From contig NZ_JABAFO010000015.1 in assembly GCF_012843675.1 (NCBI RefSeq), positions 1-41,411 on the forward strand: a stretch of 41,411 nucleotides of DNA, written 5' to 3'. A program made the translations under genes and the position numbers. The DNA comes from Lactobacillus sp. MRS-253-APC-2B (GTDB lineage: Bacteria > Bacillota > Bacilli > Lactobacillales > Lactobacillaceae). This document shows, one piece after another, positions 1 to 41,411 of the stretch. The notes below the pieces were generated by a model. It saw only the letters and a program-made list of their open reading frames with translations, ran no database searches and was not told where the DNA came from. Within the stretch, counting starts at the first letter, position 1. Every line of letters starts with the position of its first letter.

Positions 1-2
1 TC

Positions 3-908
3 AACTACACGGCTGACCCACAGCATGCGCAAATCGATTACGTTGATCAAGATACTGGTCAGACGATTCAAAGCGACACGGTTGATGGCGTAACTGATGC
101 CAAGATTGACTACAGTACCGCTGATCAGATCAAGCAACTGACCAATGAAGGCTATGTTTTGGTCAGTGACGAGTTTGCCCAGGCTCAAGACACAGGAAAG
201 GCAGTCTTTGATCAGGATGGCAATGCTTTGCAGACGTTTATCGTTACACTCAAGCATGGTACGCAGGTAATCGATCCTAACAATCCGGATCCTGACAACC
301 CGATTTTGCCAGCAACACCAATCAATCCTGCCGATCCAACCGGTCCAGCTTGGCCAGCCAAGGACGAATATGATCAAACAGTCCAAGCTATCGTGCATTA
401 TCAAGATGATGACGGCAATACGATGGCCCCTGACAATGTTCAAACCGCGCGCTGGACGCGAATGATCACGGTTGACAAGGTGACGGGGCGGATTATTGCC
501 GCCACGGACTGGACGAGTGATCCGACTGAATACGCCACAGTCAGCTCGCCAGTAATTGACGGCTACACGCCTGATCAGACGACGGTTGCATTTGAGATGA
601 CACCGACTGATCAAGTCAAGACGGTGATCTATGCTAAGAATGCCGTACCGGTTGAACCAGAACAGCCAGCGGAATCAAGTCGACCGACTGCTCCGAGTGA
701 AACCGTTCAGCTAGGCATCGTCCGTGATTCGCAGTCAATGCAGACTTCAGTGGAATCGCCAACTACCAAGACGACGATGAAACAATTGCCGCAGACTGGC
801 AATGACAATGTTAAAGACGCGTCATGGAGCATCATGGGGTTGTTGACGTCATTGCTAAGCATGCTTGGTCTAGCAGGACACTTTAAAAAGAAGCATGATC
901 GCGGCTAA
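3..908 (+). CDS. Mucus-binding (MucBP/Mub-type) LPXTG cell-wall protein, C-terminal part
   Basis: The reading frame is open from base 3, so the gene starts left of the window; about 301 residues are visible. The first part (AQIDYVDQDTGQ...) is the end of a MucBP-like mucin-binding unit. It is followed by an Asp/Asn/Pro linker (DPNNPDPDNP) and one Mub B2-like repeat (QAIVHYQDDDGN to VKTVIYAKN). A Pro/Ser/Thr-rich wall-spanning stretch follows. The end is a textbook sortase signal: LPQTG at 786-800, a hydrophobic segment (IMGLLTSLLSMLGLAG) and a basic tail (HFKKKHDRG). Proteins of this family are covalently linked to peptidoglycan and bind mucus glycoproteins. LPQTG is the usual sorting variant in lactobacilli. 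A terminator follows at once, so this is the last gene of its unit. The family call is strong; ligand specificity cannot be read from the sequence. Confidence 0.92.
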   Translation, partial: NYTADPQHAQIDYVDQDTGQTIQSDTVDGVTDAKIDYSTADQIKQLTNEGYVLVSDEFAQAQDTGKAVFDQDGNALQTFIVTLKHGTQVIDPNNPDPDNPILPATPINPADPTGPAWPAKDEYDQTVQAIVHYQDDDGNTMAPDNVQTARWTRMITVDKVTGRIIAATDWTSDPTEYATVSSPVIDGYTPDQTTVAFEMTPTDQVKTVIYAKNAVPVEPEQPAESSRPTAPSETVQLGIVRDSQSMQTSVESPTTKTTMKQLPQTGNDNVKDASWSIMGLLTSLLSMLGLAGHFKKKHDRG

Positions 909-928
909 TATTGAGTAAGAAATGAAAA

Positions 929-953
929 GGCTCGCTTAAGGCGGGTCTTTTTT
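929..953 (+). terminator. Rho-independent terminator of the adhesin gene
   Basis: GGCTCGC (929-935) pairs with GCGGGTC (941-947), allowing G-U pairs, around a short loop. Six T residues follow at 948-953. It lies 20 bases after the LPXTG gene stop. Confidence 0.85.
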
Positions 954-1003
954 GCTCTGATTTAAGACGAAGTGCAAGCTAAAATCCAGACAAACTTTTA
1001 AAA

Positions 1004-1139
1004 TTAAGCGGCCAACTGTTGATTGGGATATTCAACAGGACTCAGACCGTCTGCTTTTAACAGAGATACGAATATTGTTGAAGAAAATAATATAGCCATT
1101 TACCAGGCGTTTGAATTTCTCGATGTCACGAACAAGGGG
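1004..1139 (-). pseudogene. Decayed C-terminal end of an IS3-family transposase
   Basis: Read on the minus strand, the segment gives LVRDIEKFKRLVNGYIIFFN followed by NIRIS, then after a one-base frame change LKADGLSPVEYPNQQLAA and a stop codon at 1004-1006. The pattern IxFFNxxRI...LxGLSPVEYRxQ is the conserved end of the DDE integrase domain of IS3-family transposases. The rest of the transposase is absent and the frame is broken, so this is a relic. It fills most of the 334-bp gap between the adhesin terminator and phoU. The sequence just after its stop may include the old insertion end, but I could not match it to a partner inverted repeat. Confidence 0.65.
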
Positions 1140-1167
1140 ACGGCCAATGCCATAAAATCGTGGCCAG

Positions 1168-1208
1168 CAAAAAAGACCATCTTCAAATAGCTGAAGATGG
1201 CCTTTTTT
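1168..1208 (-). terminator. Bidirectional terminator after phoU
   Basis: CCATCTTCA (1177-1185) pairs perfectly with TGAAGATGG (1192-1200) around a six-base loop. T runs occur on both strands (1201-1208 on plus; 1169-1174 read as T on minus). It closes the minus-strand pst operon and could also stop plus-strand readthrough. Confidence 0.85.
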
Positions 1209-1242
1209 GTTCGTTGTTTGATGGAAAACAGAGGAGAGTGGG

Positions 1243-1929
1243 TTATTTTTTGATCAGCTTAGGATCGTTTTTGCCGGGATTCAATTCAACGATCTTGCCA
1301 GTTTGAGCATAAACAATCCATTCGGCAATATTGACGATATGGTCGCCAACACGTTCCAGTTGCCGGCTGATGATCAAGTAGACGTCAGAAGCTTTTAGCT
1401 GCTGTTTGTCTTTGACCTGTTGGCTTAAAATCAGCTGCCGCAATTGCAGATAGAGGCGGTCAACCTTAATGTCTTCGTTGGCAACGGCATAGGCAGCATC
1501 ACTGTCATCGTTGACGTAGTCTTCGTCAACCTTATCCAACATCTGACGCACTTGGTAGGTTAATTGCTGAATCAGTTTTTCGGCCGCAGTGAAGGTTGGC
1601 TTGTCAGACATGCGCAATGTTTGGCGGGCAATGCGGATCGCGGCGTCGCCAATTCGTTCCATATCAGAACTGGCTTTGAGAATTGACATGGTTTCACGAA
1701 AATCAGAGGCCATGGGATTTTTGCGAATCAAGACGTCAAAAACGTTCTTTTCCAATTCGATTTCTGCTTCATTGACCTGCTGATCTTTAGAAATTACCTG
1801 TTTGGCCAGAATCATATCGTGTTCCAAAAAAGATTTGGTTGCTTGATGAATCTGTGAGCTGACCAGTGTCCCCATGGCAACGAACTGTTTTTTTACCTTT
1901 AAGATTTCTGCTAGATTTTGATCTCCCAT
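1243..1929 (-). CDS. phoU: Phosphate-specific transport system accessory protein PhoU
   Basis: A protein of 228 residues, the normal length for PhoU, predicted to be all helical with two related three-helix halves. The two metal-binding signatures of the family are visible: DMERIGD at residues 89-95 and LERVGDH at 191-197. PhoU is a cytoplasmic protein that restrains phosphate uptake through PstSCAB and, in bacteria with a PhoR kinase, dampens Pho signalling. It is the last gene of the operon, 12 bases after pstB, with a strong ribosome site (AAAGGAG) before its ATG. No phoPR pair is visible in the window. The identification is secure from sequence and context. Confidence 0.96.
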   Translation of the reverse strand: MGDQNLAEILKVKKQFVAMGTLVSSQIHQATKSFLEHDMILAKQVISKDQQVNEAEIELEKNVFDVLIRKNPMASDFRETMSILKASSDMERIGDAAIRIARQTLRMSDKPTFTAAEKLIQQLTYQVRQMLDKVDEDYVNDDSDAAYAVANEDIKVDRLYLQLRQLILSQQVKDKQQLKASDVYLIISRQLERVGDHIVNIAEWIVYAQTGKIVELNPGKNDPKLIKK

Positions 1930-1941
1930 TATAAACTCCTT

Positions 1942-2694
1942 TTAGCCGAAGCGCCCATTCAAGTAGTCATCAGTCAGCTGGTTGTCTGGCTTTTCAAACA
2001 TCTGCCTGGTTGAGTTGAACTCAATCAAAGAACCATTGAGCATAAATGCCGTGTAGTCAGAGATACGGGCAGCCTGCTGCATGTTGTGCGTCACAATGAC
2101 GATCGTGTATTCATCCTTTAGCTTCATCAGCGTTTCCTCAATCAAGCCGCTGGAAATCGGGTCCAGGGCACTGGTTGGCTCGTCCAGCAAGATGATTTTA
2201 GGTTTGACGGCCAGCGTGCGGGCAATACAGAGCCGTTGCTGCTGACCACCGGAAAGACCCAGACCGCTTTTTTTCAGATCGTCTTTGACTTCATCCCATA
2301 AGGCAGCCTGTTTGAGACTTTCTTCAACGATCTGATCCAGCTGTGTTTTGTCTTTGATGCCGCCAATACGAGGTCCATAGGCAACGTTGTCATAGATGGA
2401 AAGCGGGAAGGGAACGGGTTGTTGGAAAACCATGCCAATCTGCCGCCGCAGCTCAACCATGTCTTCTTTGGGATCATAAATGTCTTGATCGTTAAACAGG
2501 ATCTGACCTTCAACCGTGGCATTATCGTCAAGGTGCATGCGATTGAAGCATTTTAACAGGGTTGACTTGCCACAGCCGGATGGACCGATCAAAGCCGTGA
2601 TCTTGTTTTGTTCAATCTCCATGTTAATGCCGTGCAGTGCTTCTTTAGTGCCATATTTGAGCACCACGTTTTTACATTTAAGAATTTTTTCCAT
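1942..2694 (-). CDS. pstB: Phosphate ABC transporter ATP-binding protein PstB (second copy)
   Basis: This is a 250-residue ABC ATPase. The Walker A motif GPSGCGKST is at residues 37-45, the Q-loop near 91, the signature LSGGQQQR at 147-154, Walker B IILLDEP at 167-173 and the switch histidine at 203. The phrase NRMHLDD after Walker A and [10 protein letters not shown] are typical of PstB. It powers phosphate import through the PstA/PstC channel. It lies 9 bases after another pstB; tandem pstB genes are common in lactobacilli. The two copies may form a heterodimer or be used under different conditions; nothing in the sequence decides this. Confidence 0.96.
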
Positions 2695-2703
2695 GATGCC
2701 CTC

Positions 2704-3504
2704 CTAGCCGAAGTTACCGGATACATAATCATTAGTTGCCTTGATCTTAGGATTGCTGAAGATGTCTTTGGTAGAGTTGAATTCCAAGACATGTCCTAAG
2801 TAGAAGAAGGCACAGTAGTCTGAACAGCGCGCAGCTTGCTGCATATTGTGCGTCACGATGATAATCGTGTGATCCTTTTTCAATTTCTGCATGGTTTCTT
2901 CCAGTTTAGACGTTGAAATTGGGTCCAAGGCACTGGCCGGCTCATCCATCAAGATGATTTTAGGATTCATCGCTAAGGAGCGGGCGATGCAGAGACGTTG
3001 CTGCTGACCACCAGAAAGGGAAAGCGCGCTGCGGTCAAGCGAGTCTTTGACCTCATCCCAGAGGGCTACGCTCTTTAAGGATTCTTCGACCATTTGATCT
3101 AGTTTTTGCTGGTCTTTGATGCCATAGAGCTTGGGGGCGAAGGTGATATTTTCGCGAATCGACTTGGCAAACGGGTTTGGATGTTGGAAAACCATGCCGA
3201 TCTCACGCCGAGTTTCGTAGACGTTAACCTGTGGGGAGTTCAGATTGATTCCCCGATACAGGATCTCGCCATCGATGCGGCCCAGCTCATCATTCATTCG
3301 GTTGAGACAGCGCAGATAAGTAGACTTCCCAGAACCGGATGGACCAATCAAAGCCGTGATCTTGTTTTCGGCAAAGTCCATACTGACCTGGTGAAGTGAA
3401 GGCGTTGTCTGCTTGCCGTAGTATACGCTGACGTTTTTGGTCTGCATTGCCAGTGGTTCCTTGACGGGCAGCGTGTAGGTATCATCAAAAGAATATTCAG
3501 CCAT
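2704..3504 (-). CDS. pstB: Phosphate ABC transporter ATP-binding protein PstB (first copy)
   Basis: This 266-residue ABC ATPase has Walker A GPSGSGKST at residues 54-62, signature LSGGQQQR at 163-170, Walker B IILMDEP at 183-189 and the switch histidine at 219. A leader of about 18 residues (MAEYSFDDTYTLPVKEPL) before the first strand is absent from the neighbouring copy. The body is clearly homologous to the next gene (shared [13 protein letters not shown] segment), which indicates an old duplication. It sits 17 bases after pstA. It hydrolyses ATP on the cytoplasmic face of the phosphate importer. Confidence 0.96.
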   Translation of the reverse strand: MAEYSFDDTYTLPVKEPLAMQTKNVSVYYGKQTTPSLHQVSMDFAENKITALIGPSGSGKSTYLRCLNRMNDELGRIDGEILYRGINLNSPQVNVYETRREIGMVFQHPNPFAKSIRENITFAPKLYGIKDQQKLDQMVEESLKSVALWDEVKDSLDRSALSLSGGQQQRLCIARSLAMNPKIILMDEPASALDPISTSKLEETMQKLKKDHTIIIVTHNMQQAARCSDYCAFFYLGHVLEFNSTKDIFSNPKIKATNDYVSGNFG

Positions 3505-3521
3505 CTGTTTTCACCTCTAGT

Positions 3522-4412
3522 TTATTTACGAGCCGACATCTTTTTGTAAATATGGTTGCCTAAGAAGCGAGCTCCCAGGTTGAACAATAAGATGACGATG
3601 ATCAGTACGGCCGAAGCCCCACTGGAAATTGCATGGGCATTAGAAACCAGCCCTTCAGTATTCAGCTTCCAGATGTGAACGGCCAGTGTTTCGGCAGGAC
3701 GGGTTGGATTTAAGAAGCTGGTAGCCGAAAATGGGTTCCAATTACCGTAGTCAACGCTTGGCGCGCTTTGTCCGGAAGTGTAGATCAAAGCAGCGGCCTC
3801 ACCAAAGACCCGGCCGGCTCCCAGAATCACCCCGGTTAAAATACCAGGCAAGGCTTCCGGCAGCATGATCTTGGTCATCGTCTTCCAGCGAGAAAGTCCT
3901 AATGAAAGACCAGCTTGTCGCTGCAGTGGCGAGACATCATTTAAGGCGTTCTCACAGTTCCGCGTCAAAAGCGGCAGGTTGAAAAACGTTAAGGCAATGG
4001 CACCTGAGATGACGGAAAAGCCCAGGTGCAGCTTGATTACGAAGAACAGATAACCGAACAGGCCAACGACCACGCTGGGCAGGGAGCTTAAAATTTCAAT
4101 CGCAGTTTTAAAGACTTCCGTAACGCCATTTTTAGGGGCGTATTCGGCTAAGAAAATACCGGCCCCAATTGAAAGCGGCGTGGAGATCAAAAGCGTTAAG
4201 ATCAACAGATACATTGAATTAAACAGCTGATCGCGAATCCCGCCGCCTTCACCGACGCTTTGGGCAGCCGAGCTCAAAAACTGCCAGCTGATGTGCGGCA
4301 GACCGCTCAAGATGATATAGCCCAGCAGACCAAACAGAATCAAGACCACCAGACCGACTAAGACATAAATGATGCCCATTGCCAGTTGATTGGCTTTTTT
4401 GACATTAAGCAT
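3522..4412 (-). CDS. pstA: Phosphate ABC transporter permease PstA
   Basis: An integral membrane protein of 296 residues with about six transmembrane helices. The first is near residues 10-35 (GIIYVLVGLVVLILFGLLGYIIL). The ABC-permease EAA loop is visible as RQAGLSLGLSRWKTMTKIMLPEALPGILTG. The periplasm-equivalent loop GNWNPFSATSFLNPTRPAETLAVHIW is typical of PstA. It pairs with PstC to form the phosphate channel. Its start overlaps the end of pstC by 8 bases, which implies translational coupling. Length and order match standard pst operons. Confidence 0.96.
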   Translation of the reverse strand: MLNVKKANQLAMGIIYVLVGLVVLILFGLLGYIILSGLPHISWQFLSSAAQSVGEGGGIRDQLFNSMYLLILTLLISTPLSIGAGIFLAEYAPKNGVTEVFKTAIEILSSLPSVVVGLFGYLFFVIKLHLGFSVISGAIALTFFNLPLLTRNCENALNDVSPLQRQAGLSLGLSRWKTMTKIMLPEALPGILTGVILGAGRVFGEAAALIYTSGQSAPSVDYGNWNPFSATSFLNPTRPAETLAVHIWKLNTEGLVSNAHAISSGASAVLIIVILLFNLGARFLGNHIYKKMSARK

Positions 4413-5328
4413 TACGTGAAACTCCTTTCTTGTTGACCAGCTTTACCAGCAAGTTGAAGGCCAAAGACATCAGCATCAAGACTAGCGCCAAAGACCAAAG
4501 CGCGTCGTTTGGCAAGGTTCCCATTACGGTGTTGCCGATGCCGACCGTTAAAGTACTGGTTAGAGTCGAGGCGGGCGAAATCAGGTTTTCTGGCATCAAA
4601 GGCGCGTTACCGATCACCATTTGAACGGCCAACGCCTCACCAAACGCTCGGGCCATCCCAAAGATTACGGCGGTCAGAATGCCGGGAATGGCGGAGCGTA
4701 AGATAACCTTGTAGATGGTTTGCCAAAGCGTGGCCCCCAGTGCGATTGAAGCCTCACGATAGTTTTTAGGCACGTTTTTAAGACTGTCGATTGACATGGA
4801 AGTGATCGTTGGCAGCACCATAACGAACAGTACCGTAACGGCTGCCAAAATCCCACTTCCAGTACCACCGAAAAGATGGCGGATAAAGGGAACGACGACG
4901 ACTAAGCCGACGAACCCGTAAACGACGGATGGGATCCCGACTAAAAGCTCGATGACTGACTGCATGAATGAAGCAGCCTTTTTAGGGGCTAATTCAGTCA
5001 TAAAGATGGCAACGGCCAAAGCGAGCGGGGTTGCGACCAGCGTAGCCAGAATCGTAACGGCAAACGAGGTAAAGATCATTGGCCAAGCGCCGACTTCTGG
5101 TTTGCCATGCGCGTCAGTAACGGTTGGATCCCACGTCGTACCGGTCAGGAAGTCCTTGAGGCTGACGCCATCTTTAATAAACATGTTCAAGCCTCGAGCG
5201 GCGATGAAGTAAATAATTGAAATGACCAGCAGTCCAATTACCGTAATACAGAAATAGCTGACCAATTTGCCCCAATGGTCCTGCCTGGTTTGGAAACTGC
5301 TTTGCATCAGTTGATCTTGTTCATTCAT
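4405..5328 (-). CDS. pstC: Phosphate ABC transporter permease PstC
   Basis: This 307-residue permease has about six transmembrane helices. It contains the PstC-like segment VELLVGIPSVVYGFVGLVVVVPFIR and the EAA loop YREASIALGATLWQTIYKVILRSAIPGILTAVIFGMARAFGEALAV. It forms the membrane channel with PstA and receives phosphate from PstS. A strong ribosome site (GGAGGAAG) precedes the ATG, and 39 bases separate it from pstS. A hydrophilic tail of about 20 residues before the first helix (MNEQDQLMQSSFQTRQDHWG) is normal for the family. Confidence 0.96.
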   Translation of the reverse strand: MNEQDQLMQSSFQTRQDHWGKLVSYFCITVIGLLVISIIYFIAARGLNMFIKDGVSLKDFLTGTTWDPTVTDAHGKPEVGAWPMIFTSFAVTILATLVATPLALAVAIFMTELAPKKAASFMQSVIELLVGIPSVVYGFVGLVVVVPFIRHLFGGTGSGILAAVTVLFVMVLPTITSMSIDSLKNVPKNYREASIALGATLWQTIYKVILRSAIPGILTAVIFGMARAFGEALAVQMVIGNAPLMPENLISPASTLTSTLTVGIGNTVMGTLPNDALWSLALVLMLMSLAFNLLVKLVNKKGVSRNA

Positions 5329-5367
5329 CTTGCTTCCTCCGGTTTCTCTCCTTTATTGATGTGATGA

Positions 5368-6246
5368 TTATTTCTTGGTAACCTGACCGTCAGCGTTCTT
5401 GTTGACTTTCATATCATGAATGCTGATGTAGCCAAGGTTCTTAACGTCTTTGCCCTGGACTTCCTTAGAGTTCATGTAGTTCAGGAATTTCTTGGTTTGA
5501 CCCTTGGCAGCGCCCTTAGTGTACATGTGTTCATAGGACCAGATCTTCCAGTTGTTGGTTTCGACGTTCTTGTCGGTTGGTGCAACGTTGTCAACCTTCA
5601 GTGCCTTGATCTTGTCAGACTTCGTGTAAGAGAAGGCCAGGTAGCTGATGGCACCAGGCGTGTTGGCAACCAGTTTTTGAACAGTACCGTTGGAATCTTG
5701 TTCTTGGGTCTTCATGGCCGTCTTGCCCTTCAAAACGGCAGCTTCAAACGTTGCCCGCGTACCAGAACCCTTGGCACGATTGATAACGGTGATCTTTTCG
5801 TTTGGTCCGCCGACTTGTTTCCAGTTGGTGATCTTGCCAGTGAAGATCTTTTGCAGCTGGCTCATTGACAGATTGTTAACTTTCAAGCTCTTGTTTACCA
5901 CTGGCGCCATCCCAACAACGGCAACCTTGTGATCCTGCAGTTTCTTGGCATCAATGCCGCTTTGCTGTTCAGCGAAAATGTCCGAGTTACCAATTGAAAC
6001 GGCACCAGATTGAACCTGACTCAAACCAGTACCGGAGCCACCACCCTGGACGTCGATGTTGACGCCAGAGTTTTTGCTCATGTAGCTGTGAGCCGCCGTT
6101 TCGGCAAGTGGCTGCAGAGCCGTTGAGCCGACAATCGTAATCTTGTTACTGTCAGTTGCAGCGTGGACCGTACCAGCCGTACCGCCAAACAGGCTAAAGC
6201 CTAAAGTAGCGACGGCAGCTAAAGAGATAAGTGACTTCTTGTTCAT
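5368..6246 (-). CDS. pstS: Phosphate-binding protein PstS, signal peptide without lipobox
   Basis: The likely start is the ATG at 6246 (292 residues), 8-10 bases after AAAGGAAG; an upstream in-frame TTG adds seven residues but consumes the ribosome site. Family motifs are present: GSTALQPLAE near residue 41, GGGSGTG, SIGNSDIFAE and VINRAKGSGTRATFE, which build the phosphate pocket. The signal peptide is MNKKSLISLAAVATLGFSLFGG followed by TAGTVHA, with a probable signal peptidase I site after VHA. There is no cysteine lipobox, although Gram-positive PstS proteins are normally lipoproteins, so it may be released, uncleaved, or held through the transporter. It is the first gene of the operon. 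Confidence 0.95.
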   Translation of the reverse strand: MNKKSLISLAAVATLGFSLFGGTAGTVHAATDSNKITIVGSTALQPLAETAAHSYMSKNSGVNIDVQGGGSGTGLSQVQSGAVSIGNSDIFAEQQSGIDAKKLQDHKVAVVGMAPVVNKSLKVNNLSMSQLQKIFTGKITNWKQVGGPNEKITVINRAKGSGTRATFEAAVLKGKTAMKTQEQDSNGTVQKLVANTPGAISYLAFSYTKSDKIKALKVDNVAPTDKNVETNNWKIWSYEHMYTKGAAKGQTKKFLNYMNSKEVQGKDVKNLGYISIHDMKVNKNADGQVTKK

Positions 6247-6320
6247 GTTATTTGCTTCCTTTCTCAATATCCCATGAATAAAGCATGTACCTGAGTACGA
6301 TTTATAATTTAAAGTAAGAA

Positions 6321-6359
6321 CGTAAAGAAAAAAGACGGTTTTCCGTAAAAAACACGTAA
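6321..6359 (-). promoter_or_regulatory. Candidate phosphate-response (PhoP-like) sites before pstS
   Basis: Read on the minus strand toward pstS, TTACG occurs at 6355-6359, again exactly 11 bases later at 6344-6348, and again at 6321-6325. PhoP in Bacillus binds TTAACA-like hexamers repeated about every 11 bases, so the layout fits a response-regulator site. The match to the known consensus is partial, and no clear -35/-10 pair could be fixed, although TATAAA-like sequence lies just downstream (6301-6308). Confidence 0.35.
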
Positions 6360-6642
6360 CGGCTAAATTTACAAAAACGATACAAAAAGATCAAAAATCT
6401 GATAATCAGAGCTGATACCGATGATTCATTGTGATAAATATTAACAATAAAAGTTATTTTCGTTATTAATGTTCGACTATTCCTGAAAAATGTTTAAGTA
6501 AATAGTTTTGATCAATCCTAAAAAGCTTAAAATATCCTAAAATTTACAAACAAATTATCTTAATAAAATTAACCTTGGCGATAAAACGCGTTAGATTAAG
6601 GTTTAGGACCGAAAAAGCGGATTTGGTAACGACCATCATTTA
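6360..6642. other. AT-rich intergenic stretch upstream of pst
   Basis: This is the rest of the 460-bp gap between the stress-protein gene and pstS. It is strongly AT-rich (for example GTGATAAATATTAACAATAA). I see no credible ORF, RNA gene or repeat. It may hold distal regulator sites for the pst operon. Confidence 0.5.
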
Positions 6643-6684
6643 CAAAAATAAAAACCGCTTACCTAAAATGTTTCAGGTAAGCGG
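6643..6684 (-). terminator. Terminator of the universal-stress-like gene
   Basis: CCGCTTACCT (6655-6664) pairs perfectly over 10 bases with AGGTAAGCGG (6675-6684). On the minus strand the stem is followed by TTTTTATTTTT (6643-6654 complement). Confidence 0.9.
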
Positions 6685-6706
6685 TAAATTCAATATTTTG
6701 CTGGTT

Positions 6707-7144
6707 TTACTGAACATTTAAGATCAGCAGATTGTTGGTAATTTTTTGTTTTGGATGAATAAAGTGTTGCCAAAAGCGGTGCCGCCATTTTGGCTGCCAC
6801 GGTTCAACGACCAGGGTGAATTTTTCTTCTTGAATCAGCTGACTGATGGCTAGATACTGATTGCCAACTGCTAATTGATGCGTGATTTTTTGTACCCCAG
6901 CATCTTCAAGCAGCTGCTCAATGATGGTTAGCTGATGAGCAGCCATGTTAAGCAAGCAATCTGGATCTAAATTGGGTAGCCCAGCAGCCAGCCAGCGGCA
7001 GTCGCGGGGCTCAAAAATGTATAAAAGCTTGAAGGTGGCATTGGGCCGACCTAAAACCAGGCGCTTTAGTTCGGCAACACATGCTGGATTAATTTCATGA
7101 TTAAACGAGCGTACAGTAATGGGAATTAAAATTTGATCGTACAT
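6707..7144 (-). CDS. Universal stress protein (UspA-like) family protein
   Basis: The chosen start is MYDQILIPITV (145 residues). It is preceded by AAGGGGGT at a good distance, whereas the longer reading adds residues that contain this ribosome site. The start YDQILIPI, the central helix-strand alternation and the final strand NNLLILNVQ fit the UspA alpha/beta fold. The usual first-strand aspartate (VPVDGS in typical UspA) is replaced by ITVRS, and the Gly-rich ATP loop (GxxGxxxxxxxxGS) is not evident: VEPWQPKWRHRFWQHF stands in that place. It is therefore probably a divergent, perhaps non-ATP-binding member. It is transcribed alone, with its own terminator. The role is unknown. Confidence 0.6.
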   Translation of the reverse strand: MYDQILIPITVRSFNHEINPACVAELKRLVLGRPNATFKLLYIFEPRDCRWLAAGLPNLDPDCLLNMAAHQLTIIEQLLEDAGVQKITHQLAVGNQYLAISQLIQEEKFTLVVEPWQPKWRHRFWQHFIHPKQKITNNLLILNVQ

Positions 7145-7230
7145 AGGATAACCCCCTTGATCAGGGGAAACGATCATGAATGAACGTCTGATGTGACAAA
7201 ATCATTGGAGCACCCTAATTTTAGCATTAA

Positions 7231-7267
7231 AAAAAGACTTTGACCCGCTTTCACAGGTAAAGTCTTT
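7231..7267 (-). terminator. Terminator of the CNNM/CorC gene
   Basis: AAAGACTT (7233-7240) pairs with AAGTCTTT (7260-7267). On the minus strand the stem runs into TTTTTTT. It lies 30 bases after the gene stop. Confidence 0.8.
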
Positions 7268-7296
7268 GTAAATTTCAGACAGCTGGATTATTTGGA

Positions 7297-8703
7297 TCAG
7301 TCTTGCGCACCATCATCGTGATCATCCTTACGATCGCGCTTTGAACGGTATTTATGATCTGAGTCGCTGTCACTATCAACGACAGGTTTCTTCTTTGGCT
7401 TAATGTGAACGACCTTAAACTGACTGACGTAGGCGTTCTTAAGATCAAGTGGCGTAAAGCTGAAATCTTCGACTCTAACGGGTTGTCCCACCTTTAAGTC
7501 GTATTGTCGCTCCAGGAAAAAGCCGGTCAGCGTTGAAACGTCGGTTTGATCAAATTGTGGAATCCGCACGTCAAAGTAGCGCTCAAAGTCGTCTAATGGC
7601 ATCTTGCCGGATACCAGATAGGTTGAGTTGCCTTTGGAGTCAGGCTCCTTTTTTTCGATCATATCGGAAGAAACGTGATCAATTTCTTCGCCAACCGTAC
7701 CGAACAGCTCTTCATAAATGTCCTTATCGGTAATAATCCCGGCCGTACCACCGTATTCGTCTTGAACGACCACGATTGGCACCTGCTTTTTCATCATGAT
7801 CTGCAAGACATCGGTCAATTCTTCGCTTTGGTAGACGATCGGAATCTTACGCATGATTGAGCGGATCGCCTGTTTAGGATTGATCTGGTTTTGCCGCATG
7901 ATGTCATAGCTAAAGATGTAGCCTAAGATATGGTCTTTATCGTTATTGGCAACGACTGGGAACCGCGTGTATTTCTTTTGGAAATAAAGCTGAGCCGCAT
8001 CGGCAACGGTTGCGGTGATGTCAATGACGCTCAGTTGCGTACGGTCAACCATAACGTCATCAGCCACCTTGTCGTTCATCCGAAAGGCGCGTTCCATAAA
8101 TACGACGTCCTCTTTGTCCATTTCACCGGCACGCTCAGACTCTTGCGACAGGGTGACGATTTCATTTTGCGTGTAGATGTCTTCATCTGGATTGACTGAA
8201 AAGCCAAGCAGCTTGGTAATGATCTTGGCCGTCCAGTCAAACAGCCAGATCAGTGGGTAGAAGATCACGTGGAAGAACGTCATTGGGTGAGCAATGGCCA
8301 ACAGAATCTTAACTGGCTGGTCAATTGCCATGTTTTTAGGCACCAAGTCGGTAAAGACGGCGTGCAGGAAAGTAAACAGCAAAATCCCAATGATCGAGCT
8401 GAAATCGTTGGCTACGGCTTTAGGGAAGATGTTGGCCTTTTCCAAGAGCTCAGTGATGTAGGCTTCACCAATCCAACCTAAAATCAGAGACGTCATCGTG
8501 ACCCCGACTTGAGCCGTAGACAGGTATTCCGTCAGGTGCTCAATCATATTTTCGGCGCGCCGAACGCTGGATGTCTGTTTGAGCTCTTTTAATTCGGTTG
8601 GACGAACCTTGATCAAGGAATATTCCAACAGGGTAAACAGCGCTGCTAAAAGCAGAATAAATATAATTGTAAAAAGTGTTATGGGACTGGTACTAACTTC
8701 CAT
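7297..8703 (-). CDS. CNNM/CorC (hemolysin C family) membrane protein with CBS domains
   Basis: I place the start at MEVSTSPITLFTIIF (468 residues), after AAAGGAAA; a longer frame adds 21 residues with no ribosome site. The order is a DUF21/CNNM membrane domain with about four helices (roughly residues 8-190), a cytoplasmic CBS-domain pair (about 200-330, including RFPVVANNDKDHILGYI and VPIVVVQDEYGGTAGIIT), and a C-terminal CorC/HlyC domain (about 350-440, LVSGKMPLDDFERYF). The tail is charged (SDSDSDHKYRSKRDRKDDHDDGAQD). Relatives are implicated in magnesium efflux or homeostasis; the old hemolysin name is misleading. An extended -10 (TGCTATAAT) lies upstream at 8741-8749. It appears monocistronic. 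Confidence 0.88.
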   Translation of the reverse strand: MEVSTSPITLFTIIFILLLAALFTLLEYSLIKVRPTELKELKQTSSVRRAENMIEHLTEYLSTAQVGVTMTSLILGWIGEAYITELLEKANIFPKAVANDFSSIIGILLFTFLHAVFTDLVPKNMAIDQPVKILLAIAHPMTFFHVIFYPLIWLFDWTAKIITKLLGFSVNPDEDIYTQNEIVTLSQESERAGEMDKEDVVFMERAFRMNDKVADDVMVDRTQLSVIDITATVADAAQLYFQKKYTRFPVVANNDKDHILGYIFSYDIMRQNQINPKQAIRSIMRKIPIVYQSEELTDVLQIMMKKQVPIVVVQDEYGGTAGIITDKDIYEELFGTVGEEIDHVSSDMIEKKEPDSKGNSTYLVSGKMPLDDFERYFDVRIPQFDQTDVSTLTGFFLERQYDLKVGQPVRVEDFSFTPLDLKNAYVSQFKVVHIKPKKKPVVDSDSDSDHKYRSKRDRKDDHDDGAQD

Positions 8704-8785
8704 ATTTTGCAATTTTCCTTTCAAAATTAGCTTTGAGTTCATTATAGCAAATAAAAAGGTCAGCATTCAGCAAAATCGCTTTTTG

Positions 8786-8813
8786 TTGAACGAGAAATGG
8801 TCCATAATAGAAT
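8786..8813 (+). promoter_or_regulatory. Promoter of the FIVAR/AbiH operon
   Basis: TTGAAC (8786-8791), a 16-base spacer and TAGAAT (8808-8813), 38 bases before the ATG of the first gene. It faces the CNNM promoter on the other strand. Confidence 0.6.
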
Positions 8814-8851
8814 AAAATCATTTATTAATAAATAAGGAAGATGGTGAAAAA

Positions 8852-10105
8852 ATGACGGCTAGATTGATTGATGATGCGCACTGGCAGATTTTAGTTTCGG
8901 CAGCGCATCAAACCAAACAGAGCGCGCGCTATCAAAATGCCAGCCAAAAAGCGCCATTCGATGCCGCCTATGCACAGCTGGAAAACCTGGAACAAAATCG
9001 AGACGTTACGCTCGAACAGTTCTTAAAGGTTCAAGAAAGCCTGGCTCATGCGGTAACTCAGCTTAACGGGCAAGAGACGACTACTTTTGTGCTGAAGCAG
9101 GCAATCAGTGATGCGGAACTACTGATGGAAACAGCCCGTTACGTCAATGCCAGCCCGGCAGCAAAAGAGAATCTGGATACGGCTTTGCAGGATGCCCAAG
9201 CTATCTTGGCAACGGATGGCTTCGTGTTGCAGACAAAAGTGGACCAAACCGTTGAAAAACTGCAAAAATCAGCAACGGCACTGAGCGGTTTGGAGACTGA
9301 TTTCAGCCAGCTGGCTCTGGTTTTTAAAAATGCCCAGAGCGACTTAAACACGTTGCGTTATTTAAATGCCACGGCCAATCAGCGTGAAAATTTTGAAAAA
9401 TGCTTCAATCAGGCCAAGCAGCTGCTCAGTCAAGCTGCTGCCAATCAGGAACTGAATGCACCAGTGGCGGACCTGTCAAAGATGGCGCCTAATTTTCAGT
9501 CGGTCCCACAAGAAACAATTGATCTGACGGCTAGTGAGCTGATCAAGGCCCGCAATGCGCTCAACGGCAAAAGTAGCAATTTAAAATCGTTGCAAAAAGC
9601 GGTCAAAAAGATGAGCAGCGTTTCACAGACCAAGCGTTATCAGGATGCCTATGACTCTAGAAAAGCCGCGTTTGATCTAGCACTCAGCGAGGCTCAGACA
9701 GCGCTAAAAAATGAGAAGACCACCCAAAAACTAGCCGATCGTCTGGTCAGTCAGCTTAATGTTACTTATGAAACACTGAATGGCGAAGAAGTTGAACAGT
9801 TCATACCTGTTGTCAATTTTGAAAATGCAGATCAGGCAGTTGCGGATTCACCAGCTGACTCAGTAACATCTGAAAATACAGCTGCTGTGGCTGAACACGA
9901 TTCAGCTGCCACTAATCAATCTATTGAAGAACCGATTAAAGAACCAGGATCTGATTTTGCAGCATCAGATCCTTCAAAAAGTTCGACAGACAGCCAAGGC
10001 GTGGTCCAGACGGCGCCACTGAACAAGCCAACTCCACCGACCAAGGAAAGAACGGCTGCAACGGTACTTGGCAGTATGCTGGGCTTTAAGCGCGGCTCAA
10101 AATAA
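8852..10105 (+). CDS. FIVAR-repeat protein without secretion signal
   Basis: This 417-residue protein carries four helical repeats that look like FIVAR modules. Each has a shared core: ARYQNAS, ARYVNAS, LRYLNAT and KRYQDAY (near residues 27, 96, 166 and 263). Each ends in a short turn such as LNGQ, LSGLE, LNGKS or LNGEE. The last 100 residues are acidic, Ser/Pro-rich and probably disordered, ending in a small hydrophobic-basic patch (TVLGSMLGFKRGSK). FIVAR modules are known from giant secreted wall proteins, but here there is no signal peptide, no LPXTG motif and no clear membrane helix, so the protein should be cytoplasmic. It is first in a five-gene operon. The function is unknown; a scaffold or an envelope-facing structural role are both possible. 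Confidence 0.7.
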   Translation: MTARLIDDAHWQILVSAAHQTKQSARYQNASQKAPFDAAYAQLENLEQNRDVTLEQFLKVQESLAHAVTQLNGQETTTFVLKQAISDAELLMETARYVNASPAAKENLDTALQDAQAILATDGFVLQTKVDQTVEKLQKSATALSGLETDFSQLALVFKNAQSDLNTLRYLNATANQRENFEKCFNQAKQLLSQAAANQELNAPVADLSKMAPNFQSVPQETIDLTASELIKARNALNGKSSNLKSLQKAVKKMSSVSQTKRYQDAYDSRKAAFDLALSEAQTALKNEKTTQKLADRLVSQLNVTYETLNGEEVEQFIPVVNFENADQAVADSPADSVTSENTAAVAEHDSAATNQSIEEPIKEPGSDFAASDPSKSSTDSQGVVQTAPLNKPTPPTKERTAATVLGSMLGFKRGSK

Positions 10106-10121
10106 AGAAAGGAAGATCTTT

Positions 10122-10547
10122 TTGGAAAATTCGATTACGCCGGCAGAATGGCAAATAATGCGCGTGGCCTGGACGCTTGGTCACGTTACCAGCACGGAGA
10201 TGATCGATATTCTGCAGTGTAAGGTAGCCTGGAAGCCAGCTACGATCAAGACTCTTTTACGGCGCCTGGTACAAAAAGGTGCTCTGAAAACAACACGGGT
10301 TGGTCGAGCATTTGTTTATGAGCCTCAGGTTGAAGAACAGCCAACGATGAATCAAGCAGCTGATGAATTATTTGATAATCTTTGCGAGATGCATGTTGGC
10401 AAAACGTTGCTGCATGTAATTGAAAAAGCCACGCTCAGTCAGTCAGACATTAACCAGCTGCAAGATCTGCTCGCCAAAAAAGCTGCCACCGCACCAGCTG
10501 AGGTTCCGTGCAACTGTGTGCCGGGGATGCGCTGTCAAGAAGACTAA
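10122..10547 (+). CDS. CopY/BlaI-family winged-helix repressor
   Basis: The start is a TTG at 10122 after AAAGGAAG (141 residues); the upstream ATG lies inside the previous gene and lacks a ribosome site. The N-terminal 70 residues (PAEWQIMRVAWTLGHVTSTEMIDIL...TIKTLLRRLVQKGALKT) are the BlaI/MecI/CopY winged helix. The C-terminus holds CNCVPGMRC, close to the CxCx4CxC copper/zinc site of CopY but with the third and fourth cysteines reduced to one and shifted. Classical CopY controls copper ATPases, yet no copper gene is nearby. It most likely represses this operon; its signal (metal, redox or none) is uncertain. Confidence 0.8.
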   Translation: MENSITPAEWQIMRVAWTLGHVTSTEMIDILQCKVAWKPATIKTLLRRLVQKGALKTTRVGRAFVYEPQVEEQPTMNQAADELFDNLCEMHVGKTLLHVIEKATLSQSDINQLQDLLAKKAATAPAEVPCNCVPGMRCQED

Positions 10548-10581
10548 CCAGGAAAGCTGATTTAGAAGGGAAGTGTCGTCA

Positions 10582-11763
10582 GTGAATGTACCACCAGAGC
10601 TGGAGCGATCCTTGCCTGTTGATCATCATGATCATGACCAGCTGCTGGTCGTCATTGGCAATGGCTTTGACCTTTTTCATGGCTATAAGAGTCGCTATCA
10701 GGATTTTTGGCAGCAAGTCGGGACAACGCCTCTGGATGAGATCGTGCATTTTAATCGTCAGGCACGCGGTCAGCAGGTGCGTTGGTCTGATGTAGAGGCG
10801 CAGATTCGCGTTGCAGCTGAAAATGCTTATCAACTCAGTGCTACGCGCAGAATGCCTGGGGCTGGTGTCATGGTCCAGCAGCGCAGCACGCGGGCAATTC
10901 GGCGCTTTGAACATGACTTCTCGCGCTATTTACGAACAGAGCGCGAGCGCGTTTTGATCAGTGATCCGACGCGTTCACAGACCGCCCGTGAGTTGCTGAG
11001 TGAGGCTGGAGCCATTCTGAATTTCAACTATACCGATACGGCTACACAGCTGTATGACGTTTTGCCAGAAAATATCTATTACTTGCATGGCTCGCTTTTG
11101 GAAGGGCAAACGATTTTAGGCGTTGATAACGATGACGTCATAGCTCGTGAACCATATGAATATGCCAGCACGACCAAAGGATATCGTCGTGATATTCTTG
11201 ATTTTAAGCGTTGGTACTGGATAAAGAACAACTTTGGCCCGATCCCCGAAAAAACGCTGGCCGCATTTCGTGCCTACGATGCTTACTACTATGGTTGGCG
11301 TCGCCTTTATCCTGCGTTTGGCGACCATGAGATTATCTCATTGCTTTATACCTTAGACAGCGACATGCCGGTGACCAGTCGCTATTTTGCGACGCGGTTC
11401 TTTGAGCAGTGGCAAACCAGAAGACAGTGGCTGATTGATGCGATTGCCAGGCGCTGTGCCCAAAAACGAATTGATCAAAGTGTTTTGGACTATACGGCCG
11501 CGCATGCATTTCGGCCATTTAAAATCAAGCTGCCCAACGATGTCTATCCAGAAGACGTGGCTACGATTGCGATCATGGGCCATTCGTTGCGGGCCGATCA
11601 TGGCATCTTCAGTGATCTATTCAAAACGGCGATTCACTTAAAACGAGTAATTCTATTTATTTTTCAAAGAGAGCCACCGGAAGAATTAGCCTTGCAAAAG
11701 CATATGCTGACCTGGCTTTTGGGTGAGGGCAGTCGGGTTAAAATCATCACGGTTGAGTACTGA
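10582..11763 (+). CDS. AbiH-family abortive-infection-like protein
   Basis: I choose the GTG at 10582 (393 residues), 11 bases after AGAAGGG; another GTG at 10573 lies only 2 bases from it. Three family landmarks are visible: the N-terminal nucleotide-fold loop VVIGNGFDLFHGYKSRYQDF (near residues 23-42), a central FNYTDTATQLYD...YYLHGSL segment, and a late IAIMGHSLRADHGIFSDLF segment. This set (NGFD, NYT, LHG, GHSL) defines the AbiH family, which resembles SIR2-like proteins. AbiH was found in Lactococcus as a phage abortive-infection protein; its mechanism is not settled. It is the third gene of the operon. Family assignment is good; antiphage function here is an inference. Confidence 0.82.
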   Translation: MNVPPELERSLPVDHHDHDQLLVVIGNGFDLFHGYKSRYQDFWQQVGTTPLDEIVHFNRQARGQQVRWSDVEAQIRVAAENAYQLSATRRMPGAGVMVQQRSTRAIRRFEHDFSRYLRTERERVLISDPTRSQTARELLSEAGAILNFNYTDTATQLYDVLPENIYYLHGSLLEGQTILGVDNDDVIAREPYEYASTTKGYRRDILDFKRWYWIKNNFGPIPEKTLAAFRAYDAYYYGWRRLYPAFGDHEIISLLYTLDSDMPVTSRYFATRFFEQWQTRRQWLIDAIARRCAQKRIDQSVLDYTAAHAFRPFKIKLPNDVYPEDVATIAIMGHSLRADHGIFSDLFKTAIHLKRVILFIFQREPPEELALQKHMLTWLLGEGSRVKIITVEY

Positions 11764-11775
11764 AAGGAAGATATT

Positions 11776-12189
11776 ATGACGAAAATGGCAGGCAAATATG
11801 CGATTGAAACGCGTAAAATCGTCTATATGCCAGGTGACACGCTGAATCCGCGTGAAGGAATTGCCAATTGGCATGAGCTGCCTGAAAAGACCAGCTATGC
11901 CTGGCAGCAGGATCCGGTCTTAGAAACACCAGGGTTGACTCAGGTTACGATTGTCGTTGCCTATCCTGATGACTCGCAGGCTGCCGTTAAGGTTCCGGTT
12001 GAAGTATTGCCGCGGCCCGTTAAACAAAAAGGACGCAGTAAAAACGTCTCGATTCAAGTCGATCATCAAAACAAACGGACGCCTGGTACAATCCTAACGG
12101 GTAATCAGCGCGGTACGATGATGGATGCGTTTGCTGGTATTGGTCTCTTGTTTAAAGCAGCCAAAAAAGGTCTGCACCATCGTCATTGA
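11776..12189 (+). CDS. Small protein with a Rib-like beta domain, no signal peptide
   Basis: A protein of 137 residues, 12 bases after the AbiH-like gene, with RBS AAAGGAAG. The first 80 residues (DTLNPREGIANWHELPEKTSY...ETPGLTQVTIVVAYPDDSQAAVKVPVEVLP) match the pattern of Rib/alpha-like repeats: L.P...I.N...LP..T, then TPG....T..V.YPDGS...V.VPV.V. In known proteins this module is extracellular and occurs in tandem. Here there is one copy and no export signal. The C-terminal third is basic (KQKGRSKNVSIQVDHQNKR) and ends in a short hydrophobic stretch plus KKGLHHRH. Like the first gene of the operon, it uses a surface-type module in an apparently cytoplasmic protein. The function is unknown. 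Confidence 0.6.
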   Translation: MTKMAGKYAIETRKIVYMPGDTLNPREGIANWHELPEKTSYAWQQDPVLETPGLTQVTIVVAYPDDSQAAVKVPVEVLPRPVKQKGRSKNVSIQVDHQNKRTPGTILTGNQRGTMMDAFAGIGLLFKAAKKGLHHRH

Positions 12190-12219
12190 TCACGCAGCAA
12201 AAACGACTGGAGGGATAGC

Positions 12220-12906
12220 GTGCAAAAAAGCAAAACCAGCCTTAGTGAACTGATCACGCTGGAACGGCCCAACTGGCAACAGACGCAAAATAAGGCCACG
12301 TCAGCCAACGCGGTTACGACGCTTAAACAGGTTCATGAAATTGTTAATGGCCCAGCCAAGCTGTTAAGTCTGGATCTGGAGTTTTATAGTGACTGCCAGC
12401 CACAGATGCCGGGAACCACGCGCCTGGGTCAAATTGCTGGTCGCGTATATGGTGAAGATGACGCCTTTAACTATTACGTCTTTAGCAGCAGGATGACGGC
12501 CAAGGATCAGTTGAGTCTGTTGAAACGATTGGATCTGCGCTATTCAGAGGCCGAAAGACTGACGGTTGCCAGTGTCTTGAAAAAGGTTCTAAAATTTATC
12601 GATCGAGTTCAGCCCGACTACCTGGTCAGCTGGGACAATCGCCTGGATTTAAGCGTGCTTAATCAAGAAGCCAATCGACTGCAACTAGCCCAGACCAGTC
12701 GTTCATGGACCAGAATTCAGCCCTTGGATCTGGAAAAAATCATCAGCAGCGATGTTTTTGACAAAAGCTCAGGAATCAGCCTGGCTAGAATGTGTGACCT
12801 CTTGCGGCTGCAGCATCCCCAACCGCACCTGGCTGACCATGATGTCTTGATGATTGATAAGATCTTGCAGTTTTACGCGCTGGATCTTAATGAACTGCTG
12901 CACTAA
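12220..12906 (+). CDS. DEDDh-type 3'-5' exonuclease-like protein
   Basis: The start is a GTG at 12220 behind CTGGAGGG (228 residues). The RNase H-like exonuclease pattern can be read in order: D52 and E54 in SLDLEFY (Exo I), an aspartate in YLVSWDNRLDLSVLNQE (D139 or D143, Exo II), and H203 with D208 in HLADHD (Exo III, the H-x4-D of the DEDDh subgroup). The phrase SLARMCDLL...HLADHDVLMIDKIL resembles DnaQ and oligoribonuclease relatives. These enzymes trim single-stranded DNA or RNA with two metal ions. It closes the five-gene operon, 30 bases after the Rib-like gene. Substrate and role are inferred only from the family. Confidence 0.68.
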   Translation: MQKSKTSLSELITLERPNWQQTQNKATSANAVTTLKQVHEIVNGPAKLLSLDLEFYSDCQPQMPGTTRLGQIAGRVYGEDDAFNYYVFSSRMTAKDQLSLLKRLDLRYSEAERLTVASVLKKVLKFIDRVQPDYLVSWDNRLDLSVLNQEANRLQLAQTSRSWTRIQPLDLEKIISSDVFDKSSGISLARMCDLLRLQHPQPHLADHDVLMIDKILQFYALDLNELLH

Positions 12907-12941
12907 AAAATTCCCGCTCTCAGTTCGAGGCGGGAATTTTT
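12905..12941 (+). terminator. Terminator of the FIVAR/AbiH operon
   Basis: TTCCCGC (12911-12917) pairs with GCGGGAA (12930-12936), with flanking A and T runs extending the stem and a T tract after it. It begins at the exonuclease stop codon and may also serve the converging UbiB gene. Confidence 0.88.
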
Positions 12942-12960
12942 CATTATTATCATTATTATA

Positions 12961-14724
12961 TTATAAGCGTTTCTTATGATGTTTTTTAAGGTGATGATAC
13001 AGATCACCAATAAAAAGGCAGATGATCACGATGATGGCAATCGAATAGCCAGCCGTCCCCAGTTTAAAGATTGCGGGATGACCGCTGCTCCCCTCCACTA
13101 AAATTGAAGAGCCCAGAATGATGGCAGCCAAAACGATAACAATCAGCAGTCGATTCAGCATGCGTTCCAGATTGCGTAAAACGCGGGCTTGATCCTTGTA
13201 CTGAAAATTGATCTTGGCCTGACCGGTGCTTAAAACTTCCAGCAGATCATTAACGCGTGATGGAATAGCCGCCGAATCCAAAGCGGTCTGGCGTGCTTGC
13301 CAGATGCTTGCTTCAAGCGAGTCCCTCCAGTTGAAGTGCTTGAGCAGATATTTTTTAGCAAACGGCTTGGCAACTTCCATCAGCGACATTTCTGGATCCA
13401 AAGCAGCCACGATGCCCTCAATTGAGCTGAAGGCCTTGATCAAAAGCGTGACTTCAGGCTTAACTTGCAAGTTGTTTTGCCGACACAGCGAGATGATCTG
13501 AAACAGCATGGTAGGCAGATCGATGCCGCCCAAACCGGCATTTAGATAAGGACTTAAAAAACTGCCTAATTGACTGTAGAAATTTTGTTCATCGATTTCA
13601 CCAGTACGATTGCAGATGCCTAAAATAGCCTGACCAACCTGACGTGTGCTCTTGGTATTGAGCGCAATAACGACCTTGGCAATGCCATCCGTTAAAGCAG
13701 GCGAAAGACGTCCCATCATGCCAAAGTCAAGGTAGACCAAGCGAAAGGGTGGCAAGGGGTGTTCTTTTTGAATCTCAATCTCATTTGACCCGAGTTGTTT
13801 TTGATAGTCAAAATCCTTGGATGTGGCTTTTAATTTAGGATCATCGGGTTTGAGTTCATAAAACAAGACGTTACCAGGGTGCGGATCGGCATGAAAGAAG
13901 TGATCTGCAAAAACCTGTTTGATGAAGTTTTCCACCAGCACATGGGCTAGGTAGTGATTACGCTCCTTGATCTTAGCAGCAAGTTTTTCATCGGTAGGCT
14001 TTTTTTCGTTCATCAGCTGTTTGATGCTTTGTCCCGGCATGGCCTCATTGACCAGAATCTTTTGCGTACAGTATTTAGGATAGACTCTGGGAACCTCAAT
14101 GATGTCATAGTCATTGTTGAGCCGGTAGAACTCCTGACCGTTTTGCACTTCAGTAGTGGTGTCGATTTCATGTAAAAGCGACGTACTTAATTCATCCAAT
14201 ACTCGTTTGGGATCGATTACCGAAAAATCCATCGGCACGTGTTCAACCATCCCCAGCGCTCGTTTGAACAGTGCCAGGTCGGTCTGAATCAATTGGGTGA
14301 CGGCAGGATGCTGAACCTTGACAACGACATTGGTACCATCAAACAGCGTGGCATGGTGCGTTTGACCAATGGAAGCTGAAGCAAAGGGTGTTTTGTCAAA
14401 GGTTTTAAAAACTTCATCGATCCGCTTGCCGGTTTGCTCTTCAAAGGTTTGTTCAACGGTTTCATATGGATCGATGTCAACGTGATCCTGCAGCTGGCGC
14501 AGCTCTTTGATGTATGCCGGCGAGACTAGATCAGGACGCGTGGACAACAACTGACCGATCTTAATAAAGGTTGGTCCCAGTTCTTCCAAGGCTTGACGAA
14601 CCTCTTCAGGATGCTTTTGGCGATAGAAGTTGGTTAAAAACGAATGCTGATTTAAGACCTTGATGATCTGTTTGAGGCGAATCGTTTGGCTGATCGCTGT
14701 CTTTTCTTCGTTCAGAAAAATCAC
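12961..14724 (-). CDS. ABC1/UbiB (AarF) family atypical kinase
   Basis: This 587-residue protein shows the family hallmarks. The KxGQ motif appears in LGPTFIKIGQLLSTRPDL (near residue 50). The Ala-rich nucleotide loop is FASASIGQTHHATL, followed by the lysine strand VVVKVQHP. Further on are HADPHPGNVLF, the catalytic-loop equivalent, and VYLDFGMMGRL, the metal-binding DFG. Two transmembrane helices lie at the C-terminus (about residues 515-575). Family members are ATPases or kinases linked to isoprenoid lipid metabolism, best known from ubiquinone synthesis. Lactobacilli make no ubiquinone, so the role here is open; an effect on membrane isoprenoids is a guess. It is transcribed alone, from a -10 at 14751-14756. 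Confidence 0.93.
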   Translation of the reverse strand: MIFLNEEKTAISQTIRLKQIIKVLNQHSFLTNFYRQKHPEEVRQALEELGPTFIKIGQLLSTRPDLVSPAYIKELRQLQDHVDIDPYETVEQTFEEQTGKRIDEVFKTFDKTPFASASIGQTHHATLFDGTNVVVKVQHPAVTQLIQTDLALFKRALGMVEHVPMDFSVIDPKRVLDELSTSLLHEIDTTTEVQNGQEFYRLNNDYDIIEVPRVYPKYCTQKILVNEAMPGQSIKQLMNEKKPTDEKLAAKIKERNHYLAHVLVENFIKQVFADHFFHADPHPGNVLFYELKPDDPKLKATSKDFDYQKQLGSNEIEIQKEHPLPPFRLVYLDFGMMGRLSPALTDGIAKVVIALNTKSTRQVGQAILGICNRTGEIDEQNFYSQLGSFLSPYLNAGLGGIDLPTMLFQIISLCRQNNLQVKPEVTLLIKAFSSIEGIVAALDPEMSLMEVAKPFAKKYLLKHFNWRDSLEASIWQARQTALDSAAIPSRVNDLLEVLSTGQAKINFQYKDQARVLRNLERMLNRLLIVIVLAAIILGSSILVEGSSGHPAIFKLGTAGYSIAIIVIICLFIGDLYHHLKKHHKKRL

Positions 14725-14750
14725 GTCCTTAACTGATAGATAATAACCTT

Positions 14751-14798
14751 ATTATAGCAAAACAAGTACGCGTCGATTTACCGAAGCGTACTTGTTTT
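14751..14798 (-). terminator. Acetyltransferase terminator abutting the UbiB promoter
   Basis: AAAACAAGTACGC (14759-14771) pairs perfectly over 13 bases with GCGTACTTGTTTT (14786-14798), right after the acetyltransferase stop. The 3' arm supplies the T run on the minus strand. It runs directly into TATAAT (minus strand, 14751-14756), a good -10 for the downstream UbiB gene, whose -35 would fall inside the hairpin. Confidence 0.8.
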
Positions 14799-15332
14799 CT
14801 AGTCGAGATTCAATTCATAGACATTGCGCAGATCGCGATCAGTTGGTCCAGTGTAGACCTGACCACGCTTGATGAAGCCAAAGTTTTGCACCAGGTTGTG
14901 GACGCGGTCATTTTTGTCGTGAGTGGCAATCCGGAAATTGCGGACCCCGGCATCGTAGGCCAGTGTGATCATATGACTCATGATGTAGTTGGCAAAGTGC
15001 TTCCCACGGTACTTGCCTGAGATGGCAACGCGATGAATTGTCGCAAATGGGTGCCCAGGCCGGTTCCATTTACCGTTAACGATATGCATATAATGGGCAT
15101 CGCCTTGAGTCATCAAGGTTGCCGTACCCACAATTTCGTTGCCGTACATCAAAAGCCAGCAATAGCCCCCTTCAATGTCCATTTGAAAGGTCAGGCGCGT
15201 TGGGTAGCCATCTTCTCCCTGCCATTGTTCGCTCCCATCAGCCTTTAAAAGCGCGCGGGCATTTTCAACGATCTCCATTACCGTATCCAGATCATTTAGG
15301 TTTGCCTTACGCATGTAAATAGCTTCACTCAC
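14799..15332 (-). CDS. GNAT-family N-acetyltransferase
   Basis: I place the start at the GTG at 15332 (177 residues), 8 bases after AGAGG; the longer frame begins inside that ribosome site. The GNAT fold is readable: an N-terminal strand-helix (IYMRKANLNDLDTVMEIVENARALL), the central strand IVGTATLM, then IHRVAISGKYRGKHFANYIMSHMI, where the R/Q-x-x-G-x-G/A acetyl-CoA loop appears as KYRGKHFA. The closing part is AGVRNFRIATHDKNDRVHNLVQNFGFIKRG. It transfers an acetyl group from acetyl-CoA to an unknown small molecule or protein amine. It follows the VOC gene by 72 bases. Confidence 0.88.
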   Translation of the reverse strand: MSEAIYMRKANLNDLDTVMEIVENARALLKADGSEQWQGEDGYPTRLTFQMDIEGGYCWLLMYGNEIVGTATLMTQGDAHYMHIVNGKWNRPGHPFATIHRVAISGKYRGKHFANYIMSHMITLAYDAGVRNFRIATHDKNDRVHNLVQNFGFIKRGQVYTGPTDRDLRNVYELNLD

Positions 15333-15347
15333 TTTTTTCACCTCTTG

Positions 15348-15393
15348 AAATTTAAAATAAGCTTTAAAATTTTAAGCTATTTTTTTAAATTTG
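15348..15393 (-). terminator. Possible terminator after the VOC gene
   Basis: AGCTT (15360-15364) pairs with AAGCT (15374-15378) inside longer A/T-rich flanks that can also pair (AAATTTAAAAT with a T-rich right flank). The tract is AT only, so this is a weak call. Confidence 0.35.
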
Positions 15394-15404
15394 CCAAGTA
15401 AAAA

Positions 15405-15794
15405 TTATTTGTTTTGATAAACCGCGATCTCAATCAAGTTATCGTCAGGATCATGCAGATAAACCGACTGCATCGGGCCTTCTGAACCAAGGCGGTCAAC
15501 GGGACCGGCAACGATATCGACATAATAGCTCTTTAGATGATGGATGATGGCATCGATTGGATCGTTGGCGACCAAACATAAGTCGGCACTGCCAATCGTT
15601 GGATTTTTAGCTATCAAGGCATCACGATCAGCTTTTTGCAACCGGATCAATTGATGACCACATCTCAATGTCACAACGCCAGGCTTGGTTTGCTGATCGA
15701 TGACCGGCATATCAAAAACTTCGTGATAGAAGCGACGTGATTGCTCCAGATCACTGACGGTAATAACGACGTGATCGATTCGACGCATTTTCAT
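15405..15794 (-). CDS. VOC (glyoxalase/bleomycin-resistance) superfamily protein
   Basis: At 129 residues it forms one VOC unit with two beta-alpha-beta-beta-beta modules. The first is RRIDHVVITVSDLEQSRRFYHEVFDMPV...LRCGHQLIRLQK; the second is GSADLCLVANDPIDAIIHHLKSYYVDIVAG...MQSVYLHDPDDNLIEIAVY. Candidate metal ligands are the histidine in IDHVVI and the glutamate in NLIEIA, as in glyoxalase I and dioxygenases. The ending SVYLHDPDDNLIEI is typical of the VirC/Glo-like subgroup found next to acetyltransferases in lactobacilli. The ATG follows GAGG at 9 bases. The substrate is unknown. Confidence 0.85.
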   Translation of the reverse strand: MKMRRIDHVVITVSDLEQSRRFYHEVFDMPVIDQQTKPGVVTLRCGHQLIRLQKADRDALIAKNPTIGSADLCLVANDPIDAIIHHLKSYYVDIVAGPVDRLGSEGPMQSVYLHDPDDNLIEIAVYQNK

Positions 15795-15881
15795 GGATGA
15801 GACCTCACTTTAATTTATTTGGCTGGTTTAATTATAGAACTCATAGTCATTTTTGAACAGTTCACGAAAAACGGGCTGCGC

Positions 15882-15887
15882 TATAAT
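15882..15887 (+). promoter_or_regulatory. -10 element for the fluC pair
   Basis: A perfect TATAAT lies 28 bases before the first crcB-type gene, which has a strong AAGGAGG ribosome site. The -35 is poor (AGTTCA at 17 bases). I looked for the crcB-motif fluoride riboswitch in the 120 bases upstream and did not see it. Confidence 0.55.
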
Positions 15888-15914
15888 TAAAGATATTTTT
15901 TAAGGAGGCCAACT

Positions 15915-16292
15915 ATGACCAAAAATTTATTTAGCGTAATGTTGTTTGCCTTTTTCGGTGGCTGTTTAAGATCACTTTGCAGTCAGGTATGGGGTGGCTT
16001 TTGGGGGACGATTATGGTCAATTTAATCGGCAGCTTTCTGCTGGCTTTTTTAACCTATCGGACCATCGTCAAAAGATATCTGGCCAGCTGGCTGAATCTC
16101 GGTTTATGTACAGGCCTGGTCGGTTCGTTTACCACGTTTGGGACGTTTTCTTTACAGTCCGTACAACTGCTGCAGCAGTCTTTTTTAGCCGGGGTCGGTT
16201 TTATGGCATTGAATCTATTGGGCGGTTTTTTGCTGGCAGTGCTTGGCTTTAGGCTGGCCATGAAAATAAATCGGAGGACGGGCAATGATTGA
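15915..16292 (+). CDS. crcB: Fluoride ion channel CrcB/FluC, first subunit
   Basis: This 125-residue protein has four transmembrane helices. The family motifs are clear: GGCLRSL near the start, WGTIMVNLIGSFLLAFL (with the conserved pore-region asparagine) and GLCTGLVGSFTTFGTFSLQSV (the TTFSTF-like phenylalanine box). FluC proteins work as antiparallel dimers that export fluoride. In lactobacilli two adjacent genes often supply the halves of a heterodimer, as here. The gene overlaps the next by 8 bases, so expression is coupled. Confidence 0.94.
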   Translation: MTKNLFSVMLFAFFGGCLRSLCSQVWGGFWGTIMVNLIGSFLLAFLTYRTIVKRYLASWLNLGLCTGLVGSFTTFGTFSLQSVQLLQQSFLAGVGFMALNLLGGFLLAVLGFRLAMKINRRTGND

Positions 16293-16632
16293 GATGATGA
16301 TGATTGGTGCCGGTGCCAGTTTAGGAGCGGCAATGCGCTGGCTTTTGACAATAGCCTGGAAAAAATGGGGGCAACTGGATTGGCCAATCGCAACTTTATT
16401 AATTAACCTGTCAGGGTCATTTTTGATGGGCTGGCTATCAATTCTGGTTTTATCTGGCAATATGCGCATTTTTTTAACTACTGGGCTGCTGGGTGGCTAT
16501 ACAACTTTTTCAACCTTTAATACCGAGCTGCTGGTGATGCTTGATGAAGGAAAAACCGCGCAATGCTGGGAATACATCATGATCAGCACACTTGGCGGAA
16601 TCATAATGGCCTGGCTGGGGATGAGCGTATAA
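16285..16632 (+). CDS. crcB: Fluoride ion channel CrcB/FluC, second subunit
   Basis: This protein of 115 residues has four transmembrane helices. It shows GAGASLGAAMRWLLT, WPIATLLINLSGSFLMGWL and LTTGLLGGYTTFSTFNTELLVM, the last being the canonical FluC phenylalanine-box sequence. Its motifs are closer to consensus than those of the preceding copy. Together the two genes should form a heterodimeric fluoride channel in the cell membrane. Translation starts 8 bases before the end of the first gene. Confidence 0.95.
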   Translation: MIEMMMIGAGASLGAAMRWLLTIAWKKWGQLDWPIATLLINLSGSFLMGWLSILVLSGNMRIFLTTGLLGGYTTFSTFNTELLVMLDEGKTAQCWEYIMISTLGGIIMAWLGMSV

Positions 16633-16731
16633 AATGCAAAAAATATTCGCTTTTAAGAGTTTGTTTTGTCAAGGATAACAAAAATAAAGACCTATTTTCA
16701 GCTTTTAATCCCTAAACTCAAATAAAAGTAG

Positions 16732-16737
16732 TATAAT
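16732..16737 (+). promoter_or_regulatory. -10 element of the YjeM-like permease
   Basis: TATAAT about 63 bases before the permease start. No good -35 was found at 17 bases. The 5' untranslated region of roughly 55 bases shows no riboswitch that I recognise. Confidence 0.5.
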
Positions 16738-16799
16738 TATGCACGTGAGCTTAACAGGGTTAGGCAGCAATTATTCATTAGGTTAGGGGTTATTTTGCA

Positions 16800-18299
16800 A
16801 TGGAGCAAGATAAAAAGAAAATCGGGCTGGTAAATCTGACCATGATGATTTTCACGTGCGTATTTGGTTTTGCCAATACGACCGTTGCTTATGATCAGAT
16901 GGGCTATGCCTCGATTATTTGGTATGTTCTGGCAGCGTTGTTCTTTTTCCTGCCATCGTCTTTGATGTTTGCCGAATACGGTTCAGCATTAAAAAGTGCC
17001 AAAGGGGGCATCTATTCATGGCTGAAGGTTTCAATCGGTGAAAAGATGGCCTTTATCGGAACTTTCATCTGGCTTTGTTCATGGGTCGTCTGGATGGTTT
17101 CAACGGCTGCCAAGGTTTGGATTCCAATGTCGGCATTGTTCTTTGGCTCGGACAAAACACAGAGCTGGGCGTTCTTTGGCCTGACCTCGACGCAATTTGT
17201 CGGAATTTTGGCAATTTTATGGATTATCTTTGTTACCTACATGGGTAGTCGCGGAATTGACAAGATTGCCAAGGTAGGGGCCGTTGGTGGAACGTTTGTC
17301 ATGATTTTAAGCGGCGTCTTCATTGTGGCCAGTCTGATTATCTGGATCTGCAATCATGGCGCTATGATGCAGCCAATTCAGGGGATTCACTCGTTTGTCG
17401 CCTCGCCAAATCCACAGTTCCAATCCGGCGTTGCGGTTGTTTCGTTTATGGTCTATGCAGTCTTTGCCTATGGCGGGATGGAATCAATGGGGGGCGTAAT
17501 GGATTCGGTTGACCAGCCGGAAAAAACGTTTCCGAAGGCTTTGATGATTGGTATGATCGTGATTACGGTTCTGTATGCCTTGATGATCTTTATGTGGGGG
17601 ATGTCCACCAACTGGCAAAGCGTGCTGGGTAAGAAAAATGTTAACCTGGGTAACATCTCTTATGCGCTGATGAACAACGTAGGTCTGGTTTTGGGGAGCT
17701 CATTGGGCTTGTCACATGCTGCATCAGTTCTGCTGGGTAATATTTTAACGCGGTTTACCGGCCTTTCGATGTGGCTGGCCTACATTGGCTCGTTTTTTGT
17801 GATGGTCTATTCGCCGATCAAATCATTTATCATGGGTTCTGATCCGCATCTGTGGCCAGCCAAGATGACCAAGCTTAACAAACACGATATGCCGGCTTTT
17901 GCCATGTGGATGCAGGCGATCGTCATCTGTGTAATCATCTTTGCCGTCAGTTTCGGTGGTTCAGCAGCCCAACAGTTCTACTTGATCTTGACTGATATGT
18001 CCAATGTGGCCACTTCGGCACCATATCTGTTCTTGGTTGGGGCCTTTCCGTTCTTTAAGAAGATCAAGGACCTGGATCGGCCATTTGTATTCTTTAAGAC
18101 GCAGCGTTCGGCCAACTGGGTTTCCGCCATTGTTTGGCTGGTGGTAGCAGTCGGGATCGTCTTTACCTGCCTGCAGCCAATCTTGGAGCATGACTATCAA
18201 ACGGCATTCTGGACGGTATTTGGACCAATCTTCTTTGGCCTGGTTGCCTGGATCTTTTATGCCAGTGCTCAAAAACGCGGCTTAAAAGCTGATAAATAA
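16800..18299 (+). CDS. YjeM-like amino-acid permease (APC superfamily, glutamate/GABA antiporter family)
   Basis: A 499-residue membrane protein with about 12-13 helices. The beginning IGLVNLTMMIFTCVFGFANTT corresponds to the first unwound helix of APC carriers. The segments MGYASIIWYVLAALFFFLPSSLMFAEYGSALKSAKGGIYSWLKVSIG and VFAYGGMESMGGVMDSVDQPEKTFPKA are characteristic of the YjeM branch of the GadC-type family. Length is normal for the family. It probably exchanges or imports an amino acid; the substrate of YjeM proteins is not established. It is monocistronic, with its own promoter and a strong terminator. Confidence 0.88.
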   Translation: MEQDKKKIGLVNLTMMIFTCVFGFANTTVAYDQMGYASIIWYVLAALFFFLPSSLMFAEYGSALKSAKGGIYSWLKVSIGEKMAFIGTFIWLCSWVVWMVSTAAKVWIPMSALFFGSDKTQSWAFFGLTSTQFVGILAILWIIFVTYMGSRGIDKIAKVGAVGGTFVMILSGVFIVASLIIWICNHGAMMQPIQGIHSFVASPNPQFQSGVAVVSFMVYAVFAYGGMESMGGVMDSVDQPEKTFPKALMIGMIVITVLYALMIFMWGMSTNWQSVLGKKNVNLGNISYALMNNVGLVLGSSLGLSHAASVLLGNILTRFTGLSMWLAYIGSFFVMVYSPIKSFIMGSDPHLWPAKMTKLNKHDMPAFAMWMQAIVICVIIFAVSFGGSAAQQFYLILTDMSNVATSAPYLFLVGAFPFFKKIKDLDRPFVFFKTQRSANWVSAIVWLVVAVGIVFTCLQPILEHDYQTAFWTVFGPIFFGLVAWIFYASAQKRGLKADK

Positions 18300-18320
18300 G
18301 ACTAATCAATAATTAAGCAA

Positions 18321-18351
18321 GGACTCACTCGGCTGGCGAGCGAGTCCTTTT
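18321..18351 (+). terminator. Terminator of the YjeM-like permease
   Basis: GGACTCACTCG (18321-18331) pairs with CGAGCGAGTCC (18337-18347) with one mismatch. TTTTA follows. Confidence 0.85.
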
Positions 18352-18406
18352 ACTTTGCCCCATCCTGGGTTAAGATGGTTAGGAACTTAATTGAGGAGAA
18401 TTGATA

Positions 18407-20149
18407 ATGAAAAAAAACAAAGCCATCATGATGGAATATAGACGTCATTGGCTGGATTATGGCAGTTTTCTACTGGCAATCGTGCTGGTTGATCAGATTA
18501 TCGCTGGTCCTTTATTTAAAACCATACTGACCTTGTTGATGAAGCAAGGCCAGGTGCCATTGGTGTCTAAAATGACGGCTAAAGAGTTGTTGATGAGCCA
18601 TCCGATCGTTTTGATTGCTGGAATTGGCTGTCTGTATCTATGGCTTGTTTGGATTGGCATCATCTGGGGAATTGCAATTCGCGGGATCATGTTGATCAGG
18701 CAGCGTCGTTTTTCGTTATCAATGCTGTTTGATCGAATATCATTTTGGCTGCGGCCCGACTGGACGATGCTGGTGCTGCTTGATTTTTTATGGCTGATGC
18801 CACTTGGCCAGGGACTATTTTGTGCGCTGCGCTGGGGAAATCCAAATTATCCAGGGCTAATGCTGGATTTTTTGACGCGTAAGACCTGGTTGCTGATTTT
18901 GGCCGGAATGCTTTATCTGCTGATCGTGCTGGCCGGTCTGCTGACCATGCGCAGTTTAATTGCTATGGCAGCCAATCAAATTTCCTTTCAGTCAGTCTGG
19001 CGGGAAAACAAAGTCGCAAAATGCAATTTTAAGAGTATGGCAGGCCTATTTTTTAGTTTGCTGATTTTTAGTCTGCTGGGCTGGAGCATCAATCACTTTT
19101 TATTGCTGATTTTAATGGAATTAAAAAAATTTCCCGGGAAATGGGTCTGGGGAGTCGCAATTGCCTTTCGTTCCCTAATGCTTTTGGCAGGCTTTTGGCT
19201 GTTGGCAGGTGCAATCGTCAGTCTGGTGTTATGGCAACTGCCGATCAAAAAAGCGGGTGAATTAAGCACGCCCTTAAAAATTCGTTGGTGTCAAGCGGTT
19301 ATTTGGATGACGATTGGAGCTTTAGTTGTTTTAACCAGTATCATGAGTCTTCCGATGACCTGGCATCGCCCCTTGGTTATTTCTCATCGGGGCGTTACGC
19401 AAGCAGATGGGGTTCAAAATACATTGCCGGCTGCCCGAAAAACGCAGCGTCTGCATCCGGATTATATTGAAATTGACGTTCACGAAACTGCCGATCAAAA
19501 ATTTGTGGTTGTACATGATGAAAATCTGCATCAGTTGACCGGCGTCAATCGCAAGCCGCACCAGTTGATTTTAAAACAGCTACAAAATTTGGTGGCCAAA
19601 GAAAATGGGCAACAGGCCCAGCTGGTTAGTTTGGATCAATATTTAAGCTTTGCTCAGCAGCAGCATCAAAAACTGCTGGTTGAAATTAAGACTACCCCCA
19701 ATGACTCATCCGAGATGCTGCTGCATTTTAGTCAACGCTATGGCAAACGGCTGCAAGCCAATCATGCCTGGCTGCACACGATGGATCTAAACGCGGCCCA
19801 AAAGCTGCATCGCCTGAATCCACGCCTCAAGCTGATGGCGATTCAGCCTTATGCTTTGGGTTGGCCGAGGCAAAACCTGGGCTGGAACGTGGAGCATTCA
19901 ATGCTTAGTCCAATGCTGATTGCTTGGTTTAACTTTAATCATCAGCCAATCTGCGTCTGGACGGTTGACGATCAAAAAACGATGCAGCAGGCGGCCTTGC
20001 TGGGCGTTGACGGCATCGTGACCGATAATGTTAAGGCGTTGGATGCAGCCATCAAAGCAGTTGATGCAAATCATGGTTACGCAGTGCGACTGGCCGCCCA
20101 ATTAAACGTGACCTATGATTGGCAAAATATCTTTAATGGGCGTAAATAA
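18407..20149 (+). CDS. Membrane-anchored glycerophosphodiester phosphodiesterase
   Basis: The start is the ATG at 18407 (580 residues), 8 bases after GAGGAG. The N-terminal half (to about residue 310) is a multi-helix membrane domain of the type fused to GDPD enzymes in Gram-positive bacteria. The C-terminal half is the catalytic TIM barrel. It contains PLVISHRGVTQADGVQNTLPA with the first histidine, YIEIDVHETADQKFVVVHDENL with the metal-binding Glu/Asp and second histidine, LLVEIKT, and the closing CVWTVDDQKTM...GVDGIVTDN. It hydrolyses glycerophosphodiesters to glycerol-3-phosphate and an alcohol, perhaps from lipids or lipoteichoic acid. The usual ENT after HRG is QNT here, a mild deviation. 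Confidence 0.92.
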   Translation: MKKNKAIMMEYRRHWLDYGSFLLAIVLVDQIIAGPLFKTILTLLMKQGQVPLVSKMTAKELLMSHPIVLIAGIGCLYLWLVWIGIIWGIAIRGIMLIRQRRFSLSMLFDRISFWLRPDWTMLVLLDFLWLMPLGQGLFCALRWGNPNYPGLMLDFLTRKTWLLILAGMLYLLIVLAGLLTMRSLIAMAANQISFQSVWRENKVAKCNFKSMAGLFFSLLIFSLLGWSINHFLLLILMELKKFPGKWVWGVAIAFRSLMLLAGFWLLAGAIVSLVLWQLPIKKAGELSTPLKIRWCQAVIWMTIGALVVLTSIMSLPMTWHRPLVISHRGVTQADGVQNTLPAARKTQRLHPDYIEIDVHETADQKFVVVHDENLHQLTGVNRKPHQLILKQLQNLVAKENGQQAQLVSLDQYLSFAQQQHQKLLVEIKTTPNDSSEMLLHFSQRYGKRLQANHAWLHTMDLNAAQKLHRLNPRLKLMAIQPYALGWPRQNLGWNVEHSMLSPMLIAWFNFNHQPICVWTVDDQKTMQQAALLGVDGIVTDNVKALDAAIKAVDANHGYAVRLAAQLNVTYDWQNIFNGRK

Positions 20150-20244
20150 AATAATTTTAATAATAGAAATGGCCGAAGATCAACGTTCTAAGTAACGCAA
20201 TCTTCAGCCATTTTTGTTTTGAGACTTTATTTTCAGCCCCTTTT
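20144..20244. repeat. Dispersed palindromic repeat, copy 1 (bidirectional terminator)
   Basis: About 100 bases that recur at 40757-40863 with high identity. The central hairpin pairs AATGGCCGAAGAT (20168-20180) with ATCTTCAGCCATT (20200-20212), one mismatch, followed by a T run. Outer sequence (AATAATTTTAATAATAG on the left; GTTTTGAGACTTTATTTTCAGCC on the right) is also shared with copy 2. It lies between convergent genes and overlaps the stop of the GDPD gene. The left outer arm present in copy 2 is missing. Confidence 0.8.
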
Positions 20245-20245
20245 A

Positions 20246-21442
20246 CTAACTTAATTGATGCCGGGCAATCATACGGCTTAGGGCAAAGGTGATCATATAG
20301 GCAACGGCCAAGAAGATAACCACGACCCAGTATGGATATTGATAGTTGATGTCCAAAAGCGCCCCTGAGATCAAGGGTCCGATGATGTTGCCGACGCTGG
20401 TCAGCGACATGTTGATGCCGTTTAAAAGGCCTTGATTCTGCTCGCTCATTTTGGTTAAAAGTGTCGTAATTGCCGGCCGCAGTAAATCAAAGGCTTCAAA
20501 GACGACCAGGGTGGCGATGATGATCTGCCAATGGGAGTGATCGTAAATGACGACGACCGTTCCGATAGCACTGAGCAAAAATGCCCAGCGGACCAGCTTG
20601 ACCTCGCCTAGCCAGAGTACCATGCGTTCAAAGAAAAAGACCTGCAGAATCAAAGAGATGATCCCGTTTAGCGTCAGAACGGTGGCAATCGCGCCCAGAC
20701 CGAATTGGTGAACCTCATTGACATAAAGGCTGTAGATGCTTTCAAAACCAGCCAAGCCAAACGCTGCGACAAAAATCATCAGAAACGCGGTCGTCATTGC
20801 CGGACTGAGCAGTGACTTAACCTGTGTCCAAGTGCTGTCCTGCAGCTCTTTTTGAACGTCTTCGGTATGGGACTTGAATTCTTCATTTTGGTCGTTTGGC
20901 AGCAAAAACCAGGCCACCAGAGTACTGATCAGTCCGAGGATGCCGGCAACCCCAAATGGCACCTTATAGCCGAAGTTGGCTAAAATACCGCCCAGCCCCG
21001 GTCCCAGAATCAATCCACCGCTAAAGGAGGCCGACAGCCAGCCGATTACCTTAGCCCGGTCTTTCAGTGAGGTCAGATCGGCAGCCAGTGCCATTGAAGT
21101 CGGCACGACCATGGCTGCCGACAGTCCGTCAAAGGCCCGTGAAAGATTGAACCAGAAAAGGTGACCAGCCATGGCAAAAACAAACTCGGCCAGGCCGAAA
21201 ATCAATAGTCCCCAGACAATCAGCGGCTTACGACCGATTTTATCAGAGATGCGTCCGACGATGGGGGAGCCGATGAATTGGACCAAGGCAAATAACGAAG
21301 ACATCAATCCCATTTCAAAGGCCGAAAAATTATACTCTTTTTTGATAAATGGCATGACGGGGAAGATCAGACTCATGCCAAGACAGATTAGAAACTGACA
21401 GACCAACAAAATCCAGATGGTCCGTTTTGATTGCGAACTCAT
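20246..21442 (-). CDS. MFS drug-efflux-type transporter (DHA1 family)
   Basis: This is a 398-residue carrier with 12 helices. Motif A is GRISDKIGRKPLI between helices 2 and 3, and the antiporter motif C is GLILGPGLGG in helix 5. The start SKRTIWILLVCQFLICLGMSLIFPVMPF is typical of NorA/TetA-like DHA1 exporters, which expel drugs or metabolites in exchange for protons. There is no adjacent regulator, so the substrate cannot be guessed. It is separated from the upstream TVP38 gene by a probable terminator. It converges on the GDPD gene across the dispersed repeat. Confidence 0.9.
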   Translation of the reverse strand: MSSQSKRTIWILLVCQFLICLGMSLIFPVMPFIKKEYNFSAFEMGLMSSLFALVQFIGSPIVGRISDKIGRKPLIVWGLLIFGLAEFVFAMAGHLFWFNLSRAFDGLSAAMVVPTSMALAADLTSLKDRAKVIGWLSASFSGGLILGPGLGGILANFGYKVPFGVAGILGLISTLVAWFLLPNDQNEEFKSHTEDVQKELQDSTWTQVKSLLSPAMTTAFLMIFVAAFGLAGFESIYSLYVNEVHQFGLGAIATVLTLNGIISLILQVFFFERMVLWLGEVKLVRWAFLLSAIGTVVVIYDHSHWQIIIATLVVFEAFDLLRPAITTLLTKMSEQNQGLLNGINMSLTSVGNIIGPLISGALLDINYQYPYWVVVIFLAVAYMITFALSRMIARHQLS

Positions 21443-21474
21443 AAAAAACTCCTTAATTTAAGATAATTTGGCAA

Positions 21475-21512
21475 AAAGAAAGCGGGAATGGACGCTGGGT
21501 CGCATTTCCGTG
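21475..21512 (-). terminator. Probable terminator after the TVP38 gene
   Basis: On the minus strand CGGAAATG pairs with CATTCCCG, with one mismatch, followed by CTTTCTTTTT (about 21474-21512). It separates the TVP38/DUF2075 unit from the MFS gene. Confidence 0.6.
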
Positions 21513-21513
21513 T

Positions 21514-22224
21514 TTATTCGCTTAGCTCTTTGGTCTTCGATTGATAGCTGATATGCTGGCGATGACGATGGGCAATAATTGAAACAATTGCCAAAATTAG
21601 GATTAAACCGGCAAAGATCAGCAGCTGGCTGAGATTCTCACTTAAGATGGCATTGCCACCAAATGCATAGATAAATGAGCATGGCAGCATTCCTAGTGCG
21701 ATCAAAGGCAGCATCTGCGTTAATGAGATTTTCAATCGGATGCCCGAATAGTTTACTAACGCATTGGGAATCGCAGGGATCATATAACCAATGATTAGGC
21801 CCAGCCGTGGATGTGGTTGATTAAGCAGTCTTTGCAACAGTTGATGCTTCTTGAATTTTTGCGATAGATGCATATGACCAAATAAAGAAGCAACAGCCAG
21901 ATTGCCTAAGATGTTGCCGCTCCAACTGATTAAAAGGCCGATCCATGGTCCATAGCAGGCTCCCGCCAGAATGCAGACCGCCGCAATCGACATGCCAGGG
22001 ATCGCATTGAACAGGGCAATCACCAGCGTCAACAGCAAAAAGTCCTTGGCGCCGTGATCGCGAATCATCTTGGTTAACATAACGCGGTGCTGATGGGTTG
22101 GGTGCATTAAGAGCTTGATTTCTGGCCAATAGTCAAAACCGACCTTAATCAAGACGATAACTGCTAAAATACCGGCCAAAATGCCTAATAAGCGGCTGTT
22201 GAGGTGCAGTTTTTTGGGGGCCAT
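21514..22224 (-). CDS. TVP38/TMEM64 (VTT/DedA-like) membrane protein
   Basis: This protein of 236 residues has five or six hydrophobic segments. The central VTT-type core is visible as NAIPGMSIAAVCILAGACYGPWIGLLISWSGNILGNLAVASLFG, followed by the amphipathic linker with many His/Lys residues and the segment MIPAIPNALVNYSGIRLKISLTQML. The conserved PG...AG..YG..G arrangement and the later Pro-Asn pair are typical of SNARE-associated/TVP38 proteins. These are now thought to act as lipid scramblases or flippases. It lies 21 bases after the DUF2075 gene and is probably co-transcribed with it. Confidence 0.85.
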   Translation of the reverse strand: MAPKKLHLNSRLLGILAGILAVIVLIKVGFDYWPEIKLLMHPTHQHRVMLTKMIRDHGAKDFLLLTLVIALFNAIPGMSIAAVCILAGACYGPWIGLLISWSGNILGNLAVASLFGHMHLSQKFKKHQLLQRLLNQPHPRLGLIIGYMIPAIPNALVNYSGIRLKISLTQMLPLIALGMLPCSFIYAFGGNAILSENLSQLLIFAGLILILAIVSIIAHRHRQHISYQSKTKELSE

Positions 22225-22245
22225 GGAGTCACCTTCTTTCTATGA

Positions 22246-23469
22246 TTATTCCGCATTTAATTGTTGATCTAACATGACCAGCGTCTTGCGTAGCAACGGG
22301 TCATGGGCGTATAGATAGGTTCCTTTGACGCCCCGTTTTAAGATTACGTTTAGGGCATTGAGAATCATGCGCTTTTCATAATAGATGATCTGATCAGGAT
22401 CGGTCAGGTCAGCGCGTTTTTTAAAGGCTTCGGTATCGGTAAAACGATCCAGATTGACCTGCAGCTGATTGGTGTCTGGTTTTTGACTGATTACCGGTCC
22501 AATGATGATCCCGGCATAGTTGAGGTCAAATCCCTGACAAGTGTAAATCGATCCGACCTCGTCAATTGTTTCTGGCAATTCAGCCCAGGGCGTGGCAGTA
22601 AAATTATACTGATCCCATGGCATCTTAAAGCGGCCCTCGGTGATATAGTGCTTGCCGCCATCAAGCGTGGAAGGGTAGCCGGATGTGGAAAGAATGCGTG
22701 AAAGACCAACTTCTTGATTGCGCTTGACGATGGTCTGGCGCATCAGTTCGGCATCGTCAAAAATTCGGAAGTCGTAATGCTCACGGGCGTTTTTGGGTAG
22801 TGGCTTGATTTGACCATCAGTCAGATTATTGAACCAGTCGATCAATTCATCAGAAGCCGTCATCCGAAACTGGTGCTTGAGCCGATAGCTTTGGTGTGGA
22901 TAAGGGGCAACCAGCTCATTTAAGCGATCCAGCGTCCAAAAGCTCTTCATGCGCAGCACTTGGTAGGGATCAAAGACCAAAATTACGACTTTGGCGCGTT
23001 TGATGATCTCCACCAGCTGATTCTCATGATAAAAATTGTTGTAGTGATCTGGCTTGCTCAACAATAGATGGGCCTCATCGATTACAACGATATCGGAAGT
23101 TTCATCGCGCTTATCCAGCTGATTGATAAACGTGGTCGGCCGCTGATAGTCTTTTTTTAACAAGGTCTTGATCGGTCCAGTAATCTGTTTGTAGACCTTT
23201 AAGACCTCGGGATGATTGACTAAAAAATAATTATGCGTGCCATAAAAAGGACTGTCGGCTTGAATTCGCGCTGCTTTTTGAATTCCAGCAAACAGCTGTG
23301 ACAAGACGACGCTTTTTCCGGTGCCGGCATCACCCAGAATCGTATAGACGGCGGGATGATCCTGTTCGAGATGTTTCCTGGCAAAATCGATGACATCATC
23401 AACCAGTTCAGCCTGCTCATCAGTCAATTCTTTAAAAGGTGATAGTTTTTCAATGGCTTGATTTGACAA
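22246..23469 (-). CDS. DUF2075 family P-loop helicase-like ATPase
   Basis: I choose the TTG at 23469 (407 residues), six bases after GGGGGAAAG. A longer frame up to 23532 would begin inside the promoter. Walker A is ILGDAGTGKSVV and Walker B is DIVVIDEAHLLL, followed by LVFDPYQVL. The later parts YRLKHQFRM, STSGYPSTLDGG and YTCQGFDLNYAGIIIGP correspond to helicase motifs of DUF2075/Schlafen-3-like proteins (superfamily 1-type core). The cellular role is undefined; relatives turn up near nucleases and defence genes, but here the neighbour is a membrane lipid protein. It is complete and not disrupted. Confidence 0.87.
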   Translation of the reverse strand: MSNQAIEKLSPFKELTDEQAELVDDVIDFARKHLEQDHPAVYTILGDAGTGKSVVLSQLFAGIQKAARIQADSPFYGTHNYFLVNHPEVLKVYKQITGPIKTLLKKDYQRPTTFINQLDKRDETSDIVVIDEAHLLLSKPDHYNNFYHENQLVEIIKRAKVVILVFDPYQVLRMKSFWTLDRLNELVAPYPHQSYRLKHQFRMTASDELIDWFNNLTDGQIKPLPKNAREHYDFRIFDDAELMRQTIVKRNQEVGLSRILSTSGYPSTLDGGKHYITEGRFKMPWDQYNFTATPWAELPETIDEVGSIYTCQGFDLNYAGIIIGPVISQKPDTNQLQVNLDRFTDTEAFKKRADLTDPDQIIYYEKRMILNALNVILKRGVKGTYLYAHDPLLRKTLVMLDQQLNAE

Positions 23470-23510
23470 ATTTCTTTCCCCCAATTTAGGAATAATCCTA
23501 TATTTATTTA

Positions 23511-23539
23511 ATGTTACGGATCTTTTGCTCAACCGTCAA
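23511..23539 (-). promoter_or_regulatory. Promoter of the DUF2075-TVP38 unit
   Basis: Minus strand TTGACG (23534-23539), a 17-base spacer and TAACAT (23511-23516). This placement makes the TTG at 23469 the sensible start. Confidence 0.6.
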
Positions 23540-23631
23540 ATTAAAGGTTTTATCAACCGTTTTCTTTATTCGTTAAAGTGGTGTAGAATATACAGCTAGG
23601 AAGTTTGTTTACAATTTGAGAGGTGGAAGAA

Positions 23632-25413
23632 ATGAATCAACATCCGGATTTCCTGCTGAATGAGGTCGATGAGCCCCAAGACATCAAACCGATGAACCTG
23701 GATCAGCTCAAGGAACTGGCTAAAGAAATGCGGCAGCTGGTACTTGAACGCGACAGTGCAGTCGGTGGGCATGTCGGTCCCAATCTTGGCGTCATGGAGC
23801 TGACGATTGCATTTCATTATGTATTCGACTCCCCACACGATAAAGTGATCTGGGACGTGTCGCACCAATGCTATGCACATAAGATGCTCACGGGTCGCAA
23901 GCTGGGATTTTTGGATCCAGATCATTATGAAGACGTCAGCGGCTACACTGATCCGAGCGAAAGTCCACATGATTTCTTTAAAGTTGGTCATACTTCCACG
24001 TCAATTGCACTGGCAGTTGGAATGGCCCAGGCTCGCGATCTCGTAAATCCCAATAGTCACGAAAACGTCATGGCTGTAATTGGCGATGGTTCACTGTCTG
24101 GCGGGCTGGCGTTTGAAGGTTTGAATAATGCAGCCAAGCTTAAGAGTAATCTGATCATTTTGGTTAATGACAATCAAATGTCGATTGACGAGGATCAAGG
24201 TGGTCTGTACCAGGGCCTCAAAGAGCTGCGTGATACCCAGGGCCAGTCAGCAAACAACATCTTTAAGTTCATGGGATTAGACTATCGCTACGTAGCTGAT
24301 GGTAACGATCTTCAGGCGATGATTGACGTCTTTAAAGAGGTTAAAAATATCGATCACCCAATCGTCTTGCACGTTAATACGCAAAAAGGCAAGGGCTATC
24401 AGCCAGCCATTGATAACCAAAAAGAATACCACTGGCGCGCACCATTCGATCTTGAAACGGGAAAAAGCAAGCACCAGTCGCCAAAAGAAAGCTATAGTGC
24501 GGCGGTGATTGATGAGCTCAATGCTCAAGTTGAGTCCGGTAAGCCGGTTGTTGCCATTAATGCTGCTATTCCAGGTATGTTTGATCTGGAACGTTTTAAG
24601 TCTGCGCATGCTGATCGCTATTTTGACGTGGGCATTGCCGAACCAGATTCCGTAACGACTGCTGTTGCCATGGCAGCTGGCGGGGCGCGGCCAGTGCTGT
24701 TTGAAAGCAGTACGTTCTTGCAGCGGGCCTATGATCAATTAGTACATGACGTAGCCTTAAACGACTACCCAATCGTCATGATCGTTCGTGGTGGCACGAT
24801 CTCATCAGGTTCGGCTACGCATCAGGGTACGTTTGATATTTCCTACATTAGCAGTCTGCCAAATATCGAATACCTGGCGCCAACCAATGTTGAGGAAATG
24901 ATCTCAATGCTGCGTTGGGCACTAAAGCAAAACGATACGCCGGTTGTTATTCGTCAGCCGGAACATGAGCTTTTGCATGGCACGCCAACGCAGGATAACT
25001 ATGCGGCAATCGACTACGATATTGCGCACCACGGCAGCGAGGTTGCCATCATGGCCGTGGGCGGTTTTTGGAAGCTGGGTGAAGAAGTTTGCCGTCAGCT
25101 AAAGGAAAAGCTTAATATCGATGCTACCTTGATCAACCCCAAGTCCGTTACCAGCATTGATCAGCGCGATCTGCACTATCTGCAAGAAGATCATGATATC
25201 GTCGTTACGATTGAGGATGGCAATTTGAGCGGTGGCTTTGGCGAAACGATCGATCGCTACTATGGACCAACCAACATGAAGGTCTTAAACTTTGGTGCAC
25301 CCCGCGAGTTTGCCGATAACGTGCCGCTAGAGGTGCTGTACGAATGGTATCATCTAACGCCAGAACAGATCGTAGACGACATCGAGCGGGTCGTGCACTC
25401 GGCAATTTACTAA
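23632..25413 (+). CDS. dxs: 1-deoxy-D-xylulose-5-phosphate synthase-type transketolase
   Basis: The ATG at 23632 follows GAGAGG (593 residues). The thiamine-diphosphate motif runs from GDGSLSGGLAFEGLNNAAKL to LILVNDN. Substrate-domain motifs include SAVGGHVGPNLGVMELTIAFHYVFD and VIWDVSHQCYAHKMLTGR; the pyrimidine domain is VGIAEPDSVTTAVAMAAGG...PVLFESSTFLQRAYDQL. DXS joins pyruvate and glyceraldehyde-3-phosphate to DXP. Most lactobacilli make isoprenoids by the mevalonate route, and no other MEP gene is here, so DXP might serve thiamine or pyridoxal, or the enzyme may act on other sugars. DXS versus another transketolase-like activity cannot be settled from sequence alone. Confidence 0.85.
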   Translation: MNQHPDFLLNEVDEPQDIKPMNLDQLKELAKEMRQLVLERDSAVGGHVGPNLGVMELTIAFHYVFDSPHDKVIWDVSHQCYAHKMLTGRKLGFLDPDHYEDVSGYTDPSESPHDFFKVGHTSTSIALAVGMAQARDLVNPNSHENVMAVIGDGSLSGGLAFEGLNNAAKLKSNLIILVNDNQMSIDEDQGGLYQGLKELRDTQGQSANNIFKFMGLDYRYVADGNDLQAMIDVFKEVKNIDHPIVLHVNTQKGKGYQPAIDNQKEYHWRAPFDLETGKSKHQSPKESYSAAVIDELNAQVESGKPVVAINAAIPGMFDLERFKSAHADRYFDVGIAEPDSVTTAVAMAAGGARPVLFESSTFLQRAYDQLVHDVALNDYPIVMIVRGGTISSGSATHQGTFDISYISSLPNIEYLAPTNVEEMISMLRWALKQNDTPVVIRQPEHELLHGTPTQDNYAAIDYDIAHHGSEVAIMAVGGFWKLGEEVCRQLKEKLNIDATLINPKSVTSIDQRDLHYLQEDHDIVVTIEDGNLSGGFGETIDRYYGPTNMKVLNFGAPREFADNVPLEVLYEWYHLTPEQIVDDIERVVHSAIY

Positions 25414-25422
25414 GCTGTCAGC

Positions 25423-25451
25423 TTGACTTTTTTTAAAAAACATTTTATAGT
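25423..25451 (+). promoter_or_regulatory. Promoter of the proBA T-box transcript
   Basis: TTGACT (25423-25428), a 17-base spacer and TATAGT (25446-25451), just upstream of the leader RNA. Confidence 0.75.
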
Positions 25452-25457
25452 TCAATC

Positions 25458-25640
25458 AATATCGTCGCGAATCAATTAAGGATCGTTCAGAGAATCGCCA
25501 GCAGCTGAAAAGGCGAGCTAGTATCCGAAGCCCTGTCGCGAATAGCTACATCGAAAATAATCTTTTAAAAGGGTAAAGCACGTCTTTAAACGAGAATGGT
25601 ACCGCCGTCACTGGTGTCTCGATTAAGGGCGTGCTTTTTG
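25458..25640 (+). ncRNA. T-box riboswitch, proline-specific, upstream of proBA
   Basis: The base of stem I pairs TCGCGA (25465-25470) with TCGCGA (25536-25541). GGAT (25480-25483) pairs with ATCC (25523-25526) above an internal specifier loop. The loop's 3' strand reads GAAG-CCC-TG, with the codon CCC (Pro) at 25531-25533. AGAGA (25490-25494) and a GCC/GGC-closed distal loop follow the T-box pattern. The T-box bulge is AATGGTACC (25595-25603), where TGGT would pair with ACCA of tRNA-Pro. An antiterminator-like stem CGAGA/TCTCG and ACC/GGT encloses it. The terminator AAAGCACG (25575-25582)/CGTGCTTT (25630-25637) plus T run surrounds the whole element. Uncharged tRNA-Pro should switch proBA on. 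Confidence 0.88.
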
Positions 25641-25664
25641 TCTTATTCATAATGAGGTGAAAAT

Positions 25665-26495
25665 ATGGGAGCAAAAACGATTCGCCGGCTGGTTGTCAAG
25701 GTGGGGACCAGCAGTCTGGTAATGAAAAACGGTCGCATCAATCTGCCTTCAATTGATCGCTTGGCTTATTCACTGTCGGCACTAAACAACGCTGGCTATC
25801 AGGTGGTCTTGGTATCTTCGGGGGCCATGGGGGCAGGTTTGGCCAGCTTAAACAAAACCAAGCGGCCATCAGCCATTGCCGAGCAGCAGGCATTAGCATC
25901 ACTGGGACAGGTTGAATTGATGCGCATCTATTCACAGCGCTTTTTGGACTATCAGACCCGTATTGCACAGTTATTGCTGACGCGCGACAATCTGGAGTAT
26001 CCGCTCAACCGTACCAATGTGTTGAATACGATTGAGGCACTGCTGCAGCAAAAAATCGTGCCCATCATTAATGAAAATGACCCTGTCAGTGTTGACGAAT
26101 TGGATCACCACACAACTTTTAGTGACAACGATGAATTGTCGGCACTGGTGGCAACACGGATTGGTGCGGATCTCTTGATTGTTTTGTCCGATATCGATGG
26201 TTTGTTTGACAAGGATCCGCATAAAAATGACGATGCCCGCTTGATTGACAATGTGACTGAATTGACACCAGAAATCAGGCTGAGTGCCACAGGTTCATCG
26301 ACGCGTTTTGGGACTGGCGGCATGGTTACCAAGCTTAGAGCAGCTGAGACCATTTTAGACGCGGATCGGCAAATGGTGCTTTGCAACGGTCAAGATCCAC
26401 GCATCATCTTAAAGGTGGTCAATGGTGAACCAATTGGTACGCACTTTGGCCGCAACACGATCAAGCCATTATCAGCCAACAAGGAGGAATTTTAA
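25665..26495 (+). CDS. proB: Glutamate 5-kinase ProB
   Basis: This 276-residue enzyme belongs to the short form without the PUA domain. Amino-acid kinase motifs are VVKVGTSSLV at the start, VSSGAMGAGLASL, IINENDPVSVDEL, FSDNDELSALVATRIGADLLIVLSDIDGLFDKDP and STRFGTGGMVTKLRAAE. It phosphorylates L-glutamate to glutamyl-5-phosphate, the first step of proline synthesis, and is usually feedback-inhibited by proline. The ATG follows GAGGTG. The gene sits behind a proline T-box and touches proA with no gap. Confidence 0.97.
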   Translation: MGAKTIRRLVVKVGTSSLVMKNGRINLPSIDRLAYSLSALNNAGYQVVLVSSGAMGAGLASLNKTKRPSAIAEQQALASLGQVELMRIYSQRFLDYQTRIAQLLLTRDNLEYPLNRTNVLNTIEALLQQKIVPIINENDPVSVDELDHHTTFSDNDELSALVATRIGADLLIVLSDIDGLFDKDPHKNDDARLIDNVTELTPEIRLSATGSSTRFGTGGMVTKLRAAETILDADRQMVLCNGQDPRIILKVVNGEPIGTHFGRNTIKPLSANKEEF

Positions 26496-27740
26496 ATGAA
26501 CGCGACTTTGATTAAAATGGGGCAGCGGGCCCAGGCAGCCGAACAAAAACTGATGCTCTTGGACACAGCCACCAAGAACCAGGCCCTTTTGCAGATGGCC
26601 CAAGCATTGCTGAACAACAAAGACAAGATTATTGCGGCCAATCGGATCGATATGGAAAATGCCGTCGCCATGCCAAAGAAGTTTACCGACCGGCTGTTGA
26701 TCAATGAAAGCCGTATTGATGATATGGCCAATGGCTTAAAGACGGTTGCCCAGCTGCCGGATCCGATTGCTAGAATCGATAAGGGCTGGTACACGGCAGA
26801 TGGTCTGCAGATCTTGCAAAAGCGCGTGCCACTGGGTGTAATTGGCATTATTTTTGAGGCGCGACCAAACGTTACGGTTGATGCAGCCGCGCTGACTTTT
26901 AAGAGCGGCAATGCCGTGATTTTGCGTGGTGGCAAGGAGGCCCTGCACACCAATGCCGCTTTGGCCAACATTTTGCGGCAGTCACTGGAAGATCAAGACC
27001 TGCCTAAAGACAGCGTCCAATTAATCACTGATACCAGTCATGAGACGGCCGGTGAGCTGATGCATCTAAACGACTACTTAGACGTCTTGATTCCGCGTGG
27101 TGGTCGTGGCTTGATTCAACGCGTGGTCAAGACGGCAACGGTACCGGTGATCGAAACCGGGGCGGGCAACTGCCATATCTACGTTGACAAGGATGCGCGG
27201 CTGGAAATGGCCCAGGCAATCGTGGTTAATGCCAAGGTCCAGCGGCCATCTGTCTGCAATGCGGCCGAAAAACTATTGATTCACCAAGACGTTGCTGATG
27301 CCTATCTGCCGGTATTAGCCAAGAGTCTGCAGGCACATGGCGTTCAGTTGCGTGGCGATGAGCGGGCCTGCGCGATTGTTTCTGACATGCAGCCAGCTAC
27401 CAAAGAAGACTGGGATACCGAATACAATGATCTGATTATGGCAGTCAAGGTCGTAGATTCATTTGATGACGCGGTTAAGCATATCAATGCGCACAGCACT
27501 CACCATTCCGAAGCCATCATTACCGATGACTTAGAGCGGGGGCAGGCCTTCTTAAACCAGATTAATTCGGCCTGTGTTTATGTCAATGCATCTACGCGCT
27601 TTACGGACGGTGGTCAGTTTGGCTTTGGCGCTGAGATCGGTATCAGTACGCAAAAACTGCATGCCAGAGGCCCAATGGGATTGGATCAGTTGACGACGAT
27701 TAAGTATCAGATTATTGGCAATGGCCAGATTCGTCACTGA
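26496..27740 (+). CDS. proA: Glutamate-5-semialdehyde dehydrogenase (gamma-glutamyl phosphate reductase) ProA
   Basis: At 414 residues it has the normal ProA length. Motifs include PLGVIGIIFEARPNVTVDAAALTFKSGNAVILRGGKEA, DLPKDSVQLI, IPRGGRGLI, the catalytic-cysteine region VQRPSVCNAAEKLLIH (Cys near residue 255), and the end STRFTDGGQFGFGAEIGISTQKLHARGPMGL. It reduces glutamyl-5-phosphate to the semialdehyde with NADPH; the product cyclises and is reduced to proline by ProC, which is not in this window. The start codon follows the proB stop directly, with AAGGAGG inside the end of proB. Confidence 0.97.
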   Translation: MNATLIKMGQRAQAAEQKLMLLDTATKNQALLQMAQALLNNKDKIIAANRIDMENAVAMPKKFTDRLLINESRIDDMANGLKTVAQLPDPIARIDKGWYTADGLQILQKRVPLGVIGIIFEARPNVTVDAAALTFKSGNAVILRGGKEALHTNAALANILRQSLEDQDLPKDSVQLITDTSHETAGELMHLNDYLDVLIPRGGRGLIQRVVKTATVPVIETGAGNCHIYVDKDARLEMAQAIVVNAKVQRPSVCNAAEKLLIHQDVADAYLPVLAKSLQAHGVQLRGDERACAIVSDMQPATKEDWDTEYNDLIMAVKVVDSFDDAVKHINAHSTHHSEAIITDDLERGQAFLNQINSACVYVNASTRFTDGGQFGFGAEIGISTQKLHARGPMGLDQLTTIKYQIIGNGQIRH

Positions 27741-27765
27741 TTTTTGGCAATTTTAATAAAATTAG

Positions 27766-27794
27766 TTGCATAAATCATTTTCTAATGCTATTCT
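27766..27794 (+). promoter_or_regulatory. Promoter of the Thr/Ser attenuator transcript
   Basis: TTGCAT (27766-27771), a 17-base spacer and TATTCT (27789-27794). Transcription would begin near 27801, just before the AAGGAGG of the leader peptide. Confidence 0.65.
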
Positions 27795-27827
27795 AATAGC
27801 ATACTAAGTTTTAAGGAGGTAGCTGAG

Positions 27828-27893
27828 ATGCTAATTCGACAATTAAAGATGCACATGATTCAGCTAACCTCCACCTCAACCACAACAATCTAA
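27828..27893 (+). CDS. Thr/Ser-rich leader peptide (21 residues)
   Basis: A short ORF too small for ordinary gene finding. It has a perfect AAGGAGG ribosome site at 27813-27819, 8 bases before the ATG. The peptide starts MLIRQLKMHMIQL and ends TSTSTTTI. The codons ACC TCC ACC TCA ACC ACA ACA ATC give five threonines, two serines and an isoleucine immediately before the stop. Such a run of control codons is the hallmark of leader peptides of attenuated operons, such as thrL of E. coli. The control codons lie in the first strand of a set of competing hairpins. The next gene encodes a Thr/Ser-type permease. The peptide itself needs no function. Confidence 0.85.
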   Translation: MLIRQLKMHMIQLTSTSTTTI

Positions 27894-28011
27894 AGTGGTT
27901 GAGTTCTTCAATCTGGATATCAATAAAGCAGTTAACAGCTGATCGAATCCGCTCAACCACTTACAGAAAGTCTTAAGTGGGATTGAGATGGGTGGATTCG
28001 ATCGGCTTTTT
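27875..28011 (+). promoter_or_regulatory. Four-segment transcription attenuator upstream of a Thr/Ser permease
   Basis: Segment 1, CTCAACCAC (27875-27883), lies in the Ser-Thr-Thr codons. Segment 2, GTGGTTGAG (27895-27903), lies just after the leader stop. Segment 3, CTCAACCAC (27952-27960), is an exact copy of segment 1. Segment 4 holds AAGTGG and TTGAG (27975-27980, 27983-27987). Pairs 1:2 and 2:3 are both perfect over 9 bases. Pair 3:4 is embedded in a 10-bp perfect outer stem, GATCGAATCC (27941-27950) with GGATTCGATC (27994-28003), followed by TTTTT (28007-28011), which is the terminator. A ribosome stalled on Thr/Ser codons frees segment 2 to pair with 3 and prevents termination. Confidence 0.85.
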
Positions 28012-28040
28012 GTTTGGCTGAAAATAAAGGAGTTTTTTCT

Positions 28041-29477
28041 ATGGAACAGCAGAACAGCGGTCATCTGCGACGTTCAATGACGACGGGGCAGATGGAAATG
28101 ATAGCCATCGGTGGAACGATTGGTAGTGGTCTGTTTATGGGGGCTACTTCAACCATCAAATGGGCTGGGCCATCGGTATTGTTGGCCTATGCCCTGGTTG
28201 GTCTGGTTTTGTATGCCATGATGCGGGCCTTGGGGGAAATGATCTATCTAAATCCGGGAACGGGTTCGTTTGCCGATTACGGTACCAAATACATCAATCC
28301 ACTATCAGGCTATTTGGTTAAGTGGAGCAACGTCTTTCAGTTTATCATCGTTGGGATCTCTGACGTGATTGCCATGTCGCAGTATCTGAACTACTGGTGG
28401 CCCAACTTACCAGACTGGATCTCGGGGATCATTTTAATTGTCATCTTGACGCTGGCCAACCTGGTTTCGGCTAAGGCATATGGCTCATTGGAATTCTGGT
28501 TTGCCATGATCAAGGTCGTAACGATTATTTTGATGATCGTCGTTGGTTTAATGGTAATCGTCTTTGGTCTGGGCAATAACTGGCATCCAGTCGGCATTTC
28601 CAATCTGTGGTCGCATGGCGGCTTTTTCCCGAACGGCTGGAAAGGCTTCTTCTTCTCTTTGGCTGTGATTGCCGGTTCATATCAAGGGATTGAGCTGTTA
28701 GGGATTGCGGCTGGTGAGACGGCCTCGCCACAAAAAGCCATTGTTAAGTCAGTCAAGTCCGTAATCTGGCGGATTCTGATTTTCTATATCGGAGCTATTT
28801 TCGTAATCGTTTCGATTTATCCTTGGAATCAATTGAGTGCAGTGGGCTCGCCATTTGTGGAAACTTTTGAAAAAGTCGGAATCACTGGGGCAGCCGGTTT
28901 GATCAACTTTGTCGTTTTGACGGCCGCCATGTCAGGGGCCAATTCGGGGATTTACAGTGCCAGCCGGATGCTGTTTAAGCTGTCGGTTGATCATGAGGTC
29001 TCTCCGTTTTTCTCCAAGCTGTCTAAGCGCGTCGTGCCAAACGTGGCGATTTTGACGATTGCTGGCTGGATTCTGGTTGGCTTTGTGCTTAACACGATTC
29101 TGACCCAGATGAGCAAAACGGCTTCCAATCTGTTTGTCATCGTCTACAGTGCCTCAGTGTTGCCGGGGATGGTGCCATGGTTCGTTATTTTGATTTCTGA
29201 GCTGCACTTTAGAAAACAAAATCCCAACCTGATGGAGAATCATCCATTCAAGATGCCACTGTTCCCGCTCTACAACTACTTTGCTACGGCGGCATTGCTG
29301 CTGATCCTGGCCTTTATGTTTATCAATCCGGATACGCGCATCTCGGTTTCTGTTGGGGTGATCTTCTTGGTAATCATGTCAATCATCTACTTCGTGCGCG
29401 TTCGTAAGCATGAGGAACCAGAAGCTAGTGAAGAAACGGAATTTGAAAACGAGCATCATTTAAATCGTCATAAATAA
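28041..29477 (+). CDS. Threonine/serine permease, YifK (ThrP)-like, AAP family
   Basis: The ATG at 28041 follows AAAGGAG (478 residues); an upstream in-frame start lies in the attenuator. There are 12 predicted helices. Signature segments of the amino-acid permease family are MEMIAIGGTIGSGLFMGATSTIKWAGPSVLLAYALVG, WFAMIKVVTIILMIVVGL and YSASVLPGMVPWFVILISEL. From memory of the E. coli proteins, the closest resemblance is to YifK (ThrP), a threonine/serine transporter: shared GLFMGA.ST.KWAGPSVLLAY, WRILIFY.GAIFVIV.I.PWN and TAAMSG.NSG.YS. Substrate by homology alone would be moderate, but the Thr/Ser leader peptide upstream points independently to the same substrates. Confidence 0.9.
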   Translation: MEQQNSGHLRRSMTTGQMEMIAIGGTIGSGLFMGATSTIKWAGPSVLLAYALVGLVLYAMMRALGEMIYLNPGTGSFADYGTKYINPLSGYLVKWSNVFQFIIVGISDVIAMSQYLNYWWPNLPDWISGIILIVILTLANLVSAKAYGSLEFWFAMIKVVTIILMIVVGLMVIVFGLGNNWHPVGISNLWSHGGFFPNGWKGFFFSLAVIAGSYQGIELLGIAAGETASPQKAIVKSVKSVIWRILIFYIGAIFVIVSIYPWNQLSAVGSPFVETFEKVGITGAAGLINFVVLTAAMSGANSGIYSASRMLFKLSVDHEVSPFFSKLSKRVVPNVAILTIAGWILVGFVLNTILTQMSKTASNLFVIVYSASVLPGMVPWFVILISELHFRKQNPNLMENHPFKMPLFPLYNYFATAALLLILAFMFINPDTRISVSVGVIFLVIMSIIYFVRVRKHEEPEASEETEFENEHHLNRHK

Positions 29478-29482
29478 TTGAT

Positions 29483-29517
29483 AAAAAGCGTCTGGTCGAA
29501 TCGGCCGGGCGCTTTTT
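29483..29517 (+). terminator. Terminator of the Thr/Ser permease
   Basis: AAAAAGCGTCTGGTC pairs, with G-U pairs, with the facing strand GGCCGGGCGCTTTTT (29483-29517), ending in a T run. Confidence 0.85.
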
Positions 29518-29530
29518 GACAGGATTGCTA

Positions 29531-29539
29531 TGCTATAAT
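29531..29539 (+). promoter_or_regulatory. Extended -10 of the dipeptidase gene
   Basis: TGCTATAAT contains a perfect TATAAT (29534-29539) with the TGn extension, 36 bases before the ATG. The nearest TTGACA lies only 12 bases upstream, too close to be its -35. Confidence 0.55.
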
Positions 29540-29574
29540 TTTGATTAATCAATATTTTTAAGGAAGAGATTGCA

Positions 29575-30966
29575 ATGAAACATACCTGTACGACTTTTTT
29601 GGCAGGCAAGGCAGCCACGCTTGACGGTTCAACCTTGATCTGCCGGCAAGAAGACTATGGCAATGCGTTTGATCCGCAGCGCTTCGTGGTCGTTGATCCT
29701 AAAGACCAGCCACTCCACTACGCATCCAAAACGACTAAATTTACGTTGGAGCTGCCCGATAATCCGCTTAAGTATACATCGGTACCGGATGCTGACGACA
29801 GTGCGGGCGTTTTTGCCGCTGGGGGCATTAATGCGGCCAACGTTGCCATGACCGCAACCGAAACGGCAACCACCAATGCGCGCGTGCTTGGTGCCGATCC
29901 CTATAATACCGAAAGTGGAATTGGTGAAGAAGATTTTGTCGTTTTGGTATTGCCATATATCAAATCGGCACGTGAAGGCGTCAAGCGGCTGGGCCATTTG
30001 CTGGAGCAATACGGTACTTATGAATCAAACGGAATTGCATTTAGCGATCACGATGAAGTCTGGTATTTTGAGACGATTGGCGGCCATCACTGGGCAGCTC
30101 AGAAAATTCCTGACGATGCTTATGTAATTGCGCCAAATCAGTTTAATATTGCCGATTATGATTTTGAAAGCGACTCATCGATGTATTCTGCTGATTTACC
30201 AACTTTTATCAAGCAGCATCATCTGAATCCAGAACATGGTCTGAATCTGCGCGAGATTTTTGGCAGTCGTACGGCCAGCGATGCACGTTACAATTACCCA
30301 CGGGCCTGGTACGTACAAAGGCTGCTGAGTGATGAAGCAGAGCAGCAGCCAACTGATCAGGATCTGCCATTTGTTTGTCATCCCAAGCATAAATTAGCCA
30401 TTGAAGACGTCAAGCAGGCGATGAGCTCGCATTTCCAACAGACCGATTATGATCCATATGGTCATGGTCCGGTTAATGAGCGGCAGAAATATCGTCCAAT
30501 TGCCTTGAATCGAAATCTTGAGATCCATATGCTGCAGATCAGAAATCACGTGCCTGACTCAATTGCCGGCGTGCACTGGCTGGCATTTGGACCTAATACG
30601 TTTAATGCTGTCGTGCCGTTTTATGCCAATATCGATGATACGCCGGCTCCTTATAAGAACACGACTGGTGATTTTGATCTGCAGAACATGTATTGGCTGA
30701 CGCATACGATTGCAGCGCTGGGTGATCAAAACTATCAGCGCTATGAAATGATGGAAGAAGCCTTTGAACAGACGGTCGTTGCTGCCTGTCGCCAACTGCA
30801 GGAGCAAATGGACGCCAAGGCAGCTGACATTGAAGATCAGTCATTACTCAGTGCTGAACTGACCAAGACCAATGAAAAAATGGCTCAGATTTCGTTAAAT
30901 GAAAGTACCAAACTCTTGGGTAAGATGGTCAAGGAAGCCTTTAAAAACGAAAAATTAAGTTATTAA
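29575..30966 (+). CDS. pepD: C69-family dipeptidase (PepD type)
   Basis: This 463-residue Ntn-hydrolase-type peptidase begins MKHTCTTFLAGKAATLDGSTLICRQEDYG. The cysteine at residue 5 is the catalytic nucleophile after initiator processing in this family. Further family segments are ETATTNARVLGADPY, GIGEEDFVVLVLPYIKSAREGVKRLG, NGIAFSDHDEVWYFETIGGHHWAAQKIPDDAYVIAPNQF and HVPDSIAGVHWLAFGPNTFNAVVPFY. It is a cytoplasmic broad-specificity dipeptidase that feeds amino acids from peptides. Lactobacilli usually have several paralogues. It follows the Thr/Ser permease but has its own promoter. The integrated element begins about 90 bases after its stop without damaging it. Confidence 0.93.
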   Translation: MKHTCTTFLAGKAATLDGSTLICRQEDYGNAFDPQRFVVVDPKDQPLHYASKTTKFTLELPDNPLKYTSVPDADDSAGVFAAGGINAANVAMTATETATTNARVLGADPYNTESGIGEEDFVVLVLPYIKSAREGVKRLGHLLEQYGTYESNGIAFSDHDEVWYFETIGGHHWAAQKIPDDAYVIAPNQFNIADYDFESDSSMYSADLPTFIKQHHLNPEHGLNLREIFGSRTASDARYNYPRAWYVQRLLSDEAEQQPTDQDLPFVCHPKHKLAIEDVKQAMSSHFQQTDYDPYGHGPVNERQKYRPIALNRNLEIHMLQIRNHVPDSIAGVHWLAFGPNTFNAVVPFYANIDDTPAPYKNTTGDFDLQNMYWLTHTIAALGDQNYQRYEMMEEAFEQTVVAACRQLQEQMDAKAADIEDQSLLSAELTKTNEKMAQISLNESTKLLGKMVKEAFKNEKLSY

Positions 30967-31054
30967 TTTGATAGTTTGCTATGGTCTACAATCGTTGATA
31001 TATCAGCATTCTTAATTTTGTGATCACTGATACGAACTCAAATATCTGTTGGCG

Positions 31055-31066
31055 TTCTGTTGACGT
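31055..31066. repeat. Left candidate attachment repeat
   Basis: TTCTGTTGACGT, identical to 39675-39686. It is flanked by similar decamers ATCTGTTGGCG (31044-31054) and TTCTGTTAACC (31068-31078). These could be integrase arm sites, so the exact crossover point is uncertain. Confidence 0.5.
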
Positions 31067-31116
31067 TTTCTGTTAACCAAAAGACAACGGCACTCAAAAG
31101 AATAGAACGACTTTCA

Positions 31117-31141
31117 AGAGATGTTTTATAGCATCTCTTTT
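31117..31141 (+). terminator. Hairpin with T tract near the left end
   Basis: AGAGATG (31117-31123) pairs with CATCTCT (31132-31138), followed by TTTATTTT. It could stop transcription entering the element from pepD. Confidence 0.6.
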
Positions 31142-31699
31142 ATTTTGCTCTTTTTATGGCGCTACTATTCCTACATATCAGGCAGCAGCCTTTTTATTTT
31201 GTGTAGGCTGTTAGACCAAAGCAATTTATTTTTTAGGAATACCATTCGCAAGCTCAAACATAGCGAGGAACTGTTAGCTGTTATTCGTCCCTTGAAAACG
31301 GCCATTTGCTGCTTGATATTGTCTAATTCTAGGCGCTGACTATGTTAGGTTTTTTAAGGTTCGCAACCAGCGTACTTAAAGGTACGGTCGTTATGATTGC
31401 CGTTCTATAAGGCTTTTAGCATTTTGCTATAAGCTGATCAGGGCTTTTGATAGTCCATTTTTGGGCTCTCCATTTTCTCGACTGTCGAATTAATATTGAA
31501 CTCATTTAAGCGGCGTTTTGCCAAGTCTTGATGTCTTCATCTAATTTGTAAAAAGGGCCGTTTTGTCCAATTATGTCAACTAGGTAAGCCTAAAATTGGT
31601 CAAGGCTCAATTTTGAGCTTTCCTCTTTTAACGATCATGAACGATCAACTATAAGCAGCTACTACTTTTCGTTGCGTCTGAAAGCCAATATAAGGCAAA
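31142..31699. other. Left non-coding end of the element, with hairpins
   Basis: No credible gene. It contains a 25-nt imperfect palindrome at 31411-31435 and AG-T-CCA/TGG-G-CT at 31452-31467. It also has a palindrome GGCTCAA-TT-TTGAGCT at 31604-31619, which recurs exactly at 38176-38191, and several weaker inverted repeats (CGTAC/GTACG near 31374-31386). Related structures fill the right end of the element. Confidence 0.6.
31411..31435. repeat. 25-nt imperfect palindrome, left copy
   Basis: Outer arms GGCTT and AAGCT, inner arms TAGCA and TGCTA, single unpaired base on each side between arms, loop TTT. It has the same layout and length as 37841-37865, 37896-37920 and 38048-38072. Confidence 0.75.
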
Positions 31700-31726
31700 C
31701 AAAAAAGGAATGCCGTTGTGCATTCC
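31700..31726 (-). terminator. Terminator of the element's minus-strand operon
   Basis: GGAATGC (31707-31713) pairs with GCATTCC (31720-31726). On the minus strand the stem ends in TTTTTTG. It lies just after the ArpU-type gene. Confidence 0.88.
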
Positions 31727-31728
31727 CT

Positions 31729-32163
31729 TTAATCGTTCATTATTCTTAAATCTCTGCCATATCGTGAGTATTGATCAGCAAAATCACAATAAGCCTTGCG
31801 CCGGTATTTCTGATATTGCTTATTACTGCTCAACGATAGCTGTTCCTTAATCTGCCATTGTTGCAAGCCCTGAACAAAACGCAAATTCAAAATCTTTTTT
31901 GATAGGGCAGGGCAATTATTAATCGCTTTGGCTATAATTTCAAGCTCATTCTTTGCGTCAACAACTCTAATATAATGTTCCTCGCTTTTGTTCGTTGCAT
32001 GATCAGCGCTGCCGATTCCGTCAAAACTAGGTGATTTAATAATACCTTGTAGCGTTTCGTTTGCTAGGTCTTGTAGTTTCTGAACGTCCTTATCAAAAAA
32101 TTCTCTTACTTGTAAATTAGTTTCTTTCTCATTGACCGGCTCAAACTCAAAAAGGACTCCCAA
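31729..32163 (-). CDS. ArpU/RinA-type phage transcriptional regulator
   Basis: I choose the TTG at 32163, 8 bases after GGAG (144 residues); a TTG at 32181 is possible but lacks a ribosome site. The protein begins GVLFEFEPVNEKETNLQVREFFDKDVQKLQDLAN, matching the N-terminal pattern of ArpU proteins (ExxTxxxVxxFLxxDxxxLxxxA). It ends with a sigma-70 region 4-like helix-turn-helix: ALSKKILNLRFVQGLQQWQIKEQLSLSSNKQYQKYRRKAYCDFADQY. ArpU/RinA proteins activate late, structural or lysis genes of Gram-positive phages. Here it is the last gene and there are no late genes, so its target may be outside the element. Confidence 0.75.
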   Translation of the reverse strand: MGVLFEFEPVNEKETNLQVREFFDKDVQKLQDLANETLQGIIKSPSFDGIGSADHATNKSEEHYIRVVDAKNELEIIAKAINNCPALSKKILNLRFVQGLQQWQIKEQLSLSSNKQYQKYRRKAYCDFADQYSRYGRDLRIMND

Positions 32164-32248
32164 ACTTTCATCTCCATTCAAAACACGGCTACAAACTATA
32201 ATGCTGATAGGCTTTTTCAGCGGTGTAAAATCTGTATATTATAGCGGC

Positions 32249-32719
32249 TTACTTTGCACTGCTTAAACGATCAATTGATTCAATTAGGCTGTTGGCTTGC
32301 TGTTCGCTCTGATCTGTTAAGCCGCGTTGCTTATAGAGTGCCAATATTTGTTTTGTAGCATTTAATTCTTGAATGCTTGCGTTCTCGTCATTGATTAACC
32401 TGCTTGCGTACCATGCAAAACCCTTAAAACCAATTAATACATTGTTTTGCTCGTCAACCTGAAAGAACTTATCAGGTACTGCGCTAAATTGTGGATAGTA
32501 TGCTTTGAACTGCTGAATTGGGTTTAAGTCGTTATAGTCTGCTGCCTCAATTAATCCATTTTCTATGGCCTTTTTAGTTGGCTGACCGTTCTTGTTTATC
32601 ATGCCGTCTTTGACCATTTCATTAAATAGCGTTAGTTTGCTAACGTTGTTGATGCCTCTGCTGATTAAATAAGCGTGCATCTGTTCGACTAAAACGGGAT
32701 ATTCAATTTTCTTTTGCAT
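32249..32719 (-). CDS. Phage-type hypothetical protein
   Basis: This 156-residue protein has a fair ribosome site (GAGAGG) before the ATG. The middle GMINKNGQPTKKAIENGLIEA resembles the start of small phage regulators, where an NGxPTxKA stretch marks a helix-turn-helix-like region; the N-terminal YPVLVEQMHAYLISRGINNVSKLTLFNEMVKDG would be the preceding helices. The C-terminal half (FQVDEQNNVLIGFKGFAWYASRLINDENASIQELNATKQILALYKQRGL) is helical, with no known motif. No function can be assigned. It precedes the ArpU-type gene and follows the repeat-rich gap after rep. Confidence 0.7.
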   Translation of the reverse strand: MQKKIEYPVLVEQMHAYLISRGINNVSKLTLFNEMVKDGMINKNGQPTKKAIENGLIEAADYNDLNPIQQFKAYYPQFSAVPDKFFQVDEQNNVLIGFKGFAWYASRLINDENASIQELNATKQILALYKQRGLTDQSEQQANSLIESIDRLSSAK

Positions 32720-32787
32720 TGTCTTTTTACCTCTCTTTTGATTTTAGCGGTCTGATTGCTCTATCTCATCAATATAATGTTCTGATA

Positions 32788-33035
32788 GGGTAATTATCCA
32801 TTTAGGGCTTAAAACGCTCATACGGGACTCTCAGACCTATTAAATTGCAAATAGGGTTTTGATACGTGAAAACAAATATATGTTTGCCATAAGGTTAGTG
32901 GATGTTCTCAGCAGGCTGTTTCATGCTCTCTTTTTATCCTGTTATCACGATATGAAAGATATATAAATCATTAAGGGTAATTTATCCATTCTCTGCCTAA
33001 AATGATCATACGGGACTCTCAGGCCTGTTTAATTG
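32788..33035. repeat. Two imperfect 60-bp direct repeats beside the rep gene (possible origin)
   Basis: Units at 32788-32847 and 32975-33035 start GGGTAATT and end AAATTG or TAATTG. They share the exact 17-mer TCATACGGGACTCTCAG (32818-32834 and 33006-33022). They lie in the 334-bp gap (32720-33053) directly after the replication gene, the place where phage and plasmid origins often sit. Between them is AT-rich sequence with no ORF. Confidence 0.55.
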
Positions 33036-33053
33036 AATGCTGTTGTGCATCAC

Positions 33054-34289
33054 TTATCTAACTTTGATACCAGCTTGATGTTTATATGCTCTCAGCAGCT
33101 CTAAATCCTTTTCGCTGTTGTCAAACCGCTCAATCAACTCAATCTGATACTTGGTTAGCCGTTCACCATTTTGCAAGGCAGCAATTCCATTAATTATGTT
33201 GATCTGTTCGTTTTGTGTCATTTTAGGTCTTTCAGCCGGTGTCTTTTGTATAATTACGGGCTGACCGTCCTTAACTTTGGTTTTGTCTTGCTGATTGTCA
33301 TTGTTGGCTTTGTCGTCCGGTTGCTTGCTTTCGATCTTTGTATCGTCAAGGCTGTTTGATTCTCGTTCTTTTTCAGTCGCAAGCTCTGATTCTCTCATTT
33401 TAGCGTCAAACCATTCAGGCAGGCCATATTTGCGATTCTCGTCTATATCATGTTGGCTGATAGCTTGCTGCTCTTTCTGCCATTCACTGATTGACTTGGT
33501 TTCAGACTGCTGTTTGCCATTGCTAGACTCGTTTAGGTCGTTAATGCCGTTTTGCTTATAGCGCTCAGCATTTAACCGTTCCAGGTCGTCCAGTGTTTGA
33601 ATGTTATTTGTCTGATAGTCAGCTAAAACCTTATTCAGATAGCCATAACTGGATTTAAGTTTGTCCTTTTTGGCTGCCTTGTCGATTGCATACTGAATAA
33701 CGTTAACTGGCAGAGATGTTAAATACTTATCCAGTAGCAATTTAAGTTTGCCGTCTAAGCTGCCTAACTTGTTTTCGTACCAATAAAGATTTTTAAATTC
33801 AATAAAAGGGGTAGGGCAATCACTTGTTGATTGACCCTCTTTCTCTATCTCTTTATTAATATTAGATTCATTAGAGTTAGAGTCATTTACTACGCCAATT
33901 TTGTCTATACCCCTATTGCCAATTTTGTCTATACCTACTAAGGTATTGCCAACTTTGGCTGTACCTTTGCCATTGTCAGCAATTGTCATTTTAGGCAATT
34001 CTAACGGGTATATATGCCGTTCGGTTATTCGTTTTCCTTGTCGTTTGGTTTCAATTTTGATATATCCAAATTTTTTAAGGCTTGCAATATGGCGGTTAAT
34101 ACTGCGCTGACTGCTGCTGTAAGATTCAGCTAAATATTTGTCTGTTGCATAGCAATATCCTTTTTGACTTGATAACAAAAGAATTTCACTATATAGAACT
34201 TTGGCCTCGCCTTTTAACCGGCTATCATAACGAACTTTAGCGGGTAATATAGCGTCCCAATTTGAACGCTTGATGTTTTCTGATTCCAT
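33054..34289 (-). CDS. Replication-initiator-like protein with N-terminal winged helix
   Basis: The ATG at 34289 follows AGAGAGGG by 5 bases (411 residues); a start 7 codons upstream would lose that site. Residues 10-110 (SNWDAILPAKVRYDSRLKGEAKVLYSEILLLSSQKGYCYATDKYLAESYSSSQRSINRHIASLKKFGYIKIE) form the winged helix-turn-helix common to phage and plasmid replication initiators. A DnaD-like helical section follows (FKNLYWYENKLGSLDGKLKLLLDKYLTSLPVNVIQYAIDKAAKKDKLKSSYGYLNKVLADY). The C-terminus is long, charged and Gln/Asn/Asp-rich. The repeats just downstream may be its origin. It is the only replication gene seen; host helicase and polymerase would be needed. Confidence 0.75.
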   Translation of the reverse strand: MESENIKRSNWDAILPAKVRYDSRLKGEAKVLYSEILLLSSQKGYCYATDKYLAESYSSSQRSINRHIASLKKFGYIKIETKRQGKRITERHIYPLELPKMTIADNGKGTAKVGNTLVGIDKIGNRGIDKIGVVNDSNSNESNINKEIEKEGQSTSDCPTPFIEFKNLYWYENKLGSLDGKLKLLLDKYLTSLPVNVIQYAIDKAAKKDKLKSSYGYLNKVLADYQTNNIQTLDDLERLNAERYKQNGINDLNESSNGKQQSETKSISEWQKEQQAISQHDIDENRKYGLPEWFDAKMRESELATEKERESNSLDDTKIESKQPDDKANNDNQQDKTKVKDGQPVIIQKTPAERPKMTQNEQINIINGIAALQNGERLTKYQIELIERFDNSEKDLELLRAYKHQAGIKVR

Positions 34290-34348
34290 TTTGTCCCTCT
34301 CTCTTTCCATAGATTAAAGGGCTTAAAGTGGTCGCGCCCGTTCATCTA

Positions 34349-34684
34349 TTACCGCCAAAATGACGCTTTCTGTAAGTGTGCTGCTCGATTGATTAGGTCT
34401 GCTGATTGTGCATCTAACGTTTTAAGTGCTATTTGTCGTTCTGCCTCGTTAGTGATCAAAAAGTAGCCATTAGGCCGGTTATGCTTTGATCCTACTGGAA
34501 TTTCATAATTGATCACTAGGCTGTTAATGATTCGCCTGGTCTTGCGTGTGTTGTTGCTTTCAGCATCTCCATATAACAATTTAGACAACTCTTTTAATGG
34601 TCGCGGCCGTTCGCTACCTTTTGGCAGGAACTCAATTAACCGGCGTTCATCTTTGGTCATGCGTTTGTTTTGGTATTGGCTCAT
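34349..34684 (-). CDS. Small phage-type winged-helix protein
   Basis: A protein of 111 residues; the ATG follows AGAGGTG. The body MTKDERRLIEFLPKGSERPRPLKELSKLLYGDAESNNTRKTRRIINSLVINYEIPVGS...NGYFLITNEAERQIALKTL reads as a winged helix: a first helix, a recognition region RKTRRIINSL, and a wing ending in GYFLI. Similar small proteins occur in replication or regulation modules of Gram-positive phages. A DNA-binding role is likely; the target is unknown. It lies 59 bases upstream of the rep gene in the same operon. Confidence 0.7.
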   Translation of the reverse strand: MSQYQNKRMTKDERRLIEFLPKGSERPRPLKELSKLLYGDAESNNTRKTRRIINSLVINYEIPVGSKHNRPNGYFLITNEAERQIALKTLDAQSADLINRAAHLQKASFWR

Positions 34685-34695
34685 ATAATCACCTC

Positions 34696-35022
34696 TTAAT
34701 TTAAATAGATGTCGATCAAACGTTGAACTGCTGCCTTTAATTGGCCTGATAAGCCGTCTAGTGCTAAATGGATTTTCTTTGTGTTAGCACTCTTAAATGC
34801 CTCTAAATCGTTCAATAGCGTTTCATCTCCAATTAGCAGCGCGGTTTTATCGTCCGGTGTGTTGATGAACAAAGCTGTTTTATCCTCAATGGCTTTTTGT
34901 TCGATTCTTGCGCCCGTAATGCCATTTTCAATTAAACTGTTTTCGCGTCCGCTCTCTGTAAGTAAAAGCGCCTTGCGTCCGCTCTCTGGATGTTCAATCG
35001 TAATTACTGTTAAATCATTCAT
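34696..35022 (-). CDS. Hypothetical protein of the element
   Basis: At 108 residues, with GAGG 9 bases before the ATG. I do not recognise the family. The N-terminal 70 residues look beta-rich with alternating hydrophobics (LTVITIEHPESGRKALLLTESGR, KTALFINTPDDKTALLIGDE). The C-terminal third is helical (LNDLEAFKSANTKKIHLALDGLSGQLKAAVQRLIDIYL). Its start overlaps the end of the preceding gene by 8 bases, so the two are translationally coupled. Confidence 0.65.
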   Translation of the reverse strand: MNDLTVITIEHPESGRKALLLTESGRENSLIENGITGARIEQKAIEDKTALFINTPDDKTALLIGDETLLNDLEAFKSANTKKIHLALDGLSGQLKAAVQRLIDIYLN

Positions 35023-35233
35023 GTTCGTTGTCCTCGCTTTCAGTATTGAATAGCTTTTTCTGAATTTCTTTCTCTAACCATTGGTCGAATTCTATTGTTT
35101 CTTTGTCGAGTAGCCTGCTATCGTCAAACATTTCCTGGATTCCTTTATCTAGCTGTTTGTTAAACTCTATTGTTTCTTTGTCCGGGCTTGGCTGTTTAAA
35201 GTATTCAGCCCAAAAATCAGTTTTATCGCTCAT
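35015..35233 (-). CDS. Small acidic hypothetical protein with an internal repeat
   Basis: The start MSDKTDFWAEYF (ATG at 35233) follows GAGG by 9 bases, giving 72 residues. It contains two copies of a short unit: DKETIEFNKQLDKGIQEMF and DKETIEFDQWLEKEIQKKLF. It is strongly acidic and helical. It overlaps the upstream gene by 11 bases and the downstream gene by 8. The function is unknown; size, charge and the paired repeat could suit an anti-repressor or protein-binding inhibitor, but that is speculation. Confidence 0.65.
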   Translation of the reverse strand: MSDKTDFWAEYFKQPSPDKETIEFNKQLDKGIQEMFDDSRLLDKETIEFDQWLEKEIQKKLFNTESEDNEHE

Positions 35234-35468
35234 TACTTTGTGCCTCGTCAATTACTCGCAATTTATCGTTGGCAGCATCAACCGCGTTATAGATAGTTTT
35301 AAGCATTAAATCAATAAGCGGTGAAACGTCTGCTAATTTAGCTTTCAATAAGTCCGGCTCAGTGTCCGTCAATTCTTCAAAATAATCTGATAGGATTTTG
35401 CTTGCGTTATCAATATCGCTAATATTGGTTTCTAACAGATCTAACAACTTAAAAGATATTTTTTGCAT
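35223..35468 (-). CDS. Small hypothetical helical protein
   Basis: This 81-residue protein has GAGGAAA before its ATG. The sequence QKISFKLLDLLETNISDIDNASKILSDYFEEL...LLKAKLADVSPLIDLMLKTIYNAVDAANDKLRVIDEAQ is all helix, with a heptad-like spacing of hydrophobics. No known domain is recognised. It is the first of four overlapping or closely spaced small genes before rep. Confidence 0.65.
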   Translation of the reverse strand: MQKISFKLLDLLETNISDIDNASKILSDYFEELTDTEPDLLKAKLADVSPLIDLMLKTIYNAVDAANDKLRVIDEAQSNER

Positions 35469-35543
35469 GGTTTTTCCTCGCTTGATTCCGGCGTTGTCGT
35501 TATGGCAGCGCCTTTTAATTTGCTCTGATCAGCAATAGGTGAT

Positions 35544-35629
35544 GTTAGTATCAGTCCTCTAACAGTCAGATATCTGTCCATGCCCACAAGCGGGCACGAC
35601 AAGGGGTTAGTATCAGCCCTCTAACAGTC
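35544..35629. repeat. 24-bp direct repeat spanning the stop of the Rha gene
   Basis: GTTAGTATCAG, then Y, then CCTCTAACAGTC, at 35544-35567 and again at 35606-35629. Each unit can fold as GTTAG/CTAAC. The second copy includes the last codons and stop of the Rha-type gene; the first lies in the gap downstream of it. A TGCCC/GGGCA hairpin sits between them (35581-35596). Confidence 0.6.
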
Positions 35630-36302
35630 CGCTGCTATCCATTGAGTTAAGCAGCGCCTTAATCTGCTGATATGACTGTTTCAAGTCAAGCAGGCCAATT
35701 ACTACACTCTGAATTGCGTTGTAAGTCTGCTGTTCTTTCAGTGTTAGCCCGTCCATTGCATTGGATACGTTTCGCCGGCTCTTAATCTGCTTTGCGTTCA
35801 TCCCTGTTGTTTTCTTCAATATCAAGTCAGTAATGGTCTTATACGTCCATTGATTGCAATTAGGCCAATTCTGGATTGCATCTGTAAGCGTCCGGCGCTC
35901 TGGTATTGACCTAGCGCGGTTTTTAATCTGCTCTAGCTTTTCGTTTCTTATTTTGAAAAAGGCAGCAACTAAATTGTCTTTAAAGTCAAGAACTCGCTTT
36001 GTATTCCCTAGATAGGTTATTAATGCGGTTGCTTGCGGTTCATTTAATCGATATGTTTTGACCGGTCGTCCTCGTCCGATTAAACGCACCTCGTGAGTGT
36101 TTAATCGTCCAAACTTTTCAAGTCGTGTTTTATGTTTTCTGATCATATTCTTTAACGCGTGCAAAGAGTATCCAGAATAAGCTGCGACAATTTCATCTGT
36201 TGTGTAGGGTTCTTCTGTTACGTTGCCTAAAAATACCAGGTCGCTAAAATTCTTTGCTAATTCAGCATTCCCGGCTGCCTTGATAATCTTTTCAGTGTCC
36301 AT
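35613..36302 (-). CDS. Rha-type phage regulatory protein
   Basis: This 229-residue protein has a GAGGTG ribosome site. Residues 28-120 (VTEEPYTTDEIVAAYSGYSLHALKNMIRKHKTRLEKFGRLNTHEVRLIGRGRPVKTYRLNEPQATALITYLGNTKRVLDFKDNLVAAFFKIRNE) match the Rha/antirepressor N-terminal pattern, in which FG...GRPxKxYxLNExQAxxLxxxLxNTxxVxxFKxxLVxxFxxxR is diagnostic. The C-terminal 90 residues (TYKTITDLILKKTTGMNAKQIKSRRNVSNAMDGLTLKEQQTYNAIQ) form a second, less conserved helical domain. Such proteins modulate phage or satellite lysogeny. Its ATG lies 12 bases after the 21-residue microprotein. Confidence 0.78.
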   Translation of the reverse strand: MDTEKIIKAAGNAELAKNFSDLVFLGNVTEEPYTTDEIVAAYSGYSLHALKNMIRKHKTRLEKFGRLNTHEVRLIGRGRPVKTYRLNEPQATALITYLGNTKRVLDFKDNLVAAFFKIRNEKLEQIKNRARSIPERRTLTDAIQNWPNCNQWTYKTITDLILKKTTGMNAKQIKSRRNVSNAMDGLTLKEQQTYNAIQSVVIGLLDLKQSYQQIKALLNSMDSSGLLEG

Positions 36303-36314
36303 ATAATCACCTCG

Positions 36315-36380
36315 TTAATCGTCCAAGCTATCGATATACAGATATAGTCCCAAGCCAACCAGCGCCATTAATACATTCAT
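36315..36380 (-). CDS. 21-residue membrane microprotein
   Basis: A short ORF below usual length cut-offs. Its ATG (36378-36380) follows a perfect AGGAGG at 7 bases, and that ribosome site overlaps the stop of the preceding 63-residue gene. The peptide begins MNVLMALVGLGLYLY and ends IDSLDD, one short hydrophobic helix with an acidic tail. The next gene (Rha) starts 12 bases later. The strong signal and tight packing argue that it is translated. The function is unknown; a small membrane regulator, toxin-like peptide or translational coupler are all possible. Confidence 0.65.
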   Translation of the reverse strand: MNVLMALVGLGLYLYIDSLDD

Positions 36381-36390
36381 AAGTAGCCTC

Positions 36391-36582
36391 CTAATTGTTA
36401 AAGCAGCGTTTTCCGTACCGGTATAATTCGCAAATATTAATTGCGGCTACTCCATACAGTCCCAAGACCGCAAAAGTTACCGCGTTCAAACATACGTACC
36501 AAAAGGCAGCATCTGTTTTTGTCATTGGCTCGCCTTGTGTGTCGATTAGGGCGGCCATATCGTTTTTAATTTGTGTGATCAT
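36391..36582 (-). CDS. Small membrane protein of the element
   Basis: At 63 residues, it has a hydrophilic start (MITQIKNDMAALIDTQGEPMTKTD), a single hydrophobic helix (AAFWYVCLNAVTFAVLGLYGVAAINI) and a short basic end (ELYRYGKRCFNN). No family is recognised. An AGTAGG-type ribosome site precedes the ATG. It ends inside the ribosome site of the 21-residue microprotein, so the pair is probably coupled. Holin-like or superinfection-exclusion roles are conceivable but unsupported. Confidence 0.6.
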   Translation of the reverse strand: MITQIKNDMAALIDTQGEPMTKTDAAFWYVCLNAVTFAVLGLYGVAAINICELYRYGKRCFNN

Positions 36583-36620
36583 TGATTGTCCTACTCTTTT
36601 GCGTGTCGTTGTCCGTTGTT

Positions 36621-36884
36621 CTACTTATTGCCGTGTGCTAAAAGCCATTCGTTAACTTGCGCCTTGTTGTAAACGCTCATACCCTCAACGCTGCTATATG
36701 GCAGGCCCAACTTTCGCCATTTATAAAGCGTGGTCTTGCTAATGGCTAACCATTGGCAAATTTGCTTGTTGTTCATCCACTCGTAACGGGGATGTAAGGC
36801 CCTTTGAACGCCATTATTAACGGCTGTTTCAACTAGCAGCATGATATTCTGCTGCTGTTTCTGATCTAACTGTTCTTCAATCAT
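36621..36884 (-). CDS. Helix-turn-helix (HTH_17-like) DNA-binding protein
   Basis: This 87-residue protein has AAGGGGG about 10 bases before the ATG. The C-terminal half YEWMNNKQICQWLAISKTTLYKWRKLGLPYSSVEGMSVYNKAQVNEWLLAHG is the MerR/excisionase-like fold: helix-turn-helix, then a short wing (GLPYSSVEGMSVYNKAQVxxWL). The N-terminal 35 residues form an amphipathic helix (DQKQQQNIMLLVETAVNNGVQRAL). It is probably an excisionase or an early regulator of the element. It follows the next upstream gene by 2 bases. Confidence 0.75.
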   Translation of the reverse strand: MIEEQLDQKQQQNIMLLVETAVNNGVQRALHPRYEWMNNKQICQWLAISKTTLYKWRKLGLPYSSVEGMSVYNKAQVNEWLLAHGNK

Positions 36885-36886
36885 GG

Positions 36887-37078
36887 TTACTTGTCCCCCT
36901 TGATCGTGCTTGATTGATGTTCTGCCATGAACTTATCAATCGCGGTCTTACTGATTCGCTTTGACCGGCCAACCTTGATTGTTGGCAGCCCTTGCTTGAT
37001 GTACTTGCCAAAAGTCGCTTTTGACTTGATTCCCAAGTATTCCATTGCCTGCTTGTAGTTAAAATAAGCATTCGTCAT
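36887..37078 (-). CDS. Excisionase-like HTH protein
   Basis: The start MTNAYFNYKQAMEYLGIKS (ATG at 37078) follows GAGAAGGTG and gives 63 residues; the longer reading lacks a ribosome site and runs into an operator. The whole protein is one HTH_17/excisionase domain: YKQAMEYLGIKSKATFGKYIKQGLPTIKVGRSKRISKTAIDKFMAEH. It is the first gene of the minus-strand operon and faces the repressor across a shared operator region, as expected for an excisionase or early gene. It probably directs excision together with the integrase. Confidence 0.78.
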   Translation of the reverse strand: MTNAYFNYKQAMEYLGIKSKATFGKYIKQGLPTIKVGRSKRISKTAIDKFMAEHQSSTIKGDK

Positions 37079-37100
37079 AATTTCACCTTCTCCCAAGAAT

Positions 37101-37230
37101 TGAACTTTTTTGAACAAACGTATTAAAAAAATAGCGATGTTTCAAAACGTAACTTTTTTGAACTCGCTTGACCTAATATTAAAACCTAAACTATACTTAA
37201 GTCAATAAAATACGTTGAACTTTTTTGAAT
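37101..37230. promoter_or_regulatory. Divergent control region with three repressor operators
   Basis: Three copies of TGAAC-TTTTT-TGAAC-like sequence occur: 37101-37115 (TGAAC twice), 37149-37163 (GTAAC then TGAAC) and 37216-37230 (TGAAC then TGAAT). Each places GAAC half-sites 10 bases apart, one helical turn, in direct orientation. They flank both start regions of the divergent excisionase and repressor genes. Confidence 0.7.
37168..37197 (+). promoter_or_regulatory. Repressor promoter
   Basis: TTGACC (37168-37173), an 18-base spacer and TATACT (37192-37197). It lies between operators 2 and 3, so the repressor could control its own gene. Confidence 0.65.
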
Positions 37231-37248
37231 TAGTAAGGTGTGATTTGT

Positions 37249-37767
37249 TTGTCCTATAATGTTGAATTAGGTGATCGTATAAAGAAAATTAGGCTATCGT
37301 TAGGCAAAACCCAAGAAGAATTTGGAAGAATGTTTGACCCTCCAGCACCAAAAAGTGCTGTTTCAAGGTGGGAACATGGCGGCAGCCCAAACAAAAAAAG
37401 ATTAAAAGCGATCGCTGATCTTGGTAATGTTTCGATTTCTTATTTGCTAGGAACTGATAAGGTAGTTAAATCTGCTCTTGACACTGTGAATGATATATCT
37501 TCATCGCAATATTCGCGACTGACTAAAATTCTTTTTGAAACGATTTCCAACGAAAAAAAGAAAAAATTGGAAGAATTACAGTCTAAAATAAGTGATCCCC
37601 AAGAATTCGATAACTTTGTGTTCACGGTAACTGAATTGCTGACAATTTTCTTATATGCAAAATCAAACAGTAATGCCAAAATGGCAGAAAAATATAAATC
37701 GATTCAAAATTCTATCGATGAATTAGGATCTGAACTCCCAGAATTTCAACTTCCGTCAATCTTCTAA
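37249..37767 (+). CDS. XRE-family repressor of the element
   Basis: I choose the TTG at 37249, 8 bases after TAAGGTG (172 residues); a GTG at 37240 overlaps that ribosome site. Residues 5-70 (VELGDRIKKIRLSLGKTQEEFGRMFDPPAPKSAVSRWEHGGSPNKKRLKAIADLGNVSISYLLG) are a Cro/CI-type helix-turn-helix. The rest is helical and lacks the S24 peptidase found in RecA-cleavable repressors. The element is therefore probably induced by an antirepressor protein, as in PICI Stl systems, rather than directly by SOS. It is divergent to the excisionase gene. Confidence 0.82.
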   Translation: MSYNVELGDRIKKIRLSLGKTQEEFGRMFDPPAPKSAVSRWEHGGSPNKKRLKAIADLGNVSISYLLGTDKVVKSALDTVNDISSSQYSRLTKILFETISNEKKKKLEELQSKISDPQEFDNFVFTVTELLTIFLYAKSNSNAKMAEKYKSIQNSIDELGSELPEFQLPSIF

Positions 37768-37840
37768 ATGCGTCAAAAGCATTTAAAAAGGTGGTTGAAC
37801 GGCGTAAATGTTTTTACACCCTCGAAACCCTATTACATGG

Positions 37841-38072
37841 GGCTTCTAGCAAAATGCTATAAGCTAAAAAAACGGCTTTCATGCTTGATGTGTGGGGCTT
37901 ATAACGAAACGTTAGAACCTTGCTGCTATCAAAGATAATGATGTAAAAGCGATTATCTGATAGCAACGTTCACAATCAACCAGGCAGCGAATAGCCAATT
38001 GAACAAGCGTTAAAGTTTTTACGGTTGTTAGGATTGCTGATAGATAAGGCTTTTAACGATTCGTTAAAAGCT
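37841..38072. repeat. Three 25-nt imperfect palindromes of one family
   Basis: Units at 37841-37865 (inner arms TAGCA/TGCTA, loop AAA), 37896-37920 (TAACG/CGTTA, loop AAA) and 38048-38072 (TAACG/CGTTA, loop ATT). All have outer arms GGCTT and AAGCT (AACCT in the second). They match the left-end copy at 31411-31435 in orientation and length. Confidence 0.75.
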
Positions 38073-38214
38073 AATACTTTTTAGTAAGTGCAAAAAGGGC
38101 CTTTGTGTATTGGTAAATGTTGTTCAAAATCCAGTTTTGGCTTTTGAGTTGTCCAATTGTGGCCAACTTTTAACGGGCTCAATTTTGAGCTCATCTCCAA
38201 CCGATCCATTTTTG

Positions 38215-38320
38215 GATTGGTTCATCTCTGCCGCTTGTTGGGTTTCAAAACAGATACTTTCAAAGTATATGTTTTCTGACTATGGGTTGATTGGTTCATC
38301 TCTGCCGCTTGTTGGGTTTC
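38215..38320 (+). repeat. 32-bp perfect direct repeat upstream of the integrase
   Basis: The unit beginning GATTGGTTCATC and ending GTTGGGTTTC occurs at 38215-38246 and 38289-38320, a period of 74 bases. A shorter degenerate copy (TCTGCTACTTGTTGG) is at 38391-38405. A 12-bp hairpin (38247-38275) sits between the two perfect copies. Confidence 0.85.
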
Positions 38321-38513
38321 CTTATTTTTAAGGTGGCCCAATCCAGTTTTGGATTCGGCTGCTTTCGGCAAAAGTGTCGAAAGTGCAATATCTGCTACTT
38401 GTTGGTACAAGCGTACAAACTTGTAAATTCTCCACTTGTGGCGAAAGTTTATTCATGTATCGTCCTATTTTTTTGCGTGTCGTTGTCCTAAAAGCAAAAT
38501 AGGGGGGCTAATC

Positions 38514-39662
38514 ATGAATAAGATTCCAATTTACGAATATGAAACTAAGCACGGCACTAAATACGGCTTTCGCTTTTATGGCGGTCAAGATACCAACAAG
38601 GACTATTCAAAGACAATTCAAAAGCGGGGTTTTAAAGATTTCGATTCTGCTTTGTCTGCTTATCTGGATACAAAAAAAGCGTTTGAAAACGGGCAATTAA
38701 AGCCGCGTCCCAAACGCTACACGTTTAAAGATGTTTACGATTTATGGTTTCAGCAGCATAACCAAGATATTAAACCGTCAACTGCCTACAATATCAAAAT
38801 ATTATTCGATAATTACATTTTACCAGAATTAGGCAATCGTTACATGGATAAGATTACGCCGGCTATTTGTCAGAAAGTAATTAATCAATGGTCAAAAGAC
38901 TATCCTAAATTTATTAAGATGCTTGTTTCGCGGTCTGGTCAAGTGTTCGATTATGCTTATCGCCTTGAACTCGTTAGCAGCAATCCAATTAAACGTGTCA
39001 TAATGCCGCGTTCTAAGTCTTCAGATGCTAAAGATAAATACTATACCAAGCAAGAATTAGGCCAATTCCTAGACTGCTGTAAGAAAGAATGCGACTTAAA
39101 ATATTATGCTGCTTTTCGCTTGCTTGCTTATTCTGGTATGCGTAAGGGTGAACTTTTAGCGTTGACCTGGAATGATATTGATTTCAGCAACAACACCATT
39201 AGCATTAATAAAACAGTTTCAAGAAACGAAAACGGCCATACCATTGTTCAGACAACAAAAACAAAAAAATCAATGCGTGTCATTTCAATGGATAGTCAGA
39301 CAATGGCAATTATAAGACAATGGCAATTAAAACAACGTAAGGCGCTGCTTGCACTAGGCTATAACGCAATAAACGGCAATCAAATAGTTTTTCAAGGTAG
39401 AAACAACAAATATTTATCTAAGGTAACGTTAAACAGAATTTTCAGAAAGATACAAACCAGAAACAAACTAAAGATTATCCCGATTCATGGCTTGCGTCAT
39501 ACTCATTGTTCTTTGCTATTGGCCGCCGGTGTACCAGTTAATGATGTAAAAGACCGGTTAGGCCATGCCAATATTCAGACAACGTTAGATATTTATGCTC
39601 ATGTTACCAAGCAGCAGCGAAAAAATACCGCTGATAAATTTATCCGGTTCATGCAAGCATAA
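38514..39662 (+). CDS. int: Tyrosine recombinase (phage-type integrase)
   Basis: The ATG at 38514 follows AGGGGGG by 7 bases (382 residues); a longer frame would read into the hairpin region. The order is an arm-binding N-terminus (MNKIPIYEYETKHGTKYGFRFYGG), a SAM-like core-binding domain (YTFKDVYDLWFQQHNQDIKPSTAYNI) and the catalytic domain. Catalytic residues are Arg in YSGMRKGELLALTW, His/Arg in IPIHGLRHTHCSLLLAAG and the tyrosine in HANIQTTLDIYAHVT. It catalyses site-specific insertion and excision of the element. It lies next to the right attachment repeat, as usual. All catalytic residues appear intact, so it is probably functional. Confidence 0.94.
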   Translation: MNKIPIYEYETKHGTKYGFRFYGGQDTNKDYSKTIQKRGFKDFDSALSAYLDTKKAFENGQLKPRPKRYTFKDVYDLWFQQHNQDIKPSTAYNIKILFDNYILPELGNRYMDKITPAICQKVINQWSKDYPKFIKMLVSRSGQVFDYAYRLELVSSNPIKRVIMPRSKSSDAKDKYYTKQELGQFLDCCKKECDLKYYAAFRLLAYSGMRKGELLALTWNDIDFSNNTISINKTVSRNENGHTIVQTTKTKKSMRVISMDSQTMAIIRQWQLKQRKALLALGYNAINGNQIVFQGRNNKYLSKVTLNRIFRKIQTRNKLKIIPIHGLRHTHCSLLLAAGVPVNDVKDRLGHANIQTTLDIYAHVTKQQRKNTADKFIRFMQA

Positions 39663-39674
39663 TCTGTTAACAGT

Positions 39675-39686
39675 TTCTGTTGACGT
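39675..39686. repeat. Right candidate attachment repeat
   Basis: TTCTGTTGACGT, 12 bases after the integrase stop and identical to 31055-31066. A related ATCTGTTAACA lies just before it (39662-39672). Together these look like integrase-binding sites flanking the crossover. Confidence 0.5.
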
Positions 39687-39796
39687 ATTATGATAATCTC
39701 GTAGATATGCTTTATAATAAGCTTTATAGATGCCATTAACTTTTAAAAACGAAAAACTGCAATACTAGCAATCAATCGATAGGTAAGGAAAACTAA

Positions 39797-40711
39797 ATGA
39801 AGAAAAAAACGCGGCGGATCCTGCATTGGCTAACGGCCTTTGTAATTTTGTTTGCGCTAAGCAGCTTAATCAAGCCTGGTACGCAAACGAGCTCGACTAA
39901 CTCCACCATCAGCTCTACCAGCAGCTCAACGACGCTAGCTAGCCAAGCAAAAGAAAAACTGAGCAGTCTAATCGGTAAGAGCAGCACGAGTTCCAGCAAC
40001 TATCAGCGTCAGGGCTCCAGTACGCTGATCACGCCCAGTCAAACCAAGGCAGCCTCCGTTTTGTCGGCGGGCGTTAAAGAACAGCTTGGTGGCAGTCTGA
40101 CTTGGAATGGCCATGGTGCCTACATTGTCAACAATAATCAGACCAGTCTGAATGCTGGTGTCAGCAGTGCACCCTATGCCGTCAACTATACTGACAGTCG
40201 TGGGCGAGCCTGGCGTGGGGATGCATGGCTGAACAGAACTACGCGCCAGTATCGTAGTCGTGATCAAACAGGCAATGGCGCGACCAGTTGGAAACCAGCG
40301 GGCTTTTTGCAGGCTACCAATCTGACCAACGGACCATCACATGCCTATGATCGCGGTCATCTGCTGGGTTATGCGCTGGTTGGGGGGATTTCAGGCTTTG
40401 ATGCCTCCGAGTCCAATGCTAAAAACATCGCTACGCAGACAGCTTGGGCCAATGAAGCAGCCAGTGAGACATCGACCGGTCAAAATTACTATGAGGGACT
40501 GGTTAGAAAGGCCCTGGATCAAAATAAAAAGGTCCGCTATCGGGTAACCGATATTTATGACGGTGCCAATTTGGTTCCATCTGGTGCCCACATTGAAGCC
40601 AAATCCAGTGATGGCAGTCTGGAGTTCAATGTGTTCGTTCCCAACGTCCAAAACAATATCGTAGTCAACTATGCAACGGGTGCGGTTACGGCCAATAGCA
40701 CTAGCAATTGA
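39797..40711 (+). CDS. DNA/RNA non-specific endonuclease (EndA/NucA type), membrane-anchored or secreted
   Basis: This 304-residue protein has AAGGAAAA before its ATG. It starts with a basic region and one hydrophobic segment ([25 protein letters not shown]), an export signal or anchor. A Ser/Thr-rich linker follows (about residues 30-80). The nuclease domain includes [15 protein letters not shown] and the catalytic [37 protein letters not shown], where the histidine of DRGH and the later asparagine are the active-site residues of the beta-beta-alpha-metal family. It degrades DNA and RNA outside the cell, for nutrition or DNA uptake. It lies directly to the right of the integrated element. 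Confidence 0.92.
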
Positions 40712-40722
40712 TCACAGAACAG

Positions 40723-40863
40723 AAAAAGAGGTTGGGAAAAAACTAATTTTTCTGACAAAATAAAACAATTTTAATAATAGAAATGGCTGAAGATCAACGT
40801 TTTAAGTCACGCAATCTTCAGCCATTTTTCTGTTTTGAGACTTTATTTCCAGCCTCTTTTTAT
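40723..40863. repeat. Dispersed palindromic repeat, copy 2 (complete)
   Basis: A near-palindrome of about 140 bases. Terminal arms AAAAAGAGGTTGGGAAAAA (40723-40741) and TTATTTCCAGCCTCTTTTT (about 40843-40861) match at 16 of 19 positions as inverted repeats. The inner hairpin AATGGCTGAAGAT/ATCTTCAGCCATT is perfect. From 40757 on it matches the copy at 20144-20244. It separates the convergent nuclease and XRE genes and should terminate both. Confidence 0.8.
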
Positions 40864-41201
40864 TGTGTATCTTTAATCGCGTCAATCAACTGTAAAATCG
40901 CGTAGGCTGCCTTGTCAGCCTGCTGTGGATCCATCGATTTTAACTGGTAGATCAACTGATTAACAGAAAGAGAGGTTTCGCGGTCACGCTGACTGTCCTC
41001 GACCAATTGTGCAGTTGAGATTTGCATGGCGTGGGCAATCTTGTTAAGCGTTTTGATGCTGACGTTTTGATCACTCGTTCTCTCTAATCGTGAGATGAAA
41101 TTGACAGACAAACCGCTTTCTTCAGCAAGTTTTTCTTGAGTTATACCGAGGCTTCTACGGAAGGCTCTAATATTCTCGCCTATATTTAAAATTTCCGGCA
41201 C
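40860..41201 (-). CDS. XRE-family transcriptional regulator
   Basis: At 113 residues, it has a Cro/CI-type helix-turn-helix at residues 7-62 (IGENIRAFRRSLGITQEKLAEESGLSVNFISRLERTSDQNVSIKTLNKIAHAMQISTAQLV), followed by a helical dimerisation tail. The start is a GTG at 41201 that sits almost against AGAGGGGG, poorer spacing than usual, but no better in-frame start is visible. The stop lies inside the right arm of the dispersed repeat. It looks like a stand-alone small regulator; targets are unknown. A promoter is found at 41292-41320. Confidence 0.85.
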   Translation of the reverse strand: MPEILNIGENIRAFRRSLGITQEKLAEESGLSVNFISRLERTSDQNVSIKTLNKIAHAMQISTAQLVEDSQRDRETSLSVNQLIYQLKSMDPQQADKAAYAILQLIDAIKDTQ

Positions 41202-41291
41202 CCCCTCTTTTTAAATCTAACTAAAAAATTTGAAATTTTTAACGTTACGAATAAACGGTTTCACGAAACAATTTTTACAATTAATGCACAT

Positions 41292-41320
41292 ATTATAGAA
41301 TTCACAGAATTTTTGAGTAA
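41292..41320 (-). promoter_or_regulatory. Promoter of the XRE gene
   Basis: Minus strand TTACTC (41315-41320), a 17-base spacer and TATAAT (41292-41297). The remaining bases to the window end show no clear gene. Confidence 0.6.
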
Positions 41321-41411
41321 TTTTTTTTTGCATAAGGCAGATTGTAAAATTTAAGTTGAACATTTAAGTGGACAGAAAAACCCATCAAGGTCTTTAATGG
41401 TGTTACCGTAC

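Follow-up and report, generated by a model that had tools for sequence, protein, structure and literature searches.

A predicted ribosome-mediated threonine attenuator upstream of a ThrP/YifK-like permease gene in Lactobacillaceae

The 41,411 nucleotide stretch of DNA analyzed here (the window), which is part of a 1.98 Mb genome (G000), carries a short leader ORF with a run of threonine codons, two alternative pairings visible as complementarity between three segments, and an intrinsic terminator, all lying ahead of an APC-superfamily permease gene and conserved in related genomes. We consider it very probable (roughly 0.9) that this leader is a ribosome-mediated transcription attenuator that senses the charging of tRNA-Thr and controls an importer of threonine, probably also of serine. 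A reading of the sequence alone had called the region a classical leader-peptide attenuator, and the anatomy, the conserved Thr codons and pairing segments, and the match between codons and cargo all support that view.

Anatomy of the leader and proposed mechanism

The features of the locus are listed in Table 1. A letter by letter check confirmed the ribosome site, the 21-codon ORF ending in TSTSTTTI, the identity of segments 1 and 3 over 9 nt, the exact complement within segment 2, and the 3:4 terminator with its 10 bp perfect outer stem and U tract, as the sequence-only reading had described them. The ORF is short and, judged by its sequence, appears translatable, with a codon run for a single amino acid. 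It is the sole Thr/Ser-rich ORF (at least seven Thr/Ser within eight residues) among the 10 distinct SD-preceded ATG ORFs of 10-45 codons in the window, and 100 dinucleotide shuffles of the window yielded 1913 such SD-preceded ORFs, none of them as Thr/Ser-rich.

Table 1. Features of the leader and permease locus in the window, and T-boxes upstream of permease homologues
Feature	Position or locus	Strand	Remarks
-35-like hexamer TTGCAT, 17 nt before TATTCT	27766-27771	+	by eye; similar sequence in relatives by eye
Three 11-bp-phased direct repeats TTCTAATGCTA/TTCTAATAGCA/TACTAAG	27780-27808	+	overlap the -10-like TATTCT (27789-27794)
Shine-Dalgarno (SD) AAGGAGG of leader ORF	27813-27819	+	letter by letter check
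Leader peptide ORF MLIRQLKMHMIQLTSTSTTTI, 21 codons + TAA	27828-27893	+	ATG 27828, TAA 27891-27893, C-terminus ...LTSTSTTTI
Control codon run ACC TCC ACC TCA ACC ACA ACA (five Thr, two Ser)	27867-27887	+	sequence
Segment 1 CTCAACCAC	27875-27883	+	inside leader ORF
Segment 2 AAGTGGTTGAG	27893-27903	+	contains exact complement GTGGTTGAG; complementary to segment 1 or segment 3
Intrinsic terminator hairpin (segments 3:4)	27937-28007	+	-38.0 kcal/mol as folded; T-rich tract to 28015
Segment 3 CTCAACCACTT	27952-27962	+	in 5' arm of terminator; 9 nt identical to segment 1
Shine-Dalgarno AAAGGAG of permease gene	28026-28032	+	sequence
APC-superfamily permease (ThrP/YifK-like)	28041-29477	+	best NCBIfam model ThrP
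Thr T-boxes before permease homologues	L162, L164 (above gathering score), L171, L175 (below)	permease strand	genera g30, g19

The perfect outer stem of the terminator pairs GATCGAATCC (27941-27950) with GGATTCGATC (27994-28003) and is followed by TTTTTGTTT; the predicted outer stem extends to 19 bp when G-U pairs are included, and 33 nt separate the end of the terminator from the permease ATG. Folding energies were well below those of shuffled sequences, with MFE z-scores of -6.4 for 27811-28020 and -6.0 for 27893-28015, and the duplex energies of the window's leader were reached by 2 of 100 shuffles for 1:2 and by none of 100 for 2:3. Complementarity and folding together predict mutually exclusive 1:2, 2:3 and 3:4 hairpins, with the terminator at 3:4. 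A consensus scan for promoters and terminators, which covered loops of 3-8 nt only and promoter matches of at least 9/12, listed no element of this locus.

With the usual ribosome footprint, a ribosome stalled where the Thr codons begin would cover segment 1, while a ribosome at the stop codon 27891-27893 would cover segment 2. Transcription would probably start about a dozen nucleotides before the SD. When Thr-tRNA is ample, the ribosome would reach the stop codon abutting segment 2 and cover that segment, so that segments 3 and 4 could pair and transcription would end before the permease gene. When Thr-tRNA is short, the ribosome would stall in the run starting at 27867 and cover segment 1, so that segment 2 could pair with segment 3 instead; with terminator formation thus precluded, the permease gene would be transcribed. 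On a leader without a ribosome, 1:2 and 3:4 would form and transcription would end. The ORF continues through segment 2 in many relatives, and the same outcome is expected for them. From these sequences we infer the stalling, termination and readthrough in cells as well as the substrate of the permease.

The best-scoring model for the permease was ThrP (NF047867) at 563.8 bits, which is below the curated cut-off of 850 and marks the protein as a homologue only, so that its substrate is one that we infer. The description of the gene as a YifK-like Thr/Ser permease with a cargo matching the codons therefore stands as far as homology by best model goes, and falls short of the curated cut-off; with that qualification, the codon run appears to match the function of the downstream gene. 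The available text of PMC10070963 gives threonine, and to a lesser extent serine, as the cargo of E. coli YifK. The closest relatives of the window's permease are those of G027 (95%) and G003 (94%).

The SD region of the leader (27813-27826) is also complementary to its own control codons (27861-27873), and the SD can pair with CAGCTAACCTCC (27861-27872). Across the Thr leaders described below this pairing was better in native than in swapped combinations (-12.80 vs -10.67; printed p of 0.0000 with 20000 permutations), and in the Ser leaders native pairs were no better than swapped ones (p 0.94). A synonymous-codon control gave weak results, with a median rank of 48 of 200 and only 5 of 32 leaders in the best 5%. 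In view of this and of the outcome in the Ser leaders, a conserved helix of this kind was rejected, and the holding of the SD by the control codons is regarded as a possible feature only.

Conservation of the leader and its pairing segments

All 50 genus genomes searched had permease matches. One group of these was 73-100% identical, another, of paralogues, was at about 67%, and the rest were more distant permeases. An SD-preceded Thr-run leader was present at 41 of the 45 orthologue loci (73-100% group) whose upstream DNA was read; the four loci without it were L005 (degenerate), L027 (no intergenic sequence), L069 and L070, and the G040 orthologue, which starts at a contig end, was omitted from the count. 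An SD-preceded short ORF with five Thr/Ser in eight residues was found at none of the 25 paralogue loci (L071-L095). At loci L027, L084 and L382 of G034 the gene directly follows the previous stop and the intergenic DNA is missing, which looks like an oddity of assembly and not biology. The N-terminus and the length of the leader peptide vary among relatives and the Thr run stays, being kept in new surroundings in divergent leaders such as MKWMQLVAGQSTTTTTATQMQ and MLINLKSTEVLSSTTTRKF. Limosilactobacillus mucosae DSM 13345 carries the same leader as L003.

Beyond the genus, 221 of 301 family genomes searched gave permease matches at E<=1e-150, and an ORF scan of the other-genus upstream regions detected the Thr leader in 20 of 60 (genera g22, g18, g24, g13, g8 and g5). 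An RNA model built from 39 leaders (R1; 103 positions, 6 base pairs) added one other-genus leader (G066) that the ORF scan had overlooked on account of its GGTGG SD, and further leaders may likewise escape such a scan. The leader also occurs in Lentilactobacillus kosonis. Altogether it is present in the window's genus and six further Lactobacillaceae genera, and the conservation of leader codons and pairing segments that had been set beforehand as a test of the attenuator was found. The control that the sequence-only reading had placed in "a lactobacillus" is indeed present in the window, and is not peculiar to one lactobacillus, as it extends over seven genera. Larger samples, which mix the family with an unspecified share of other genomes and were searched with R1 under stricter filters, with which weak distant cases could be missed, gave matches in 8 of 295 genomes order-wide (74 genera), all in the window's family, and in 1 of 250 class-wide (106 genera), namely the window itself. 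A scan of genome contigs returned 103 stretches, of which 80 were named; the permease lay downstream of 30 of these, all in Lactobacillaceae, while the other 50 lacked it and look like chance. Among the remaining 23 stretches, 14 had the permease downstream. The pattern ACCTCAACCACAAC alone was noisy across the family (23 of 396 genomes): ten places outside the genus were read (L032-L039, L053 and L054) and were coding-like by eye except L039, as was L055, a second place in one genus genome.

Pairing was analyzed in 69 Thr leaders, many of them close relatives, consisting of 41 from the genus, 20 from other genera and 8 from named records. This set was curated by hand: an extra L175 ORF was dropped, L205, L207, L231 and L255 were added, and L021 was corrected. 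Mean duplex energies over the 69 leaders were -14.7 for 1:2 against -8.1 in shuffles (6.6 kcal/mol better) and -17.8 for 2:3 against -12.1 (5.7 better). No more than 5 of 100 shuffles were as good in 50 of 69 leaders for 1:2 and in 46 of 69 for 2:3, so that 19 and 23 leaders, respectively, missed that mark. When 2:3 partners were swapped among 21 diverse leaders, native pairs were better than permuted ones (-16.72 vs -14.10, p 0.00015), with several natives ranking poorly, L067 and L121 most clearly; no convincing 2:3 pairing was found in these two, and it was weak in L160.

Covariation was looked for in both stems and was seen in one. When 39 leaders were aligned with MAFFT, the 1:2 helix was paired in 95.2% of cells vs 93.9% in shuffles, and double-sided changes were present in three of its eight pairs (in four cells), a number reached by 2 of 500 shuffles. 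The 2:3 helix was paired in 99.3% of cells within the genus, where 32 of the 41 leaders were aligned and nine more divergent ones omitted; its changes were all single-sided (G-U) and no measure exceeded the shuffle control, so that this count adds conservation and no covariation.

A second leader set with serine codons

The R1 matches also included further leaders, which form a second set and precede a different APC permease. Of 20 R1 places read, 15 belonged to this second attenuator (E 3e-7 to 0.018), one (L366) was a decayed Thr-type locus, and L363, L367, L368 and L372 look like chance. The second permease is 22-28% identical to that of the window (tblastn), has the L-type transporter TIGR00911 as its best model, below cut-off, and matches PDB 6F2G (BasC) with a phmmer value of 2.5e-90. 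BasC is an alanine-serine-cysteine exchanger according to the accessible part of PMC6472337. A BasC-like protein was found in 48 of 50 genus genomes at E<=1e-90, and 28 of the best 30 genus loci have an intact Ser-run leader (e.g. SSSSASSS), all 28 with more Ser than Thr codons; the other two are L382, which has no intergenic DNA, and the frameshifted L386. At L386 (G036) the reading frame was lost through a small deletion and the pairing segments are kept, making it a natural broken leader.

The window's own genome has such a leader, MTLHYFKLHQSSSSASI, followed by a terminator and a BasC-like permease gene (G000:C1:282251-283582; L392). Like the Thr version, the Ser attenuator consists of a promoter-like repeat (diverged in L392), an SD, a CTCA-type segment 1, a GGCTGAG or AGTTGAG segment 2, a terminator and an APC permease; unlike it, the run codes for serine and the cargo is BasC-like. 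Two importers in one cell seem to be under translated attenuators whose codon runs match their cargo. Duplexes of the Ser leaders were equalled by at most 5 of 100 shuffles in 25 of 28 cases for 1:2 and 24 of 28 for 2:3. The pairing core is altered on both sides between the two sets. It reads CTCAACC:GGTTGAG in 37 of 69 Thr leaders; of the 28 Ser leaders, 18 have CTCAGCC:GGCTGAG and three have CTCAGCT:AGTTGAG. The partner taken for this comparison was the best one no more than 48 nt away, and the anchor lay on another CTCA in four Ser leaders.

Both loci also share the promoter-like element. The repeat pattern TTCTAATNNTATTCTAAT had 42 exact places in 32 of the 50 genus genomes, and a reversed control pattern none. 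All 42 places lie 150-257 nt before a matched permease start (23 Thr-type and 19 Ser-type), and since the pattern was derived from these loci, the point is its sharing by two distantly related genes and not its absence elsewhere. With one mismatch a few other places were found as well, in five genomes, and the Ser locus of G000 has the pattern only in diverged form. The shared repeat speaks for descent of both loci from one ancestor or for control of both by one regulator, and the 11-bp repeats may be the operator of a regulator.

We lean, by a modest degree, towards the view that these leaders form a re-codable attenuator family of the Lactobacillaceae, in which one ancestral module (11-bp-repeat promoter, leader and terminator) was placed ahead of two permeases that are only distantly related, and a change of the codon run converted it between Thr and Ser specificity, in whichever direction, with the pairing chassis kept by compensating changes. 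Within this reading, homologous genes in a neighbouring clade have a Thr T-box in the same role. In lactobacilli, T-boxes are thought to account for most RNA-level sensing of amino acids. We know of no earlier serine-specific leader-peptide attenuator, so that such a family would include the first. The Thr and Ser leaders would provide a natural codon-swap pair for testing what sets the specificity of an attenuator, and would hint at what two permeases transport in a genus to which many probiotic strains belong.

Known systems and the amino acid sensed

The attenuator of the thr operon in enterobacteria (thrL; Rfam family Thr_leader, RF00506) likewise has a short Thr-rich leader ORF, alternative hairpins and an intrinsic terminator; it differs in serving a biosynthetic operon, where the present leader serves a permease, and in belonging to a different phylum. 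The window's leader had no Rfam match at gathering score, including Thr_leader and the T-box (RF00230), and at E<=1 nothing was found on the + strand, only a minus-strand RybB hit of 19.9 bits that is below the gathering score of 40. Leader-peptide attenuation within Bacillota is described, in the portions of these articles that were available, for S. aureus ilvD with mutant evidence, Lactococcus and Streptococcus being cited as predictions (PMC5794164), and for a branched-chain amino acid (BCAA) attenuator in Listeria (PMC5864092); these have Leu-rich peptides and biosynthetic operons, and the present leader has Thr codons and an importer. His leader peptides are reported for Bacillus hisS*/hisZ (PMC2965389) and for his operons (excerpts of PMC9413887), and are likewise Firmicutes leaders where a T-box serves elsewhere, although in another amino acid, other genes and other taxa; the same excerpts of PMC9413887 list T-boxes, and not attenuators, for the his genes of Lactobacillales. 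With BCAA and His genes already providing examples of leader-peptide attenuation in Gram-positive bacteria, there is no novelty in the principle as such. As the sequence-only reading had surmised for a transport gene in a lactobacillus, no account of leader-peptide attenuators for Thr or Ser in Lactobacillaceae was found in the accessible text of the open-licence literature. As far as this search extends, the novelty lies in the attenuator family, in its importer cargo and in the pairing of Thr and Ser versions on a common chassis.

The 69 Thr leaders, which are not independent of each other, contain 445 Thr codons (3-9 per leader; ACC 254, ACA 136, ACT 42 and ACG 13) vs 190 Ser codons (1-6 per leader). 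Within the best nine-codon window, 67 of the 69 leaders have more Thr than Ser and the other two have equal numbers, a result favoured by the requirement of at least three Thr for entry into the set. Serine codons are nevertheless present throughout, two of them in the window's run, and mixed Thr/Ser runs occur in Weissella before the second (BasC-like) permease, which would fit a joint sensor, with a shortage of either Thr or Ser leading to ribosome stalling and permease expression, as might suit a Thr/Ser carrier. We regard such a joint sensor as rather unlikely given the predominance of Thr, the separate Ser-run attenuator in the same genome (L392), the Thr specifier in the T-boxes of four homologues, and the near-invariant Ser codon TCA, which in the window, too, sits where the pairing sequence CTCAACC of segment 1 demands it. 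Of the Thr/Ser control codons proposed from sequence alone, those for Thr appear to give the main signal.

The opposite extreme, that the Thr/Ser run is a by-product of selection for C-rich segments 1 and 3, with the ORF coupling general translation to termination and having no amino-acid specificity, would account for a core CTCAACC that is nearly invariant as DNA and from which ACC and TCA codons follow. It appears highly improbable, however, as the runs are built of Thr codons with mixed third bases, the divergent leaders L057 and L067 keep Thr runs in other sequence, and the sister attenuator keeps the pairing yet has Ser codons.

The T-box, like the proposed threonine attenuator, senses tRNA charging, and unlike it binds tRNA directly and has no translated leader. 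Using Rfam, we scanned 40 other-genus loci that had no leader in the ORF scan (G066 included) and found a T-box on the permease strand in only four (Table 1); that of L144, on the strand opposite to the permease, was not counted. The specifier, read by the rule GAA, about one base, codon, purine, is ACU (Thr) in all four, and the rule agrees with the T-boxes before valS, hisS, asnA, pheS, metA and ileS (genes recognised by eye) in the window's own genome. That genome has 29 T-box matches at E<=0.001, 8 of them above the gathering score and none at this locus. A Thr T-box before a SteT homologue is also reported in the B. cereus group, in the available extract of PMC2494555. In a quick permease tree of 110 rows with a midpoint root, the four T-box homologues fall in a nine-row group (split support 99), and the other 101 rows hold all 55 leader rows along with nested leaderless paralogues (G066 being labelled leaderless). 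T-boxes and leaders before homologous genes would offer a natural exchange of the two devices. The excess of Thr over Ser codons, the Thr T-boxes on homologues and the sister Ser attenuator all point to threonine as the probable signal of the window's leader.

It is hardly credible that the small ORF encodes a functional micropeptide and that the hairpin is the ordinary terminator of an upstream proBA operon, even with proB and proA directly upstream and a strong terminator, since the peptide is conserved neither in its length nor in its N-terminal residues, the upstream coding end differs between relatives (by eye), and the leader has its own promoter-like element ahead. A C69 dipeptidase gene lies downstream of the locus, and a minus-strand protein encoded at 22246-23532 of the window has a Schlafen group 3 DNA/RNA helicase domain.
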